NCBI GenBank assembly: GCA_039801505.1 | Contig: JBDRUV010000004.1 | Span: 1 to 64,000, forward strand | Length of the DNA: 64,000 nt | Direction of reading: 5' to 3' | Origin: a candidate division WOR-3 bacterium | GTDB taxonomy: Bacteria; Hydrothermota; Tepidihabitantia; Tepidihabitantales; CAIPLT01 | Shown here: one piece after another, positions 1-64,000 of the stretch | How the letters are laid out: each line of letters starts with the position of its first letter | Position numbering within the stretch: position 1 is the stretch's first letter | Made by a program: the position numbers and the translations under genes | Notes under the pieces: generated by a model | What the model was told of the DNA's origin: nothing | Seen by the model: only the letters and a program-made list of their open reading frames with translations | The model's database searches: none

Positions 1-638
1 ATAAGATTCTGAACGATAAATTTTAAGTTATATAAATCGGTGTTAGAAGGGCCGTCCGCATCAGGATTAAAAGAAGGATCCGGATTAATCACCTGGAAAC
101 TCCCTACATATACCAAGGTACCGTTAGCATCAACGCTTCCAGTGAGATTGTCTTCAATAATATCAACGTCTTCTTGTTGACCTACATTGACCTTAAGTAA
201 AAATGAATCCCTAATCGCGGGGTCGTTTTGATCATATGCAATGACCCATCCTTCGTAGGTTCCTTCGGGTTGGGCATCAGGAACATACACAGTAATTTCA
301 AAACTGATACCATCTCCAATAGGAATCCCGAGATAAGAAGATGGCAAAGTAATATTCGTGCCAGGAATTGTATAGATTGAATAGTAAAGATCAGTAGCAG
401 AAAAATCTACATCAAGTATTCCACCGGCCCCTGGCGGATCTGGGTCAGGATTATAACTTAAACTCGGATTTACAACCCAGAAATAGCCGGTACCTTGATT
501 GTTGGGAAGCAAATCCATCGTCAAGGTGTTCCCGACCAAATTACCGATGTTATCAGGAATATCTAAGTCAGTAGCTTGTGCCAATAAAATAGTTAAAGGC
601 AAAACAATACCTATTATAACATGCTTTATGCGTGACAT
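1..638 (-). CDS. Partial secreted protein, C-terminus outside window
   Basis: The minus-strand frame is open from an ATG at 638 to the window edge (212 codons visible). It begins MSRIKHVIIGIVLPLTILLA, a typical signal peptide, so the product is exported. The visible mature part is acidic and rich in Gly, Pro, Asn and Asp, and looks like beta-sandwich or Ig-like repeats of a surface protein. I do not recognise a named family. AAAGGAG lies 8 nt before the ATG. The frame also stays open to an in-frame ATG at 731, which has its own AAAGGAG 5 nt upstream, so a form with 31 extra N-terminal residues is possible. The 638 start is preferred because it places the signal peptide at the N-terminus. Confidence 0.7.
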   Translation of the reverse strand, partial: MSRIKHVIIGIVLPLTILLAQATDLDIPDNIGNLVGNTLTMDLLPNNQGTGYFWVVNPSLSYNPDPDPPGAGGILDVDFSATDLYYSIYTIPGTNITLPSSYLGIPIGDGISFEITVYVPDAQPEGTYEGWVIAYDQNDPAIRDSFLLKVNVGQQEDVDIIEDNLTGSVDANGTLVYVGSFQVINPDPSFNPDADGPSNTDLYNLKFIVQNL

Positions 639-782
639 AGTACTAACTCCTTTTTGACCTTTAGTCAGGTCGGTTGATTTACTAAAAAAGGACGAAATTT
701 TGTTAATGATTGATAACCTCCTTGAACCCATACATACTCCTTTCGTTGGTTAAATTTTTCTATTCCCATCATAGCCTTACGC

Positions 783-811
783 ATTTTAATAAAAAACCTA
801 CTACCTGTCAA
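783..811 (-). promoter_or_regulatory. Sigma70-type promoter for the leftmost gene
   Basis: On the minus strand, TTGACA (811-806) is separated by 17 nt from TAAAAT (788-783). Transcription would start near 776, giving a leader of about 140 nt to the ATG at 638, or about 45 nt to the alternative ATG at 731. Both ATGs have SD sequences. The rest of 641-951 holds only this promoter and the divergent one for the gene at 952. Confidence 0.65.
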
Positions 812-914
812 GCAAAATTTTATTCTCATAAGTTAAAATCAAGCTTTCTAGCCAATTATACACTTCAAAAGTAATTTGTCAAGAGGAAATTTTAATTTTT
901 TGTATTTGTTTTTA

Positions 915-943
915 TTGACCTACTACTTTATTCTTGGTATAAT
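915..943 (+). promoter_or_regulatory. Promoter giving a leaderless transcript
   Basis: TTGACC (915-920), a 17-nt spacer and a perfect TATAAT (938-943). The ATG of the next gene is at 952, only 8 nt after the -10 box, so the expected transcription start falls on or next to the start codon. There is no Shine-Dalgarno. This is one of seven such arrangements in the window. Confidence 0.8.
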
Positions 944-951
944 CCTAAGCG

Positions 952-2754
952 ATGAAAAAAATGCAAGCATTTTTAATTTTCAGTATGCTTTTGAGTTGGG
1001 TAATGGGCATAAATCCACCCGCGGTTAACTCCAATTCATTTAGTTTTGTGGTACTGGGAGATCGCACCGGTAGCGTTGATCAACCGGTGTTTGAACAAAT
1101 TCTTGCACAAATTAAGGCCCTCAGTCCTGACTTTATTTTTAATATTGGCGATCTAATTGAAGGCTATACTTCAGCGGTAGACTCAATAAACCAAGAATGG
1201 AATTTTGTGTTAACTAAGCTTGGGGAATTAAAAGAAAAGTTCTTTTTTACACCCGGAAATCATGACATATGGGATTCTTTGAGTAAGGCAATTTATTTAA
1301 AACTAACTGGGTATCCGAATACATATTATAATTTCTCCATAGGTAAAAACCATTTCATTATACTTGATAATAGCTTACAAGAACGAGGCGACAAATTTGA
1401 TACAACACAATTAAACTGGCTTACCAAGGCTCTTGCGGCTATTAAAAAAAGTGATAAAATATTCTGTTTTATGCACAAATCTTTCTGGAAAGAGGCTTAT
1501 CTTAACAATACCCCCGATACCCTTCATAAATTGTTTGTAAAATATGGGGTTGACTATGTATTTTCCGGCCATGACCATTACTATTGCCAACTCAATTGGG
1601 ACGGAATCACCTATATTCAGGTAGGGCCTTCCGGAAGTCGTTATAAAATATATAAAAAAGAAGAATATGGCGCATTCCAAAATTTCGTGTATGTTTTAGT
1701 AAAAAGTAACGATGTGGAAATTAAAGTGATAAAACCCGATGGCCAGAAGCTAAGTTGTGACATTGTAACTCTAGATGACATTAAGACATTAGAAAGAATT
1801 GAAAATACGGTTACAATTACTCCAATAAGCCTTGATGACTTCGATATTGAGTATAGCACTGGGACCACAGCCGTGTCTAAAGAAATCGAGGTCGTAATTG
1901 ATAATATAACTAAATTTCCGTTAAATTCCTTTGGCCGGTGGTACGTGCAACGACCAAATTGGAATATACTGCCCCAAGAAACAACAGTGTTTATTCCGGC
2001 CCAAAGTAGCATGAGCTACAGATACCGATGGCAATTAGTAAATGAAAGTCTCTATCCTTTGCCACACTTTCAGATTAATTACCCTTACGGTCAGCTGGGC
2101 AATAAAACATATAAAGTAACAAAACTGTTACCCCTACAGCGCAATACTCAGTGTGTATTTACTGCAGAGAAGATAAAAGTTGATGGGGTGCTTACGGAAA
2201 AAATTTGGCAAAAACTCAGACCAATCCGAATATTTGGAGCAAGCGACGGCGATGTTTCGAAAACTGACCCGTGGCAAGTTTATTTTGCTTATGATCAAGA
2301 TTATATCTATATTGCGGCCAAATTAACTGATTGGGAACCGGATAGAATTGTTTCGATAATCAATAGACGTGATGATAAAGTTTATAATGACGACCACGTA
2401 AATATTATCCTCAAGCCCACACCAGCCGAACAAGATACTTATTACCAGTTCTTTGTCAATGCCTCTGGGATAGTAATGGATCGAAAGTGTTATCTTGTTG
2501 GTAAAGATTCCAAAAAAGAACTTAACTGGAATAGCAACATTGTCGCCAAAACCCACCGGATAAACTCCAAGGGCTTCAAGGGCTGGACATTGGAAGCCAA
2601 AATCCCGCTAAAAGATCTTACAGCTCAAACACCTACCATCTGGGGTTTTAATCTGGCGCGCTTTCAAAAGCGTAAAGAACAAGTCAGTATCTATTCAGTG
2701 CCATTCGAACATAACCCTAAAACATTTGCCACTCTTTATTTTATACCAAAATAG
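952..2754 (+). CDS. Secreted calcineurin-like metallophosphoesterase with C-terminal CBM9-like domain
   Basis: A 600-aa protein with an N-terminal signal peptide (residues 1 to about 19). Residues 30-270 form a calcineurin-like phosphoesterase domain with the dimetal motifs GDRTG (~37), GDLIEG (~67), GNHDIWD (~102), MHKSFW and SGHDHYY (~205). Substrate unknown. Residues ~280-395 look like a linker or beta-sandwich. Residues ~400-600, with DGVLTEKIWQKL and the WTLEAKIPL pattern, resemble the family 9 carbohydrate-binding (DOMON-like) fold found in many secreted proteins. Binding of a periplasmic or surface glycan is inference. The start at 952 fits the leaderless promoter. The next gene begins 3 nt after the stop and has no SD, so the two are probably co-translated. 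Confidence 0.85.
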   Translation: MKKMQAFLIFSMLLSWVMGINPPAVNSNSFSFVVLGDRTGSVDQPVFEQILAQIKALSPDFIFNIGDLIEGYTSAVDSINQEWNFVLTKLGELKEKFFFTPGNHDIWDSLSKAIYLKLTGYPNTYYNFSIGKNHFIILDNSLQERGDKFDTTQLNWLTKALAAIKKSDKIFCFMHKSFWKEAYLNNTPDTLHKLFVKYGVDYVFSGHDHYYCQLNWDGITYIQVGPSGSRYKIYKKEEYGAFQNFVYVLVKSNDVEIKVIKPDGQKLSCDIVTLDDIKTLERIENTVTITPISLDDFDIEYSTGTTAVSKEIEVVIDNITKFPLNSFGRWYVQRPNWNILPQETTVFIPAQSSMSYRYRWQLVNESLYPLPHFQINYPYGQLGNKTYKVTKLLPLQRNTQCVFTAEKIKVDGVLTEKIWQKLRPIRIFGASDGDVSKTDPWQVYFAYDQDYIYIAAKLTDWEPDRIVSIINRRDDKVYNDDHVNIILKPTPAEQDTYYQFFVNASGIVMDRKCYLVGKDSKKELNWNSNIVAKTHRINSKGFKGWTLEAKIPLKDLTAQTPTIWGFNLARFQKRKEQVSIYSVPFEHNPKTFATLYFIPK

Positions 2755-2757
2755 CTC

Positions 2758-5538
2758 ATGTCAAAATTTGGTCTACTATTATTAAGTTTTTTAAGTGTCT
2801 CCTTATTGTTTTCTCAATTCCTTACTGAGAAGGAAAAAGCTTATCTAATAAAAAGTCTAGATGTTCATGGTATTACTACTGAAGAATTGGGTTTTGAAAA
2901 AAAATGGGTTCCAGATAGTTTTTTGCTGAACGTAGTAAAAGACTTAATGAATGACCCCCTGAAAGCCCCTTGTTATCTTGAAACCACTATAAACCAAATT
3001 GAGCAGCATAAAGATAGCGTCTCCGGGCTTGTTGTTTTGCTTAATAATAATCTGGACTTAAAAATTTCTCCACAAGATGTCCGGGAGATCAAAGCCAAAA
3101 ACAAAGGTAATACTTCAGATACTTCCATTGCCGAAGCTGTTCGTCTGATTAAAACTACTATCCAGGTTGGTGAGTACTACCTTCGGCGGAGTATAAAGAA
3201 TATCACGCCTGAGGAACTTAATAAATTAGTAATGATGCTTCCAACCCTCTGGATAGACGAAGATGATAGCTTATCAAAATTCAAAGGGGTTTTACATCGT
3301 GAGTTTGGTCGAGAAATTGATACCGGCGTGAAAGTTGAAATTGAGACAATTCTTCAGTTGGTCAGGAAAATCGATCGTAAATCTTTAGCCCTAGCTTGTC
3401 TTACTTGGGTTATTGGCACGGAACGAGTGCTTGTCATTGCAAATGAGCTTAAGCATAATAATTTTCCTGTATTTGAAGCGGATTGTGGCAAAGTATATTA
3501 TTATGAAGAAACACCCTGGGGTAAATTGGTAATTGGCAGTGAAGAGAACAATAGGTATGAAGGCGATTATACGATAGTCATTGACCTCGGGGGTAATGAC
3601 AGCTATCGGGGAAGAATTGGTAGTGGATTGGGGATATTTTCTCAGCCTTTTTCCCTAGTAATTGATTGTGAGGGAAACGATTTTTATGATACTCGCGATA
3701 AACTGTTTTCACTGGGCGCTGGTCTCTTAGGCTGCGGGATAATTGTTGACCAAAATGGCAACGATATTTATTTAGGAAGCCATTATTCAATCGCGACTGG
3801 GCTTTTGGGATTGGGGCTTGTTTGGGACCAAAATGGCGACGACCTCTACACTGCGGGTTGCTTTTCCCTCGGTGCTGGTAATTGGGGCATAGGGATGCTT
3901 TTAGATAATCAGGGTTCAGATACTTATCGCGGCTATGAATTTTCTCAAGCGTTCAGTTCGAGTTGGGGTTATGGTTTATTGGCTGATTTTGAAGGTAATG
4001 ATCTATATTATGCTGGTGGTAGGTATCTGCATACCCCGCTATTGCCAAAAGATCATCGTTCTTTGTCGCAAGGATTCTCTATCGGTTTTCGACCACTAGC
4101 AGCTGGCGGTATTAGTCTCTTATACGATAAGGCTGGGCAAGATAATTATAATGTCGGTGCCTTTGGTCAGGGTTCAAGTTACTGGTATAGCTTAGGCATG
4201 TTATACGATAAGGCTGGTAACGATTTCTATAATGCTACAGAATATGCCCAAGGTGCTGGTATTCATCTTTCAGTGGGAATTCTCTTAGACGAAGAAGGTT
4301 CAGACCATTATTTCTCGCGTTTGGGACCGGCTCAAGGTGAAGGTCATGATTTATCAGTAGGGATATTAATTGATAAACGAGGCAATGACTCCTATTTAAC
4401 TAGCGGTGGCCAAGGGGTTGGGCTTACTAACTCGGTAGGAATTTTTTTAGATGCCGAAGGTGACGATTTTTACGGCAGTCGCGAAGCAGGCATTCGCCAG
4501 GGTAGTGCTAATTGGTCGCGGGGTTTTGGTGGAATCGGTGTATTTTTAGATTTGGGCGGCAATGATATTTATCCTCAAGAAGAGATCTTTAGCAATAACC
4601 AATATTGGACTCAGACCGTATTCGGCTCAGGAATTGATACCGCACTTCAAATGCCCGCTGAAGAAGAAATTATCCAAGAAGAACCGGATACGACAATCTC
4701 CAAGATTGAAGAGATTTTTAAAATGGCTGCCCTATGGGAAGTAGGTAATGCTCGTAAGAAAGTAAAATGGGCCCGCGAAAAACTAAAAGAGTCACCCAAT
4801 GAAGCTATAGACTACATCTTTGCCAATAAAATTACTACCAAAGACGGCTTAGAACTGCGCGCCATCGAAGATTTAGCCAAAAGTTATCCCGATTCGTTTA
4901 AACCCAGACTATATCAGGCGCTTTATCACCAGGATCGTTGGGCCCGAGCTAATGCTGCTTATCTATTAGGGAAAATCAAAGTCGATGATGCTCAAGATTC
5001 ACTGTATCGGGCTTACCGAGAAAAACGCATAAGGGCCCGAACGATGATTTCAGCCTTAGAAGACATTGGGGATAGCAGTAGTTTTCATATAATCTATCGG
5101 TTTCTTAGCTACCCAGAGGAGCCAACCCGCATTGCAGCCGCGCGGGCTTTAGGTAAACTAAAAACACCCCGGGCAATACCTTGTTTATATCGGGCGTTAG
5201 ATGATAAATATTTCACAGTCCGAATTGCCGCGGAATCGGCCTTAGTGGCTCTCGGCGACTTTACTTTAAGATACTTACTAAATCTCAGGCCTAATCCGAA
5301 AAGCATTGGTATCTTAGGGGTCTTAGGTGTCAACCTTGATAGCCTCAGTTATCAAGAAACTCGCACTGAAATCATCAATCGGATTATTCCGTACCTTAAG
5401 CATCCTAAAGCAGCTATAAGATTAAAAGCGGTCGAGGCCCTAGGACGCTTTAGTGAAGCGAAGCCGACGTTGGAAGAAAACCTGGCTCAGGAAACCGACA
5501 AATTTGTAATCAGCAAGTACCGCCAGGTGCTAAAATAA
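2758..5538 (+). CDS. Secreted G-x-D-x-Y repeat solenoid protein with HEAT-like C-terminus
   Basis: A 926-aa protein with a signal peptide (MSKFGLLLLSFLSVSLLFSQ). Residues ~20-260 are mostly helical. Residues ~270-605 hold twelve copies of a motif of the form (V/L)xDxxGxDxY, for example VIDLGGNDSY, IVDQNGNDIY and LLDNQGSDTY. The motifs are separated by 25-35 residues rich in Gly, Ser and Gln (SQGxG, IGLLxD). This spacing suggests a parallel beta solenoid with stacked Asp/Asn turns; calcium binding is possible but unproven. Residues ~660-926 contain HEAT/armadillo-like helical pairs (RIAAARALGKLKTPRAIPCL, RLKAVEALGRF). It follows the phosphoesterase by 3 nt, so a shared export or surface role is likely. 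No enzyme motif was seen. Confidence 0.75.
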   Translation: MSKFGLLLLSFLSVSLLFSQFLTEKEKAYLIKSLDVHGITTEELGFEKKWVPDSFLLNVVKDLMNDPLKAPCYLETTINQIEQHKDSVSGLVVLLNNNLDLKISPQDVREIKAKNKGNTSDTSIAEAVRLIKTTIQVGEYYLRRSIKNITPEELNKLVMMLPTLWIDEDDSLSKFKGVLHREFGREIDTGVKVEIETILQLVRKIDRKSLALACLTWVIGTERVLVIANELKHNNFPVFEADCGKVYYYEETPWGKLVIGSEENNRYEGDYTIVIDLGGNDSYRGRIGSGLGIFSQPFSLVIDCEGNDFYDTRDKLFSLGAGLLGCGIIVDQNGNDIYLGSHYSIATGLLGLGLVWDQNGDDLYTAGCFSLGAGNWGIGMLLDNQGSDTYRGYEFSQAFSSSWGYGLLADFEGNDLYYAGGRYLHTPLLPKDHRSLSQGFSIGFRPLAAGGISLLYDKAGQDNYNVGAFGQGSSYWYSLGMLYDKAGNDFYNATEYAQGAGIHLSVGILLDEEGSDHYFSRLGPAQGEGHDLSVGILIDKRGNDSYLTSGGQGVGLTNSVGIFLDAEGDDFYGSREAGIRQGSANWSRGFGGIGVFLDLGGNDIYPQEEIFSNNQYWTQTVFGSGIDTALQMPAEEEIIQEEPDTTISKIEEIFKMAALWEVGNARKKVKWAREKLKESPNEAIDYIFANKITTKDGLELRAIEDLAKSYPDSFKPRLYQALYHQDRWARANAAYLLGKIKVDDAQDSLYRAYREKRIRARTMISALEDIGDSSSFHIIYRFLSYPEEPTRIAAARALGKLKTPRAIPCLYRALDDKYFTVRIAAESALVALGDFTLRYLLNLRPNPKSIGILGVLGVNLDSLSYQETRTEIINRIIPYLKHPKAAIRLKAVEALGRFSEAKPTLEENLAQETDKFVISKYRQVLK

Positions 5539-5562
5539 GTAGGAAAATCAAGGTTTTTTTGA

Positions 5563-5592
5563 CCCCTACACGGTCCGGGGGACGGCCGGCCG
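5563..5592 (+). repeat. GGACCGT intergenic palindrome, copy 1
   Basis: A GC-rich block with ACGGTCCGGGGGACGG flanked by CCCCTACA and CCGGCCG, in otherwise AT-rich noncoding DNA after the HEAT-repeat gene. It shares its cores with the copies near 24115, 32190, 46281, 53310 and 63075. The remaining intergenic DNA to 5808 shows no gene or clear signal. Confidence 0.55.
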
Positions 5593-5808
5593 ATTGTCTT
5601 TTAGGGCTAATAGCCGGCAATCTCTTCGAAATAACAGATAAATGGGAACTTAAAACTAGAAACTCAAATTGGAGTCAATATCAACCAAGATGCCGTGCTT
5701 GACCTAAGGCTAATCAAAACGGAAAATCTATAATCGATCGTAATTGTCCTAATAGTACAAGATCTGATGGTCATAAAGTCTGATCATTAGTTATTCGCAC
5801 TTTTTATC

Positions 5809-5836
5809 TTGACATCGAGAAAATTTAAATTATACT
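5809..5836 (+). promoter_or_regulatory. Promoter of tRNA-Ala(UGC)
   Basis: TTGACA (5809-5814), 16-nt spacer, TATACT (5831-5836). The tRNA begins 17 nt after the -10 box. Confidence 0.75.
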
Positions 5837-5853
5837 ATTTTTACCGTGATTTT

Positions 5854-5929
5854 GGGGGTGTAGCTCAATTGGGAGAGCATCTGCTTTGCAAGCAGAAGGT
5901 CGGCGGTTCGAATCCGCTCACCTCCACCA
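5854..5929 (+). tRNA. tRNA-Ala (anticodon UGC)
   Basis: A full cloverleaf. Acceptor arm GGGGGTG pairs with CACCTCC and includes the G3:U70 pair that identifies alanine tRNAs. D arm TAGCTCAATTGGGAGAGC, anticodon stem CTGCT/AGCAG with anticodon TGC, T arm GGCGG-TTCGAAT-CCGCT. Discriminator A and an encoded CCA (5927-5929). The arsenic island's left inverted repeat starts only 9 nt after the CCA, so this tRNA may have served as an integration site. Confidence 0.97.
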
Positions 5930-5937
5930 TATTGAAT

Positions 5938-6127
5938 TAGCCCCCTCGCAAAAATTTTTTTCAATTAAGGAAACGAAAATTTTTCTGTTTTGCCTTCCTG
6001 CCGATGCAGGAATTGCGGAAACGCTTTCCCACCCCAAACGATAGGACAGGCAAAGATTCCTTCCCCAGACCCCCTTCCTTTTTGCCCACCCGCCATGCCC
6101 GCTTCGCGGGCGAGCCGATGATTTTTT
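5938..6127 (+). repeat. Left ~190-bp inverted repeat of the arsenic island
   Basis: This block matches the reverse complement of 8439-8627 with only scattered substitutions and a few single-base indels, by eye about 94-95% identity. It contains several small hairpins: TTCCTGC-CGAT-GCAGGAA (5995-6012), GCG-GAAA-CGC just after it, and GCCCGC-TTC-GCGGGC near 6098-6112. No ORF of note. It is either a structured noncoding repeat or the terminal repeat of a mobile cassette; no transposase lies between the copies. Confidence 0.85.
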
Positions 6128-6185
6128 TATAAAAAAAATTACAATTGTGGTTTAGAATAATTATAAATTAATCCACAAAGTTTTC

Positions 6186-6235
6186 TTGACAAAGGATTTT
6201 TTATTTGATAATATTTAGATAGTTGTAAAACTATC
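6186..6235 (+). promoter_or_regulatory. arsR promoter with overlapping operator
   Basis: TTGACA (6186-6191), 17-nt spacer, TAATAT (6209-6214). Immediately downstream is the dyad GATAGTT-GTAA-AACTATC (6218-6235), in the place expected for an ArsR operator that blocks transcription in the absence of arsenite. TTTGATA (6204-6210) and TATCAAA (6232-6238) extend the symmetry. Autoregulation by the adjacent ArsR is inference from position and family behaviour. Confidence 0.75.
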
Positions 6236-6255
6236 AAATTAAGAAAGGTGACACT

Positions 6256-6603
6256 ATGAATAAAGATATTCCAAACTTTGCAAAAATTTTCAAGGCTCTT
6301 TCTGACGATAATAGGTTAAAGATATTGCTATTTGTTTATAAAAAGGAATGTAAATGCAAAGATAGCCAACTTTCCTGCCAAAATGAAACTTGCATTAAAG
6401 ATTTATCTAAATTGTTAAATATTACTACTCCCACCATTTCTCATCACATTAAAGAGCTTGTTAATGCAGGTCTTATTATTACAAAAAAAGAAGGAAAATG
6501 GGTCTATTGCAAGGTAAACAGAAAAACATTTGAAAAAGTTTGTATTTTTATAAGCGGGTTTTTTAATAATAAAGGTCGAAATTTAAAATTAGGAGGAAAA
6601 TAA
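6256..6603 (+). CDS. arsR: ArsR-family metalloregulator
   Basis: A 115-aa winged-helix repressor. The ArsR/SmtB core (FKALSDDNRLKILLFV, then LLNITTPTISHHIKELVNAGLI as recognition helix and KWVYCKVN as wing) spans residues ~8-95. A cysteine-rich insert (ECKCKDSQLSCQNETC, residues ~33-50) follows the first helices and would supply thiolate ligands for As(III) or a similar thiophilic ion. An SD-like GAAAGGTG precedes the ATG. It is the first gene of the island operon, 1 nt before arsM. Confidence 0.9.
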   Translation: MNKDIPNFAKIFKALSDDNRLKILLFVYKKECKCKDSQLSCQNETCIKDLSKLLNITTPTISHHIKELVNAGLIITKKEGKWVYCKVNRKTFEKVCIFISGFFNNKGRNLKLGGK

Positions 6604-6604
6604 A

Positions 6605-7419
6605 TTGGACAAGAAAAAAACACAGAAAATCGTAAGAGAAGCCTACGGCAAGATTGCCCAAGGGCAAAAAGGTTGTGAGTGCGGCACTTATGGACCTGAC
6701 ACAAAAACCTTTGTTAAATCTGTTGGTTGTTCGAAGGAGGAACTAAAAGTTATTCCAGAGGAAGCTAACTTGGCTCTTAGCTGTGGAAATCCTACGGCCT
6801 TAGCCAGCCTCAAAGAAAGTGAGATAGTACTTGACCTTGGTTCAGGCGCGGGATTTGATTGTTTTTGGCGGCAAGCAGAGTTGGTGCAAATGGCAAGGTT
6901 ATCGGAGTAGATATGATACCTGAAATGGTTGAAAAAGCGAGAGAGATCGCAGAAAAAAATGCAGTAAGAAATGTTGAGTTTAGGCTCGGCGAAATTGAAA
7001 ATTTGCCGGTAGCAGATAACTCAATTGATGTAGTAATAAGCAACTGTGTTATCAATTTATCATCCAATAAACCAAAAGTGTTTCAAGAAATCCATAGAGT
7101 CTTAAAGCCGAGCGGGAGAATAGCAATCTCTGATATTGCCCTTCTCAAAGAACTCCCGAAAAAAATTCAGGAAAGTATGGAAGCATATGTGGGTTGTGTT
7201 GCAGAAGCCATGCTTATTAACGAGTATAAAAGGATCGTTGAGGCATCCGGATTAAAGGATGTAAAAATTACGGTCAAGGGCTCTTCATCCTGTATTGCCC
7301 CCGACACAAAAGACCCGATAGGTAGAGCTATTTTAGATGGTTTAAGGGAGAATGAATCTCTCGAAGGGTATGTGGTTAGTGTTTATGTGGAGGGATACAA
7401 ATATGGCCAAAAAAAATAA
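6605..7419 (+). pseudogene. arsM: Arsenite methyltransferase, broken by a 1-nt frameshift
   Basis: Two overlapping frames together encode one ArsM-type SAM-dependent methyltransferase of about 271 aa. Frame 1 starts at TTG 6605 (AGGAGG 8 nt upstream) and carries the N-terminal cysteine region (KGCECGTYG, SVGCSKEE) and SAM motif I (VLDLGSGAGFDCF). The frame then changes at a T5 run (6862-6866); one extra T restores LAASRVGANGKVIGVDMIPEM and the rest, including SNCVINLS, YVGCVAEA and SSCIAPDT. The Cys residues typical of ArsM are all present. ArsM methylates As(III) to volatile or less retained species. The indel may be a real inactivating mutation or an assembly error. Frame 1 alone would give a 101-aa dead fragment. 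Confidence 0.85.
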
Positions 7420-7529
7420 TAGTAATTATTTTAATACTCATTGCAACCTTCTTATTGATTTATGGTTGCATAGGCGAGAAAGTAATCAAGATGGTAAACG
7501 AAGATAACGAAACAAAGGAGGCGAAAAAT
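7403..7529 (+). other. Out-of-frame lipoprotein-type leader for the DUF2703 gene
   Basis: An ATG at 7403, inside the end of arsM, has a strong SD (GGAGGG, 7389-7394) 8 nt upstream. As written it encodes a 34-aa peptide. If the A8 run at 7409-7416 is read as A7, the frame becomes MAKKIIVIILILIATFLLIYGC and continues without a stop into the DUF2703 protein. That sequence is a clear membrane or lipoprotein signal with a Cys at residue 22. The gene may therefore be frameshifted, misassembled, or decoded by slippage on the A8 tract. Confidence 0.6.
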
Positions 7530-7985
7530 ATGAAGACACTAAAAATCAAGTGGCAGAGGCTTGTATCTGGCGGACAAACATGTCCAAGATGTGGGTCAAC
7601 AGAGGAAGAATTAGAAAAGGCAATTTCTACTCTTAAGCAATCTCTTACTCCGTTAGGCATACAAGTCGTCCTGGAAAAGGATGAACTTTCTGTTGCGGAG
7701 TTCAAAAAAGACCCCTTGCGGTCTAATCAGATTTGGCTTAACGATCGACTCTTGGAAGATTGGATCGGCGGTAAAGTCGGTCAGAGCCCGTGTTGTGATG
7801 TCTGTGGTCCTTCTGAGTGTAGAACCGTTGGGATTGGTGAAGAAGTCTACGAAGCAATCCCTGCGGACTTAATCATTAAAGCTGGACTTCTCGCGGCTTC
7901 ACAGTTGGTTGTTAGAGAAACCAATGAGTCATGTTGCGAGAGTGAGGCCCCAAAAACACCAACCACTAGTTGTTGTCCAAAATAG
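7530..7985 (+). CDS. DUF2703 cysteine-rich protein of the arsenic operon
   Basis: From the ATG at 7530 (AAAGGAGG 8 nt upstream) the product is 151 aa and soluble. An upstream in-frame TTG at 7455 exists but lies inside the leader described separately. Motifs include CPRCGST near the N-terminus, CCDVCGPSEC in the middle, and CC pairs near the C-terminus (ESCCES, TSCCPK). The family is known from arsenic resistance operons and has a thioredoxin-like look with paired cysteines, but its reaction is not established. A role in binding arsenic or handling thiols is inference. It is the last gene of the arsR operon and is followed by a terminator hairpin. Confidence 0.8.
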   Translation: MKTLKIKWQRLVSGGQTCPRCGSTEEELEKAISTLKQSLTPLGIQVVLEKDELSVAEFKKDPLRSNQIWLNDRLLEDWIGGKVGQSPCCDVCGPSECRTVGIGEEVYEAIPADLIIKAGLLAASQLVVRETNESCCESEAPKTPTTSCCPK

Positions 7986-8024
7986 CACAGCTCTTTAATT
8001 CTAAAATTGTTATTTCAGTAATTT

Positions 8025-8053
8025 GGTTCTATCTAAAAGTAGAGCCATTTTTT
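8025..8053 (+). terminator. Rho-independent terminator of the ars operon
   Basis: GGTTCTA (8025-8031) pairs with TAGAGCC (8040-8046), with one G-U pair, followed at once by ATTTTTT. It lies 40 nt after the DUF2703 stop and overlaps the 3' end of the XRE remnant on the other strand. Confidence 0.7.
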
Positions 8054-8272
8054 ACATATATGTTGTATTGTAATAAATCGTCAACAGAAACATTAAAGCT
8101 TTGGCCAATTTTTGAAGCGTGTCAATTGAGGGATTGGTGATGCCCCTGATTCTAACTTTATGACCGTGTTATAGGAAATATCAGCCAATTTAGAAGGCCG
8201 GTCTTGCGATAAGCTTTTTTGTTTTCTTAATTTCTTTATATTTTTGCTTATTGGCGAAATCTCTCTTGACAT
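8029..8272 (-). pseudogene. XRE-family HTH regulator, two frameshifts
   Basis: On the minus strand an ATG at 8272 opens a Cro/C1-type helix-turn-helix protein (ISKNIKKLRKQKSLSQD, then KLADISYNTVIKLESG). After LESG the frame breaks at a run of four C (8143-8146, plus strand); one added base restores GITNPSIDTLQKLAKAL. A second missing base near 8093 is needed to continue NVSVDDLLQYNIYVKNG to a TAG at 8029. With both repaired it is a normal ~80-residue XRE domain protein. Such regulators often accompany mobile or restriction cassettes. Confidence 0.8.
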
Positions 8273-8294
8273 TATAGCATCAAAATAATAGTAT
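8266..8294 (+). promoter_or_regulatory. Rightward promoter opposite the XRE remnant
   Basis: TTGACA (8266-8271), 17-nt spacer, TAGTAT (8289-8294). It overlaps the 5' end of the XRE remnant and points away from it, the usual place for a promoter controlled by such a regulator. It would now transcribe a truncated reading frame and the right inverted repeat. Confidence 0.5.
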
Positions 8295-8330
8295 GTATGT
8301 ATGAAGTAATCACAATCTATATCTATAACT

Positions 8331-8385
8331 ATGATACAAAATTATTTTGATAATGTAAAGACATTTTTAGGGAGTTTAATTTCAA
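8331..8385 (+). pseudogene. Truncated 5' end of an unknown gene
   Basis: A start at 8331 reads MIQNYFDNVKTFLGSLISN and then runs into the GC-rich repeat element beginning at about 8384, where coding character is lost. The nominal ORF continues to 8774 only because the repeat lacks stops in this frame. It is probably the remnant of a gene once paired with the XRE regulator and cut by the repeat. Family unknown. Confidence 0.4.
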
Positions 8386-8627
8386 ATGCCCGCGCACGGG
8401 AGGGCTTGGGGCAAGGGCATTTACCTTTTTTCTTTTCTAAAAATCATCGGCTCGCCCGCGAAGTGGGCATGGCGGGTGGGCAAAAAGGAAGGGGGTCTGG
8501 AGGAAGGAATCTTTGCCCGCCCCATCGTTTGGGGTGGGAAAGCGTTTCCGCAATTCCTGCATCAACAGGAAGGCAAAACAGAAAAATTTTCGTTTTCTTA
8601 ATTGAAAAAATTTTTGCGAGGGGGCGA
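8384..8627 (-). repeat. Right inverted repeat of the arsenic island
   Basis: 8439-8627 is the inverted counterpart of 5938-6127. The element may begin at 8384, where AAATGCCC (8384-8391) pairs with GGGCATTT (8415-8422). In the L orientation the hairpin stem is TTCCTGT-TGAT-GCAGGAA, differing from the left copy by a change that keeps pairing as G-U. CCCCAAACGATGGGG is a better stem here than in the left copy. No protein is supported. Confidence 0.85.
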
Positions 8628-8639
8628 TTAAAAAATGTT

Positions 8640-8720
8640 AAGAAAATTTTTCTGTTTTGCTCGTCGACAGGCGAGCGGAAACGCTGGGCGGGTCAATCGG
8701 CAAAATCCTCTGGATTTTGC
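8640..8720 (+). repeat. Third, diverged partial copy of the repeat element
   Basis: AGAAAATTTTTCTGTTTTGC (8641-8660) and GCGGAAACGCT recur in the left-copy orientation. The segment between them is a different sequence that again folds into a 7-bp hairpin (GCTCGTC-GACA-GGCGAGC). A further 9-bp hairpin GCAAAATCC-TCT-GGATTTTGC occupies 8700-8720. With 8573-8590 of the right copy this forms an 18-bp inverted repeat. Up to 8767 nothing else is visible. Confidence 0.65.
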
Positions 8721-8767
8721 TCAAAGAATGTCCTGACATCGTCCAACAGACACCACTTTGTAGATAA

Positions 8768-9412
8768 ATGCTAACAGCACAAGAAATTAAAAAATTAATC
8801 GGACCATATCAGCATAAGAAGTTAATTTTAGCACCTAAGCACTGCGCGCTTGTAGTAATTGACATGCAGAACGACTTTTTTGATCCGGGCTCACCGGCAT
8901 ATACCGAAAATGCCCAAGAAATTGTTCCGAATATCAAAAGATTAATCCAAGTGGCCCGGGAAAGTAAAATCCCGGTAATTTATACGGCGCATGCGCATCA
9001 GGATCCGAAAATTGACGGCGGTATGACCGCGCTTTGGTGGGATGAAATAAATTTGAAAAAGAGCTTGGTGGAAGGTACGCGGGGCGCGGCAATTATTCCG
9101 GAGCTGGCACCATTACCCCATGAAAAGATAATCTATAAGCATCGTTATTCGGCGTTTTATAATACCGACCTGGAACTTTACTTGCGCGGCCTTAAGGTTA
9201 CGGATTTAATCGTTACCGGTATTATGACCGAGATCTGCGTTGAATCTACGGTCCGCGAGGCTTTTATGCGTGACTACCGAGTATTTGTGGTGGCTGACGG
9301 CACCGCGGCTGGCCAGTGGGAATTACATCTAAATTCCTTAAAGGTAATTGCATATGGTTTTGGATATGTAACTACAACCCAGTCAATTATTCGAAAAATA
9401 AAGACAGTCTAG
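8768..9412 (+). CDS. Isochorismatase-family cysteine hydrolase (nicotinamidase-like)
   Basis: A 214-aa protein with the family's catalytic triad: Asp32 (VVIDMQNDFFDPG), Lys124 (IIYKHRYSAF) and Cys157 (GIMTEICVESTVR), the last next to the conserved cis-peptide region. Members hydrolyse amides or vinyl ethers such as nicotinamide, isochorismate or N-carbamoyl compounds. The exact substrate cannot be told from sequence alone. There is a weak CTGACA/TTTGTA promoter match just upstream (8733-8762), not strong enough to list separately. The gene lies between the repeat elements and the polysaccharide locus and is transcribed with the latter's direction. Confidence 0.85.
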   Translation: MLTAQEIKKLIGPYQHKKLILAPKHCALVVIDMQNDFFDPGSPAYTENAQEIVPNIKRLIQVARESKIPVIYTAHAHQDPKIDGGMTALWWDEINLKKSLVEGTRGAAIIPELAPLPHEKIIYKHRYSAFYNTDLELYLRGLKVTDLIVTGIMTEICVESTVREAFMRDYRVFVVADGTAAGQWELHLNSLKVIAYGFGYVTTTQSIIRKIKTV

Positions 9413-9439
9413 AATACCGCATTGTAGAATAACATATCA

Positions 9440-9468
9440 TTGACTAAATTGTAGTTTTTATTTAAACT
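9440..9468 (+). promoter_or_regulatory. Promoter of the polysaccharide locus, leaderless type
   Basis: TTGACT (9440-9445), 17-nt spacer, TAAACT (9463-9468), then 7 nt to the ATG of rfbA at 9476. There is no SD, so the transcript should begin at the start codon. Confidence 0.7.
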
Positions 9469-9475
9469 TTGAACA

Positions 9476-10210
9476 ATGAAAGGAATTGTATTAGCTGGCG
9501 GCCTAGGCACAAGGCTTTTACCTTTAACTAAGATCACCAACAAACACCTGCTCCCAGTCTATGATCAACCGATGATTTATTTCCCAATCCAAAAACTTGT
9601 CGAAGCTGGGATTAAAGAAATTATGATTGTCACGGGCGGCAATTCTGCCGGGGATTTCTTGCGGCTCTTAAAAAATGGTAAAGACTTTGGTCTCAGACGT
9701 CTTCATTATACGTACCAAGAAGGCGAAGGAGGAATTGCCGAAGCCTTGGGACTTACCGAAGAATTTGCTGAAGGCGAACGAGTGGTGGTAATCTTAGGTG
9801 ATAATATTTTTGAAGATAACCTGACCCCATATATAAGAGAGTACGAGCAGCAATTAAAGGGCGCCAAAATTCTCCTAAAAGAGGTCCCGAATCCCGAGCG
9901 GTTTGGCGTAGCTGAAATCGTTGACGGCCGAATTGTTCGAATCGTAGAAAAACCAAAAACTTTTATCTCCAAATATGCGGTCACTGGGATTTATATGTAT
10001 GACCAAGAGGTTTACGAAGTCATTAAGACCCTAAAGCCCTCGGAACGCGGTGAATTAGAAATTACTGATGTTAATAACTATTATTTAAAGAAAAACGTCC
10101 TAACCTATAATATCTTAAAAGGCTGGTGGCAAGATGCCGGCTCGTCGTTTGAGGCATATTATCGGGCAATCAGTAAAGTGCGCTCTTGGCGACAAAAGCA
10201 AAGTTCGTAA
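9476..10210 (+). CDS. rfbA: Glucose-1-phosphate thymidylyltransferase, short form
   Basis: A 244-aa nucleotidyltransferase with the signature GIVLAGGLGTRLLPLT at the N-terminus, the sugar-binding segment KHLLPVYDQPMIYFP, and ILGDNIFED and EKPKTFISKYAVTGIYMYD further on. It would join dTTP and glucose 1-phosphate to give dTDP-glucose, the entry to dTDP-rhamnose and other deoxysugars. It is shorter than the ~290-aa enterobacterial RmlA and matches the short monofunctional form seen in many bacteria and archaea. RmlB, C and D are not in the window. First gene of a long plus-strand run; polA follows after 3 nt. Confidence 0.88.
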   Translation: MKGIVLAGGLGTRLLPLTKITNKHLLPVYDQPMIYFPIQKLVEAGIKEIMIVTGGNSAGDFLRLLKNGKDFGLRRLHYTYQEGEGGIAEALGLTEEFAEGERVVVILGDNIFEDNLTPYIREYEQQLKGAKILLKEVPNPERFGVAEIVDGRIVRIVEKPKTFISKYAVTGIYMYDQEVYEVIKTLKPSERGELEITDVNNYYLKKNVLTYNILKGWWQDAGSSFEAYYRAISKVRSWRQKQSS

Positions 10211-10213
10211 TAA

Positions 10214-12718
10214 ATGAGCCCAACTAAAACCCAAGCAGATAAGGTTTATCTTATCGATGGTCATTCTTTGGCCTATCGCTCGTATTTTGCATTTATTCGT
10301 AATCCCCTGAGAAACTCTAAAGGAGTAAACACTTCGGCAACCTTTGGTTTTACTAATTCCTTAAAAAAGATTTTCAATACTTTTTCGCCTAAGTATCTTG
10401 CAGTAGTATTTGATTCCGGGAAAGAAACCTTTCGGCATAAACTTTATGTGGAATATAAAAAAGAACGCCCTCAAACTCCATCCGATTTAGTGGCGCAACT
10501 ACCCTTTATAAAGGAAATCGTCAGTGCTTACGGCATAAAAATTTTGGAGATGCCCGGTTATGAAGCCGATGATATTTTAGCTACCGTTGCCCGCAAACTT
10601 TCTCAAAAGGGTCATAAGGTTTATATTATCACTTCGGATAAAGACCTATTTCAACTTGTTAACGAGAACATCTTTATCTACGATGTCTATAAAGAAATTG
10701 TCTATGATGTTCAAAAAACTAAAGAGAAATTCGGGGTTAGTAACCCAGCAAAAGTACGGGAGCTATTGGCCTTAGCTGGCGACACAATCGATAATATTCC
10801 TGGGGTACCGGGTATTGGTCCCAAGCGCGCCTTAGAAATTCTTACCAAATATCAATCTCTAGACGAAGCCCTAGAAAATGACGAGCGGCTTAAAACATAT
10901 AAAGATTTAGTGTCACTGTCTTTAGAATTGGCCACAGTGAAAAGCGACTTGCCACTCCGGGTAGTTTTAAGAGACTTTCGAATTAAAAAACCAGACACTC
11001 CACGACTTATTAAGCTTTTTACAGAGTTAGAGTTTAGCACTTTCTTAAAAGAATTAGCGAATAGCCATCGCATTCGCATATCTCAACCATCATTAGTAGT
11101 TAGTAATCAAGCCGAAGATGCTAACGATAAATTTAGCTTCATTTTTTCTTCTGGTGAGTTGATATTTTACCGTCAAAATCAGATTTTTCGAACCAAAGAC
11201 CCCACAGAAATTAAAAAACTTTTGGGGAGTGAAGTCTTAAAAATCGGTCATGACATTAAAAGCCAAATGCATCTTTTGGCACCTTACGGCATTAAGATTG
11301 CACCACCGTATTTTGATTTAAAAATTGCCGATTGGCTCTTAGATTCCACCAGAAAACGCTATGAACTTTCTGATCTGCTTTTTAGACATTTCCAAATTAT
11401 TTTACCGGAAACCGATCTGTCTGAGACGACCCGATATTTGTTTTTGCTATATAAAAAACTTGAACCGGAACTTGCTTTTCACAAATTACATACCCTCTAC
11501 GAAGAAATAGAAATGCCTACTATTGCGGTGTTATTCAATATGGAACGCCGTGGGATAAAGGTTGATTTAGAACTGTTTAATAGGCTTACCCAAGAGATTA
11601 AGGCTGAAAAGGAAAATTTAAAAAAGAAAATATACGAAGAGGTTGGATTAGAATTCAATCTAAATTCTCCAAAACAACTTTCCCAAATTTTATTTGAAAA
11701 ATTATCGCTCCCAAGAACCAAACGCACCAAAACCGGCTTCTCAACCGATTCCGATGCCCTATCGGAGTTAGCTCTAAAATATCCTATCGCAAAAGATATT
11801 CTGCGTTACCGTGAGCTTTCAAAACTTCAAAATACCTATTTAGAACCAATTGCGCTTTTAGTTCAATCGAAAACCAATCGCATTCATTGTCAGTTCAACC
11901 AAACCCAAACAGCAACTGGCCGACTTTCTTCTTCAGAACCAAACTTACAAAATATTCCAATAAAAGGCAGTCTAGGAGCTAAAATCCGCGAAGGGTTCAT
12001 TGCCGACGAAGGATTTATCTTAATCTCAGCTGATTACTCTCAAATCGAATTAAGAATTTTGGCATACCTTACAGGTGATGAAAATCTTAAACAGGCCTTT
12101 TGGGAAAACAAAGATATTCATGTACGAACTGCCGCTAATATCTTCCATAAGCAAGAATCCGAGGTTACCGAAGAAGAACGCCGCACAGCAAAAATGGTAA
12201 ATTATGGATTAATCTACGGCCTCTCGAGTTATGGCTTAGCTTTTGCTTTGGGAATATCTGAAGAAGACGCTCAAAACATAATTGAAGAATTTCTATCCAC
12301 TCATTATCGAGTTCGGGAGTGGCAAAACGAAGTTATTAAACAAACCAAAGAAACTGGATACGGAAAAACTATCTGGGGACGAATTCGACCTTTTCCGGGG
12401 ATCTATGCCCAAAACCGAATAATTTACGAACAGGCTGTGCGACAAGCAATTAACCATCCAATCCAGGGTAGTGCGGCTGATATTATAAAGAAGACAATGT
12501 GCGAAATTGATAAAGAACTAATTCAGCAGGGCTATAAGAGTGGGCTACTTTTACAAATCCACGATGAACTCCTTTTAGAAATTGAAGAACATCGCGCCGA
12601 TGAAGCTGAAGAACTTATCAGAGAAATTATGTCTCAAAATTATTTAGACGACGTACCTTTAATAGTAAATATTGGACGAGGTAAGAATTGGCGATTAGCT
12701 CACCAAGCAAACGAATAA
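10214..12718 (+). CDS. polA: DNA polymerase I
   Basis: An 834-aa family A polymerase. Residues ~5-280 are the 5'-3' exonuclease (YLIDGHSLAYRSYFA, GYEADDILATVA, TSDKDLFQLV, GDTIDNIPGVPGIGPKRAL). Residues ~300-430 occupy the place of the 3'-5' exonuclease but lack the DxE motif, so proofreading is probably absent as in Taq polymerase. Residues ~440-834 are the polymerase, with motif A (DYSQIELRILAYLTGD), motif B (RRTAKMVNYGLIYG) and motif C (QIHDELLLEI). It fills gaps during repair and removes RNA primers. Its position inside a polysaccharide locus looks incidental. The end overlaps the wecB start by 31 nt. Confidence 0.97.
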   Translation: MSPTKTQADKVYLIDGHSLAYRSYFAFIRNPLRNSKGVNTSATFGFTNSLKKIFNTFSPKYLAVVFDSGKETFRHKLYVEYKKERPQTPSDLVAQLPFIKEIVSAYGIKILEMPGYEADDILATVARKLSQKGHKVYIITSDKDLFQLVNENIFIYDVYKEIVYDVQKTKEKFGVSNPAKVRELLALAGDTIDNIPGVPGIGPKRALEILTKYQSLDEALENDERLKTYKDLVSLSLELATVKSDLPLRVVLRDFRIKKPDTPRLIKLFTELEFSTFLKELANSHRIRISQPSLVVSNQAEDANDKFSFIFSSGELIFYRQNQIFRTKDPTEIKKLLGSEVLKIGHDIKSQMHLLAPYGIKIAPPYFDLKIADWLLDSTRKRYELSDLLFRHFQIILPETDLSETTRYLFLLYKKLEPELAFHKLHTLYEEIEMPTIAVLFNMERRGIKVDLELFNRLTQEIKAEKENLKKKIYEEVGLEFNLNSPKQLSQILFEKLSLPRTKRTKTGFSTDSDALSELALKYPIAKDILRYRELSKLQNTYLEPIALLVQSKTNRIHCQFNQTQTATGRLSSSEPNLQNIPIKGSLGAKIREGFIADEGFILISADYSQIELRILAYLTGDENLKQAFWENKDIHVRTAANIFHKQESEVTEEERRTAKMVNYGLIYGLSSYGLAFALGISEEDAQNIIEEFLSTHYRVREWQNEVIKQTKETGYGKTIWGRIRPFPGIYAQNRIIYEQAVRQAINHPIQGSAADIIKKTMCEIDKELIQQGYKSGLLLQIHDELLLEIEEHRADEAEELIREIMSQNYLDDVPLIVNIGRGKNWRLAHQANE

Positions 12719-13836
12719 AGGTTTTATTTGTTTTTGGTACCAGACCCGAGGCTATCAAACTAGCACCGGTAATAAAAGAATTTCAAAAATTCGGGGACTT
12801 TTTTGAAGTTAAAATATGCGTCACGGCTCAACATCGCGAAATGCTCGATCAAGTTCTTCGGATTTTTAAAATCACTCAGGATTACGATCTTAATATTATG
12901 GAAGAAAACCAAACACTTTTTAGCACCAGTATTCGGGTCTTAAAAAAACTTCAGTTGCTTCTAAAAAAGCTACAGCCAGAATTAATGTTCGTCCAAGGCG
13001 ATACGACTACGGCGTTTATATCCGCCTTATCAGGTTTTTATCTAAAGATTCCGATAGCTCATGTTGAAGCCGGCCTAAGAACTTACGATAAATATGCACC
13101 ATTTCCTGAAGAAATTAATCGCCGACTAATTACCCAATTAGCTGATTATCACTTTGCGCCGACCAGATTAGCATACAAAACGCTTATTAGAGAAGGAATC
13201 CCCAATTCGAAAATATTGATCACCGGTAACACAGTGATCGACGCTTTGCTTTTGGCCCTTAAACTTAATCCAAACTACACTCCGCCAATTCTTAAAAAAT
13301 TACCGCCGAGTAGAAAAATTATTTTGGTAACCGCCCATCGCCGGGAAAGTTTCGGTGTCCCCTTTGAACATATCTGCCAGGCATTAAAAACAATCGTGAA
13401 AGAAAATAGCGACGTGGAAATAATCTATCCGGTACATCCTAATCCTAACATAAAAAAACCGGCTTATAAATTTTTGGGAAACATTGAGCGGATCCATCTA
13501 ATACCCCCTCAAGATTATCTTTCGTTTGCTAAGCTAATGAATGCCTGCTATCTAATTCTTACCGACTCTGGTGGAATTCAAGAAGAAGCACCGGCATTAA
13601 AAAAACCGGTTTTAGTCTTACGAGAAAAGACCGAACGTCCCGAAGCGATTATTGCTGGTACTGCTAGATTGGTAGGAACAACGCCGGAACGCGTTGTCAA
13701 AGAAACCAATCTGCTATTACGGTCTGAAGAGGAATATAAAAAAATGGTAAAGTACAAGAATCCTTTTGGTGACGGTAAAGCTGGCAATCGAATCGTGAAC
13801 TATTTTTTAAATTTAATTGACAAAAGAATAATTTGA
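12688..13836 (+). CDS. wecB: UDP-N-acetylglucosamine 2-epimerase (non-hydrolysing)
   Basis: A 382-aa protein with the WecB hallmarks VLFVFGTRPEAIKLAPV, TAQHREMLDQVL, VQGDTTTAFISAL, HVEAGLRTYDKYAPFPEEINRR, TAHRRESFG and LTDSGGIQEEAP. It interconverts UDP-GlcNAc and UDP-ManNAc, supplying ManNAc or ManNAcA units for a surface glycan. The TTG at 12688 is the only standard start near the conserved N-terminus and has a GAGGT just upstream; it lies inside the end of polA. An alternative start closer to IKVLFVFG would need an unusual ATA codon. Confidence 0.9.
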   Translation: MAISSPSKRIKVLFVFGTRPEAIKLAPVIKEFQKFGDFFEVKICVTAQHREMLDQVLRIFKITQDYDLNIMEENQTLFSTSIRVLKKLQLLLKKLQPELMFVQGDTTTAFISALSGFYLKIPIAHVEAGLRTYDKYAPFPEEINRRLITQLADYHFAPTRLAYKTLIREGIPNSKILITGNTVIDALLLALKLNPNYTPPILKKLPPSRKIILVTAHRRESFGVPFEHICQALKTIVKENSDVEIIYPVHPNPNIKKPAYKFLGNIERIHLIPPQDYLSFAKLMNACYLILTDSGGIQEEAPALKKPVLVLREKTERPEAIIAGTARLVGTTPERVVKETNLLLRSEEEYKKMVKYKNPFGDGKAGNRIVNYFLNLIDKRII

Positions 13837-13851
13837 GCATAAACTTTTACG

Positions 13852-15066
13852 ATGCCATCTATTATCGAGTACATTAAAATTTTATTAAAATATCGAAAGT
13901 TTGTTTTTTACAATGTAATCGTTTTTGCATGTATATCTGCAGTAATAAGTCTTGTTTTACCTCAGAAATTTAAAGCTACCGCACAAATTTTGCCACCAGC
14001 CGAAGAGGCCGACTTATTTGGTGCCCTTTCGGGAATTTCTTTGCCGAAATTAAGCCGGTTGGTAAAAAGTGGCAGCTTTTTTGCTCAATCTACCCCATCG
14101 GATTTGCTTGCTGTAATTCTTCAGAGCCGTACCATTCTTGAAAGGGTTGTGCTTGATAATGACCTTAAAAAAATATATAAGGTCAAAAAAGGTATAGAAC
14201 CAGCGTTAAAGACTTTAGCAAAAGCGACGAAAATAAAAGTCGGCGAAGAAGGTGTAATTGAACTTACAGTTGAGGCTCCAAAAGCGGAGTTGGCAGCTAA
14301 TATTGCAAATAGTTACCTTTTTCACCTAGATAAATTTCTAAAAGAATCGAACATGAGTCGAGGGAAAAACATGAGAATCTTTATCGAAAGACGCCTTGAG
14401 TCTCAACGAGAGGAACTTCGACTGGCCTCTGAATCTTTAAAAGTATTTCTCGAATGTAATAAATTAGTTGCTTTAGATGAAGAAACCAAAGCAATTATTG
14501 AAGCTTATGCACTTTTAAAGACAGAATTATTAAAACGAGAAATTCAATTACAGATTACCAGAGATCTTTCAGGAGAAGATAATCCATATCTTTTTGAATT
14601 AACCCGAGAAATTGAAAATTTTCGGAATGAACTTAAAAAATTAGAAACTGGAGACCCAAAAGTCCGTTCGGGTTTCGGTGTCGGATTCGCGATAGCGTTA
14701 AAAAATTTACCTCAGATTGCCCAGGAATACGCAAAACGACTGCGAGAATTTCGAGTACAGGAAGAAATCTATGCCCTACTTCTTTCGCAGCTTGAACAAG
14801 CTAAAATTCTCGAGGCCCGTGATACGCCAACAATTACTATTTTAGATTATGCACGAGTTCCCGAAAGAAGAAGCTGGCCCAAAAGAAAATTAATCGTAGT
14901 TTTTGCGTGCTTTATCGGTTTTTTAATAAGCACCCTTATCGCTTTAGGAAAAGAGTGGTACTACCGAACAAAAAAAGAATCCAAGGCTTATTTATTTATA
15001 ATCACTACCATTAAACAAGATTTTTCGAACCTTTTTCATAAAATCAAAAAAAACAGTAGGTGCTAA
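13852..15066 (+). CDS. Wzz-family polysaccharide chain-length/co-polymerase protein
   Basis: A 404-aa PCP protein. It has an N-terminal membrane segment (FVFYNVIVFACISAVISLVL, residues ~17-37), a long periplasmic part with coiled-coil segments (RRLESQREELRLASESLKVFLE) and a second membrane segment near residues 345-367 (LIVVFACFIGFLISTLIAL). The N-terminal ATAQILPP motif after the first membrane helix is typical of Wzz/GumC proteins. No tyrosine-kinase domain is fused. It would set glycan chain length with the Wzy polymerase encoded next. The stop overlaps the next start. Confidence 0.85.
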   Translation: MPSIIEYIKILLKYRKFVFYNVIVFACISAVISLVLPQKFKATAQILPPAEEADLFGALSGISLPKLSRLVKSGSFFAQSTPSDLLAVILQSRTILERVVLDNDLKKIYKVKKGIEPALKTLAKATKIKVGEEGVIELTVEAPKAELAANIANSYLFHLDKFLKESNMSRGKNMRIFIERRLESQREELRLASESLKVFLECNKLVALDEETKAIIEAYALLKTELLKREIQLQITRDLSGEDNPYLFELTREIENFRNELKKLETGDPKVRSGFGVGFAIALKNLPQIAQEYAKRLREFRVQEEIYALLLSQLEQAKILEARDTPTITILDYARVPERRSWPKRKLIVVFACFIGFLISTLIALGKEWYYRTKKESKAYLFIITTIKQDFSNLFHKIKKNSRC

Positions 15067-16466
15067 CTCAAAAAGTTTCAGAAATTACAGGCAATTTTTC
15101 AGTTAAACTGTTATTAGTCGCTGTTCTTATCGAGTTAGTAATACTTCTAACATATGCTGTTTTGCCTGCAAAATTAAATATTTTCGTGTATGGCTGTTTA
15201 GTAATTTCTTTTTTTTACTTATTAATTCCTAATCCTGTAGCTGCTTCAATTGTTCTTTCAGTAATCATTGCAATTTTGCTTCCTAAAACTTATGGCCGGC
15301 CGTTAGGAATTAAGTTTGAAGAAATTTTTCCATTGCTTACAGGCTTTTTTTTGCTATTAGAATACTTCCGTGGTGCGCTTAAACTCCGTCCAATAGGAAA
15401 AATAGGACAAGGCCTTTTGTTGTTTTTAATTGTTGCTTTTATATCATTTGCTACTGGTCTGCTTAAGGGACGAAATTCAATTTTAGTGGTCGATGAACTT
15501 TTAATGATGTTGGCCTGGGGATATTATTTATTTGTAGTTGAAGCCAATTTAACTTTTTCTGAACAAAAGTATATTGTTAAAGCTTTAATTTTTGCTTCAT
15601 TTATAGTAAGTCTGTTTTATATATATAAGTTTATAAGTCTTCATGGGCTCACCCGTTTCCGAACGGATCAGCAACACATTTTTAATGTAACGATACCTGT
15701 GCTATTTGCGGTTATTTTATACTACCCTAAAAACTATATAAAAATTCTGGCGGCACTTTTAATGATTCCTATGATATTGGCAGTGTATATAACTTTAACA
15801 AGAGCACTCTGGATTTTTATCCCGTTATCGTTATTGGGACAATATCTGTTTTATATCAAAGAACAAAAGAAATTTCAAACGCTTTTCCGTGGCGTATTGC
15901 CTGTTATTATAATTGTCGCTTTGAGCATAATAGGTCTTTTGGTATTAAACAAATTATTAGGAGTGCAGACCCTGTTGGAAAAACGCCTACAAACTTTTAA
16001 ATTTTTAGAATACGACCCTTCTTTGATGGCCCGAGCTGAGCTTGGCTTATATATATATAAACGCTTGCGCACAGGATTTCTTTTTGGGAGCGGCCTTGGA
16101 GATTTTTTACGGTATCGGTATTTTCCAACTCTAGGACGATTTAATGTTTATTGGCTGGACAATACTTATCTCCAATTACTTTGGAAAACAGGAGTTATTG
16201 GAACTATTCTGTTTTTGCTGTTTTTGTTCCATTTTTTTAAACGCGTGAAATACTTAATGACATTGAGCAATACACCTTTTATTAAAATTTTGGGGACCTC
16301 TCTTTTCTTTTCGTTCTTCGCCTTAGCATTGTCCTCTTTGCAATGCGGAATTCTTATTGGTTACCGTTTTAATTTTGTCTGGGCCACTCTTTTTGCGTTG
16401 GTCGAAATTTGTTCACAGGAATGTAAAAATCGAACAACTAATACTAAAGGTGCTAATACCGTTTAG
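15060..16466 (+). CDS. O-antigen polymerase/ligase-like membrane protein (Wzy-like)
   Basis: A 468-aa integral membrane protein with about 10-12 hydrophobic segments and one larger loop near residues 310-370 (ARAELGLYIYKRL, GSGLGDFLRYRYFPTLGRFNVYWLDNTYLQLLWKTGVIG). This loop pattern and position match the Wzy/WaaL superfamily. The start is GTG at 15060, overlapping the wzz stop (15064-15066). The setting beside wzz and wzx supports a polymerase rather than a ligase. Sequence is poorly conserved in this family, so the specific role is inferred from context. Confidence 0.8.
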   Translation: MLTQKVSEITGNFSVKLLLVAVLIELVILLTYAVLPAKLNIFVYGCLVISFFYLLIPNPVAASIVLSVIIAILLPKTYGRPLGIKFEEIFPLLTGFFLLLEYFRGALKLRPIGKIGQGLLLFLIVAFISFATGLLKGRNSILVVDELLMMLAWGYYLFVVEANLTFSEQKYIVKALIFASFIVSLFYIYKFISLHGLTRFRTDQQHIFNVTIPVLFAVILYYPKNYIKILAALLMIPMILAVYITLTRALWIFIPLSLLGQYLFYIKEQKKFQTLFRGVLPVIIIVALSIIGLLVLNKLLGVQTLLEKRLQTFKFLEYDPSLMARAELGLYIYKRLRTGFLFGSGLGDFLRYRYFPTLGRFNVYWLDNTYLQLLWKTGVIGTILFLLFLFHFFKRVKYLMTLSNTPFIKILGTSLFFSFFALALSSLQCGILIGYRFNFVWATLFALVEICSQECKNRTTNTKGANTV

Positions 16467-17940
16467 GAAAGATTTACCAATCAGTGATGTAAGCAAAAAA
16501 TTAATCAGTGGCAGTAGTTATTCTTATTTGGCACTTTTAGCTAACAAATTACTAAGCACTGCAAGTTCAATTTATCTCGCTCGCAAGTTGGGACCAGAAA
16601 ATTTAGGAATAGTTTCTGTGATCAATTATATGATCATGCTAATGCTTTTTTTAGTAAGTTTAGGAATTCCTCAAGCATTAATTAAATTAAGCTCAGAATA
16701 CGAAGTCAAGGAAGGCAAGAATAAACGTAATGAATTTGTTATTCTTGTTTTTTTTACCGAATTAACTGCAACTTTATTTTTTTGTATCATTTATTTCATT
16801 TGCTCTGAGGTAATAGCCTCTAAAATCTACCAACGACCAATTTTAACTGATTTTTTAAAAATTTCTAGTTTGGCGGTATTTTTTTACTCACTTGCTTCAA
16901 TTGTAAATACAATTTTTTGTGCGATTTTAGAATTTAAATTAAATTCCTTAAGCCAAAGTTTCACGTATTTTATTGGTTTCATATTACTTGTACCTATGAC
17001 TCATTTATTTGGAGTAAAAGGGGCTGTTATTTCAGGAGTGTTGGCAAGTTTCTCGGCCTTAATGTTTGCTCTGGCAATTTTTTTAAAAATTAAAAAAAAA
17101 CATTCATTTCATTTTATCAAGAATTTTTATAATTTGCAAACTATTACAAATTCATTGAAAATGCTATTTAACAACTCCTTACCTTTGTTTCTATCGGGTC
17201 TCTTTACGGCACCTGCTTTACCAATGCTTACGGCATTTCTTACCCGTTGCTGTGGATTAAAAGTAGTTGGCTATTTTAACGTTGCATACTCTCTGGGTCA
17301 GTTTGTTCTTTTTATTCCGCAAGCCATTGGTACCCCTTTTGTACCATTAATGGCAAGACTTGCAGTCTCAGATAATTATAAATCGAAACGGTTTTTAATG
17401 AAAACAATGTTTAGCACGAGTTTTTTGGTTTTCTTGATTAGTTTCACTTTGGCGTTTTTAGGACCTGCGATTGTAAAAATCTTGTATGGTAAAGAATATT
17501 TGTCTTCGGAAGGTTTATTGGTTTTATTTCTAGCGTGTAGTTTTCTCGCAAGTCCACTTTATATATATGGATTTTACTTAATTGCGTTAGGTAAAATGTG
17601 GGTGGCCTTTTTGTTTAATCTTTTTTGGTTTGTTGTTCTTTCTTCAACTTCCTATATCACAATAAAAAAAATAGGTTTTTGGGGAAGCGGCATTGGTTTT
17701 CTGGTTGCTTACGTTTGTTTTTTAGTTGCAGCGTTATATTTTATATATAAAGAATTTCACCAAAAAACTTTTTTACTTGCGAATTATATAATGTCTGGTC
17801 TAATACTTATTTTGCTCCTCTTATTAAGGTTAGTATTCATAAATCGAGGCTTTATAACGTTGCTCGTGCTTTTGCTCATACTTTGTTGTTTATATGTCTT
17901 GAGTTTTATTAAACAACTATATAAAATATATCAACTATAA
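16450..17940 (+). CDS. Polysaccharide flippase (Wzx/MATE-like)
   Basis: A multi-pass protein of about 496 aa from the GTG at 16450. The conserved N-terminus begins at SGSSYSYLALLANKLLSTAS and continues SIYLARKLGPENLGIVSVI, as in RfbX/Wzx flippases with about 12-14 membrane segments. It would move lipid-linked repeat units to the periplasm. The frame is open back to 16357, inside wzy, but that extension has no family match and would overlap wzy by 110 nt, so the shorter form is preferred. Neither start has a clear SD. Next gene 3 nt downstream. Confidence 0.82.
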   Translation: MLIPFRKDLPISDVSKKLISGSSYSYLALLANKLLSTASSIYLARKLGPENLGIVSVINYMIMLMLFLVSLGIPQALIKLSSEYEVKEGKNKRNEFVILVFFTELTATLFFCIIYFICSEVIASKIYQRPILTDFLKISSLAVFFYSLASIVNTIFCAILEFKLNSLSQSFTYFIGFILLVPMTHLFGVKGAVISGVLASFSALMFALAIFLKIKKKHSFHFIKNFYNLQTITNSLKMLFNNSLPLFLSGLFTAPALPMLTAFLTRCCGLKVVGYFNVAYSLGQFVLFIPQAIGTPFVPLMARLAVSDNYKSKRFLMKTMFSTSFLVFLISFTLAFLGPAIVKILYGKEYLSSEGLLVLFLACSFLASPLYIYGFYLIALGKMWVAFLFNLFWFVVLSSTSYITIKKIGFWGSGIGFLVAYVCFLVAALYFIYKEFHQKTFLLANYIMSGLILILLLLLRLVFINRGFITLLVLLLILCCLYVLSFIKQLYKIYQL

Positions 17941-17943
17941 AGT

Positions 17944-19110
17944 ATGTTGGACTGGGAAATAGCAGTCTTTGGGGCGGTACCATATGATCACTTATTGCGC
18001 GGCCGAACAGGCGCGTTTGTTGATATTCTTTTACAACGAGGATATAACGTCTATTATTTTGAAATCCCTCCAGCATCTCCGCTTCAGGTTGTTAAAGAAA
18101 ATGTCTTCCGTAAACGGGGTGTAATCAATTTTTTATGTGGTCCATATAAAAAAGTTAAAAACCTTTACCTGTTCTCTTTTCCACCAATTTTTCCTGCTTC
18201 TCGGTATCAAATGGGCGTTTTGCGGACGTTTAATACTAAAAGAATGCTTTTTCATATTAGAGATAAATTCCCTCCCCCAGCAAAAACCCACTCAAAGATC
18301 GTGTGCTTTGTGAGTACTCCGTATTGGGAACCTATAATAAAGGAAATAAACTTCTCGCTTATAGTATATGACTGTATTGATGATTTAAAAGTATTTTGCA
18401 AAGAAAAACATTTAAACTATTTTGCAAGTTTACACGCATGTCTTATCAATCGGGCTGATTTAGTAATAGTTTCAGCAAAAACCTTAGAAGATGATATCAG
18501 AAAAATAAATCCAAGCGTTCCGGTTTATTTAATACCCAACGGTGTACCGGCAAATTTTTATAAAACTGAAATTTCCGTTCCCAAAGATCTAATGTCTTTA
18601 CCTCGACCAATAGTAGGATTCATCGGTGCGTTATTTGAATGGGTCGATATAAAACTAATTGAAGTCTCAGCGAAAAAATTCCCTAGTTATTCCTTCGTTC
18701 TTATTGGTCCAATGCAAAACATTGAAATGACAAAATGCAAAAATATATATTATCTGGGGCCCCGAAACTACAGCGAAATTCCTGCCTATATAAACGCATT
18801 TGATGTTTGTATTATTCCTTTTGTTCCAGGAGAAGTATCAAAAAAAGTAGATCCTATTAAAGTTTATGAATATCTAGCATATGGAAAGCCGGTAATAACA
18901 ATAAACGTGCCTGAGTTGCGAAAATTAGCCAATATTCTCTATTTCGCAGAAACACCCGAAGAATTTATAAGCATGCTTGCTACAGCTGTTGCGGAAAACA
19001 ACGAGGAAATTAAAGAAAAGCGGATGATATTTGCTCAAAACAATACTTGGGAAATTAGGACTCAAACGTTAATTAATATTATAAATAAACATCTACAAAC
19101 CAAACAATGA
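17944..19110 (+). CDS. Glycosyltransferase, TuaH-like GT-B fold
   Basis: A 388-aa protein. The N-terminal half has segments such as FVSTPYWEPIIKEINFSLIVYDCIDDLKVF and VIVSAKTLEDDI, followed by VYLIPNGVP. The C-terminal half has GFIGALFEWVDIKLIEVSAKKFPSYSFVLIGP and DVCIIPFVPGE, with KVYEYLAYGKPVI as the donor-binding region. These match glycosyltransferases related to TuaH and GT4/GT1-type enzymes. Sugar specificity cannot be read from sequence. It sits between wzx and two paralogous GT4 genes; its stop overlaps the next start by 4 nt. Confidence 0.8.
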   Translation: MLDWEIAVFGAVPYDHLLRGRTGAFVDILLQRGYNVYYFEIPPASPLQVVKENVFRKRGVINFLCGPYKKVKNLYLFSFPPIFPASRYQMGVLRTFNTKRMLFHIRDKFPPPAKTHSKIVCFVSTPYWEPIIKEINFSLIVYDCIDDLKVFCKEKHLNYFASLHACLINRADLVIVSAKTLEDDIRKINPSVPVYLIPNGVPANFYKTEISVPKDLMSLPRPIVGFIGALFEWVDIKLIEVSAKKFPSYSFVLIGPMQNIEMTKCKNIYYLGPRNYSEIPAYINAFDVCIIPFVPGEVSKKVDPIKVYEYLAYGKPVITINVPELRKLANILYFAETPEEFISMLATAVAENNEEIKEKRMIFAQNNTWEIRTQTLINIINKHLQTKQ

Positions 19111-20228
19111 AAATCGGTATTGACGGAACAGCTGTAAAATCAAGGCATCACGGTGTTGGCAACTATTTTTTCTCAATTGTTTCGGCTCTGTTGGATTTGG
19201 ACTCAAAAAACAAATATTTAATTTGGCTTAGGCGCGGAGTTGATTTGCCGCGATTTGATTATAACGTCTATATAAGGTATGTCCCATATTATTCTGTTTT
19301 TAGAATATTTTGGTTTAATTTTCTTTTACCGTTAGAAATTTATGACCACAAATTGGATATTTTCTGGGGGACGGCAAATGCCCTGCCTTTAATCAAAACG
19401 TCAAAATTTGTAGTTACTATTCATGACCTCTCGAGCTTTTTTCTTAAAGAAACATATCCCCTTTTGCGCCGGATATATTATCAAAAAATCATTACAAATG
19501 CGGTTCGAAAAGCTGATTTAATTATTACAGATTCTGATTTCTCGCGTTCTTCAATTCTTAATTATTTTTCACTATCACCCGAGAAAGTTAAAACGATATA
19601 TCTAGGAGTTTTGCCCGTGTTTTTTAAAAAGCCTTCTCCAAGAGAGATTTCCAGGGTAAAAAAAATTTACAACTTGCCTGATAATTATATCTTAACACTT
19701 TCCGTTCTTGAACCCAAAAAAAACATTGAACGATTAATTTATGCCTATTCATTATTAAAATCTAAGTATCGCGATTTACCAGCATTAGTAGTCGCTGGTT
19801 CTAAAAAATATGGCTGGATAAATAATAAAATTTTTACTTTAGTTCAAGAATTAAAGCTCGAAAAAGATATTCGTTTTCCGGGAGAAATTAATCACTATGA
19901 TCTTCCAATTATTTATCATGGTGCAATGCTTTTTGTGTTCCCGTCACTATATGAAGGTTTCGGTTTGCCGGTTTTAGAAGCAATGGCTGCAGGTATTCCA
20001 GTAATTACTTCAAATACATCTTCACTTTCAGAAATTGCAAATGGTTGCGCCGTATTGGTAAATCCCTATGATGTCAATAATATCGAGCAAGCTATAGAAA
20101 CGGTAATCTTTGATTCAGAAAAACGTCATATGCTAAGCATAAAGGGCAAAATGAATGCCCAGCGTTTCTCGTGGTATAATGCGGCAAAAAGTTTATTAAC
20201 AATTTTTTCTGAACTTAAAAACAAGTAA
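19107..20228 (+). CDS. GT4-family glycosyltransferase
   Basis: A 373-aa GT-B enzyme. It starts MKIGIDGTAVKSRHHGVGNYFFSIV with the acceptor-side glycine-rich turn. VTIHDLSSFFLKETYP and DLIITDSDFSRSSI follow, then the donor-binding region ([41 protein letters not shown] with the E-x7-E motif). These are typical of mannosyl- or rhamnosyltransferases in O-antigen loci; the sugar is unknown. It overlaps the preceding gene by 4 nt and is a tandem paralogue of the next gene. Confidence 0.88.
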   Translation: MKIGIDGTAVKSRHHGVGNYFFSIVSALLDLDSKNKYLIWLRRGVDLPRFDYNVYIRYVPYYSVFRIFWFNFLLPLEIYDHKLDIFWGTANALPLIKTSKFVVTIHDLSSFFLKETYPLLRRIYYQKIITNAVRKADLIITDSDFSRSSILNYFSLSPEKVKTIYLGVLPVFFKKPSPREISRVKKIYNLPDNYILTLSVLEPKKNIERLIYAYSLLKSKYRDLPALVVAGSKKYGWINNKIFTLVQELKLEKDIRFPGEINHYDLPIIYHGAMLFVFPSLYEGFGLPVLEAMAAGIPVITSNTSSLSEIANGCAVLVNPYDVNNIEQAIETVIFDSEKRHMLSIKGKMNAQRFSWYNAAKSLLTIFSELKNK

Positions 20229-20230
20229 AC

Positions 20231-21328
20231 GTGCGAATAGGTATTGATGTATCTATACTTCGAGAACCACCGCGGGGTGTGGGAACTTATTTGTTAAATT
20301 TACTTTCTAGATTTTCATCTCTTGCCCCAAACGATGAATTTATTTTATATACACCATCTAAACTTTTCACAAATATTATTTATAAAAACTATATTATTAA
20401 ATTAGGAAAACCACCTTTAAATTTGCTGGGGGGAACTTTCTGGCTTAGAACAAATATTTCCCTTCGGCGCAATAACGATAACTTATCTGTCTTTTTTTCC
20501 CCGGCTCATGTCTTGCCGCCACTTCATAAAGCAATTAAAACAGTCCTGACAGTACATGATCTTGTCGCACTTCTTTATCCTGAAACTATGGCAAATTATA
20601 ATCGATTAGTTCATCGGCTTTATTTCAAACAATCAGTCGCCCGTGCGGATAAAATTATCGTAGTCTCAGAGTGGACCAAACATCTTTTGTGTGAGTATTT
20701 TTCGGTATCGGCCGACAAAATTTCAGTAATCTACGAAGGTTTCGATGAATGCTTCAAGATCTATCCCATGTCCGAGGTTAAAGCTTATCTTAAACAGTTA
20801 AACCTTACTGAACCTTATATCCTTTCGGTGGGTACTATAGAACCACGCAAAAATTACCTCTGTCTTATTCAAGCTTTTAAAAAATTTTCGTCAAATTTCC
20901 TTCTTGTCATTGTTGGCAGAGTAGGATGGAAAGCGCATTCAGTATTTGAATTAATTGAAAAATTAAGACTCAAAAGCAGAATTCGAATTTTAGGTTATGT
21001 TTCGCCAAAACAACTTCCGTATTTATATAATGGCGCCGAGATTTTTGTATTTCCCTCACTATATGAAGGCTTTGGATTACCGCTTTTAGAAGCAATGGCT
21101 TGCGGGGCATCAGTTATCGCAAGTAATAGCTCTTCGCTTCCCGAAATCGGGGGCGACGCTTGTATCTACTTTAATCCTTCCGACCCCTTTGATTTAACAG
21201 AAAAAATCGATCTTCTCATTTCCAATTCGTCTCTTAAAGAAAATCTTAAGCAAAAATCTCTTAAACGCGCCCAAAATTTTAGCTGGGAGCAATGCGCCCT
21301 AAAAACTTTAAGTGTCCTAAAAAAGTAA
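20231..21328 (+). CDS. GT4-family glycosyltransferase (tandem paralogue)
   Basis: A 365-aa enzyme beginning at GTG 20231 ([25 protein letters not shown]). It shares the layout of the gene before it: [45 protein letters not shown] and [24 protein letters not shown] with the E-x7-E donor site. The two probably arose by duplication and may add successive similar sugars. It begins 2 nt after the previous stop. Confidence 0.88.
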
Positions 21329-21329
21329 A

Positions 21330-22223
21330 ATGGAACTGTCTATTATCATAGTAAGTTATAATACCAAAACGTATTTGAAAAATTGTCTTGAAAGTATTAG
21401 AGAACTCTGCTTAAGCGGAAAAAGTGAAGTGATTATCGTTGATAACGGCTCTTCGGATGATTCTGTAGCGATGATTAAAGAACAGTTCCCCTGGGTTTGT
21501 CTTGTTGAAAACACCCGAAATCAAGGGTTTTCCCGCGCAACAAATCAAGGGATAAAACTTGCCAAGGGAGAATTCGTTTTGCTTTTAAACCCAGATACAA
21601 AAAATACCGACCAGGCAATCGAAAAAACTTTATCGTTTGTCAAATCTAACCCTGAAATAAAGGCAGCAACTTGTCGTGTCGAATTGCCCTCGGGTGAGCT
21701 TGATTGGGCATGCCATAGGGGATTCCCGACGCCATGGGCTTCTTTATGTTATTTTCTTAAATTGGACAGGCTTTTCCCGCACTCACGTCTTTTCGGTAAA
21801 TATCATCTAACTTACCTGCCCTTAGATACTATTCATGAAATTGATAGTCCAAGCGGATGTTTTTTCCTTGTTAAACGAAGTTTATTGGATACTGTTGGTC
21901 TTCTTGATGAAGATTATTTCTGTTACGGAGAAGATGTGGATTTAGCTTTTCGTATAAAAAAGGCTGGTGAAAAAATTTTTTACTACCCGCATGCAAAGAT
22001 TATTCATTATAAAGGAATTGCTTCAGGCATCAAAAGGCACACGCAACAAATATCTCTTGCCAATAGATACTCAAGACTCATGGCCATTTCTTATTTTTAT
22101 TCAGCTATGTGGACGTTCTACAAAAAGCATTACAAAAAGTCATACCCGGCCTTTGTTGGATATCTTGTTTATTTGGGGATAAAACTTAAACAGTTTATAA
22201 GTGTATTAAAACTTCGGGTATGA
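21330..22223 (+). CDS. GT2-family glycosyltransferase (rhamnosyltransferase-like)
   Basis: A 297-aa GT-A enzyme: MELSIIIVSYNTKTYLKNCLESI, IIVDNGSSDDSVAMI, ENTRNQGFSRATNQGI and the DxD-type FVLLLNPDTKNTD. SPSGCFFLVKRSLLDTVGLLDEDYFCYGEDVDLAFRIKKAG and HAKIIHYKG complete the pattern of WbbL-like rhamnosyltransferases. With rfbA in the same locus, dTDP-rhamnose is a plausible donor, but that is inference. It starts 1 nt after the preceding stop and overlaps the next gene by 4 nt. Confidence 0.88.
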   Translation: MELSIIIVSYNTKTYLKNCLESIRELCLSGKSEVIIVDNGSSDDSVAMIKEQFPWVCLVENTRNQGFSRATNQGIKLAKGEFVLLLNPDTKNTDQAIEKTLSFVKSNPEIKAATCRVELPSGELDWACHRGFPTPWASLCYFLKLDRLFPHSRLFGKYHLTYLPLDTIHEIDSPSGCFFLVKRSLLDTVGLLDEDYFCYGEDVDLAFRIKKAGEKIFYYPHAKIIHYKGIASGIKRHTQQISLANRYSRLMAISYFYSAMWTFYKKHYKKSYPAFVGYLVYLGIKLKQFISVLKLRV

Positions 22224-22900
22224 AAAAAAACAAACCGGAATATATCCTCTATAAAAATAAGCTCTTTAGACGAATTTTAGTCAAAACTCACATTGTTACG
22301 GAAAATGATTCAATTTCTATGATTATCCACCAGTATGTTGCCTCGTTACTTTCGAAAAATGATACAGTCGCCATAAGCGAAAGTGTTGTGGCAATAACTC
22401 AAGGGCGGGCAATTGACATCTCAAAAATTCAACCACGGATTTTAGCAAAAATCCTGTGGCGATTTGTTAGGAAAGTCCCATATGGTATTGGACTTCGGAA
22501 CCCGTATAGCATGGAATGTGCATTTCGAGAATGTGGATCGACTCGGGTTTTGGTCGCTGCCTTTGTCAGCGCGTTTATGAAAATTTTAGGACGTCGCGGT
22601 GATTTTTATCGTATCTGTGGTCCGCAAGCAGCCATGATTGATGCGCCGGGCACGGCCGGATTATCTCAATTTCGGAATTGTGTTATTTTAGGCCCTAAAA
22701 ATCCTCAATTAGTTGTCTATGAACTTGCGTTAAAATTTGGAGTGCCCTTCGCGATAGTTGACGCTAACGATATCTTCGGCTGTAAAGTAATAGCATGTTC
22801 CCATCACGGTTATGAGGAATTAATCTCTCATGTTCTTCAGGACAATCCCATGGGTCAAGGTGCTGAATGCACGCCAATTGTTATTATTCGGTCGGATTAA
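22220..22900 (+). CDS. CofE-like (coenzyme F420-0:L-glutamate ligase family) protein
   Basis: A 226-aa protein resembling the CofE ligase domain: NDTVAISESVVAITQGRAIDI near residue 55, PYGIGLRNPYSMECAF, then GDFYRICGPQAAMIDAPGT (residues ~135-155), KNPQLVVYELALKFGVPFAIVDANDI and GAECTPIVIIR. CofE adds gamma-linked glutamates to F420. Many bacteria without F420 have distant members of unknown use. As the last gene of a polysaccharide locus, it could ligate an amino acid to a glycan or precursor, which is speculation. It ends in a 4-bp overlap with the convergent hutI. Confidence 0.75.
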   Translation: MKKNKPEYILYKNKLFRRILVKTHIVTENDSISMIIHQYVASLLSKNDTVAISESVVAITQGRAIDISKIQPRILAKILWRFVRKVPYGIGLRNPYSMECAFRECGSTRVLVAAFVSAFMKILGRRGDFYRICGPQAAMIDAPGTAGLSQFRNCVILGPKNPQLVVYELALKFGVPFAIVDANDIFGCKVIACSHHGYEELISHVLQDNPMGQGAECTPIVIIRSD

Positions 22901-24102
22901 TTAGATAAACTAACTTGCCCTTGTTTTATAACTGTACGAACTAAATTAGTTCCCAATTGGAAAAAAAGATCTTGATAATTTGGGGTATTAAGGATAAGTA
23001 AGTCGGCAGTATATCCTTCACGGACGAGTCCAATTTTTTGGCCTAACCCTAAGGAGTAAGCACTATTTATCGTTGCGGCCTTTAATGCTTCCTGTGGGGT
23101 TAGTCCATACAAGAGGCATCCCAAGGTAATAATTATTGGCATTTGGTAAATTGGGCATGTGCCTGGATTAAAATCAGTACCTAGGGCAACGGTCAGACCC
23201 AATTTGCGCATATGCTCCACCGGCGGTTTTTTGTGGGCTTTAAGAAAAAGCGATGTGCCAGGCAAAAGCACACAGACAACATTGGATTTTTTTAATGCCC
23301 GAAGCCCTGCCATGCTTGCGTTATTTAGGTGTTCAGCCGATATGCAATTTAGCTTGCTTGCCAGCTCGGCACCACCGGATTGTTCAACTTCATCAGCATG
23401 AATCTTGGTCTTAAGCCTGTATTGTTTTGCGGTGTTAAGGATCCGTTCGGCTACCGGTGGCGGAAAAACGAAGTTTTCACAAAAAACATCAACAAATTCA
23501 GCCAATTTTTTTTGACTTACCTGAGGTATCATCACTTCGATCAATTCCTTAGTATAGCCATCTAAAGTCTTATCCGGAGGAATAGCATGGGCTCCCATAA
23601 ACGTGGGGATCACAGTAATTTTCTGCTTTAAGTCCTCGCGCAATTTATTAATGACTCTGAGCATTTTTAGCTCGTGTTTCCAAGAAAGGCCATATCCAGA
23701 TTTAACCTCCACAGTAGTTGTGCCCCATTTAAGCATCGCTAGGAGTCGCTCTCGAGCTAGTTCATAAAGTTCCTTCTCAGTTGTTTCTCGCAATTCGTGC
23801 ACAGTGCTTAAAATACCTCCACCGCGGGATAAAATCTCCTTGTAACTCAACCCCTCTAACCGCATAAAAAATTCCCCAGAGCGCAGCGATTTGAAAACTA
23901 AATGCGTATGGGGGTCAACAAATCCTGGAAGCACCACGCAATTTTGGGCTGAAATAACCTTGGCTTTCCGGGGTATGCTTTTAAGCTTTTTTAATTGAGT
24001 AATTATACCATTTCTAATTACAATATCAGCATCAGTTATGACTTGTAATTGGTCGCCCTCAAAAGTAAGAATCTGGCTTGCCTTATGAATGATTAAGTCC
24101 AT
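22897..24102 (-). CDS. hutI: Imidazolonepropionase
   Basis: A 401-aa amidohydrolase. The metal-binding DPHTHLVF (residues ~62-69), the signature GTTTVEVKSGYGLSWKHELKML, PTFMGAHAIPPD, KIHADEVEQSGG, SAEHL and ALGTDFNPGTCP match HutI. It hydrolyses 4-imidazolone-5-propanoate to N-formimino-L-glutamate, step three of histidine degradation. No hutH, hutU or formiminoglutamate gene is present here, so it is an orphan in this window. No SD or convincing promoter precedes the ATG; it may be read from the operon upstream through the palindrome at 24115-24147. Confidence 0.93.
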   Translation of the reverse strand: MDLIIHKASQILTFEGDQLQVITDADIVIRNGIITQLKKLKSIPRKAKVISAQNCVVLPGFVDPHTHLVFKSLRSGEFFMRLEGLSYKEILSRGGGILSTVHELRETTEKELYELARERLLAMLKWGTTTVEVKSGYGLSWKHELKMLRVINKLREDLKQKITVIPTFMGAHAIPPDKTLDGYTKELIEVMIPQVSQKKLAEFVDVFCENFVFPPPVAERILNTAKQYRLKTKIHADEVEQSGGAELASKLNCISAEHLNNASMAGLRALKKSNVVCVLLPGTSLFLKAHKKPPVEHMRKLGLTVALGTDFNPGTCPIYQMPIIITLGCLLYGLTPQEALKAATINSAYSLGLGQKIGLVREGYTADLLILNTPNYQDLFFQLGTNLVRTVIKQGQVSLSN

Positions 24103-24114
24103 ATAAATTATCGT

Positions 24115-24147
24115 AGAGGGGAGGGTATGGACACCGTCCCCTCCCCT
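24115..24147 (+). repeat. Intergenic palindrome, copy 2
   Basis: GGGGAGGG pairs with CCCTCCCC around a loop containing GGACACCGT. It belongs to the same GC-rich family as the other five copies, through its ACCGTCCCC half. It lies between the PorV-like gene's 3' end and hutI and might act as a partial terminator. Confidence 0.55.
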
Positions 24148-24156
24148 TACCTTATT

Positions 24157-25191
24157 TTACAAGGCCAGCTTCAGGTTTATTCGATGCGCAAGCCCTAATC
24201 GTCCTAAGTCGCGAATAATATAGTCTAGATTTAACGCGCTAGTTCCGTAAATATTAAATCGTGCGCCCAAGCCGCCGCATAAGCTAGAACGCCATAGCAC
24301 ATTGGATGCATAATCAAAATCGGTATTAATTGAGGCGCCAGCTAGTAAATAATAATTTTTGATATTTAGCTCGAATCCCACATTGACCCGTTCATTTAAA
24401 TCATTATAATGAACTAAATCTGCGGCCCCCGTAAGAAGATAATTTTCATTGCTTACAAGATCATAAGCTAAACCAACCCGGAATATCGTGGGTAAAATGA
24501 AATTTTCGGTCTTATAAGTTGCTGGGATCGGACTAATGGTCCAGGGCCAGGTCCAATTCTCGGGGTTAGAGATCGTGATATCTAATTGTTTGCCAGTAAA
24601 ACGAGCATCAGGCCCAAAATTAGAGATTGTCATTGCCAATCTCAGATTTTTCCAGCCGGTATTATAATAAGTGCCCAGATCTAAAGCTACCGCATTCGCT
24701 GTAAGATCCCAAATGCGTTCTTGTATAAATTTTACATTGCCGCCGAAAGCAAATTTATCGGTAAACATTCGCGCATAGCTTAAGGCCAAAGCGACATCGC
24801 CCGCTGAAAAAGTTCTGCCAGTCCCTTGATAATTGTCGATTGTGGTTTCTTCGAATTCGCCATAATTTAGGTAAGTAACGGCCAGCCCAAAAGTCCCGAA
24901 ATTGGTTGGGTGAGCATAGGCTAGATATTCCAGTCGAGAAGTTAGAATCCATTCATTATGCGATAGTAAGAACTCCCGAGCTTTAAGCGAAGCTAGTCCG
25001 GCTGGATTATAGTAAGTGGCTGAGACATCATTGGCTACAGCAACAAATGCCTCACCCATTCCGGTTGCTCGGCCAACTCCAATTTTCAGAAATGCAAAAC
25101 CAGCCTTTCCTAATTTGGTAAATACCGCATGGCTAACATTACTACTCCCTAATATTGCGAGGACAATTAAAACTAATTGTATTCTCTTCAT
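24157..25191 (-). CDS. PorV/PorQ-like outer membrane beta-barrel protein
   Basis: A 344-aa protein with a signal peptide (MKRIQLVLIVLAILGSSNVSHA). It carries the PorV/UPF0164 family motif: GFAFLKIGVGRATGMGEAFVAVANDVSATYYNPAGLA. Alternating hydrophobic strands fill the rest (YLAYAHPTNFGTFGLAVTYLNYG, NLRLAMTISNFGPDARF). In Bacteroidetes, PorV is the outer-membrane shuttle that delivers C-terminal-domain proteins of the type IX system. Here it directly follows a secreted protein with a sorting-like C-terminus. An SD (AGGGGG) precedes the ATG. Confidence 0.85.
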   Translation of the reverse strand: MKRIQLVLIVLAILGSSNVSHAVFTKLGKAGFAFLKIGVGRATGMGEAFVAVANDVSATYYNPAGLASLKAREFLLSHNEWILTSRLEYLAYAHPTNFGTFGLAVTYLNYGEFEETTIDNYQGTGRTFSAGDVALALSYARMFTDKFAFGGNVKFIQERIWDLTANAVALDLGTYYNTGWKNLRLAMTISNFGPDARFTGKQLDITISNPENWTWPWTISPIPATYKTENFILPTIFRVGLAYDLVSNENYLLTGAADLVHYNDLNERVNVGFELNIKNYYLLAGASINTDFDYASNVLWRSSLCGGLGARFNIYGTSALNLDYIIRDLGRLGLAHRINLKLAL

Positions 25192-25200
25192 ACATCCCCC

Positions 25201-28200
25201 TTAGTAGATAATAACAAATTTACCAATTTGGTTTCCGGTCTCAGCTTCCACATGGAAAATATAAACACCGGGTGCTGGTTTCTGACCAGACTCGGTTAGT
25301 AAATCCCAATCTTCGTCACCACCTGAGCCCAAGGGAACATTACCAGCATCTTTAATATTAGTCGCATCATGCGTAATTGTTTTGATTAGGTCCCCAGCAA
25401 AGTTATATATTCTGATGGTGCATTTATCAGGCAAATTAATAAACTTAATTTTACGATAATCCGGATGTCGTTCCCATTCGTTGCGGACTAAATAGGGATT
25501 GGGAACAACCTTAACTTTAAGGCCCCGAATAATACTATCTCGAGAAAGTTCCATAGGATATGAAATCACTTGATATTGGGCGTAACTTGGGGCATTAGTT
25601 AGTCTTTTTGAATAAATGATCCAGGTGTCTCCTTCGTTTGGTAGAATTCTAATTGGTTGGGTGTTGTTAAAATTAAACTGCGCACCACAGATTGTCATAT
25701 AAATTGTAAAATTAAGTCGCAAGGTATCTGTGCCTAAGGAAAAACTCCAGCCGTCCGCAGAATCTACATCAAGCGTTAAGCTCCGCATTCTACGATAAGG
25801 TACAAGCTCATTTAATGTCAAATCATAAACTTCGCAAGTTAAAGGACTTTGGGGATCACCTGCCCGCTTTTTCTTCCAAACAATTCGATAGTCTGATCCC
25901 CGATAGGCCCACAGCGCAAAATTGTTAGTAATTTCTGGAATTGCCAAGGAATCTTGGGGATAATTACCTGATTTAACAACAACTCGGTCAAACGACTGCA
26001 ACGGTATTGCATCCATTTTTAGTCTCATACCTAAATCACATACCGGCATATACCCCCAAGTGGTATCAACTTTCGTTTTCTTATGAATCGAACCGTCTTG
26101 GTGAACGGTATCGTAGGTAACTTCTTTAATATTTATTATCACACTATCAAAAATTGTTGGATGGTAAATTACTTCGTCAGCGGCATTTCTTATGTCTCGG
26201 ACGAATTCTTGAATTCCGATTATAGTGTCACCAGCCTTGTTGAGCACTAAATACCGGTATTTGGGTATAGTTGCGGCTCCGCTCCCATATGGTTTTGGAG
26301 CGAGAAATTTTATAGTATAGGTGTCAGATGCTACAGCGTAGGGTGTCAGGGGAATAGGATTTAAATCTAATTTTAGCCTGGGGCCACCGACTAATTTATT
26401 TACCTTAAAGGACGGCGCGCGATAATTACCCGGTTCGGTACGAGCCTGAGCAACTTTAGCGACAATTCCTGATTCAAGGCTTAAAAGATAGGTATCAGCT
26501 GGATTAGGATCACCGCCTAAAGTATTAACATCATATGCGGTGACTGCATAGTAATAAGGGAACCCTAATCGAATATTATTAGAATCGATATAGGCATATG
26601 TCAAACCTTTATCCGTAGCCCTAGTTCGAAGTGATTCAGGTGCCGTGGTATCCTGATAAACTATTCCGTCAATCTTATCAAATTGATCGAGAAGTTGCCA
26701 TTCGCCGGGATTACCGGTTAAACTCCGGTAGATTTTATACCCTTGAAAGTCAAATTGCCGATAAAAAGGATTTCGTAATGTGGCGGCTAAAGTAAAGAAG
26801 CGATCCGGTGTTCGCTCGGCAATATCATCCCAAATAAGAGTTATCTTGCCTTCTCCAGGAATAAGAGTTAAATTGGGTGCAGGTGGTGCCTCTGGCATAA
26901 TCCAGAAATTATCGTAGGCGGCTTGGGCTGCTGCCGAGGCTAATGCTAATTGATATAAATCTCCAACTCCTTGGACAGGGTTAGAGGGTGCCGCGATAAC
27001 TGCGATGGTAATTGTTGCGATCTCACCCGGAGCTAAATTAAATGGTCCAGAGGACTGTAAAAATCGCTTATCATTTGGTGCCGGATCAATTGAATCGTAT
27101 GGAGAGTAAACTGGTGGGGTTTCCCAATAATTATAACCGGACATGGCTAAATATTGGGTGTAGTTTGTAACAGGATCTCCAGCTTGAAGTGTAAACATTT
27201 TAAACGAAGTCATACCGAGTTGTTCTAATTCAGCCGGCTCGTCGATAAGACCGTTACCATTATTATCAAGACCGTCGGGGCCCTCATCAATAATCCCGTT
27301 GCCATTGTTGTCGATTCCATCGGTATAGGCGTAGGGACTTTGGAGAAAATCAAACCCTACATATCCAGGAGGCGTCGCCCACCCTTCATCGAAATCGTTA
27401 TCGTAACAATACCCAACATTATCCACAAAAACTGAATCCGTTCCAGCACGATTTTTTATGTATTTTCGTAGAATAAGCCCTAACATATCGTCGTTAGCGC
27501 TACCGATATCCGGATCACAGACCATGCCTAAATACATTCGTTTAAGCGTATCTGTTGTAACATTTCGAACATGTAAGACAAAAAATACGATATCCCGGTT
27601 CCATGGTAAATTCCACGCATAGGTATATTGATAAACTTCGATTCCAATTGGAATTTTAGGAGTCGTATGAAAATCCGGATCGCGATCATTAAACACGGTC
27701 CAAGCATCGTATGAGGAAGTTGTTGTTCGAGGAATAGGGTATAAATAACCAATAAGTGTATCTCCGGTACCAGTGGGAATTTTTAAGGGAGTCATCACTG
27801 AGTCCCGCATATTTTCGGGAAAATCAGCTAGTTGCGGTGGCCAATCTTCAGGATAAATATATACACGTTCAAAATTGCGACTACTATAACCACCCGGTGC
27901 ATTAACCCATGCCCCTGGAGTAAATTCACTTCGTCCTGAGCTTGGATTGTAGCCGCATGTAACTAATGTCTCGGTTCGTGATGGCATTGCGCCAACCCAA
28001 ATTCCTGCACCGTAAATATAAAAATTTCCACTTCCTTTGGGCCATTCACCACCCGGCCTTCCAATGCCGTACCCGAAAGTTCCATAATTTGTAATTGGAA
28101 TTCGCCACTGATTTTTGCCATACCATTTAAAATCTAACAACCGATTAAACCGTGGGGCCTCTTCTTTAGTTCGTGCCGATAAAATATTTACAGACAATGT

Positions 28201-28248
28201 AAATACTAACGTTACACCTATTATAATGTTAACGTTTTTTAACTTCAT
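25201..28248 (-). CDS. Large secreted protein with FN3-like and FlgD-like sorting region
   Basis: A 1015-aa exported protein (signal peptide residues 1 to about 25). Residues ~310-340 contain two thrombospondin-type-3-like calcium loops (DGIDNNGNGIIDEGPDGLDNNGNGLIDEP). A fibronectin-III-like segment follows (~465-580; PAPNLTLIPGEGKITLIWDD, GYKIYRSL, YYYAVTAYDVN). Residues ~910-1015 carry the VVPNPYLVRNEW...IRIYNFAGDLIKTI...GVYIFHVEAE pattern of FlgD/T9SS-type C-terminal modules. No catalytic motif. It sits between the TonB-dependent receptor and the PorV-like barrel, so it is likely a surface-exposed partner. SD AGGAGG precedes the ATG. Confidence 0.8.
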   Translation of the reverse strand: MKLKNVNIIIGVTLVFTLSVNILSARTKEEAPRFNRLLDFKWYGKNQWRIPITNYGTFGYGIGRPGGEWPKGSGNFYIYGAGIWVGAMPSRTETLVTCGYNPSSGRSEFTPGAWVNAPGGYSSRNFERVYIYPEDWPPQLADFPENMRDSVMTPLKIPTGTGDTLIGYLYPIPRTTTSSYDAWTVFNDRDPDFHTTPKIPIGIEVYQYTYAWNLPWNRDIVFFVLHVRNVTTDTLKRMYLGMVCDPDIGSANDDMLGLILRKYIKNRAGTDSVFVDNVGYCYDNDFDEGWATPPGYVGFDFLQSPYAYTDGIDNNGNGIIDEGPDGLDNNGNGLIDEPAELEQLGMTSFKMFTLQAGDPVTNYTQYLAMSGYNYWETPPVYSPYDSIDPAPNDKRFLQSSGPFNLAPGEIATITIAVIAAPSNPVQGVGDLYQLALASAAAQAAYDNFWIMPEAPPAPNLTLIPGEGKITLIWDDIAERTPDRFFTLAATLRNPFYRQFDFQGYKIYRSLTGNPGEWQLLDQFDKIDGIVYQDTTAPESLRTRATDKGLTYAYIDSNNIRLGFPYYYAVTAYDVNTLGGDPNPADTYLLSLESGIVAKVAQARTEPGNYRAPSFKVNKLVGGPRLKLDLNPIPLTPYAVASDTYTIKFLAPKPYGSGAATIPKYRYLVLNKAGDTIIGIQEFVRDIRNAADEVIYHPTIFDSVIINIKEVTYDTVHQDGSIHKKTKVDTTWGYMPVCDLGMRLKMDAIPLQSFDRVVVKSGNYPQDSLAIPEITNNFALWAYRGSDYRIVWKKKRAGDPQSPLTCEVYDLTLNELVPYRRMRSLTLDVDSADGWSFSLGTDTLRLNFTIYMTICGAQFNFNNTQPIRILPNEGDTWIIYSKRLTNAPSYAQYQVISYPMELSRDSIIRGLKVKVVPNPYLVRNEWERHPDYRKIKFINLPDKCTIRIYNFAGDLIKTITHDATNIKDAGNVPLGSGGDEDWDLLTESGQKPAPGVYIFHVEAETGNQIGKFVIIY

Positions 28249-28257
28249 AAACTCCTC

Positions 28258-31071
28258 CTAAAATTCAAAATCAATTCCAAACCGGATCTGACGCGGTGCT
28301 CCGTAGTTCATAGGGTTATTAACAAAGTCTCGCCACGCAGTTAGGTAGGACACATATTCCTCATAATCATCAACAATACCATTAGAATTGATATCTCGAG
28401 CTGGATGATAACTGGAATAAAGTAGTGTCACATCATCATTAGGATTGATTGGTCTTGTGGCATAAGTATAAGCGTTACCGTCATCGTCTGGTCGGCCAGT
28501 ATATCCATAAACCCATTCGATATTTTTTGTATCAAACAAGTTAATAATATCGCAGGTAAGATTAAATTTAATTTTACCAATCGTGATACCTTTCACGAGT
28601 TTCAGGTCAGTTGACCAACGCGGTGGCATTCGTAACGAGTTCTTTTCTCCAGTTCTCCGGCCACTATTAAGACCTTGGCGTAATTCAGCTTCGCGTGGTG
28701 TATATGGCAGTCCGGAACCATAATTAAATAACATGGTCGCCTTAAGATTTCGTGCCAAGACAATGAAATAATCCGCAGGTAAATCGACACCAAGATCGAG
28801 CTTTAAAGAATGGCGCTCATCAAAATCTAATGTATACTCTCGTTTGGGAGGTTCCATTTCGCGTCCACTTACCGGATCAACTCCGTACGCATAGCGTTCA
28901 TAATAATATTCATAGCCGTAAGAGGCGGTACCTTTAGCATAAGAAAGCCCATAAGACAATCGACCTGACCAATAATTGGCAAGTTGTTTTATTAAGCCGA
29001 TTTCAATACCTCGAACATTTCCGTATTCTTCATTACAGATTGGATAATACCCGGTAGGCACGGCAGGTATAAATCGAATGCCGATAAGGTCGTAGATATC
29101 TTTATAATACGCGGTAAAATCTAATGCGGTTACGGTAGAAAGTAATACTTCTGAGCCAACTTCATAAGCTACGGTCTGCTGAGCTCGGAGATCCGGATTT
29201 CCAATTATCATATTACCACGAGAATAGGCAAGCTGAGTTATGTTATCAAACAAATATCGATAGGCTGGTGTCTGATAAAAATGACCGTAGGAAAATCGAA
29301 ACTTTGCCTTTTCTCCAATGGGGAAGGAAATTCCCAATCTGGGTGAAAATTTATATTTTATCTGCGCCCGAACCATTGTCGGATCTTCAATATTGGTCGG
29401 ATTTGCTCGCTTGTAGGCTTTAGGATCTAAATAATCTAGTCGAACCCCTACCCGCACTACCAGATCTTCGAAATCCATTCGGTCTTGGATAAAAACTGCC
29501 AGATTAACTGGTCGATAATTATAAAAATCATAAAATGGATTAGGATCCCAGGGTAAAGAATTATATCGCCTAAAAAGAAAATTGTTACGTAATTCGAAAC
29601 CGGTTTTAAATTCATGTACTTTTCCGATATTGTGGGTCAAATCGCCTTTTATCGTATGTACCCGTGAACCATGGAAAAGGAAATAGCGGTAGTCGCCGAC
29701 ACCATAAAAAAGATTACTAACACCAAACGGATTGTTGACAACATTATTACGCTGCTGCTGATAACCGGGCAGGATGCCGCTTATTGTTCGCTCGGTCGTA
29801 TCGGCCCGAACAGCATCTAGGGCCTTAAACTGATAATCCTGCCAGAATTTCCAACCAAAAGTATAACCAAGCGCTCGTTCCTTTTCTAAATCACGAACCG
29901 CAATAACGCGCTCGTCCCAGAAGTATCCATAGCGAATCGTGTAAAAGGTGTTTTTTGAAATCATATGATTGACGGAAAGCCCAGCCTTACGAACTCGCTC
30001 TTGACGAGACAAGAAATGATCAAGATGATATTTAAATCCAATGTGGTTTAACGCTCCAGAGCCTTCTCGTTCTGATGGATACTGTTCCCATTGTTCCCGA
30101 GACAGAAATCCATCAGTGGTTAACTTCAATCCGGTGAGTTTTTGGGGAATGTAAGTAAGCTTTGTCGTAACTTTGTAGTCTTGACGGTTCTGATGAGGTA
30201 GCTTAAATTTTCTTGGTGCGTAATCTTCGGCAATAAAGACTTCGCCAGAAAGAAAATATTTCATTTTGTTAATCGGCAGAGGTCCGCCAATTGAGACTTC
30301 CGCGCGATTGTACCCAAAATTAACCGGCTCGGGTAAAAAGGCATCGGAAGTATATTTGGCTCTTAAGGAAAAATTGTCGCGTCCTTCTCTGGTAACCACA
30401 GAAACAATACCAGACATCGCTTCGCCATACTCAGCATCAAAACCGCCTGAGATCACTAATACTTCCGCAGTTGCTTGGGGATTAATTCGTGCCGCTGAAT
30501 AGCCATATAATGGATCAGTAGTTGCGATACCGTCTACAAAATATACGATTTCGTCAGGTCGACCACCCCGCAAATGGGTACCATAGGTTGGACTTTGCAC
30601 CACGCCGGCTGATAAATTTACAATTGCACCTAAGGAAGCTACAGGTAGTCGATCAAATTCGTCTTTGGTAATTACCCGTTGAGTAGCAGCCTGGGTTCGG
30701 ACGATTAAGGGACGCTCAGCTGAAACCTCAACAGCGCCTACTGGAATAACCGTTGAACGCAAAGTAAAATTGACTGTTATTGTTTGGTCCGAAATCACCA
30801 AAACATCGCTCATCCGTACCGGTTCGTATCCGACATAGCTGGCTACAATTGTATGAAGACCAGCTGGCACATTAGTTATTAAATAAAAACCGTTGTTGTC
30901 AGTAGCAGCACCTAAAGGAGTGCCTTCGATTATTATATTTACTCCCACTAAGGGTTGCTTGGTATCAGCATCAATTACTCGACCAATAATTCGTCCAGTT
31001 TCGCCCGCAAAGACTAAATTTAATCCCAAGATTATTAATAATATACTTATTACCACGAAGATTTTGTTCAT
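28258..31071 (-). CDS. TonB-dependent outer membrane receptor
   Basis: A 937-aa receptor from the ATG at 31071 (GGAGG 6 nt upstream; a GTG two codons earlier is less likely). Signal peptide, then a carboxypeptidase-regulatory-like domain (residues ~25-110; GRIIGRVIDADTKQPLVGVNIIIEGT, GFYLITNVPAGLHTIVASYVGYE). The plug follows (~115-225; THLRGGRPDEIVYFVDGIATTD, GGFDAEYGEAMSGIVSVVTREG), then a long beta-barrel ending in QIRFGIDFEF with a terminal aromatic residue. It imports or helps export a large substrate using TonB energy. The matching tonB and exb genes lie upstream on the same strand. SusD is not seen, so this is not a classic Sus pair. Substrate unknown. Confidence 0.92.
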   Translation of the reverse strand: MNKIFVVISILLIILGLNLVFAGETGRIIGRVIDADTKQPLVGVNIIIEGTPLGAATDNNGFYLITNVPAGLHTIVASYVGYEPVRMSDVLVISDQTITVNFTLRSTVIPVGAVEVSAERPLIVRTQAATQRVITKDEFDRLPVASLGAIVNLSAGVVQSPTYGTHLRGGRPDEIVYFVDGIATTDPLYGYSAARINPQATAEVLVISGGFDAEYGEAMSGIVSVVTREGRDNFSLRAKYTSDAFLPEPVNFGYNRAEVSIGGPLPINKMKYFLSGEVFIAEDYAPRKFKLPHQNRQDYKVTTKLTYIPQKLTGLKLTTDGFLSREQWEQYPSEREGSGALNHIGFKYHLDHFLSRQERVRKAGLSVNHMISKNTFYTIRYGYFWDERVIAVRDLEKERALGYTFGWKFWQDYQFKALDAVRADTTERTISGILPGYQQQRNNVVNNPFGVSNLFYGVGDYRYFLFHGSRVHTIKGDLTHNIGKVHEFKTGFELRNNFLFRRYNSLPWDPNPFYDFYNYRPVNLAVFIQDRMDFEDLVVRVGVRLDYLDPKAYKRANPTNIEDPTMVRAQIKYKFSPRLGISFPIGEKAKFRFSYGHFYQTPAYRYLFDNITQLAYSRGNMIIGNPDLRAQQTVAYEVGSEVLLSTVTALDFTAYYKDIYDLIGIRFIPAVPTGYYPICNEEYGNVRGIEIGLIKQLANYWSGRLSYGLSYAKGTASYGYEYYYERYAYGVDPVSGREMEPPKREYTLDFDERHSLKLDLGVDLPADYFIVLARNLKATMLFNYGSGLPYTPREAELRQGLNSGRRTGEKNSLRMPPRWSTDLKLVKGITIGKIKFNLTCDIINLFDTKNIEWVYGYTGRPDDDGNAYTYATRPINPNDDVTLLYSSYHPARDINSNGIVDDYEEYVSYLTAWRDFVNNPMNYGAPRQIRFGIDFEF

Positions 31072-31083
31072 ACACACCCTCCT

Positions 31084-32142
31084 TTAATCACTCACTTTAA
31101 TTGGTAGTGCCCAAACTGTTTTGGGCCACAGATTTCGCATCGGATAGGCTAGCCCGCTTAATCCGAAAACTTCAACATAAAGATGATTTAATCCCAATTC
31201 TGAAAAACCGATCTTGGTAGTAGCTACGTTGTTGGACACGGGTAAAAAATACTTAGGGCTTAATTGGCTGCGACCATAACTAACATATACCAAATAGTCA
31301 TCACTACCACTTAACGTAATTCTTAATTCCACCGAATCACCTTGAAGTACAGTATATAGAGAGTCGATCTTAAAAAGATTCATAATACCGCGCCGATTAT
31401 GGGTTGGCGTGTAGCGAAATGTATCCGTTTCTCCTGAGCTCTTTTTAAGGATAATGTTACTGATGGTCGGAGCTAGGGAATTATCAGGCAGATAAGAACC
31501 AAAACCTGTTAGATAACCTAGGAAATATCGCGTCGCACCGTTTTCTTTTCTTAGTTCTAAAAAGCGACGTGCTTTATATCCAAAATGCCATTCGGCCTCG
31601 CGCGGACTAAAGAAATCTTTGCTAATTGATACTGCATAATAGCTAATTGTTGTCTCGGGTGGTGTTACGGTAGTATCAATTATGGTATCAGGGGCAAACC
31701 GAATCCGCCACACACTGTCCACGCCAACGACCGCAATACAATCAGCCGAATCTTGATAGGTTACATAGCAGAATGTATCGCGGGTCTCGATGGAGTCGTT
31801 TTTTCGACCAAAGATATACTCAATATATAGCGGACGTTCGGTAATTGCATAGCGAAACCCATTAAATTTTGCTATCTTGATTAAACTTTCAATCGGAGTT
31901 GTGCGGCGTGCGGTATCTGATGGCACAAGACCTATCGTGATATTTAAAGAATAGTTATGGTCTTGGATCACTTTAAGTCCATTAATACTATCCCGCCAAG
32001 CGGCTAGAACCTGGTTCACAGCCAGTGAATCTTCCCGAGTTTCCCAGGGCCAACGCATAAAACTTTCGTGTTCACACGAAACAATCAAAAATCCTGCCAA
32101 CAACCATATCACTCCAAAAAGAAAAAAATATCTTTTATACAT
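31084..32142 (-). CDS. Putative lipoprotein of the TonB operon
   Basis: The true start is the ATG at 32142, with AAGGAG just upstream; an earlier TTG at 32169 overlaps the SD region and is rejected. The product is 352 aa. MYKRYFFLFGVIWLLAGFLIVSC ends in a lipobox-like LIVSC, so it is probably a lipoprotein anchored at Cys23. The rest is beta-rich, with an Ig-like C-terminal part (LRKENGATRYFLGYLTGFG, VELRITLSGSDDYLVYVSY). No known family recognised. It lies directly between the sorting-domain protein and the TonB receptor and may be a receptor partner. Confidence 0.7.
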   Translation of the reverse strand: MYKRYFFLFGVIWLLAGFLIVSCEHESFMRWPWETREDSLAVNQVLAAWRDSINGLKVIQDHNYSLNITIGLVPSDTARRTTPIESLIKIAKFNGFRYAITERPLYIEYIFGRKNDSIETRDTFCYVTYQDSADCIAVVGVDSVWRIRFAPDTIIDTTVTPPETTISYYAVSISKDFFSPREAEWHFGYKARRFLELRKENGATRYFLGYLTGFGSYLPDNSLAPTISNIILKKSSGETDTFRYTPTHNRRGIMNLFKIDSLYTVLQGDSVELRITLSGSDDYLVYVSYGRSQLSPKYFLPVSNNVATTKIGFSELGLNHLYVEVFGLSGLAYPMRNLWPKTVWALPIKVSD

Positions 32143-32189
32143 AAAGCTCCTTCTTTTCGGATACCACAAAAGATTTTAAAGAAAATGCT

Positions 32190-32225
32190 ACGGGGGGACC
32201 GTATAGGGGACCGTGGTCCCCCCGT
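32190..32225 (+). repeat. Intergenic palindrome, copy 3 (perfect hairpin)
   Basis: ACGGGGGGACC (32190-32200) pairs perfectly with GGTCCCCCCGT (32215-32225) around a 14-nt loop that itself contains GGGGACCGT. ATTTTTT follows on the plus strand, but the genes here run on the minus strand, so a simple operon terminator role is uncertain. It separates the lipoprotein gene from the gene ending at 32231. Confidence 0.75.
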
Positions 32226-32230
32226 ATTTT

Positions 32231-33973
32231 TTAATTGGTGCGGATAACTTTAGATGATGCGCGAGCAGTCGGCGTGCTTAGATTTATGAAGTAGACCCCA
32301 TGACCAACAAGATCGCCATTAGCATCTCGGCCGTCCCAGGTTACCGTGGCTTCTCCCGGGCCTTGGGTACCGGAAACTAGATTCTTAATTGGGCGACCTA
32401 AAATGTCATAAACGGTGAGGTCAACATAACTTCGGGCTGGGATGGAATAGGTGATGGTAGTCTTTGAGGAAGTGGGATTAGGACTGATTGACTTTAGGGA
32501 GAATGTATAAGTTAGTAGCGACGAATTCTCTTCAATCGCGGCCGGTAAACTATTCCGATGGAAACGATGGAGTACTACCGGATTACGAGTTGTCGGTCCC
32601 TGGCTATAAAGTTCAAATCCGGCAACCGAGTCAATTACATATTGAACAAATACGGTATCATCTTTTACACCGCCAACGCACGGGAAACGTTTAGAGGTAG
32701 TATTAGGATCGGTTATCCGGCCCTTGCGGGTTACGGTTTGACCGTTATTGCTAACCTCGGCAACCCAGATATCAGCCCGGGCCAGACTTGTTGTAGGCTC
32801 ATAATTAAGGGAATCAAATTGTTCCCAGGCGACATAAAACTTGCCATCGGCTGCTTGCACAATTGATGGTCGGCAGGCAAAAGTTGCATTATATCCTACC
32901 GGGGCATTTAAGGTGTCGGCGTCGTAATGGTGGATTAGAGTCCAGGGATTAGGATTTCCGGACTGAGGACTGTAAAGCCAAATCTGGGACGGTATTGTAT
33001 AACCAGAAGTCCCCTCATAATGCATTACTGAGGCCACAATTCTTAGATTGTCTTGATTGTCGAACATTGCAAACAGTGATGAAATATGATAACAAGGATT
33101 GACACCATACATTGAGGGCGGGAATGGTAATTGAACCTCTGGTTGCCAGGTTAAGCCCCCATCCAGGGACACTCGGTAGAATGCCCGCTCCGGATACGGA
33201 TCCTCCGAACACTCCCACAAAATAACTACCTTGTTTGAGGTTTTTGAGGCGGCAATATTGTGATCTGGGAAAAGCGGGGCACTACCTTCGCTATGGATCC
33301 TAATCGGTGTTGACCAAGTTCCCCATGGTTGACAACGAGTATACCATAAAGAATCCTGAGATGTTGCATCAACACAAGCGACATGAAGTGCCTGGTTATT
33401 ACTCACAGCCACCGCCGGCCATTGATAACCGCTCGGGCCATTAGAATATTGGAAAAGGCCACCACCGGGCATAATATCGTTGGCAGCAACCGGTGTTAAA
33501 ACACCACCAACCGATTGGTGAGTCAAACCTACACCGCATCCGGTAACTGGGTCGTAATCAAAGCTTCCAAAACCGCTTCGAGATGAATACACGTTAATTC
33601 CTTCATTAGGCCAGTTCCAAGTCCTTGTCGTAAAATCATAAAAATTATATCTTTGATTACGATCGGTTGCTGGATTAAAATTGGAAAACATCCAATAACA
33701 ATGAAGCCCTTCAACTCCAGTTGTGGGACAATACCGGCAGTGCGAGTAAACCGGCCCATTATATTGCCAGTCGTAAGTCGTGTATCCGACTACATCTTGA
33801 CGGCCAATAATTGGCATAAGCTCAGTGGAATTAGAATTTGCGACATTAGCGACTCCCAAATTAGTGCGATTGTCTTCAATGTTAGGCAGTACCGTTTGTA
33901 CCTTCGTTAAATTGTTGTTTGTGGCATATAATAACGCTCCAATAACAATTGCTAACAACCATATTTTTCTCAT
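32231..33973 (-). CDS. Secreted sialidase-fold-like protein with C-terminal sorting module
   Basis: A 580-aa protein with a short signal peptide (MRKIWLLAIVIGALLYA). Residues ~60-470 contain repeated short blades in the style of BNR/sialidase beta-propellers (WPAVAVSNNQALHVACVDATSQDSLWYTRC, KVVILWECSEDPYPERAFYRVSLDGGLTWQPEVQ), though no sialidase active site could be identified. Residues ~490-580 form a FlgD-like/T9SS-type module (ISPNPTSSKTTITYSIPA, VYDILGRPIKNLV, GVYFINLSTP). The SD is strong (AAGGAGGAGGAG). It lies between the tonB genes and the lipoprotein. Confidence 0.8.
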   Translation of the reverse strand: MRKIWLLAIVIGALLYATNNNLTKVQTVLPNIEDNRTNLGVANVANSNSTELMPIIGRQDVVGYTTYDWQYNGPVYSHCRYCPTTGVEGLHCYWMFSNFNPATDRNQRYNFYDFTTRTWNWPNEGINVYSSRSGFGSFDYDPVTGCGVGLTHQSVGGVLTPVAANDIMPGGGLFQYSNGPSGYQWPAVAVSNNQALHVACVDATSQDSLWYTRCQPWGTWSTPIRIHSEGSAPLFPDHNIAASKTSNKVVILWECSEDPYPERAFYRVSLDGGLTWQPEVQLPFPPSMYGVNPCYHISSLFAMFDNQDNLRIVASVMHYEGTSGYTIPSQIWLYSPQSGNPNPWTLIHHYDADTLNAPVGYNATFACRPSIVQAADGKFYVAWEQFDSLNYEPTTSLARADIWVAEVSNNGQTVTRKGRITDPNTTSKRFPCVGGVKDDTVFVQYVIDSVAGFELYSQGPTTRNPVVLHRFHRNSLPAAIEENSSLLTYTFSLKSISPNPTSSKTTITYSIPARSYVDLTVYDILGRPIKNLVSGTQGPGEATVTWDGRDANGDLVGHGVYFINLSTPTARASSKVIRTN

Positions 33974-34067
33974 AAGTCTCCTCCTCCTTTATTTAAAATT
34001 AATGAGCACACCGGCTTTTGGTTCCTATGCACCTCCTTTCTTTGAATTATTTTTTGTTTCATTGTTT

Positions 34068-34676
34068 TTATTTTAAGCGGAATTTAAACGGGATTGAAAC
34101 CCAGACGCGAACATATTGGTCGCGCTGTTTCGCTGGCGTGAAGACAGCATTCCGCGCCGCCTCTAGTGCTGCTTGATCAAGTGAGGAGTTCCCAGAGGAC
34201 TTTTGAATTTCGACATCAATTATGCGCCCATCAACATCGACCAGGGCCTTAACAACCACATCGCCTTCAATGCCGGCCTGTTTGGCTAGCTCTGGGTAAT
34301 TAGGCTTGGGGATATTAACCGGCTGTGGCTTAACTTCGACTGACCAGAAGGGAACAATCGGAATATCAGTTTCAGTCGGTTTTTTGATTATTTCTTGAAA
34401 TTCAGTTTTTTCGATTGTTGTTGCCTCTACCTCTTCAGGTGTTTCGGCCGCAACCGGCAGCTTAGGCCGTTCCACCGGTGGCGGTTCAGCAAGTTTTTCT
34501 AATTCTGGTGGTAGCTCTTCAGCAATTGTTGCCACTTCTTTCTTTAGTTCGTAAGCCTTATATACAAATTCTTTAGGCAATACCAAAAACACAATATTTA
34601 CAAGAGCTAGGGCTATGACGGTGCTGATTCTTACGGCCAGTCCATAATAACTGTCCCAATCAAATGTTCGGTTCAT
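34068..34676 (-). CDS. tonB: Energy transducer TonB
   Basis: A 202-aa protein with one N-terminal membrane anchor (residues ~15-35), a Pro/Glu/Lys-rich periplasmic spacer (~50-120; ELPPELEKLAEPPPVERPKLP) and a C-terminal TonB domain (KPNYPELAKQAGIEGDVVVKALVDVDGRIIDVEIQKSSG...RNAVFTPAKQRDQ). It couples the proton motive force to the outer-membrane receptor encoded downstream. Last gene of the exbB-exbD-exbD-tonB cluster. Confidence 0.93.
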   Translation of the reverse strand: MNRTFDWDSYYGLAVRISTVIALALVNIVFLVLPKEFVYKAYELKKEVATIAEELPPELEKLAEPPPVERPKLPVAAETPEEVEATTIEKTEFQEIIKKPTETDIPIVPFWSVEVKPQPVNIPKPNYPELAKQAGIEGDVVVKALVDVDGRIIDVEIQKSSGNSSLDQAALEAARNAVFTPAKQRDQYVRVWVSIPFKFRLK

Positions 34677-34685
34677 AGGCCCTCA

Positions 34686-35099
34686 CTACCTCTTAGCAAA
34701 TTCAGTTGCAAAAGTAATTTTTAAGGCCCCAGCTTCCCTTAAGGCCTCTAAAATATCTGAAACCTTGCCATATTCCACTTCCTCATCAGCTCGAACCACC
34801 ATAATGAGTTCCGGATTATCGTCTAATTTACCGCGGGTTACCGCAATCACCCCATTTAAGTCTAAAAGATTATCATTAATCGAAATCCGGCCGGCTCGGT
34901 CAAGCCATACATGGGCGACATTACGCCGTTTTAAAATTCTCTCCGTAGCCAAGGCCTTAGGCAAAGTAAGCTTAAGGCCGACTTCGGTTCTAAACACCGT
35001 TGTGAGCATAAAAAAGATAATTAACAAAAAAGCAATATCAGAAGTCGAGGCTGTAGTTATTTCTGGTTCACGTCGAATAAGACGTTGAATTCTTTTCAC
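34686..35099 (-). CDS. exbD: Biopolymer transport protein ExbD/TolR (second copy)
   Basis: A 137-aa protein starting at GTG 35099 (GGGAG upstream). It has one membrane helix (IAFLLIIFFMLTTVF) preceded by the conserved STSDIAFLL motif with its essential Asp, and a periplasmic domain (VWLDRAGRISINDN...VVRADEEVEYGKVSDILEALREAG). It pairs with ExbB in the proton channel that drives TonB. Two exbD genes in tandem suggest a heteromeric complex, as in other FCB bacteria. Confidence 0.92.
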   Translation of the reverse strand: MKRIQRLIRREPEITTASTSDIAFLLIIFFMLTTVFRTEVGLKLTLPKALATERILKRRNVAHVWLDRAGRISINDNLLDLNGVIAVTRGKLDDNPELIMVVRADEEVEYGKVSDILEALREAGALKITFATEFAKR

Positions 35100-35101
35100 A
35101 A

Positions 35102-35509
35102 CTAACTCCCTTCTTTGACCGGTACCAAACTAATTTTTTCGGCTTTAGCCAATTTTAACTGATCAAAGACCCTGATCATCGTCTGATACTTTGCCGTCCG
35201 ATAGACCTTAAGGGCAATTACTAAGTCCGGATTTTTTTGTAGCTCCTCTTCAACAATTCCTTTAACACTAGGAATATCGACAATTTGATCTCGAATCAAA
35301 ACTTCGCCTTGAGGATTTACCGCAATCGTTAGAATGTTTTCACTTTTTATTTTAACTTCTTGCCCTTTCTCGGGCAAAACTATTTTAAGGCCTTTCTCGC
35401 GGGAAAATATCGAGGTGGTCATAAAGAAAATGATGATTAAGAACGCAATATCACCCATCGATGCTGTAGGAATCTGAGTTCTGATTTCCTTTCGTTCTCG
35501 CAATCGCAT
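35102..35509 (-). CDS. exbD: Biopolymer transport protein ExbD/TolR (first copy)
   Basis: The ATG at 35509 (MRLRERKEIRTQIPTASMGDIAFLI) is chosen; a TTG 27 nt earlier would overlap exbB. The product is 135 aa. It has the SMGDIAFLIIIFFMTTSIF helix with the conserved Asp and a typical ExbD periplasmic domain (KGLKIVLPEKG, IRDQIVDIPSVKG). It starts 4 nt after the exbB stop and ends 2 nt before the second exbD, so all three are co-translated. Confidence 0.9.
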   Translation of the reverse strand: MRLRERKEIRTQIPTASMGDIAFLIIIFFMTTSIFSREKGLKIVLPEKGQEVKIKSENILTIAVNPQGEVLIRDQIVDIPSVKGIVEEELQKNPDLVIALKVYRTAKYQTMIRVFDQLKLAKAEKISLVPVKEGS

Positions 35510-35513
35510 ATTT

Positions 35514-36140
35514 TTATTGTTTAGGAGTGCAAACAAACTTTTCTGCTAAATAATCAATTAAAGTTGATGCGGCGGTTTCCATATCTCGAGTGTAAGAATT
35601 AATCTTACTCTGGATTAAAATAAAGATAATTGAAAGAGGCGCTGCAATAATTAAACCCCACTTGGTAGTAATTAACGCTTCAGAAATACCGCTCGCCACA
35701 ACCGTAGGTTCAACCTCGCCAACCGCGGCAACAGCCGCAAATGCTCGGATCATTCCGGTCACAGTTCCTAAAAACCCGAAAAACGGTGCTACGGTGATAA
35801 TTCCACCTAAGAGGTTCATACCGCGATCTAAAAATGAAAGCTCGCTGGCTGAAGCTTTAATTATCGCGTCCTCCATCAGCGCTCGACCACCACTGGCTTT
35901 TTCTAATGCTGCTTTTAGAACTCTCGCAACCGGCGATGTAGTCTTGTTGCACATTTCAACTCCTGCATTTATACCGCTAGCTTCGATGGTCTTAATTAGG
36001 TTTGTAACAAAAGTTTTGGCATTAAGACGCATTTTTACAAAAATCGTGTAGATACGCTCAATAATAAGCGCTAACGCGAGCACAATGCAGGCCAATAAAA
36101 ACCACATTATGCCGCCACCGGCTTGAAATTCATGTATCAT
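35514..36140 (-). CDS. exbB: MotA/TolQ/ExbB proton channel protein
   Basis: A 208-aa inner-membrane protein with three membrane helices: residues ~9-30 (GIMWFLLACIVLALALIIERI), ~115-135 (LGGIITVAPFFGFLGTVTGMI) and ~155-180 (WGLIIAAPLSIIFILIQ). The APFFGFLGTVTGMIRAF region is the ExbB/TolQ/MotA signature. With ExbD it forms the channel that energises TonB. SD AAGGAGG before the ATG. First gene of the minus-strand operon, with a promoter at 36195-36222. Confidence 0.93.
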   Translation of the reverse strand: MIHEFQAGGGIMWFLLACIVLALALIIERIYTIFVKMRLNAKTFVTNLIKTIEASGINAGVEMCNKTTSPVARVLKAALEKASGGRALMEDAIIKASASELSFLDRGMNLLGGIITVAPFFGFLGTVTGMIRAFAAVAAVGEVEPTVVASGISEALITTKWGLIIAAPLSIIFILIQSKINSYTRDMETAASTLIDYLAEKFVCTPKQ

Positions 36141-36194
36141 TGTGCCTCCTTACTATATATAGTTTTGCTCATAACACACATAAAACACCATAAT

Positions 36195-36222
36195 AATTTA
36201 ACAAATCTTATTGATTTGTCAA
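36195..36222 (-). promoter_or_regulatory. Promoter of the exbB-tonB operon
   Basis: Minus strand: TTGACA (36222-36217), 16-nt spacer, TAAATT (36200-36195). The leader to the exbB ATG is about 48 nt and contains a strong SD. It is divergent to the tRNA-Ala(CGC) promoter. Confidence 0.6.
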
Positions 36223-36254
36223 GAGTAAATTTTTCGTATAAGCAAAAATTCTTA

Positions 36255-36282
36255 TTGACAAATAGAAGAGTTTTGTTAAAAT
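36255..36282 (+). promoter_or_regulatory. Promoter of tRNA-Ala(CGC) and probably pdaD
   Basis: TTGACA (36255-36260), 16-nt spacer, TAAAAT (36277-36282), 13 nt before the tRNA. No other promoter precedes pdaD. Confidence 0.65.
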
Positions 36283-36295
36283 TTTATCTAAAAAT

Positions 36296-36368
36296 GGGGC
36301 AGTAGCTCAGTTGGGAGAGCACCTGAATCGCACTCAGGAGGTCGGCGGTTCGAATCCGCTCTGCTCCA
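36296..36368 (+). tRNA. tRNA-Ala (anticodon CGC)
   Basis: A complete cloverleaf of 73 nt. Acceptor GGGGCAG/CTGCTCC with the alanine G3:U70 pair, D arm TAGCTCAGTTGGGAGAGC, anticodon stem CCTGA/TCAGG with loop ATCGCAC (anticodon CGC), and T arm GGCGG-TTCGAAT-CCGCT. Discriminator A. Unlike the UGC isoacceptor, CCA is not encoded and must be added after transcription. Confidence 0.96.
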
Positions 36369-36387
36369 TACTACTAACTAGTCGAAA

Positions 36388-36933
36388 ATGATATTACCAA
36401 AGCGTATTTTTTTAACAAAAGGTGTTGGCAGACACCGTGATAAACTCTCAAGTTTTGAAGCGGCGCTTCGAGATGCGGGGATCGAACGATTTAATCTTGT
36501 TCGGGTATCAAGTATTTTACCCCCGGGATGTAAATTCATTCCGAAAACTAAAGGTTTACAATACCTTACCCCCGGAGAAATAGTATTCTGTGTCTTAGCC
36601 GAAAATGCAACTAACGAACCACACAGATTGATTTCAGCGTCGATCGGGGTTGCGGTTCCTAAAGATCCTGCTCAATACGGTTATCTCTCAGAATACCATT
36701 CTTTTGGCGAAACCGAGGCCAAGGCTGGAGACTATGCCGAGGACCTCGCGGCAACAATGCTGGCAACTACCTTAGGGGTGGAATTTGATCCGAATGCTAG
36801 CTGGGACGAGCGTAAGGAAATCTGGAAAATCTCAGGCAAAATTGTTCGAACTATGAACATAACCCAAACAGCAATTGGCGATAAACGCGGTTGGTGGACT
36901 ACAGTTGTTGCCGCAGCAATTCTTATTCCTTAA
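36388..36933 (+). CDS. pdaD: Pyruvoyl-dependent arginine decarboxylase
   Basis: A 181-aa proenzyme. The self-cleavage site is the Ser-Ser pair at residues 41-42 in [16 protein letters not shown]; cleavage would make the beta chain and an alpha chain with an N-terminal pyruvoyl group. [26 protein letters not shown] and [12 protein letters not shown] are typical of the archaeal/bacterial PvlArgDC family. It turns arginine into agmatine for polyamine synthesis. The ATG is 19 nt after tRNA-Ala(CGC), with no SD and no own promoter, so it is probably released by tRNA processing. It converges with the SpoIID-like gene. Confidence 0.92.
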
Positions 36934-36937
36934 AATG

Positions 36938-38146
36938 CTAATAAAGCTTGGTGATTTTGGTTCTATAATAATAGTGCCCTAAAATTTGACGATACGAATA
37001 ACCCCGACGCGCCATGGCTAATGCGCCATATTGACACAAACCGATGCCGTGTCCCCAGCCTTTACCATCGATTTCTAAACTATCACCAATTTTTTTAATT
37101 GTAAAAAAAGTTGAACGTAAATTAAGCGCTTTGCGTACGGCGTCGCCCGAAATCTTATATTCTTTGTCGGCGGTAAACTTTAAATAATTCAGTCGCTCAC
37201 TTGTTTTATCAAAAATTGCTTCGGGTATAAAATAAAACTTATATCCAACACCCGCCAAGTAGAGTATTGTATCTAAAAATGCTTGATAACTTAATTTCAC
37301 TTTCCAACGATAATAAGGCGAATCGGAACAAAAGGGAATTTGGTGTTTAGAATGCCTGGGTGCGTCAACAATTGATTTCAAATAAGGATAACGTCCATTT
37401 GCTGTTTTACCGCCGCAACAAGCGTGGTACTGGGCGAAAGCTATATTGTTGTCGTATTTCAAGACCTCACCCCGAGTCGCATCAACCGCTAATTTTGCCA
37501 ATCGATATTCACGTTCTACACCCCGGTATTCTTGGTCATACATATATGACCCATAAATATCAAAATCATCTCGGCGCCCAAGCATGGTATAGACATAGCT
37601 TCGGGCGCAAACCGCTAAAGCCTTTAAGGCCTCAAACTCAGCCTCTTTAGCTAACCCAAGCTCGCAGCTAACAACGCCATATAGATATTTTTCAACGGGT
37701 AAAATATTAATTGCCGTGAGCGAACTGCTTGTGTAAAATCGGTGTTTAACATTTTTCTTTACTTGAATTTTAGAATGGTAACCTGTAAGTTTTTTTAAAT
37801 GTGTCCCAATTTTTATATTTCCTTGACTTTCTAATAAGATTTCATTTTTATCGGTTAGTAGCGGTTTTTTAGTTAATGATAAAAGTATGACACTATCAGA
37901 TTTTACTGTCACTAATAAATAGGTATTTGGTCTAATCAACTTGGTTACCTGTAAACTATTAGATACCAACAGCGCGCTATCCGAAATAACGTACATTGTA
38001 TCAGTATCCCAAATTACAGCAACTCTAATGATTGGTTCTTTAACTTCGTGCATCCTGATTCGAATTTCGGTCCGGCGGCAGCAAAAATTATAAGTCGTAA
38101 ATGTTATAAATAAAGTAACTAACAAAAAAAACGGCAATCGTTGCAC
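36938..38146 (-). CDS. SpoIID/LytB-domain protein
   Basis: A 402-aa protein beginning at GTG 38146 with a hydrophobic leader (MQRLPFFLLVTLFITFTTYNFCC), either a membrane anchor or a lipoprotein signal ending at Cys22/23. Residues ~110-400 form the SpoIID/LytB domain: AINILPVEKYLYGVVSCELG, FEALKALAVCARSYV, YHACCGGKTA and GKGWGHGIGLCQYGALAMARRGYSYRQILGHYY. SpoIID enzymes cleave glycan strands of denuded peptidoglycan. Non-sporulating bacteria also carry the domain, so sporulation is not implied. Its promoter is leaderless and divergent from rbfA. Confidence 0.88.
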   Translation of the reverse strand: MQRLPFFLLVTLFITFTTYNFCCRRTEIRIRMHEVKEPIIRVAVIWDTDTMYVISDSALLVSNSLQVTKLIRPNTYLLVTVKSDSVILLSLTKKPLLTDKNEILLESQGNIKIGTHLKKLTGYHSKIQVKKNVKHRFYTSSSLTAINILPVEKYLYGVVSCELGLAKEAEFEALKALAVCARSYVYTMLGRRDDFDIYGSYMYDQEYRGVEREYRLAKLAVDATRGEVLKYDNNIAFAQYHACCGGKTANGRYPYLKSIVDAPRHSKHQIPFCSDSPYYRWKVKLSYQAFLDTILYLAGVGYKFYFIPEAIFDKTSERLNYLKFTADKEYKISGDAVRKALNLRSTFFTIKKIGDSLEIDGKGWGHGIGLCQYGALAMARRGYSYRQILGHYYYRTKITKLY

Positions 38147-38151
38147 AATTT

Positions 38152-38180
38152 AGTATATTTTTTAATTACAATAAACTCAA
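38152..38180 (-). promoter_or_regulatory. Leaderless promoter of the SpoIID-like gene
   Basis: Minus strand: TTGAGT (38180-38175), 17-nt spacer, TATACT (38157-38152), then only 5 nt to the GTG at 38146. No SD is possible. Confidence 0.7.
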
Positions 38181-38195
38181 GGTTCTATTTTTCTC

Positions 38196-38224
38196 TTTAC
38201 AAATCGATTATTTTTAATAATAAT
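38196..38224 (+). promoter_or_regulatory. Leaderless promoter of rbfA-truB-ribF
   Basis: TTTACA (38196-38201), 17-nt spacer, AATAAT (38219-38224), then 7 nt to the ATG at 38232. A TAATAT at 38221-38226 is an alternative -10. It lies back to back with the SpoIID promoter in an 85-nt gap. Confidence 0.65.
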
Positions 38225-38231
38225 ATTTATT

Positions 38232-38582
38232 ATGCCTTACCGAATTGAAAAAATAGCTGAAACTATAAAATGTGCCGTTGCAGAAATTATTTTGACTGAT
38301 CTTCAGGACCCGATGTTTAATTTTGTAACCATTACTGGAATTAAATTGAGCAACGATCTTAGACAAGCTACCCTGTATTTCTATACTTTTGCTGAAAATG
38401 TAAATAACGCAGTAGTGTTAGCTCATTTAAATCATGCTGCTAATTTTATTAGAAATCGCCTTAGAGAAAAGGTGATTATGCGATATATTCCCCAACTTGA
38501 TTTTAAGCTTGATGAACTTGTCGTCGAAGAAAAAAGACTTTCGGAACTGTTGCGACGTATAAAAAGTTCTAATGGAGTCTAA
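38232..38582 (+). CDS. rbfA: 30S ribosome-binding factor A
   Basis: A 116-aa KH-type protein (MPYRIEKIAETIKCAVAEIIL, LQDPMFNFVTITGIKLSNDLRQATLYFYTF, RNRLREKVIMRYIPQLDFKLDEL). It helps mature the 5' end of 16S rRNA and assemble the small subunit. It overlaps truB by 11 nt and is followed by ribF, the common rbfA-truB-ribF order. Confidence 0.93.
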   Translation: MPYRIEKIAETIKCAVAEIILTDLQDPMFNFVTITGIKLSNDLRQATLYFYTFAENVNNAVVLAHLNHAANFIRNRLREKVIMRYIPQLDFKLDELVVEEKRLSELLRRIKSSNGV

Positions 38583-39504
38583 AATTTCTGACACCATTAA
38601 ACTCACCGATCTAGATAATATAAAAGTTAAGTTGCGCGGCATTCTACCGATAATTAAACCGTCGGGTATTACCTCTTATGACTGCATTCGTCGCCTTAAG
38701 CAACTTTTTAAAAACACCAAATTAGGCCATGCGGGAACATTGGATCCTATTGCGAGTGGTGTACTTTTAATACTCTTTAACGAAGCTACCAAACTCGCAC
38801 CTTATCTTTTAATGCATGACAAAGAATATGAAGCAACATTTAGGCTTGGAATTACCACCGATACTGACGATATCACCGGTCAAATCTTAAAAGTACAACC
38901 GGTGCCGCAATTGAGCGAAGACACTCTTAAAAAACATCTAGCAACTTTTCTCGGAACTCAAAAACAAAGTCCACCTAAATTTTCGGCAATTAAAATTCGG
39001 GGACGAAAAAGTTACGAATTGGCCCGCAAGGGAATTAGTGTTGAGTTACCACAACGGATCATAACTATCAAGTCTTTAGAGCTTGTTAGTTTTGCTCCTC
39101 CTCTAGTTCGAATAAGAACCTTAGTAACGAAGGGCACGTATATTCGAGCCTTAGTGCGCGATATCGGCGAAAAGTTAAATTGCGGAGCATGTTTAGAGAA
39201 TCTCGTCCGAACTAAAATCTCTTCTTTCACGATCGAAAATGCAATTCCTTTAAATGAAATAAATTATGAAAATGTCATCAACGGACTAATCGCACCTTTT
39301 GATGCATTACCCGGGCTCCCCTCATTAATTTTAACAAACCATGAGTTAAAAAAATTAGCTAATGGCTTAAAAATCAAAAAACCCTTGCCATATAATCCGA
39401 ATACCACAATTCGGCTTACCGATGAAAAGCAAAGGGTTTTTATTATCGCTAAATACACAGAAGAAACAATCCATCCCGAACGGTTAATTTATGCTGATCT
39501 ATAA
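38572..39504 (+). CDS. truB: tRNA pseudouridine(55) synthase
   Basis: A 310-aa TruB with IIKPSGITSYDCIRRLK, the catalytic-Asp motif LGHAGTLDPIASGVLLI, DKEYEATFRLGITTDTDDITG, KQSPPKFSAIKIRGRKSYELARKG and the KGTYIRALVRDIGEKL motif. It makes pseudouridine 55 in the T loop of tRNA. The start lies inside rbfA and the end overlaps ribF by 14 nt, indicating coupled translation. Confidence 0.95.
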   Translation: MESKISDTIKLTDLDNIKVKLRGILPIIKPSGITSYDCIRRLKQLFKNTKLGHAGTLDPIASGVLLILFNEATKLAPYLLMHDKEYEATFRLGITTDTDDITGQILKVQPVPQLSEDTLKKHLATFLGTQKQSPPKFSAIKIRGRKSYELARKGISVELPQRIITIKSLELVSFAPPLVRIRTLVTKGTYIRALVRDIGEKLNCGACLENLVRTKISSFTIENAIPLNEINYENVINGLIAPFDALPGLPSLILTNHELKKLANGLKIKKPLPYNPNTTIRLTDEKQRVFIIAKYTEETIHPERLIYADL

Positions 39505-40447
39505 CCTGGCACCCAACAAAAGTTATCCTGATTATTTCTCGTCAATTATTACTATCGGTAGCTTTGATGGAATCCACCGCGGTCACGACAAAATCATCAA
39601 AGAAACTAAGAAATTAGCCAAACAAAAAGGCAAGCCCTGGGGCATAATTACCTTTAGCCCAACCCCCCAGGTTCTTTTATACCGAGATTTTCGATTTCTT
39701 CTCACGACCGATGAAGAGAAATGGATAATTTTAGAAAAGTATTCTCCTTCGTTCGTAGGAATAATAAAATTTACCCGTAAAATTCAGAATTTAATGCCAG
39801 AAGGGTTTTTTGTAAATTATATAGTAAAACCTCTACGGCCCCAACTTGTCGTTGTTGGACCTGATCATCGCTTTGGCAAAAATAGCAGCGGCGACATTAA
39901 GCTACTTAAAAAATTAGAAGTAAAATACAAGTTTACTCTAAAAATTCTACGACATTATAAATATCATCGAATCCCAGTACAGTCAACTAGAATTCGCGAG
40001 CTTTTAATTTTGGGTAACATCAAACGCGCTAATGAACTTTTAGGCAGATATTATTCGCTAATTGGTACTATCAAGGCTGGCCACGGTATAGCCCGTAAAC
40101 TAGGATTTCCAACCATTAATATTCAAATTAAAAACAAATACAAGCTTATTCCTCCTGATGGCGTCTATTTTATTAGGGCTGGCCTTCTAAATAAAATCTA
40201 TTATGGAGTCATGCATATCGGAATATCTCCAACCGTTTCAGAATTATTTAGAGTCCCCAAGCGAAGAAAAATTGAGGTTTACTTATTAAATTACCGGGCA
40301 AATGAAAAAATCAACTTGTACGGTCAAAAAATTTCTTTAGAAATAATTGATCGCCTTAGGGAAGAAAGAAAATTTAGTAATACAGAAGACTTACAAAAAC
40401 AGATAGCAAAAGACGTAAGCCAAGCTTATAAACTGATTTATGGATGA
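39491..40447 (+). CDS. ribF: Bifunctional riboflavin kinase/FAD synthetase
   Basis: A 318-aa protein. The N-terminal FAD synthetase domain has the nucleotidyltransferase motif TIGSFDGIHRGHDKII (residues ~20-35) and VGPDHRFGKNSSG. The C-terminal riboflavin kinase domain (~190-318) has GTIKAGHGIARKLGFPTINI, PDGVYFIRAG and LREERKF. It makes FMN and FAD. The stop overlaps the following glycosyltransferase start by 4 nt. Confidence 0.94.
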   Translation: MLIYNLAPNKSYPDYFSSIITIGSFDGIHRGHDKIIKETKKLAKQKGKPWGIITFSPTPQVLLYRDFRFLLTTDEEKWIILEKYSPSFVGIIKFTRKIQNLMPEGFFVNYIVKPLRPQLVVVGPDHRFGKNSSGDIKLLKKLEVKYKFTLKILRHYKYHRIPVQSTRIRELLILGNIKRANELLGRYYSLIGTIKAGHGIARKLGFPTINIQIKNKYKLIPPDGVYFIRAGLLNKIYYGVMHIGISPTVSELFRVPKRRKIEVYLLNYRANEKINLYGQKISLEIIDRLREERKFSNTEDLQKQIAKDVSQAYKLIYG

Positions 40448-41628
40448 AAAACGGTATTGGTAAAAAAACATTGTGGCTTGTTTATGCCTCACGAAAAGGT
40501 GGGCATACCTATCCGACTTATGCGCTACTATCTTATTTAAAAACCAACTATGCACATCTTTTTGATGCTCGAGCAATAAACCTGTTGGAGCACTCATTCT
40601 GGATGTCTTCATTAGAAATAGTCGGGCGGTATGGAGATCTTAAATTTCGAAAATTATGGCGATTTGGTTATAAAAGTCTCCGAGCCGAAAGCAAGTGGTT
40701 TTTAAAAATTTGGGAAAAGTCTGAAAGGTTGTTGTTTTACTTTGACAATATTGTTAATACCTTATTTAAAAAATTTCCTACACCTGATCTAATAGTATCC
40801 TTTCAACCCGAACTTAACGCTATAGCGGATTATTTTAAAAAATACTTTTTAGGTCAGTGGCATACCGTAATAATCGACCTTTGTCTTCATGGACTTTGGG
40901 TTAATAGGGCGGTTGATTTTTATTATGTGTATAATGAAGAGATGAAACAAATGTTACTAAACAAAAATTTCAATACGGATCAAATACTTGTTTCAGGAAT
41001 TCCGCTACGTTCTCAATTTTATGAGGTTATTACAAAATCACCAAGTGAAATCCGGTCCCAATTGGGCATTTTCCCAAATTTACCAACTATCTTGATTATA
41101 GGGGGACTCCTTGGAACAATGGTTAACTTTGCAGAGGTGGTTAGTAAAATTTTGAATTTAAAGTACCCTTGTCAACTTTTAGTCGTCACGGGTAAAAATA
41201 TTCGTGCTCAGCAACAACTTGTAGAAATTAAAACAAAATTAAAATTACCAATCTATATTTACGGTGCTACTGATAATGTTGCCCCATTAATGTGGGCCTC
41301 AGATTTTATTATCTCTAAACCCGGTTCGGTAACAATCGCTGAAGCCTTGTCATTAGGAAAACCTATGATTGTTGTTACTCCTGAGGCTGGATCGTTGCAG
41401 GAGTTTTATTTCGCTAAGCTTTTAGAAGAAGAAAACGTTGGCCGATGGGCGCGTAATCTTTACGAAATTCCTCGATTGGTTGAGGAATTATTAACCCAAA
41501 AGGATTTGTTCGTAGTTTTAAGCACTAATGCGCAAAAAAAACATGGACATAATCTAAATGCTACGAGAATAATCACAGAAAATATAATCAATGTTTTTAA
41601 GAAAGGAGTAATAAATGAAAGGCGGTAA
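40444..41628 (+). CDS. GT28-family glycosyltransferase (MGDG synthase/UgtP-like)
   Basis: A 394-aa GT-B enzyme. [19 protein letters not shown] at the N-terminus is the acceptor-side motif of MGDG synthase and processive diacylglycerol glucosyltransferases. In the C-terminal half, [52 protein letters not shown] is the MurG/GT28 donor-binding region. It probably glycosylates a membrane lipid; the sugar and acceptor are not determined. It is tied to ribF and the epimerase by short overlaps. Confidence 0.82.
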
Positions 41629-42694
41629 AGCATTGATAACCGGCTCCTGTGGTCTAATAGGTTCGGAGTCGGTGTCTTTCTTGGCAGAAAAAGGTTTTCA
41701 GATCGTAGGAATTGATAATGATATGCGCGCCTATTTTTTTGGAAAAGAAGCATCTACATCCTGGCAGAAGGAACGATTGTTAGAAAAATACAAAAATGTT
41801 TATAAACATTGTGATTTAGATATTCGAAACTATGATGGTCTAATTAAGATCTTTAAAGACTTTGTCCCGGATTTGATTATTCATACTGCAGCGCAACCAT
41901 CCCACGACTGGGCCGCTAAAGACCCGTTTACTGATTTCACAATTAATGCCAATGGAACATTAAATCTTTTAGAAGCAACGCGCAACTATGCACCCGATGC
42001 CGTTTTTATTTACACTTCGACCAATAAAGTATACGGCGATGAACCTAACAGGTTACCATTAATCGAATTAGAAAAACGCTACGAGATTAGCCCAGACCAT
42101 AAATATCATAATGGCATCGACGAAACCATGAGCATCGATCAAAATCTGCACTCGCTTTTTGGTGCTTCAAAACTCGCTGGAGACATTTTAGTTCAAGAAT
42201 ATGGTCGATACTTCGGGCTAAAAACTGTATCTTTTAGGGGCGGCTGCTTAACGGGCCCGCAACATTCCGGAACTCAGCTCCACGGTTTCTTGTCTTACTT
42301 GGTGCGATGTGCTATAACTGGAAAAACCTATAATATTTTCGGTTATAAGGGTAAACAGGTACGAGATAACATTCATTCATACGATTTAGTTAATGCTTTC
42401 TATCATTATTATTTAAATCCTAGACCAGGAGAGGTCTATAATATTGGGGGTGGTCGATTTAGTAACTGTTCAATTTTGGAAGCAATAGAAATTATTGAAA
42501 AACTTTGCGGCAAAAAGGTCTCTTACCAGTACATCGACACCCCACGACGAGGTGATCATATCTGGTACATATCAGACATTAGTAAATTCAAAAAAGACTA
42601 CCCTAACTGGGATTATACCTATACTCTTGAACAGATAATTACCGAAATCTACGAGTTTCAGAAAACCCTACCCTTAGATAAACTAATGGACTAA
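41615..42694 (+). CDS. NAD-dependent sugar-nucleotide epimerase (CDP-paratose 2-epimerase-like)
   Basis: A 359-aa extended SDR. The Rossmann motif reads [18 protein letters not shown] (GxxGxxG variant). [51 protein letters not shown] and [19 protein letters not shown] follow. [30 protein letters not shown] and [21 protein letters not shown] resemble CDP-paratose/tyvelose 2-epimerases closely, but substrate assignment in this group is unreliable. SD AAAGGAG precedes the ATG. It may supply the donor for the neighbouring glycosyltransferase. Confidence 0.85.
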
Positions 42695-42800
42695 AATAAA
42701 AATGCGCGGGAGCCAATATTGTTATTTTGGTGGGGTCTAAAGGGTATAGGGTATTTTAAGGCGTGATATTGGCTCTCCGCGCGCATATTTATATCTCTTT
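42690..42800 (-). ncRNA. Candidate small RNA with long terminal stem
   Basis: From a predicted start near 42800 (minus strand), the transcript has about 14 nt of leader and then ATGCGCG(CG)GAG(AG)CCAATAT (42786-42766), which pairs with ATATTGGCTCCCGCGCAT (42719-42702). The pairing is near-complete, with two small bulges. The 46-nt loop is C-rich (TACCCTATACCC, AGACCCCACC). The second arm is followed by TTTTTATTTT, a terminator-like run. No ORF is supported. The plus strand gives no such T-run. It does not show the GGAAG core of SRP RNA or tmRNA features. Confidence 0.6.
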
Positions 42801-42806
42801 TTATTA

Positions 42807-42835
42807 ATTGTAACTAAAAATAAGTATTTTGTCAA
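42807..42835 (-). promoter_or_regulatory. Promoter of the candidate small RNA
   Basis: Minus strand: TTGACA (42835-42830), 17-nt spacer, TACAAT (42812-42807). It lies downstream of porB's 3' end, with no protein gene in front of it. The rest of 42836-42988 holds no clear feature apart from the short palindrome ACTGATCAGT. Confidence 0.65.
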
Positions 42836-42988
42836 GAGGTAATTTCTACTTCCGTAAATTGAATTTTCCCGCTGTTTTCGGGGTTGGCCTTTTTATCTTA
42901 TTTACTGATCAGTCTGATAAATAATTATGGCCCATTAAAATCAAATGTTGCGATAACGCTACAATGTTTATTTCATCCGGAATAAAGT

Positions 42989-43915
42989 TTAATCAAAACA
43001 TTTAACTTTCTTGTTAAGTTGCTCCCAACGTCGGTCAACTTCTTCTTGAAATGCATCAAGTAAGCTCTTATTTTCCGGCCGGAAAAGATGTCGGAATCGG
43101 TCCTGTAATTTTAGCCATTCCGTAACTGGTAATTTTTCCTTGGGCACATAATTCAGTCGATATTTATGGTTTTCGCACTCATATAAGGGCCAAAAACATG
43201 TCTCAACGGCTAATTTAGAAAGAGTAATTGTTTGCGACGAGTGATAACCCCACCCCAAAGGACAAGGCACTAAAACATTAATGAAACTCGGCCCATTAAT
43301 TGAAAGTGCTTTACGCACCTTATTAGCTAAATCATTCCAGTTCCAGACGGTTGCCTGAGCGGCATAGGGTATGTCATGAGCAATCATAATTTCTACAATA
43401 TCTTTACGCCATTCTAATTTGCCAGGTTTTACCTTGCCGGCTGGCGAAGTTGTGGTATGGGCGCCTAAGGGGGTAGCTGAGGAGCGCTGGATTCCAGTAT
43501 TCATGTAAGCTTCATTGTCTAAACAGACATACAAAAACCGATGCCGGCGTTCTACAGCACCCGAGAGGGCCTGAAAACCAATATCATAGGTTCCCCCATC
43601 ACCACCGAATGCGATAAAATTAATGTCTTCTGTTATTTTGCCTTTGCGTTTTAAAACACGGTATGCTGCTTCCATGCCCGAGATCGTTGCTGCAGCATTT
43701 TCAAAGGCACTATGAAACATTGGCACTTGCCATGCGGTATGCGGATAAATTGTCGAGACAATTTCTAAACAACCGGTAGGCATAACGCAGGCCACAGGTT
43801 TAATTGCGGCCAGGAGCACTTGTCTTACTGCCAGGACCTCGCCGCAGCCGGTACATGCCCGATGGCCAGATGAAAACAGTTCTGGTTCTCTTGATAATTC
43901 TTTTATTGATGGCAT
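42989..43915 (-). CDS. porB: Pyruvate:ferredoxin oxidoreductase beta subunit
   Basis: A 308-aa TPP-binding subunit. It has the cluster-ligand motif GHRACTGCGEVLAVRQ, PTGCLEIVS, the TPP/Mg site AFGGDGGTYDIGFQALSGAVERRH followed by DNEAYMNTGIQRS (GDG...N pattern), and PCPLGWGYH. With porG, porD and porA it decarboxylates pyruvate to acetyl-CoA and passes electrons to ferredoxin. A weak GAGGT SD precedes the ATG, 4 nt after porA. Last gene of porGDAB. Confidence 0.93.
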   Translation of the reverse strand: MPSIKELSREPELFSSGHRACTGCGEVLAVRQVLLAAIKPVACVMPTGCLEIVSTIYPHTAWQVPMFHSAFENAAATISGMEAAYRVLKRKGKITEDINFIAFGGDGGTYDIGFQALSGAVERRHRFLYVCLDNEAYMNTGIQRSSATPLGAHTTTSPAGKVKPGKLEWRKDIVEIMIAHDIPYAAQATVWNWNDLANKVRKALSINGPSFINVLVPCPLGWGYHSSQTITLSKLAVETCFWPLYECENHKYRLNYVPKEKLPVTEWLKLQDRFRHLFRPENKSLLDAFQEEVDRRWEQLNKKVKCFD

Positions 43916-43919
43916 AATT

Positions 43920-45086
43920 TTACCTCACTCCAATATAGCTAACTTCGTCTTTAACCTTTTGGGTTTCCTTAATATGGATTAGTTCTTCAAATACCACTTT
44001 AATGTCCTCTTGGGTAATTTCTCGGCCCCCTAAACCGTAGACATAAGAAACAATGAGCGGTTTTTCAGTTTGATGATATAGGGCCGCACGGATCTCCGTC
44101 GCCAAAGGACTAATATAACTATTCATTGCTTCTGCTCGGTCTAAAATGCCAACAACTTTAAATTTACGTAAGCTCGCAACTAGCTTTTCTGAAAAGAGCG
44201 GTCTAAAAAAGCGTAACTTTAGGGCACCGACCTTTTTGCCCTGGGCCCGTAATTCATCAACCGCAATCTTGGCCGTGCCAACCGTTGAACCCATGGCTAA
44301 AACTACCACCTCAGCATCTTCGGCTTGATATTCGTCGATTACCGGATAATAACGGTGAAACCGCTTTCGATATTCCTCGATCACCTCTTCGATTATCCCC
44401 TTAGCCTGACGTATACCTTCAGCTTCAGCCCGCTTATGTTCAAAATAAGAATCTGGCAGACAAGCTGGTCCAACCGTAATTGGATTTTTGGTATCTAATA
44501 AACTATAATTAGGCTTAAACTCGCCTAAAAAATCGCTTACCTCTTCATCGGATAAGATCTCAAGCCGTTCCATACAATGGGAAAGAATAAATCCATCAAT
44601 GGCTACAATCACGGGCAGATAGGCTCGTTCAGCAATCTTGACGGCCTGGATAACTGAGTCGTAACCCTCTTGAGAACTTTCGCAAAAAATCTGAATCCAG
44701 CCCGAATCCCGAGAGGCTACAGAATCGGAGTGATCGCAATGAATATTAAGTGGCGAAGAAAGCGATCGAGAAGCAACGCACATCACAATCGGCAGCCGAA
44801 GTCCGGCAGCAATAAAAAGCATTTCATGCATTAGCGCTAACCCCTGAGAGGCTGTGGCGGTCATGGCTCGGGCACCACTTGCTGCAGCACCAATACAAGC
44901 ACTCATGGCGGAATGCTCTGATTCCACCGGCACATATTCGGTATCAACTAAACCATCAGCCACAAAGCTTGAAAAAATCTGAACAATCTCAGTCGATGGG
45001 GTAATCGGATAAGCAGCTACAACATCGGGTCGGCATTGTTTCATGGCATAAGCCATGGCTTCATTACCGGTTTTCGCCACAATCAT
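43920..45086 (-). CDS. porA: Pyruvate:ferredoxin oxidoreductase alpha subunit
   Basis: The start is the ATG at 45086 (AAGGAGG upstream, ATGA overlap with the porD stop); upstream in-frame sequence is rejected. The 388-aa protein has KTGNEAMAYAMKQCRPDVVAAYPITPSTEIVQ, EYVPVESEHSAMSACIGAAASGARAMTATASQGLALM, and GSTVGTAKIAVDELRAQGKKVGALKLRFFRP, as in the alpha chain of 2-oxoacid:ferredoxin oxidoreductases. It binds pyruvate together with PorB. Confidence 0.93.
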   Translation of the reverse strand: MIVAKTGNEAMAYAMKQCRPDVVAAYPITPSTEIVQIFSSFVADGLVDTEYVPVESEHSAMSACIGAAASGARAMTATASQGLALMHEMLFIAAGLRLPIVMCVASRSLSSPLNIHCDHSDSVASRDSGWIQIFCESSQEGYDSVIQAVKIAERAYLPVIVAIDGFILSHCMERLEILSDEEVSDFLGEFKPNYSLLDTKNPITVGPACLPDSYFEHKRAEAEGIRQAKGIIEEVIEEYRKRFHRYYPVIDEYQAEDAEVVVLAMGSTVGTAKIAVDELRAQGKKVGALKLRFFRPLFSEKLVASLRKFKVVGILDRAEAMNSYISPLATEIRAALYHQTEKPLIVSYVYGLGGREITQEDIKVVFEELIHIKETQKVKDEVSYIGVR

Positions 45087-45373
45087 TTTTCCTCCTTGAC
45101 CATGGTTATAGCCTGGACTTTTTTCGGACAAACCTCAGCGCAAATGCCACATCCTTTACAGTATTCGTAATTTATCCCTTGATGTTTACCGTCTTTTAAG
45201 ATAATTGCGGCATCCGGGCAATAAATCCAACAGGTTAAACAGTTAATACATTTCTCTTTATTCCAAACCGGCCGAAAACTACGCCAGGCGCCGGTCTTAT
45301 TTTCTAAAACCCTTTTCGTATCGGTAATTATTGCCCCACAAGGGAGTTCTTGCCAAGATACTAGTTTACTCAT
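45083..45373 (-). CDS. porD: Pyruvate:ferredoxin oxidoreductase delta subunit (2x[4Fe-4S])
   Basis: A 96-aa ferredoxin-like subunit with two complete cluster motifs: CINCLTCWIYCP and CKGCGICAEVCP. N-terminal WQELPCGAIIT is typical of PorD. It passes electrons from the PorB clusters to free ferredoxin. It overlaps porA by 4 nt. Confidence 0.94.
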   Translation of the reverse strand: MSKLVSWQELPCGAIITDTKRVLENKTGAWRSFRPVWNKEKCINCLTCWIYCPDAAIILKDGKHQGINYEYCKGCGICAEVCPKKVQAITMVKEEK

Positions 45374-45387
45374 ATTTACTCCTTTTA

Positions 45388-45999
45388 TTAAGTTTCACAT
45401 TCTGATTTAACTTCTTCATAGGCCCGTTTTATAGACTCAATATTACCCTTAATAATTTCATCTCGGCCCCGAAACTTCTGCTGTAACTTATTGGTAATCG
45501 CCTCAAGCATCTTCTGATAATCAAAAATACCCGTCACCTTTACTAACGCTCCCAGCATTGGGGTATTAGGCACATCGCGTTTGATAAGTTCTAAGGCAAT
45601 TTTGGAGGCGTTCACGCAATAGATTTTAATGTCTTTATCGTCAAGCTTATAGCGTTTTCTTACCTCTTCTGGCGAATCCTCGGTGTTGATCAAAAGAATG
45701 CCGCCGGGTTTTAAGCCCTCAATAACATTAGCAATCTCAATTAAGGTTGGATCTAAGACCACAACAATATCCGGCTCTTTGATGCCGGCATGAGTTCGAA
45801 TCTCTTTATCTGAGAGGCGATTAAAAGCCACCACAGGCGCACCCATGCGCTCAGGACCATATTCGGGAAATGCCTGAATATAAAGCCCAGTATCTAATGC
45901 CGCTTCGCCAAATAACAAGGCCGCAGTCTTAGCTCCTTGACCACCGCGACCGTGCCAGCGAATTTCTAATAGTTTGGAAGCACAAACATTATTTGTCAT
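45388..45999 (-). CDS. porG: Pyruvate:ferredoxin oxidoreductase gamma subunit
   Basis: A 203-aa subunit with IRWHGRGGQGAKTAALLFGEAAL, AFPEYGPERMGAPVVAFNRLS and DPTLIE. This is the gamma domain that contributes to CoA handling in the POR complex. SD AAGGAG 6 nt before the ATG. First gene of porGDAB, the order also found in Thermotoga. Confidence 0.93.
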   Translation of the reverse strand: MTNNVCASKLLEIRWHGRGGQGAKTAALLFGEAALDTGLYIQAFPEYGPERMGAPVVAFNRLSDKEIRTHAGIKEPDIVVVLDPTLIEIANVIEGLKPGGILLINTEDSPEEVRKRYKLDDKDIKIYCVNASKIALELIKRDVPNTPMLGALVKVTGIFDYQKMLEAITNKLQQKFRGRDEIIKGNIESIKRAYEEVKSECET

Positions 46000-46026
46000 G
46001 TCTTACTCCTTGTTAATTAATTAAAA

Positions 46027-46055
46027 ATTATACTTGATAAAATAATCTTTGTCAA
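46027..46055 (-). promoter_or_regulatory. Consensus promoter of porGDAB
   Basis: Minus strand: TTGACA (46055-46050), 17-nt spacer, TATAAT (46032-46027), a perfect consensus in all twelve positions. The leader is about 20 nt and contains the porG SD. Strong expression is expected. Confidence 0.85.
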
Positions 46056-46471
46056 TTTATGGTTTTAGGTACATAACGTGGGATAACCAATCGTGACAAA
46101 AAACTTAGGGGCCTCAAGCTGCTAATTTATGTTGTCTATTATCTCTTGCTAATCTAGATCTAAAAACTTGCACCTTCTAATACCGGCCAGCGGGTTTCTT
46201 ATCTTCAGAAATGCACCGCGGATTTTTGTATAATTAATATTACGCTAAGGACTGTATGAATAATTCTTCGTAGTAGTTACACACCGTCCCCCGGACCGTA
46301 TTGGGACTGTGTCTCCACTGTGGAGTCTTAAAGATCTTTACCATTAACTTTTGTTTTATCCTGAGCGCCCCAGCATTTTTATTGATCATACTATATTTAT
46401 AGATGGCCCAAAAACTGGTAATGGTGGGAAAAATTTTCTGGCCAGCTCAATTGGGTTTATGATTAAAAATC
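46056..46471. other. Intergenic region without a recognisable gene
   Basis: About 415 bp between the porG promoter and the rpsR promoter. The only distinct structure is the palindromic repeat at 46281-46326. Short open frames here lack start and SD support. Confidence 0.6.
46281..46326 (+). repeat. Intergenic palindrome, copy 4
   Basis: ACACCGTCCCCCGGACCGTA is followed by GTCTCCACTGTGGAGTC, whose CTCCAC/GTGGAG arms form a short perfect dyad. It shares both half-motifs with the other copies (ACCGTCCCC and GGACCGT). Confidence 0.6.
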
Positions 46472-46499
46472 TTGACAGATAAAAAATTTTTGTTATGCT
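46472..46499 (+). promoter_or_regulatory. Leaderless promoter of rpsR-rplI
   Basis: TTGACA (46472-46477), 16-nt spacer, TATGCT (46494-46499), then 8 nt to the ATG at 46508. The TTG of the -35 box happens to be in frame with rpsR and could be mistaken for a start codon. Confidence 0.75.
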
Positions 46500-46507
46500 T
46501 ATATACT

Positions 46508-46720
46508 ATGCTAATTAAAAAGAAAAAATGCCCGTTCTGTGAGAAACAGGTCACCACGATCGGGATCGATGATGTTGAAGAGCTCAAAAAATATATTACT
46601 GAGAAAGGTAAGATTATCGGTTCCCGGTTCACCGGGGTGTGCTCTTGGCATCAACGAAAGCTTAAAAAAGCGATAAAATTAGCTCGCAACGCTGGGCTAC
46701 TTTCATTTATCAGTAAATAG
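46508..46720 (+). CDS. rpsR: 30S ribosomal protein bS18, zinc-binding form
   Basis: A 70-aa protein: MLIKKKKCPFCEKQVTTIG, DVEELKKYITEKGKIIGSRFTG, then CSWHQRKLKKAIKLARNAGLLSF. The CPFC and CSWH pairs give the four-ligand zinc-ribbon (C+) form. The start is the ATG at 46508; the extra 12 codons from TTG 46472 run through the promoter and have no family match. The usual upstream partners rpsF and ssb are missing here; rplI follows after 3 nt. Confidence 0.94.
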   Translation: MLIKKKKCPFCEKQVTTIGIDDVEELKKYITEKGKIIGSRFTGVCSWHQRKLKKAIKLARNAGLLSFISK

Positions 46721-46723
46721 CCT

Positions 46724-47176
46724 ATGAAAATTATCCTATTACAAGACTACGAGCGCCTAGGCAAAAAGGGTGACATCGTTACGGTCAAGGATGGTTTTGC
46801 CCGTAATTATCTTATTCCTAAAGGAATCGCCATTCGAGCCACCGAAAAAGAACTTGCTGAGATTGAAAAGACTAAAGAAGAGCTTTTAGCCCGATTGGAA
46901 CGCCGCAGACAAAAACAAGAAATGTTGGCCCAAAAACTCCAGGAATTAGAACTAAAGGCTGAGCTTAAAATGGGCCGCCGAGGAGCCTTTGGGGCCATTA
47001 CTAATACCGATATCGCCGAACTATTACAAGCCCAAGGCATAAAAATTGACCGCCATAAAATTCTTTTGACCCGACCTATAAAAGACCCGGGAATCTATGA
47101 TATTTCAGTCAATTTAGGTCTTATCAAGGCAACTGTAAAACTTAACGTTACCTCGTCTGAAGAAGCCCGCCAGTAG
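46724..47176 (+). CDS. rplI: 50S ribosomal protein bL9
   Basis: A 150-aa protein with the N-terminal rRNA-binding domain (MKIILLQDYERLGKKGDIVTVKDGFARNYLIPKGIA), the long connecting helix (LAEIEKTKEELLARLERRRQKQEML) and the C-terminal domain (KMGRRGAFGAITNTDIAELLQAQGIKIDRHKI). Full length. It follows rpsR by 3 nt. Confidence 0.96.
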   Translation: MKIILLQDYERLGKKGDIVTVKDGFARNYLIPKGIAIRATEKELAEIEKTKEELLARLERRRQKQEMLAQKLQELELKAELKMGRRGAFGAITNTDIAELLQAQGIKIDRHKILLTRPIKDPGIYDISVNLGLIKATVKLNVTSSEEARQ

Positions 47177-47195
47177 GCTCAAAGGATGGTGTTAG

Positions 47196-47678
47196 ATGAT
47201 TGAAGTAAAAGTTGCCGGGGTGCTTTTTAATGAACAAGCCGCCTCGCCGGTAATGATTCTTAAAGAGCTTAGCGGTTCCCGAGCTCTGCCAATATTTATC
47301 GGACCAATGGAAGCCACCGCAATTCTTTATGCCCTAGAGAATATTAAACTCAAAAGACCCTTAACAATCGACTTACTGAAAAACTTTCTGGATGCTTTTG
47401 CGATTAAAGTGCAGCGGATAATTATCTCAGCCCTAAAACAGGAAACATTTTATGCCGAAATTATAGTGGAGCATGCGGGTAAAATTTTCGCAATCGACGC
47501 TCGACCTTCAGATTCGGTGGGCCTGGCCGTCCGATGCGGTTCGCCGATTTTTGTAGCCGAAGAAGTGTTTAATCAAGCCGGCATTGAAATAACGGCTGAT
47601 GATGAGGCCCGACTTGAAGAACTGCGCTCGTCAATCCGAAATATCCCTCCTGAGGATTTTGGTAGTTATAAGCTCTAA
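47196..47678 (+). CDS. Bifunctional nuclease (BFN/DUF151) domain protein
   Basis: A 160-aa protein with the BFN domain: PVMILKELSGSRALPIFIGPMEATAILYALENI (residues ~18-50), FAIKVQRIIISALKQETFYAEIIVEH and IDARPSDSVGLAVRCGSPIFVAEEVF. Family members can have RNase and DNase activity; the cellular role in bacteria is not clear. It lies 2 nt before tyrS, so they are co-translated. Confidence 0.9.
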   Translation: MIEVKVAGVLFNEQAASPVMILKELSGSRALPIFIGPMEATAILYALENIKLKRPLTIDLLKNFLDAFAIKVQRIIISALKQETFYAEIIVEHAGKIFAIDARPSDSVGLAVRCGSPIFVAEEVFNQAGIEITADDEARLEELRSSIRNIPPEDFGSYKL

Positions 47679-47680
47679 TT

Positions 47681-48886
47681 ATGACCATTGATGACAAATT
47701 AAAACTCTTAATTAGCCGGACCGATTGCGTCGTCTCAGTTGAAGAACTAAAAGAAAAACTTATCCGAAGCGAAAAACAAAACCGACCTTTAAGGGTCAAA
47801 TTAGGAATTGACGCCTCAGGCCCAGATATTCACTTAGGCTTTGCGGTGGTGTTAAGAAAACTCCGTCAATTTCAGGAGCTTGGGCACATTGCCGTGCTTA
47901 TCATTGGCGACTTTACGGGCATGATTGGCGATCCGACCGGCCGCTCAAAGACCAGGCCGGCTTTAAGTGAAGAACAGATTAAGGCTAATATGGCACGCTA
48001 TCGTGAGCAGATTTTTAAGATTTTGATTCCAGAACGAACCGAGTTTCGCAATAATTCGGAATGGCTCGGTAAACTCACAAGTAAAGACATTGTGAATTTA
48101 ACCTCTAAATACACCGTGGCCCGAATTTTAGAGCGCGAAGACTTTAAAAACCGCCTAAATAGCGGTTTGCCGTTATACATCCACGAAATCTTATATCCCT
48201 TATTTCAAGGCTATGACTCGGTGATGGTCCAGGCGGATATCGAGCTCGGTGGTGCTGACCAATATTGGAACCTTTTGGTTGGCCGAGAACTCCAACGCGA
48301 ATTTAATCAACCAGCCCAGGTGATTATGACCGTCCCACTCCTAGAAGGCACGGATGGCAAGTTGAAAATGAGCAAATCGTATAATAATTATATCGGAATT
48401 ACCGAGCCAGCTCGAGAAATTTATGGGAAGATCATGTCGATACCCGATGAACTTATTATCAAATATTTCTGGCTCTGCACCAACCTAAGTGATGACCAGA
48501 TCCTTAAACTTGAGGAACGAATGCGTCGCGGTGAGAACCCCAAAACTTTTAAAGAACTTTTAGGAAAAGAAATCGTTGCACTCTATTATTCGCCGCAAGA
48601 AGCCGAGGCGGTAAGCCAAGAATTTGAAGCGGTGTTTAAATTAAAACAGGTGCCGCAGGAAATCCCAGAATTTAAAGTCCAGGCTGGGGTAGAACTTAAT
48701 ATTGTTGACCTCTTAATCTTATCAAAAAGCTTCCCTTCAAAAAGTGAGGCCCGAAGAAAAATAAAAGAAGGCGCCATTGAAATTGATGGCCAAAAGATTA
48801 CCGATATATACTATACAATAAAAATTTCTGAACCCCAAGTTTTAAAGATCGGTAAACATCGCTTTCTTAAAATAACCCCGGAATAA
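47681..48886 (+). CDS. tyrS: Tyrosyl-tRNA synthetase
   Basis: A 401-aa class I synthetase of the TyrZ type. The HIGH-like motif is HLGFAVVL in GIDASGPDIHLGFAVVL; GGADQYWNLLVGRELQRE follows; the KMSKS loop is KLKMSKSYNNYI. An S4 RNA-binding domain occupies about residues 335-401 (SKSFPSKSEARRKIKEGAIEIDGQKITD). Its TAA stop (48884-48886) touches the stop of the convergent gene with no base between them. Confidence 0.96.
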   Translation: MTIDDKLKLLISRTDCVVSVEELKEKLIRSEKQNRPLRVKLGIDASGPDIHLGFAVVLRKLRQFQELGHIAVLIIGDFTGMIGDPTGRSKTRPALSEEQIKANMARYREQIFKILIPERTEFRNNSEWLGKLTSKDIVNLTSKYTVARILEREDFKNRLNSGLPLYIHEILYPLFQGYDSVMVQADIELGGADQYWNLLVGRELQREFNQPAQVIMTVPLLEGTDGKLKMSKSYNNYIGITEPAREIYGKIMSIPDELIIKYFWLCTNLSDDQILKLEERMRRGENPKTFKELLGKEIVALYYSPQEAEAVSQEFEAVFKLKQVPQEIPEFKVQAGVELNIVDLLILSKSFPSKSEARRKIKEGAIEIDGQKITDIYYTIKISEPQVLKIGKHRFLKITPE

Positions 48887-50482
48887 TTACTTGCCTATAA
48901 ATTTAATAATCTTAGTTAAGTTTTCGCGAACCGGTTTTGCCGTGTTTATTTCTAAATAATTTTGCCTATCCCGGACCGGTTCAAAATAATCTCGAATGCG
49001 AAAATAGATTTCCTCGGTCGCATCAGACACTGAAAATACCTGCGGACGCCGCTTCAACCGAGCAAGAATAATTTTTTCGGGGCAGTTGCAGTGTACGATA
49101 AAAAATTGGGCGCCAGTTTTAGTAGCAATATCCTGTAATTCGATTCGGGAACTTTCCCATGCAAAAGTTCCGTCAACTACACAGCTTATGCCACAGGAAA
49201 GATAATTATAACTGCGCCGGTAAAGTTCGGCATAAGTTTTTTGTGAAATCTCTGATCGATAAATCCCTTTGCCATAACCTTCAAACCGATGCTCTTCAAT
49301 TGGGGTATTAGTAAGTTCTTTGCGAATTATGTCCGTTGACAAATAGTGGGCAAAAATTTCCTTAGCAAGTCGTTGAGCAATGTAAGTTTTTCCAGAACCA
49401 GGAAGCCCCATGATCATAATTAGAAGCGGCTGGCGATTAAAAAGATCTGAATACTTGTCGGCTAAACAAAAATATTTTTGAGCCTTTAATTTTATTCTTT
49501 TCTTTGTCGTACTCGGTAATTTAGGGTCATTAAGAAGAAAACTGGTTACTTTGCCTCGGACATACGCCCGATAGCACTTATAAAAATCCAAGACTTTTAA
49601 TAGCTCCCAATCGTTGGTGTAATAGAGATATCGATCCAGAAAAAAATCAGCCAGATGTTTATGGTTATAAAATTCTAAATCCATTACGAAAAACGCGATC
49701 TCAGAAGCAGTATCGCACACGGAAAATCTGGGATTAAACTCTAACGAATCAAAGATATAAACCCTGTCAGCAACAAAAATATTCTCGGAATGCAAGTCAC
49801 CGTGGCATTTAATAATCTTCTGGTCGTAAATGCGCTTTATAAACAGGTATTTATTATTTTTTATAAACTCTTCAACTATGTTCTTAATTTTATCAAACGT
49901 TTTTTGGGTAATTGTAACTCCCAGGAACGGTTCGGTTTGTATAAAGTTTTCATCCCAGTTATACTTGATCATGTCAGTACTTCCATATTGATAGTAATCT
50001 TCACGGGAACGAGACTTTTTGTGGAAATTAGCAATTATCTTGGCTATCTCATCAACTGGCGAAAAACCGATCTTTTTATTTAATAGCAGATTAGTCATTA
50101 TTGTTTCTTGCGAGAGTTCGCGCATTTTAATTGCGTAGTCAATAACTTCACCAGGTTTAGAATTATCCGGATCTAAGAATATTTTATTGCCTCTTTTTAG
50201 GATCGGAATGACCCCAAAGTAAATATCCGGAGCTAAAATTTGATTAATCCGAAATTCCTCATAAGAGAATTTTTTTCTTAAAGACAATGTAGTGTAATCC
50301 AGAAAGCCGAAGAACACCGGTTTTTTTATCTTATATGCATATTTCCCGGTCAAGAAAACCCATGAGGTGTGTGTTTGGATAAGCGTAACTTTTTTACAGT
50401 CTGGACCCCAAAAGCTTGGTTTTAAAAGAACAGGCAGGTAGTCTTTTACTGAATAGTTTTCGTTTGATGAATTTTTGCTCAT
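48887..50482 (-). CDS. Aminoglycoside phosphotransferase-like/P-loop kinase fusion
   Basis: A 531-aa two-domain protein. Residues ~30-340 are APH/ChoK-like, with the catalytic Brenner motif CHGDLHSENIF and the metal Asp in IFDSLEFN. Residues ~355-531 form a P-loop kinase with Walker A GLPGSGKTYIA, similar to gluconate kinase or zeta-toxin-like AAA proteins. Fusions of this type are common in bacteria but substrate and role are unknown; antibiotic resistance should not be assumed. It overlaps korC by 4 nt on the upstream side, so it is probably read with the kor operon. Confidence 0.82.
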   Translation of the reverse strand: MSKNSSNENYSVKDYLPVLLKPSFWGPDCKKVTLIQTHTSWVFLTGKYAYKIKKPVFFGFLDYTTLSLRKKFSYEEFRINQILAPDIYFGVIPILKRGNKIFLDPDNSKPGEVIDYAIKMRELSQETIMTNLLLNKKIGFSPVDEIAKIIANFHKKSRSREDYYQYGSTDMIKYNWDENFIQTEPFLGVTITQKTFDKIKNIVEEFIKNNKYLFIKRIYDQKIIKCHGDLHSENIFVADRVYIFDSLEFNPRFSVCDTASEIAFFVMDLEFYNHKHLADFFLDRYLYYTNDWELLKVLDFYKCYRAYVRGKVTSFLLNDPKLPSTTKKRIKLKAQKYFCLADKYSDLFNRQPLLIMIMGLPGSGKTYIAQRLAKEIFAHYLSTDIIRKELTNTPIEEHRFEGYGKGIYRSEISQKTYAELYRRSYNYLSCGISCVVDGTFAWESSRIELQDIATKTGAQFFIVHCNCPEKIILARLKRRPQVFSVSDATEEIYFRIRDYFEPVRDRQNYLEINTAKPVRENLTKIIKFIGK

Positions 50483-51015
50483 TTTATAAGCATTTTACCG
50501 ATTTCGCTACCTAATTCTAGGGCCAAAAGATTATTTTCCAAAGTAATTTTAGGCACATGGCTGGCTACAGCCTTTTTTAATGATTCTATTCTTACGACCT
50601 TGGTAATTTCTGAAAGTGCTCCTAATAAAACAATATTCATAAAAATTTCTCGGCCGAATCGTTCTCGGGTTTTTATGGCTAAAGGTAGGGCGTATTCCTG
50701 ACATTTACCCGTGGCCCGGACATAAAAGTTGTCATAAATCGCTATCCCGTCAGGTTTTAGGTCATTAATATAACTATCGTAGGATTTTTGAGATAAACAG
50801 ACTAAAATATCTAAGTGTCGGGCTTTCGGGTATAAAATATCAGTGTCAGAAATTATTACATCGGTCCGAGATGCGCCTCCCCGCGCTTCCGGTCCATAGC
50901 TTTGAGTCTGCACGACCTTTTTCCCTTCATACACGCCAACCGCTTCAGCCAGAATAACTCCGGCTAAAATTAAACCTTGTCCGCCAGTTCCTGCTAGTCG
51001 AATCTCTTTATACAT
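50479..51015 (-). CDS. korC: 2-oxoacid:ferredoxin oxidoreductase gamma subunit
   Basis: A 178-aa protein from the ATG at 51015, inside the korB end; the frame is open further upstream, but that sequence is a korB shadow. MYKEIRLAGTGGQGLILAGVILAEA, TQSYGPEARGGASRTDVIIS and DILVCLSQKSYD are typical of KorC/gamma chains. Part of a 2-oxoglutarate-type or branched 2-oxoacid oxidoreductase with korD, korA and korB. Confidence 0.9.
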   Translation of the reverse strand: MYKEIRLAGTGGQGLILAGVILAEAVGVYEGKKVVQTQSYGPEARGGASRTDVIISDTDILYPKARHLDILVCLSQKSYDSYINDLKPDGIAIYDNFYVRATGKCQEYALPLAIKTRERFGREIFMNIVLLGALSEITKVVRIESLKKAVASHVPKITLENNLLALELGSEIGKMLIK

Positions 51016-51835
51016 GATGTTTTTGAGCCTGGGCCTTTCTAATAATTTCTTTATACGTTTCATAGTATTCGGACGCCTCACCATCATGAAGCACACCAAT
51101 TACTATTTTACCCACCGCGTCGTTGGGATCTTTTATTTGGGAAATTGATATAGCGTTATCCCGAAAATACTCCAGCATCTTTACCGCATCACCCAGTCGA
51201 TTGAGTCGACCGTAGAGGGTTGGACATTGCGAGATGACTTCTACTAAAGTGAAGCCCTTTTTCTTAATAGCCTGCTTAATTAGGGTGCGCAAATGGGTTA
51301 TATGATAGGTAGTACTTCGTGCCACAAAAACAGCACCAGCGGCCTGGGCAATACTGCAGGCATCGAAATTGCGCTCGGCCCACCCGTAAGGCGCAGTTTT
51401 GGCATATCTACCCTGGGGTGTCGTCGGTGAGGCTTGTCCACCAGTCATGCCATAATTAAAATTATTAATTAAAATCACAGTCATATCTAAGTTCCTGCGC
51501 GCCGCATGAATAAAATGATTACCACCGATTGCTAAAAGGTCCCCATCTCCAGCAATAACAATTACTTCTAATTCTGGATGCGCCAACTTTACACCGGTGG
51601 CTGATGGTATTGCTCGGCCGTGCAGAGTATGAAAAGTATCGGCGTCAATATAACCAGGAATCCGGGACGAGCAACCAATTCCGGAAACAATACAGATTTC
51701 GTCATTTTTTAGTCCAGACTCTATTATGGCTCGGATCATAGCATTCATCGCCGAGCCAATTCCACAACCCGGGCATAAAATATGCGGCAACCTTTCATCT
51801 ACTCGAATATACTCAAATATTTCTGGTGTTTTCAT
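51008..51835 (-). CDS. korB: 2-oxoacid:ferredoxin oxidoreductase beta subunit
   Basis: A 275-aa TPP-binding subunit: LCPGCGIGSAMNAMIRAI, VSGIGCSSRIPGYIDADTFHTLHGRAIPSATGVKLA, and the GDGD-type TPP motif VIAGDGDLLAIGGNHFIHAARRNLDMTVILINNFNYGMTGGQ. The HTLHGRA segment matches KorB of 2-oxoglutarate:ferredoxin oxidoreductase. It overlaps korA by 4 nt. Confidence 0.92.
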   Translation of the reverse strand: MKTPEIFEYIRVDERLPHILCPGCGIGSAMNAMIRAIIESGLKNDEICIVSGIGCSSRIPGYIDADTFHTLHGRAIPSATGVKLAHPELEVIVIAGDGDLLAIGGNHFIHAARRNLDMTVILINNFNYGMTGGQASPTTPQGRYAKTAPYGWAERNFDACSIAQAAGAVFVARSTTYHITHLRTLIKQAIKKKGFTLVEVISQCPTLYGRLNRLGDAVKMLEYFRDNAISISQIKDPNDAVGKIVIGVLHDGEASEYYETYKEIIRKAQAQKHHV

Positions 51836-52935
51836 AAAACTGATAAAATTTCTTCGGGGGTAATTAATTCACCGTCGTAACGATTTACATTAATTAATGT
51901 CACATCATGTTTAAGAACACGAGAGATTTCGCGAACCATTTGTCCTTGATTCATTTCCACAACAACAACCCGGCGGGCATTAGCTAACATATCTTTTAAC
52001 TTTTGATAGTGAAACGGCCAAATTGTAATTAGGCGTAAAAACCCTATTTTCTTATTATGCTCTCGCTCGTATTCATATTTCGCTTCTAAAGCACTGCGTG
52101 CTGAACTTCCATAGGAAACGATAATCGTATCGGCATCTAAATCTTGATACTCGGTTAAATGGAGCCAATCGCGATTTTTGGTAATTTTTTCTTCAAGGCG
52201 ATCAAGCTTCCATTTAATTACTTTGGGATCATTGGTCGGAAATCCATCTTTCCGATGAGTAAGTCCAGTAAGATGAATCCGATATCCTTCACCAAAATGG
52301 GCATACGGGGCGTCAAAATTTGTATCATCACCATAATGGTAATAATCATCACGCGGCTTAGTTAATGGTGGTGGTGTGTACATAGGAACTTCCCCGGGCA
52401 ACTCCACAACCTCACGCATATGGCCCACAATCTCATCAGAGAGAATAATTACTGGTAATCTAAGACGAAGAGAAATTTCTATAGCTTTAATGGTCAACAT
52501 ATAGGATTCTAATACACTATAAGGTGATAGAGCAACAATTGGGTGATCGCCATGGGTACCCCAACGCGCGGCCATAACATCGGCCTGAGAAACTTTTGTC
52601 GGCAGCCCAGTAGCTGGTCCACCACGTTGCACATTTACGATGAGACATGGCACCTCGGCCATAACTGCATATCCGATACCCTCTTGCATCAAGGAGAAAC
52701 CCGGACCAGATGTTGCGGTCATAGCCCGCATACCAGATGCCCCGGCCCCAATTACCGCACAAATACTGGCAATCTCGTCTTCCATCTGGATAAATACACC
52801 GCCTAATTTGGGAAGTTCCTCGGCCATAACTTCAGCGATTTCAGTGGACGGCGTTATCGGATAACCAGCAAAAAATCGGACACCGGCTTTTAGGGCTGCT
52901 AATGCGGTTGCTTCATTCCCGGATAAGAGTTGCAT
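51832..52935 (-). CDS. korA: 2-oxoacid:ferredoxin oxidoreductase alpha subunit
   Basis: The start is the ATG at 52935 (MQLLSGNEATALAALKAGVRFFAGYPITPSTEIAEVM), 5 nt after korD; the open frame above lies in korD. The 367-aa protein has QMEDEIASICAVIGAGASGMRAMTATSGPGFSLM, NVQRGGPATGLPTKVSQADVMAARWGTHGDHP and SYGSSARSALEA. The gamma domain is a separate gene rather than fused. Probable substrate 2-oxoglutarate, by sequence type. Confidence 0.92.
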   Translation of the reverse strand: MQLLSGNEATALAALKAGVRFFAGYPITPSTEIAEVMAEELPKLGGVFIQMEDEIASICAVIGAGASGMRAMTATSGPGFSLMQEGIGYAVMAEVPCLIVNVQRGGPATGLPTKVSQADVMAARWGTHGDHPIVALSPYSVLESYMLTIKAIEISLRLRLPVIILSDEIVGHMREVVELPGEVPMYTPPPLTKPRDDYYHYGDDTNFDAPYAHFGEGYRIHLTGLTHRKDGFPTNDPKVIKWKLDRLEEKITKNRDWLHLTEYQDLDADTIIVSYGSSARSALEAKYEYEREHNKKIGFLRLITIWPFHYQKLKDMLANARRVVVVEMNQGQMVREISRVLKHDVTLINVNRYDGELITPEEILSVL

Positions 52936-52940
52936 ATATT

Positions 52941-53186
52941 TTAGCCTTCTTTCTTTTTCTTGCGCACAAAAATCGCCAAATCCGGACATCGAAATTCACA
53001 TAGCCGATCGCCACTACAGGCTTCAACATTAATCACCTCTACTTTTAGGTCCTTGCCCAACGCCAAAACATCCTTCGGACAGAACTCAACACATATTCCG
53101 CACCCCTTACAAAACTCTTTAATAAGCTCAATCTCGATGCCGTTTTGGCCACAATAGCAAACACTCGTGGGATACTTTTTTCTCAT
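52941..53186 (-). CDS. korD: Ferredoxin-type delta subunit with an Asp-containing cluster motif
   Basis: An 81-aa two-cluster ferredoxin. The first cluster motif is complete (CKGCGICVEFCP). The second reads CSGDRLCEFRCP, so the usual second Cys is replaced by Asp (codon GAT). This is the same substitution as in Pyrococcus furiosus ferredoxin, where Asp ligates the cluster. Two extra Cys (VCYCG) occur near the N-terminus. The ATG at 53186 is 9 nt after a -10 box, so the mRNA is probably leaderless. First gene of korDABC. Confidence 0.9.
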   Translation of the reverse strand: MRKKYPTSVCYCGQNGIEIELIKEFCKGCGICVEFCPKDVLALGKDLKVEVINVEACSGDRLCEFRCPDLAIFVRKKKKEG

Positions 53187-53195
53187 TAGATAACT

Positions 53196-53224
53196 AATAT
53201 AATAAATTAATCAATAATAGTCAA
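53196..53224 (-). promoter_or_regulatory. Leaderless promoter of korDABC
   Basis: Minus strand: TTGACT (53224-53219), 17-nt spacer, TATATT (53201-53196), then 9 nt to the ATG of korD. No SD. Confidence 0.7.
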
Positions 53225-53309
53225 GGTGTTGTTAATTTTGCGATAACATTTTACTGACCGTCTGGGAATTATACTTATCGCCAGGGCTCCGGATAAATAA
53301 AGGTCCCTG

Positions 53310-53341
53310 GTAGGGGGTACCGTCCCTAGACGGTCCCCTAC
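53310..53341 (+). repeat. Intergenic palindrome, copy 5
   Basis: GTAGGGGGTACCGTC (53310-53324) pairs with GACGGTCCCCTAC (53329-53341) around CCTA, with a two-base bulge. It lies in the divergent gap between korD and archease, between the two promoters, so it does not look like a terminator. Confidence 0.65.
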
Positions 53342-53398
53342 ACGGCCGTTCCTTCTTGATTAGTTAGTTCTTGCCGATTTTCTAAATTTAACCAGAAG

Positions 53399-53427
53399 TT
53401 GACAATCACCACATTTTACATAAATAT
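53399..53427 (+). promoter_or_regulatory. Leaderless promoter of the archease gene
   Basis: TTGACA (53399-53404), 17-nt spacer, AAATAT (53422-53427), then 7 nt to the ATG at 53435. As at rpsR, the TTG of the -35 box is in frame and could mislead start prediction. Confidence 0.7.
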
Positions 53428-53434
53428 ATTTAAT

Positions 53435-53848
53435 ATGCGTTATCGATATATCGACCACACCTCAGATCTCGGGGTCGAAATTTATGGTAAAGACCTTAAC
53501 GAGCTCTTCATAAATGCCCAATATACCCTTTTCGATAATATTCTTGACCTGTCCTCAGTCGAGGCCAAAACCCCAAAAACCATTATTTTGGCCAGTGAAT
53601 CCTTAGAAGAACTGTTTATGGATTGGCTGCGCGAACTATTATTTATTTTCGCTACGGAATATTTTATCACCAAAGAAGTGGCTTCGCTCCAGCTCACTGA
53701 CAACACTTTAAAAGCTCAACTTCTTGGTGAGTATTTCGACAAATCTCGCCATCGGATAAAGATTGAAATTAAAACCCCAACCTATCATCACTATCAGATC
53801 ACCAAAACTTCTGAGGGCTATAAAGCAACCGTAATTTTTGATGTTTAA
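53435..53848 (+). CDS. Archease
   Basis: A 137-aa protein: MRYRYIDHTSDLGVEIYGKDLNELFINAQYTLFDNI, LEELFMDWLRELLFIFATE and YHHYQITKTSEGYKATVIFDV. His/Asp of YIDHTSDLGV and the C-terminal Asp are the conserved metal-binding residues. Archease activates the RNA ligase RtcB by promoting its guanylation. No rtcB is in the window. Full length for the family. Confidence 0.92.
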   Translation: MRYRYIDHTSDLGVEIYGKDLNELFINAQYTLFDNILDLSSVEAKTPKTIILASESLEELFMDWLRELLFIFATEYFITKEVASLQLTDNTLKAQLLGEYFDKSRHRIKIEIKTPTYHHYQITKTSEGYKATVIFDV

Positions 53849-53856
53849 GTGCCCCG

Positions 53857-55020
53857 CTACGCTCCGAGCGGTGAGATGGCTCGTAATCGGTTGACCACTT
53901 TTATTAAAACTTCGACTGTATAATCTAACTCTTCTTTTGTAGTATATTTATCTAAACTAAACCGCACTGGAGCGTTAATATATTTTAGGGGCACGCGCAT
54001 CGCTAATAACACATGGGATGGCTGCCCCGACCCTGAAGAACATGCCGAACCCGAAGAAACGGCAATTCCTTCTAAATCTAAGTTCAATAACAGCGCCTCG
54101 CCTTCAATATAAGCAAAACCAATATTTAAGACATTACATACCCGATTCTGAGGATGACCGTTAAGATAGATCTCAGAAATATTGTTAACTATCTGGTTTT
54201 CTAAATAATTTCTTAAGGATTCAATTTTTTGTGGCACCCCTTGGGCTAGCTCTTCACGAGCGATCTTAACCGCAACCCCAAATCCAATAATTCCAGGAAC
54301 ATTTTCGGTACCTGGCCGGCGTTCATGTTCCTGCTCGCCACCATGAAGAATATTTGCAATCTGAATCCCGCGCCGCACATAGAGCGCTCCTACGCCCTTT
54401 GGCCCATGAATTTTATGAGCCGAGATTGTTAAAAGATCCACATCTAACTCCTTAACATTTATGGAAAGTTTGCCGGCGGCAGCCACAGCATCGGTATGGA
54501 ATAGGGCCCCATGCTGATGAGCAATGCGCGCACATTCTTTTATGGGTTGGATTGTCCCGACTTCGTTATTTACATACATTATTGAGACCAGATAGGTTTG
54601 ATCATTAATTATCTTTTTTAAGTCCTCAGGATTAACTTGGCCATATCGGTCCACCGGCAGCTCCGTCAAGGTAATGTTATGCGTTTTTTTAAGAAAATAT
54701 GCGGCTTTACGAACTGCATTATGCTCAATTGCTGAAATTATTAAATGGTTTCTTTTCTCGCCGTAAGTCAGATAAGTCCCGATCAGCGCCAAGTTGTCTG
54801 ATTCAGTGCCGGAAGAAGTAAAGATAATTTCTGGGAAACTACAGCCTAAGAATTCAGCAACTTCTTGACGGGCTCTTTCTAGACCTTCTTTAACTTCTCG
54901 GCCAAAACTATGAAGATTAGAGGGATTGCCAAAATGTTCTTGTAAATAAGGAAGCATAGCCTGTAATACTTTGGGGTCAAGCCGCGTTGTGGAATTACTA
55001 TCAAGATAAACTCGTCTCAT
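53857..55020 (-). CDS. Cysteine desulfurase (NifS/IscS family)
   Basis: A 387-aa PLP enzyme. MRRVYLDSNSTTRLDPKVLQAM, FTSSGTESDNLALIG, the PLP lysine in ISAHKIHGPKGVGALYV, GGEQEHERRPGTENV, and the catalytic Cys loop AVSSGSACSSGSGQPSHVLLAM. It takes sulfur from cysteine for Fe-S clusters and thiolation, which suits the many Fe-S enzymes encoded nearby. No iscU follows here. The start lies inside lspA. Confidence 0.92.
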   Translation of the reverse strand: MRRVYLDSNSTTRLDPKVLQAMLPYLQEHFGNPSNLHSFGREVKEGLERARQEVAEFLGCSFPEIIFTSSGTESDNLALIGTYLTYGEKRNHLIISAIEHNAVRKAAYFLKKTHNITLTELPVDRYGQVNPEDLKKIINDQTYLVSIMYVNNEVGTIQPIKECARIAHQHGALFHTDAVAAAGKLSINVKELDVDLLTISAHKIHGPKGVGALYVRRGIQIANILHGGEQEHERRPGTENVPGIIGFGVAVKIAREELAQGVPQKIESLRNYLENQIVNNISEIYLNGHPQNRVCNVLNIGFAYIEGEALLLNLDLEGIAVSSGSACSSGSGQPSHVLLAMRVPLKYINAPVRFSLDKYTTKEELDYTVEVLIKVVNRLRAISPLGA

Positions 55021-55489
55021 TTTTCAACAAAAAGAGTCTCACAATTAATAAAATTATTCCAACAACCAAAGCACTATCGGCTAGGTTATAAGTTGGCCAG
55101 CGTGCATTACCAATACCCATATCAATGAAATCCACTACATACCCTAAACGTATTCGGTCAATAAAATTGCCCAGAGCCCCAGCTAGCATTAATCCCCATA
55201 TTATGGCATCAAACCTGGAGTGTGTTTTTAAGGCTAAATAAACCACAACTCCAATGCCAATTAGGGGTAAAAAATAATAAGTTAAGTGATTTCTTATCGG
55301 AAGCCCCCATACTAAATTGGGATTATAGACCAGATTTAATCGCAAATAATTACCTATAATGTTTATCCCTTCGCTATGACTAAATAGAAATTTCACCGCA
55401 AAATATTTACTGGTTTGATCAATAAAAAACACTACGGCTGTTATTAAAATAAAGATAAATAATATCTGCTTATTTATAAGTCTTGACAT
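55001..55489 (-). CDS. lspA: Lipoprotein signal peptidase
   Basis: A 162-aa membrane aspartyl protease with four membrane helices. The two catalytic Asp motifs are GNFIDRIRLGYVVDFI and NLADSALVVG. It removes signal peptides from prolipoproteins. The promoter at 55512-55540 gives a leader of about 15 nt without SD. Overlaps the cysteine desulfurase by 20 nt. Confidence 0.93.
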   Translation of the reverse strand: MSRLINKQILFIFILITAVVFFIDQTSKYFAVKFLFSHSEGINIIGNYLRLNLVYNPNLVWGLPIRNHLTYYFLPLIGIGVVVYLALKTHSRFDAIIWGLMLAGALGNFIDRIRLGYVVDFIDMGIGNARWPTYNLADSALVVGIILLIVRLFLLKNETSLS

Positions 55490-55511
55490 TTACGATTTAT
55501 TATTTACAGAT

Positions 55512-55540
55512 ATTTTAAGAGATCTTTAAGATATAGTCAA
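55512..55540 (-). promoter_or_regulatory. Promoter of lspA
   Basis: Minus strand: TTGACT (55540-55535), 17-nt spacer, TAAAAT (55517-55512). The -10 box is 22 nt from the ATG, leaving a short leader without an SD. Confidence 0.6.
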
Positions 55541-55561
55541 TAATTATCGAACGATGTAGTT

Positions 55562-58500
55562 TTATTCTAAAATTAATTTAAACACACCAAGCAACTGTTT
55601 CTGATGATAATATTTCATAAAATACACACTGGGGCCAAGATCTTTAACTAAATCATGCCACTTAACATCACTAAACTTAGTGGGAATAGTTTTAACTTCT
55701 TGTCCTAAGGAATTATAAAGTTTTACTGTGAGTCCCTCGTAAGAGAAAGCTTGGTTTTGATAGAATGCCCAAGTTGATGTCGAAGGTACAACAATAATAG
55801 ACTTTTTGTAGTCTCCTGCCTGACTTCTTGTATCAAAATTTGATTTTGAAGTTATATTTGAAGCTGTAGATTCCTTCCAATCGGCTTTTTCTTTATTATG
55901 TGGCACATAACACCAAAACTCATTAGTATTATTTCCCTTCAGGAGATATAAGCGGCCGTTAAGAAAAGCCAACGCTGCCCCAGTAGATGGAACACTTTTA
56001 GCAAAGTTATCACTAGCCCGAGGTATTGTATCTGAGGCAACCCAACGATGCATCGAAGGTGAATAACACCAAAGTTCATTACGTTTATTCCCTTTAATCG
56101 CAAAAAGTCGGTTATCGCCTTTAACCATCGCCGCGCCATCTTTCACTTTGGTTTTCTTGACCTTAATATAAGCCGGATGAACCTGCGGAATAGATTCCGA
56201 AGCTAAGTAGGTCCAATTATTAGCGGATGTATCATATTGATAAAAGTAATTATGTTTACCCCCGCCTTTTAAGGCATAAATTATACCATTTAGTTCAGCC
56301 AGCGCGCTACCATCTTTAAAACTTTTATTGTCCGGTTCCATTGGAGCCGAACGAAGGACCCGCCATATCCTGGTTTGAGGTTCATAGCTAAAGAAATTGG
56401 GTTCACCAATCTTTTGACCACCAGCTAAGAGATAAATTTTGTTATTCAAATAAATTAAAGCGCTACCACCTTTTAAGCTTTGAGGTGGGACAAAGGTATC
56501 TAATTCCCAGGAGTTCTCTAAAATATTATAACGCCAAAGCTCTCGGGTTCCATTACCCTTTATCGCATATATCTTATTATCACCGTCATAACACAACGCT
56601 GCGCCTTTACCAACCTTTTTCTTAGTAAGCTTTGTCGGATCCTGTGGACTACGAGCAAACCTTAGAGTTTCTAAACTTATCCAGGAATCAGCACTTGGAA
56701 GATACTTGTAAAACTCGTGGGATTTATTGCCTCGTAAGGCATACAAGAAACTATCGGTGCTTACTAAAGCGCCCCCATCTTTAACAAATTTACCTTGGTT
56801 AGCCAAAAAGCTAGGGATATTTCTTTTTCGGACCCAACCAATGAACACATTAAAACTTCTGGGCTCGCAGAACTCTGACCAGTTGCCAGCTAGATCCTGG
56901 GAGCGCACTTTCCAACGATATGTCCCAACATCTAGATATGCGTAATAGAAAGTATCGTTAACAATTGCACTATCAGCTGATGGCGTAATAACAACATTAT
57001 AAGCGACCGCATCAGGAACGCTATGCCAGATAAGTAATTGGGGATAACCTTCAATGGTTTCGCCATCCTGAGGTGCAATTAATTCTGGAGGCACAGGGGG
57101 TGTTAGATCGATAATTAATTCCCAAGCCGGAGAAGGAGCTGACCAGTTGCCAGCAGAATCTTGAGTGGCAACCGCCCAATAGTAGTGTGCCTCGCTTAGA
57201 GTGTCTGAGATAAGTGTATAGCAAGTGTCTGTTACGATCTGGGTAAAAATCAAAGTCTCGTTGCTGTCGTAAAGGAAAAACTGATAACTAAACCCGTCAG
57301 GGACTTTATGCCAAATAAAGGTTGGATTGGTATTATTAGTTATAAAGCCTGGGGTGGGCCAACTTAGCGTTGGCGGCTGGGGTGCTTCGGTGTCCAAAAT
57401 AAAATGCCAGATCTCTGAATAAGGATCAGGCGGTTCGGGCCGATTTACGCGCACCCGCCAGAAATACCGGCCATCCGCCAGCTCTAAATTTGGCTCCACA
57501 GTATAGGTGGTACAAGCAACCAATTCGTCGACAACGGGATTTTCAAAACTACTATCAACACCAACCTGGAGACGGTACTGGGTAGCACCTACTACACTGT
57601 GCCAGATAAACGTTGGGGTAGTATCATTGGTAAACTGCCCATTATTGGGCTGTATCAATGCTAAAGGTATCGGGACAACTTCAAAAATTCGTTCTTGATA
57701 GTTATTCCAGAAAATAAGATCAGTTGGTAAATTACAATAAGTAAAGAACCGATACTGTCCTTCAGCTAATGGCATATAATCTCGAAAAGTTATTGGAATT
57801 GAAGAATTGGCACTGACGTAAATATTAACGCTATCGGAATAAAGTAATTCTGGCGAGTGATAACTTATAGCAATCTCATCTAAGAATATGGTATCCTCAG
57901 AGAAGCTTTTATTGACGAATGCTATATAAACATTTTGACCGCAATAGTCACTTAAACTTATATTTCGAACTAGATAAGTAGTATTATTTATTCCAAAGGC
58001 ATCTAAAAGCACATTAAAACTAGTTAGCGCATTATTAGTAGTGGAAAGCCAAACTTCTAGTGAACATGGGGCAATATTCCCTTTTTTCTGATAATAAAAT
58101 TTTAATGTATCATTAGAATTTATGGATATCAGCTTTGTCACTAGCCAATCATCATTTCGAATATCGCCTTCTCCAATACTCATTGCACAACCGGGACCGA
58201 TATGTGGTGCAGTATTAGTTATTTGCCAGGTTTTATTACCTAAATCATTATTATATACAACCCAATAAACCGGCGGGAATGGTATTGAGTCAAATCCCTG
58301 ATAAAATCCTTGGGCAAAAGTCCAGATATTTGCTATTAGCGGGACATTAAATCCGGTATTGGTGTTATTAGTAAGAACCACTTGAGGCGAAAAACTAACG
58401 CGTTTATACTCGTAAAGATTTGGTCTATTAATGCCCGATACCATCACATCAGTTATCGGAACAACGGCAATTGAATCGATATAGATATTATTACCGCCAG

Positions 58501-61500
58501 CACTATAGCCATGAAAACCCAAAAGCACGACCTGACCACTTTCGGCCGCAAGATCTACAGTGTGTAATTGCCAACTAGAAACCTGCGCATATCGTAAAAA
58601 CTTTTCTTTGCGCTGCCAAGTACTGCCGTTGTCGGTAGAAACTTCAATCACTAAACTGTCCGGTGCGGTGTGAGTGTGATTGTGATACATGTAAAATTTT
58701 AGCGTCGGGTTAGGCACCCCAACAAGGCTAATCGGTGGGCTGATAAGCCGAGCATGGGCACCTGCAGGCACCTGATAGGCATTATATTGGGCCTGGGCAA
58801 CGCCATGATAGGGTAGTTGACTTGGATACTGACCGGAGGTTACTCGTGTCCAATTAGATCCACCACTCGTAATAACTTCTGTTTCCCACCCAAATGGTGG
58901 AAAAACTGTATCTTCAAAGGATTCTGAGAAAAATACCGGAAGCGGCGGTAGGGTTGTTTGAGTATTAGACGGACCAGGTCCGCTAATAATATTATTATCA
59001 TTACGTGCGAACACATTAAAGGTATAAGGAGTGTTAGGATATAATCCTTTAACCCATAGGCCGTTTTCGCCGCCAAAATTCAGACAAGTGGCATAGACCA
59101 TTGTATCAACCAGCATGCCCGATGTATGAAGATATTTCACATTTCCAGAATGATCTGTGATTTTAACGCAGAATCGAGTATTACTAGGGTTAGAACGGGG
59201 ATCTAAGAATAACTTTATCTGACGATACCTAACACTATCGAGCCTAACCGCACCCGGGATTTGGGCTAAGGTTATTGTATCAGTTTGCGCATAGCCTCGT
59301 AAACCATATTGATTATAGGACGCTACTCGAAGCCAATACCGGGTATTAGGGATAAGATTCCATACTAGATATGTCGTAACATTGGCCGGAACGGAATCAA
59401 TAATTACATAATTACCAGCTGGAGAAGTGGCAATTAAGATATAAAATCCAAGCTCGTCATTGGAATTATCGTCCCAGGCCAACTCTAAACCTAAGTCGAA
59501 TAGGTTAGTAACTCGGAGATTACTAGGCGGGGACGGTAGGGGAACCGTAGTAAAATGCCAGATTGATGAGGATATAAGCGCCTTACTAGGCACAGTGTCA
59601 TTATAAGCTTTTATTTGCCAGTAATAAGTTTTGGAGGCGTATAAGGTCTCAAATGGGCAGATAGTATCCGGATACCAACTAGCAATAACCCTCTCAGGTG
59701 GGTTTACTGTGTCTAATAATATCTCATAGTATTCACTGGCAATCGATTGGTGCCAAATCAAATTACCATTGATAGGCACAAAAGTTGCAGCACTATCAGG
59801 ACTAATTAATGTGAATGGTTGCGGCGGATTGGGTAAATACTCATCAGCACCGATATCCGGATGGTAAGGATCGCGTGTCTCATTATCAATATCGGTGGTA
59901 AGTCCAAAGATTGCAGTAGCCTTCTTGTTCATGTAAGGTGAATTAGGATTTATATGAAGATCACTAATTGAAATATAATTCGGATTTCTACTTATACTGT
60001 GCTGGTCACGTCCTGATTGGCTTTGCCAATCATCCAGACTCGCACACCGATAAGGAATCCAATAGCCGACATATTGGTTGTAGGTGCCGGTAACATATAA
60101 GTCATTATAGTCCGATTCTAATGTGCCATAAATATTGGCACAGTATATTGCGTAATGTTCACCAGCCCCACTGATCTGTTGGCGGTTATTAAAAATAATA
60201 TTGTTTTTAAAGTTCATTTGACAAGGATAGTTCCGATAAAGACCATAGGAACACTTATTACTAGTAAGACCGGTACCACCAATATAGATTGAGTTGTAAT
60301 AGATATCGATACGACGGTTAAGATAAGTATCCTCGTGGATACCATATAGGGTGGCATCAGCATGGGTTACTGTGCCATCAAGAATAATGAAGTTATTAGC
60401 AATTAGGGTTGGCACCTCGGTAGAACCTTCCCAGAGATATATTCCTTTAATAGTGGCATTAGACTGCAGGGTATATAAATCTCTAATTTTATTGCCGATA
60501 ATTTTAGTGCCGATAACTGAATAGTCATAGCAGGTAATACCACAAAGATAATTGCTAACCTGAGGCACTTGGGTGTAAATTTCGCATTCGGTAATTACAG
60601 TATAGCGGGTATTTTCTTTAAGATAAATTCCAGTATTTCTAAAGTCATAAACCTTACATTTTTTTATAACATTACTATCATTGGGAATGTCGCCCCCGGC
60701 AAAATAAATCGCATAGTCTAGAGGGTAATTATAATATCTTGTGATTTCGCAATTATAAATTAAATTATTGTTGTTGCCGGTAGTGCTATCGCCAGCCAGA
60801 AACGCGACGGCACCAGTTGCCGTAGTACTGGAACTACCCTGAATTTTACAATTAGTAATTTTATTATACTTTGCGCCACGCCGAAACCGGACAACTGCAC
60901 CACTGCTATTGGTGTTAATAATATTAAGACTATCTAGCGTTACATTACTAATACCGACAAATTCAAATATCGCGCTGGCATTATTCCCTTGAATTGTTGG
61001 ATAAATTGCTGAAGCAGGTTTTATTACTAAACTCCAGATGCTTTCTCGATATGCTACCGGCAGCGAACATTTAAGAGGCAGTGCTTCGCTAAGATAATTA
61101 ATATCCGTCAATTTAAAAGTCACATGGCCCGTAATTATCGAATTACGAAAATAGTTTAAGGCTTGCGTTAAATTAGGAAAGTCCCCACCCGGACCAACGG
61201 TCCTGGTGCCCTCAAGTCGCGTCTTAACCGATAAAGTTGTTGTAACTGTATCATCATAGGGGTATTGGTCGTTGGCTAAACATGAGTAGGCCTTAAAATA
61301 GATTGCTCCAGCACTTTGACAATAATATTTGTTTCGAAATTGATAGATAACCGAGTCGCCCAGTCTTAGCTGTACATAACAGGTCTCATAAACTATGCGG
61401 CCTGGAGCTTCATAGGCTAAGGGTATTATCTGTAGGGTATCGTATCCATAGTTCATCACAGTCAATGTAATCGCCACAGATTCTTGTTCACACACCAGAT

Positions 61501-62833
61501 TGGGCTCAAATGTAATCCGTCGAGCTACCAGGTCTCGATTATACAAGAGTCGCTGTTCGTATTCATAAACTCGACTGTTACCAGTAATAACCAGTTCTTC
61601 AGTATAACCAGCTCGGTGTTTATTGATATCGCCAACAGCAACCCCAAAGGTTGTGCCACCAGTATTAGGCAATGCCCGAATCCAATATATTACGCTATCT
61701 TGAGAAATGCGCTCGCGCCACATAACCATCGGCACGGCATAAAAACCGCTAGCAGTACCGGGCACTAAGATAATCTCATTACCCGGACCTAAATCATACA
61801 CATTGGCAATTTGCACCTCACTTTCTTGGCCCCAACCACTCTCATGGAAATACGCCTTAAAAATAATGTATGGATATACAGAAACATTCGGGAATTTGTA
61901 TAAATACCATATCCAAATATTACCATTATCCTGAGCAAAAAAGTTGTAGCCATTAGTTATAATAACTTCGTTGCCTAAAGAATCAGGGTCAAAATCGCCA
62001 ACTACTACATCGTCGTATTTGAATCGCCCTTGAGCATCTGAAACAAGTAACGGTTGTACATGCCAGTTAGAGCCAGTATGACGTATGATATATATTTGAG
62101 GAGTGTATGAAACCGCAATTATCTCGTTTCCCGGATATTGCGATATAACATTACCAATCGCAACGCCGCTGATTCTTTGACTCTCGGCATAAATCGAATC
62201 TTTTAACCAGACTGCACCGCTTCTTCTAATGCGGTATATGGCATTACCACTAGCCACCACAATATCCGGCACGCCGTCATTATCAGCATCGCCAATTGCG
62301 ATATCGCGAATCGGACCTGAAAGTCGGGCAATACTCTCAGTCGTCCACGAGGTCCCATTCCAATATGCTCGGAACAGTCGACAAGGCACTGTATCCTCAC
62401 CGTAAACCATATCGGTAATATCATCATTATCAACATCGCCAACTGCTGCTCCCCAAAAACCAACTGGTGAAGAGTCGATATATCGGCCATTATTGCCGTG
62501 CCTTTGCCAACCAGCCGTGGCAACCTTGAGAGGTGGGTTGGCCGTCGTATCATTAAAAAGCATCGCATAGTGGGGCGCACCAGACATCACCGTAAAAATT
62601 CGTACCGTATCATCTAATGGCCCTTTAAAATTTTTGCCCGTAGCCACATCGCGAAAAACCCCAGTTGGTGTTGGAGGTGGGAAAATTCTTGTGGTATCAA
62701 ATCGAATTGGGATTTCCGTATTATCCTCGTAAATCTGACACTTAATTACCTGAGGATGGCTAGTTAGTTCGATACTATTGATACCTAAAAGAACAATCGG
62801 AACTAATATGCCAATCAAACCTTTTTTAATCAT
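55562..62833 (-). CDS. Giant modular surface protein (FG-GAP, beta-helix, adhesin-like, Kelch-like, sorting domain)
   Basis: A 2423-aa exported protein with a signal peptide. Residues ~90-400 hold FG-GAP/VCBS-like blades (GAAVGDVDNDDITDMVYG, IAIGDADNDGVPDIVVASG). Residues ~540-1000 form a right-handed beta-helix region (GPGGDFPNLTQALNYF, NNLIYNCEITRYYNYPLDYAIYF, ending at GADEYLP). FN3-like segments and two cleaved-adhesin/MAM-like modules follow (~1295-1650; FFSESFEDTVFPPFGWE), then three Ig-like repeats (FIWHSVVGATQYRLQV). Residues ~2010-2330 contain about six Kelch-like repeats. The last ~80 residues (VKLYNSLGQEVKTI...VYFMKYYHQKQLLGVFKLILE) are a T9SS-like sorting module. Adhesion or cell-surface scaffolding is likely; no enzyme site was found. 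Confidence 0.85.
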   Translation of the reverse strand: MIKKGLIGILVPIVLLGINSIELTSHPQVIKCQIYEDNTEIPIRFDTTRIFPPPTPTGVFRDVATGKNFKGPLDDTVRIFTVMSGAPHYAMLFNDTTANPPLKVATAGWQRHGNNGRYIDSSPVGFWGAAVGDVDNDDITDMVYGEDTVPCRLFRAYWNGTSWTTESIARLSGPIRDIAIGDADNDGVPDIVVASGNAIYRIRRSGAVWLKDSIYAESQRISGVAIGNVISQYPGNEIIAVSYTPQIYIIRHTGSNWHVQPLLVSDAQGRFKYDDVVVGDFDPDSLGNEVIITNGYNFFAQDNGNIWIWYLYKFPNVSVYPYIIFKAYFHESGWGQESEVQIANVYDLGPGNEIILVPGTASGFYAVPMVMWRERISQDSVIYWIRALPNTGGTTFGVAVGDINKHRAGYTEELVITGNSRVYEYEQRLLYNRDLVARRITFEPNLVCEQESVAITLTVMNYGYDTLQIIPLAYEAPGRIVYETCYVQLRLGDSVIYQFRNKYYCQSAGAIYFKAYSCLANDQYPYDDTVTTTLSVKTRLEGTRTVGPGGDFPNLTQALNYFRNSIITGHVTFKLTDINYLSEALPLKCSLPVAYRESIWSLVIKPASAIYPTIQGNNASAIFEFVGISNVTLDSLNIINTNSSGAVVRFRRGAKYNKITNCKIQGSSSTTATGAVAFLAGDSTTGNNNNLIYNCEITRYYNYPLDYAIYFAGGDIPNDSNVIKKCKVYDFRNTGIYLKENTRYTVITECEIYTQVPQVSNYLCGITCYDYSVIGTKIIGNKIRDLYTLQSNATIKGIYLWEGSTEVPTLIANNFIILDGTVTHADATLYGIHEDTYLNRRIDIYYNSIYIGGTGLTSNKCSYGLYRNYPCQMNFKNNIIFNNRQQISGAGEHYAIYCANIYGTLESDYNDLYVTGTYNQYVGYWIPYRCASLDDWQSQSGRDQHSISRNPNYISISDLHINPNSPYMNKKATAIFGLTTDIDNETRDPYHPDIGADEYLPNPPQPFTLISPDSAATFVPINGNLIWHQSIASEYYEILLDTVNPPERVIASWYPDTICPFETLYASKTYYWQIKAYNDTVPSKALISSSIWHFTTVPLPSPPSNLRVTNLFDLGLELAWDDNSNDELGFYILIATSPAGNYVIIDSVPANVTTYLVWNLIPNTRYWLRVASYNQYGLRGYAQTDTITLAQIPGAVRLDSVRYRQIKLFLDPRSNPSNTRFCVKITDHSGNVKYLHTSGMLVDTMVYATCLNFGGENGLWVKGLYPNTPYTFNVFARNDNNIISGPGPSNTQTTLPPLPVFFSESFEDTVFPPFGWETEVITSGGSNWTRVTSGQYPSQLPYHGVAQAQYNAYQVPAGAHARLISPPISLVGVPNPTLKFYMYHNHTHTAPDSLVIEVSTDNGSTWQRKEKFLRYAQVSSWQLHTVDLAAESGQVVLLGFHGYSAGGNNIYIDSIAVVPITDVMVSGINRPNLYEYKRVSFSPQVVLTNNTNTGFNVPLIANIWTFAQGFYQGFDSIPFPPVYWVVYNNDLGNKTWQITNTAPHIGPGCAMSIGEGDIRNDDWLVTKLISINSNDTLKFYYQKKGNIAPCSLEVWLSTTNNALTSFNVLLDAFGINNTTYLVRNISLSDYCGQNVYIAFVNKSFSEDTIFLDEIAISYHSPELLYSDSVNIYVSANSSIPITFRDYMPLAEGQYRFFTYCNLPTDLIFWNNYQERIFEVVPIPLALIQPNNGQFTNDTTPTFIWHSVVGATQYRLQVGVDSSFENPVVDELVACTTYTVEPNLELADGRYFWRVRVNRPEPPDPYSEIWHFILDTEAPQPPTLSWPTPGFITNNTNPTFIWHKVPDGFSYQFFLYDSNETLIFTQIVTDTCYTLISDTLSEAHYYWAVATQDSAGNWSAPSPAWELIIDLTPPVPPELIAPQDGETIEGYPQLLIWHSVPDAVAYNVVITPSADSAIVNDTFYYAYLDVGTYRWKVRSQDLAGNWSEFCEPRSFNVFIGWVRKRNIPSFLANQGKFVKDGGALVSTDSFLYALRGNKSHEFYKYLPSADSWISLETLRFARSPQDPTKLTKKKVGKGAALCYDGDNKIYAIKGNGTRELWRYNILENSWELDTFVPPQSLKGGSALIYLNNKIYLLAGGQKIGEPNFFSYEPQTRIWRVLRSAPMEPDNKSFKDGSALAELNGIIYALKGGGKHNYFYQYDTSANNWTYLASESIPQVHPAYIKVKKTKVKDGAAMVKGDNRLFAIKGNKRNELWCYSPSMHRWVASDTIPRASDNFAKSVPSTGAALAFLNGRLYLLKGNNTNEFWCYVPHNKEKADWKESTASNITSKSNFDTRSQAGDYKKSIIVVPSTSTWAFYQNQAFSYEGLTVKLYNSLGQEVKTIPTKFSDVKWHDLVKDLGPSVYFMKYYHQKQLLGVFKLILE

Positions 62834-62906
62834 TAATAACCCCTTTCTACTGTTACCTTTGCCCCAATCCTATATCACATTTATCTCACACAAACAACTT
62901 TCTATC

Positions 62907-62934
62907 ATTATAATACTATAGCGGTTTTTGTCAA
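62907..62934 (-). promoter_or_regulatory. Promoter of the giant surface protein
   Basis: Minus strand: TTGACA (62934-62929), 16-nt spacer, TATAAT (62912-62907). The leader is about 65 nt with AAAGGGG before the ATG, so this gene is of the leadered, SD-using kind. Confidence 0.75.
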
Positions 62935-63074
62935 GACCAAAAGTTTCACTTTGCATTGCCGGGCGCATATTTAACAAGCTTAAAAAGGTTGCTTATAAAT
63001 AACATTTAAGCCAACGGGATATTTAACACAATTATTTGATTCTCTTGATGTTAAATGATTTTCCATTACACTTG

Positions 63075-63103
63075 AGGGTACGGTCCCCATACGGTCCGGG
63101 GGT
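63075..63103 (+). repeat. Intergenic palindrome, copy 6
   Basis: GAGGGTACGGTCCCCATACGGTCCGGGGG carries two ACGGTCC cores in tandem. The remaining DNA between 62935 and 63297 shows no gene with start and SD support. Confidence 0.55.
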
Positions 63104-63297
63104 TAATGTTAATTACTGGGGAAATCCCAATATTTATCTGGACTTAGAATTTTATTGGCGGGTAATTTTTCTTAATAATCGCACCGTTTCTATGGTTAAG
63201 GTTTGGATTATTAGATTTAAAGTTTAATGGGCCGATGATAAGAAATATACTGCCATTACGCTTTCAAGACATGTGGGCTAGAATTTCTTAATTAAAG

Positions 63298-64000
63298 TTA
63301 TGGTTTAGAATTATTCTTCAGTTGGGCAAGGATTTTTTCCAGTTCTTCTTCGGTTTCTACCAAAACTTTTCGGGATTTAGAGCCGACATACGGACCAACA
63401 ATGCCGGCCTGTTCTAATTGGTCAATAATCCTGCCGGCCCGAGCCCAGCCGATATCTAATCGTCTTTGCAGCATGGACACCGAAGCTTCTCGATGTCGAA
63501 AGACAATCCGGGCTGCTTCGAAAAATAGCTCATCGATTGTTCGGTTATTTATCGTCTCTTCAGTCTTGGTGCGCAAGGCCAGTTCGGTTTCCTCGGGTAA
63601 TGGTTTATGATATTCTTCAGCCCAGAGTTTTTCAGCAACATCTTCGGAGATGATCGAATAAAATAATTCTTGCTTGCGCTTAAGGCCGGCTTTTTCCCGG
63701 TCAATTAAAACATCGACTACTTGGGACTCGATTAACCGACAGGCCGTCTCATAAGGATTGGGCACCAAGCCGGTAAGTCGTTCTATAAGATAACGCCTGG
63801 TCCAGAGATCAACTATTCGTTTCGTGGCTTCTCGAGAAACATAGGCACAATGCAAGCGGATTGGTTCACCCTTACCCGGGGGCAGAAAGAGCATATCACC
63901 GCGACCCAAAAGGGCCTCGGCGCCGTTCATATCTAAAATGGTACGGGAGTCGGTTTTAGAGGCAACTTGAAAGGCAATGCGGCAAGGAAAGTTGGCCTTA
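63298..64000 (-). CDS. ftsK: DNA translocase FtsK/SpoIIIE, C-terminal part
   Basis: The frame is open to the window edge, so the N-terminus lies beyond 64000; 234 codons are visible. FQVASKTDSRTILDMNGAEALLGRGDMLF is the end of the FtsK motor domain. The C-terminal gamma domain is a winged helix (FFEAARIVFRHREASVSMLQRRLDIGWARAGRIIDQLEQAGIVGPYVGSKSRKVLV) that reads KOPS-type DNA sequences. FtsK pumps chromosomes through the septum. An ATG at 63930 is internal and not the start. Confidence 0.95.
   Translation of the reverse strand, partial: KANFPCRIAFQVASKTDSRTILDMNGAEALLGRGDMLFLPPGKGEPIRLHCAYVSREATKRIVDLWTRRYLIERLTGLVPNPYETACRLIESQVVDVLIDREKAGLKRKQELFYSIISEDVAEKLWAEEYHKPLPEETELALRTKTEETINNRTIDELFFEAARIVFRHREASVSMLQRRLDIGWARAGRIIDQLEQAGIVGPYVGSKSRKVLVETEEELEKILAQLKNNSKP

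Follow-up and report, generated by a model that had tools for sequence, protein, structure and literature searches.

The open reading frame at positions 2758–5538 (+ strand) of the window, i.e., the whole 64,000-nucleotide stretch of WOR-3 DNA that was analysed, encodes a 926-aa protein whose central domain is a predicted beta-solenoid of twelve coils. An invariant set of residues on coils 7–10 of this solenoid is likely to form a ligand-binding or catalytic edge, as judged from sequence conservation. The family is near-core in the window's phylum and in the Cloacimonadota group. The features of the locus are as follows:

952–2754, + strand: upstream gene for a secreted calcineurin-like phosphoesterase with a CBM9 domain (Pfam Metallophos, E 6.5e-16; CBM9_1, E 4.2e-10)
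2758–2817, + strand: N-terminal hydrophobic segment, probable Sec signal, aa 1–20 (read from the sequence)
2827–3450, + strand: helical N-terminal domain, aa 24–231 (AlphaFold2/DSSP helices from aa 24–35 to aa 207–231)
3520–4647, + strand: predicted beta-solenoid domain of twelve coils, aa 255–630 (AlphaFold2 of the solenoid alone)
3583–4572, + strand: twelve D-x-x-G-x-D-x-Y motifs, D276 to Y605, proposed calcium turns (motif scan)
4015–4077, + strand: conserved excursion of 20 residues between coils 6 and 7, possible lid, aa 420–440 (47-aa spacing)
4090–4092, + strand: R445, coil 7, invariant (52/52 orthologues, 31/31 superfamily members)
4180–4185, + strand: Y475-W476, coil 8 (Y475 in 52/52 and 31/31; W476 in 45/52)
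4264–4266, + strand: H503, coil 9, invariant (52/52 and 31/31)
4345–4350, + strand: H530-D531, coil 10 (H530 in 51/52; D531 in 52/52 and 31/31)
4429–4431, + strand: N558, coil 11 (51/52; 84% of the 31 superfamily members)
4705–5535, + strand: C-terminal HEAT-repeat domain, aa 650–926 (Pfam and fold matches)

An earlier note, made from the sequence alone, had described a twelve-fold motif repeat, and this repeat is real. The motif D-x-x-[GS]-x-D-x-Y occurs exactly twelve times, with starts at aa 276, 303, 331, 357, 383, 410, 457, 484, 511, 539, 565, and 598. The resulting spacings (27, 28, 26, 26, 27, 47, 27, 27, 28, 26, and 33) define a repeat of 26–28 residues, interrupted by two longer steps of 47 and 33 residues. 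When the whole protein was shuffled 20,000 times, a mean of 0.034 motifs and a maximum of 2 were obtained; shuffling of the solenoid only yielded a mean of 0.048 and likewise a maximum of 2. A profile of the motif over 52 orthologues revealed D in 96%, G in 98%, D in 99%, and Y in 96% at the four key positions, together with Leu in 62% at two residues before the first motif Asp, and D0, G3, and D5 were all present in 582 of 621 repeat cells. The Gly/Ser/Gln-rich spacers of the same note could be recovered as a loose S/A-Q-G-x-G pattern (Q 32% at +14, G 44% at +15). Identity amounts to 51% for the same repeat across orthologues compared to 32% for different repeats within one protein, which points to a distinct, fixed role for every coil.

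Within the protein, conservation is highest in the solenoid, with a mean identity to the window protein of 46% for coils 1–6 and 57% for coils 7–12 (51 orthologues), compared to 25% for the N-terminal part (48 orthologues) and 34% for the HEAT domain. Among the 52 HEAT-type orthologues, R445, Y475, Q498, H503, and D531 are found in all, H425, H530, N558, and R588 in 51, and Q397 in 45. We further compared 31 superfamily members from five architecture classes, comprising 17 HEAT-fused proteins, four of this type that lack HEAT in the ORF, seven of a stand-alone type, one with HEAT and TPR, and two with an N-terminal PDZ domain. This alignment consists of 17 of the 52 rows of the HEAT-type alignment (A2) and 14 paralogue ORFs, with a partial ORF in L146 omitted. 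Pfam confirmed TPR in the TPR form and PDZ in one of the two PDZ forms, the one that was scanned. The only residues other than Gly and motif positions that are invariant in 31/31 members are Q397, R445, Y475, H503, and D531. According to DSSP of the AlphaFold2 model, W476, H503, D531, and T557 open the equivalent turn in coils 8, 9, 10, and 11, respectively; R445 comes after the short strand in coil 7, where the turn is longer by a few residues. The excursion at aa 420–440 adjoins the conserved edge in sequence, and its H425 is among the residues kept in 51 of the 52 orthologues. Such a pattern, with a different residue fixed at the corresponding position of each successive coil, would be expected of a site for binding or catalysis rather than of a structure-only repeat. 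The invariant residues on coils 7–10 are the strongest signal in the dataset and do not appear in the earlier note.

In AlphaFold2, the full-length protein reached a mean pLDDT of 90.0 and a pTM of 0.85 (52 aligned sequences). As the structural matches of this full-length model were of the HEAT type only, the solenoid was folded alone, giving a mean pLDDT of 91.5 and a pTM of 0.90 (32 sequences; five models with pLDDT 90.1–91.6). Each predicted coil contains one long strand before the motif and one strand after it, and most coils have a third, very short strand; the excursion at aa 420–440 is modelled with a low pLDDT of 61–73. The Asp and Tyr ladders on a beta-solenoid, as envisaged in the earlier note, are thereby supported at the level of predicted structure. 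Among the matches listed by VIA-align 2 for the predicted solenoid, 3p4g_A came first (Z 22.2, rmsd 2.7, 257 aligned residues, 18% identity) and a phage tailspike second (Z 18.1). The RTX-type entries 3p4g, 7rah, and 7usl share 14–18% identity with the solenoid, compared to at most 10% for the other entries listed, which would be consistent with motif being aligned on motif. Foldseek of the solenoid model against solved structures revealed nothing under E 0.001 (top 3p4g, E 0.45), a search of a viral fold library gave no match under E 0.001, and a profile search of all PDB sequences found no solved chain up to E 10.

No Pfam or NCBIfam model exceeded its cut-off on the solenoid of the window protein, the Pfam search also covering the 52 members, and PHROG returned no match (best E 0.33). 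Within the Pfam scans of the window protein and the 52 members, we recognised neither a known catalytic motif nor an enzyme family above cut-off on the solenoid. We found no paper on this solenoid family in a literature search that left most subscription papers and preprints outside. The statement that the repeat could not be placed in a named family holds for Pfam and NCBIfam models and less so for the turn itself, the register of which is that of the RTX calcium turn, with 3p4g as the top solved match. Read in the RTX turn numbering X1-U2-X3-G4-G5-X6-G7-X8-D9 (PMC6891781), the motif becomes x-L-x-D-x-x-G-N-D-x-Y, which retains U2, G7, and D9 and has Tyr as the next U, with Asp in place of G4 and no constraint at G5. 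According to PMC6891781, a side chain at position G4 would cause a clash within the canonical RTX site, so any metal site in the solenoid must have a variant geometry. Two stacked rows of acidic side chains would require cations, for which calcium is the obvious choice; from the motif register and the 3p4g match, we infer that the D-x-x-G-x-D turns may hold calcium.

The flanking domains agree with what had been proposed from the sequence. A HEAT fusion is borne out by Pfam HEAT_2 (PF13646; E 3.4e-24, 85.4 bits compared to a cut-off of 27.7; strongest stretch aa 761–829) and HEAT (E 3.5e-10), and the C-terminal domain reaches the cut-offs of HEAT_2, HEAT, and HEAT_PBS alike. Helices span aa 650–925 in the full-length AlphaFold2 model, and the fold matches of this predicted domain are alpha-Rep/HEAT proteins (top Z 17.3, rmsd 6.8, 260 aligned residues). 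HEAT_2 was found in 52/52 HEAT-fused family members. The solenoid is acidic (46 D+E vs. 19 K+R) and the HEAT domain basic (35 D+E vs. 48 K+R). The protein has a signal-like N-terminus, in line with the proposed secretion, and by a simple hydropathy rule 66 of the 71 orthologues with a closed 5' end carry a hydrophobic stretch in their N-terminal region. In one clade (L139 and L147), we identified a split form, in which the solenoid ORF is followed by an adjacent, separate HEAT ORF with a hydrophobic N-terminus of its own. These HEAT ORFs match the HEAT domain of the window protein weakly (E 4e-5 and 0.013), so that an exported pair of solenoid and HEAT protein is supported, with orthology unproven.

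In the window, 3 bases separate the stop of ORF 952–2754 from the ATG of the solenoid ORF, and the pairing with the phosphoesterase/CBM9 gene pointed out in the earlier note is present there. It is not general, as this neighbour is kept in 3 of the 59 loci (of 80) with at least 1.8 kb upstream, i.e., L034, L035, and L036, all of which are closest relatives. The gene is an operon partner in the close relatives of the window only, and a conserved operon partner across the family can be rejected on the same count. Among the loci compared, no neighbour was common to the whole family. The scanned neighbours are mostly household genes that vary by clade, including acetyl-CoA synthetase, pyruvate carboxylase, thiamin pyrophosphokinase, a histone-deacetylase-like protein, and peptidases. 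A tricorn-like S41 peptidase is located at +1 in nine loci and a SurA-like rotamase at −1 in seven, apparently in Cloacimonadota only.

Relatives of the whole protein were detected in 81 of 100 relatives' genomes (E ≤ 1e-10). For the solenoid itself, we counted profile matches (E ≤ 1e-5) in the window's phylum and in the phyla of one Cloacimonadota, one Eisenbacteria, and one Delongbacteria genome, and found it in 114/147, 89/98 (sampled), 13/47, and 5/5 genomes, respectively. It was not found in 33 of the 147 genomes of the window's phylum, including five from a single family (f14) that are nearly complete, and is thus widespread, yet not indispensable to the phylum. A search of genome contigs confirmed 166 loci, of which 80 were kept. 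These are labelled mainly WOR-3/Stahlbacteria, Cloacimonadota, and Fermentibacteria/Aegiribacteria, and in a few cases Eisenbacteria, Hydrothermus, or Delongbacteria; the labels Latescibacterota, Armatimonadetes, and Acetofilamentum seem at odds with the genome grouping and are untrustworthy. Because the search patterns were taken from the HEAT-fused form, the search may have overlooked distant forms in other phyla. From the 80 loci, 51 entered the HEAT-type alignment A2 and 31 alignment A3, and A1 holds 17 of the 29 relatives' loci; loci that were partial, broken by a stop or a frame change, or similar to loci already included, or that had long uncertain N-termini, were omitted. A mobile or viral origin was rejected, as no relative was found in the plasmids, phages, and viral contigs searched. 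Omp85 is present in 147/147 genomes of the phylum, which marks the hosts as diderm, and the cultured WOR-3 strain sy37 is described as having inner and outer membranes (PMC12285271). A link to type IX secretion received no support: SprA_N occurs in 134/147 genomes; of these, 103 have the solenoid, as do 11 of the 13 genomes that lack SprA_N.

Taken as a whole, we consider it rather probable that the protein is exported and forms a calcium-clamped solenoid, along whose coils 7–11 an envelope polymer is bound or processed, with the HEAT repeats providing the docking; our confidence is higher for the fold and lower for catalysis. The protein would be exported to the periplasm or surface of diderm bacteria, with a core formed by a parallel beta-solenoid of twelve coils with about 27 residues each. 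In this core, x-L-x-D-x-x-G-N-D-x-Y would form one tight turn per coil, with the motif Tyr and Leu packing the interior, and the stacked Asp rows D0 and D5 may hold a string of Ca2+ along one edge in the fashion of RTX turns. Folding would then take place only outside the cytoplasm. A different edge, i.e., the turn from the short to the main strand of coils 7–11, would carry the fixed series R445, (Y475)W476, H503, (H530)D531, and N558 beside the excursion loop and serve as the working site, probably for binding one specific ligand of extended shape, with a glycan or some other polymer of the envelope as the most likely one. Catalysis by His, Asp, and Arg would be possible at this edge, and the HEAT domain could dock the solenoid to a partner protein.

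Two other readings concern the nature of the repeat. For perfect repeats, AlphaFold2 is reported to produce beta-solenoids with stacked charges that are wrong despite high confidence (PMC11795689), and stacked Asp without metal would be exactly this fault, so that the solenoid could be an artefact and the repeats could form something else, e.g., a beta-propeller. The SBBP propeller repeat (PF06739) does match the protein, although below its curated threshold (E 0.0013, 19.1 bits compared to a cut-off of 20.5), and at E up to 1 it matches 4 of the 52 members. However, the divergence of the repeats both within the protein and among orthologues makes the perfect-repeat bias less worrying, the alignments comprise 32–52 natural sequences, the five solenoid models all reach a pLDDT of 90.1–91.6, and the model agrees with a solved protein that has the GND turn (3p4g). 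We therefore regard an artefact as very improbable. That the protein is a true RTX member, i.e., a Ca2+ beta-roll exported by type I secretion, appears quite unlikely as well, even though the turn register with Leu and Tyr at the U positions matches RTX and the top fold match is an RTX-type adhesin. GGxGxD is absent from the window protein and occurs once each in 3 of the 52 orthologues, and a Pfam scan of the window protein up to E 10 gave no hemolysin-type match. Furthermore, the signal-like N-terminus and the HEAT domain, located where a C-terminal secretion signal would be expected, both argue against type I secretion, and these points together keep the protein out of the RTX family. Since one Gly is replaced by Asp and each coil takes up about 27 residues compared to 18–19, the motif is a variant of the RTX turn rather than a sign of membership. 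A confident match to a known beta-propeller or RTX family, which the earlier note had named as refuting its reading, was looked for in Pfam, NCBIfam, and PDB sequences, and none was found for the solenoid.

The remaining alternative accepts the fold and assigns it a purely structural or adhesive role, with the protein acting as a spacer, adhesin, or envelope scaffold and the conserved edge merely stabilising coils 7–11 or binding the HEAT or N-terminal domain. It draws on the nearest solved match being an adhesin domain (3p4g; PMC3492233), on the fusion of HEAT and solenoid in 52/52 members, where an internal contact could conserve residues, and on the lack of a recognised enzyme motif in the Pfam scans. 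Yet R445, Y475, H503, and D531 remain invariant when HEAT is missing from the ORF or when PDZ or TPR domains are added, which makes a contact with HEAT unlikely as the cause of their conservation. Adhesins usually diverge fast, whereas the solenoid is the best conserved region of this protein. A structural or adhesive role alone therefore seems rather unlikely to us. For the calcium-clamped, ligand-binding solenoid, a more far-reaching proposal can be made tentatively: the family may represent new envelope enzymes or high-specificity glycan receptors, in which a Ca2+-clamped solenoid with an Asp-for-Gly variant of the RTX turn carries an R-W-H-D-N active-site line on coils 7–11, has an exported HEAT partner, and is near-core to the envelope of WOR-3, Cloacimonadota, and allied phyla.

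The most conserved domain of this protein has no family model in the Pfam and NCBIfam releases searched, and the gene occurs in about four fifths of the genomes sampled from one phylum and nine tenths of those from another. The host genomes are mostly under 4 Mb and belong to bacteria known mainly from metagenomes. All this makes it a strong candidate for a core function of the envelope that has gone unrecognised so far. The motif offers a testable variant of how calcium may hold a protein spiral together outside the cell, and the invariant residues are the first mutants to make.

Regarding known systems, the HEAT models of HEAT/PBS-lyase repeat proteins fit here too; the HEAT repeats of this family differ in their proposed export and in their fusion to a beta-solenoid. 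Parallel beta-helix enzymes and tailspikes (pectate lyase, polygalacturonase, PL6, and the P22 and CBA120 tailspikes) have a similarly long parallel beta-helix (Z 10.5–18.1), and in such enzymes the active-site residues come from stacked coils. However, they lack this repeat motif, no known catalytic set is matched, and the PL6, GH28, and pectate lyase entries match by fold only, at 6–9% identity. The RTX nonapeptide beta-roll (GGxGxDxUx) and the motif share the spacing of U, G7, D9, and the next U; in contrast, G4 is Asp and G5 is free here, with one site per coil and no tandem nonapeptides. Closest is RIV of the Marinomonas primoryensis antifreeze adhesin (3p4g; MpAFP/MpIBP RIV), which is described as a Ca2+-bound, RTX-like, right-handed beta-helix with a 19-residue repeat, in which every coil has a single GTGND calcium turn and calcium is confined to one side (PMC6891781, PMC3492233). 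The model of our solenoid likewise predicts a parallel beta-helix with one GND turn per coil. In RIV, the repeat xGTGNDxUxuGGxUxGxUx of 19–21 residues has Gly at x1 of our motif and no Asp at D0, and a flat Thr/Asx face binds ice as part of a 1.5 MDa RTX adhesin; the repeat profile of the solenoid described here contains no regular Thr/Asx column outside the motif turn. The solenoid instead has about 27 residues per coil, an R-Y/W-H-D edge, a HEAT fusion, and a signal-like N-terminus. It resembles the MpAFP RIV beta-helix as a fold, and is new in the length of its repeat, the chemistry of its turn, its conserved edge, and the domains it is joined to.

Among the solenoid proteins of other architecture than the HEAT-fused orthologues, the Eisenbacteria paralogues (loci L148 and L149) carry an extra N-terminal region ahead of the solenoid, which is PDZ-like in L148. 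One coil of these proteins lacks the motif's first Asp and its Gly; despite this loss, both proteins retain H503 and D531 (window numbering), the invariant residues of coils 9 and 10. At the related locus L138, one genome has a pair of solenoid paralogues, differing in type, within 4 kb of each other.

L148 1891-4815, Eisenbacteria solenoid paralogue
L149 1827-4649, Eisenbacteria solenoid paralogue
L138 3402-5051 and 7286-8926, two solenoid paralogues, same strand
L051 5116-7794 (-) and 10934-14014 (+), example of rotamase/S41 peptidase flanks
Window 3-731 (-), fragment ORF upstream of the phosphoesterase/CBM9-solenoid operon

The fragment ORF in the window matches several parts of a single longer ORF in its close relative L034 (3-2771), and thus contains internal repeats. 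Further along the window, reading of the sequence suggests an ArsR-like gene (6256-6603), followed by an arsenite-methyltransferase-like gene (6605-7419). The latter is split into two overlapping frames (6605-6910 and 6859-7419), a frameshift that is either genuine or due to an error in the assembly.

In apparently Cloacimonadota loci, the genes flanking the solenoid gene encode a SurA-like rotamase (seven loci) and a tricorn-like S41 peptidase (nine loci), together possibly forming an envelope proteostasis neighbourhood.
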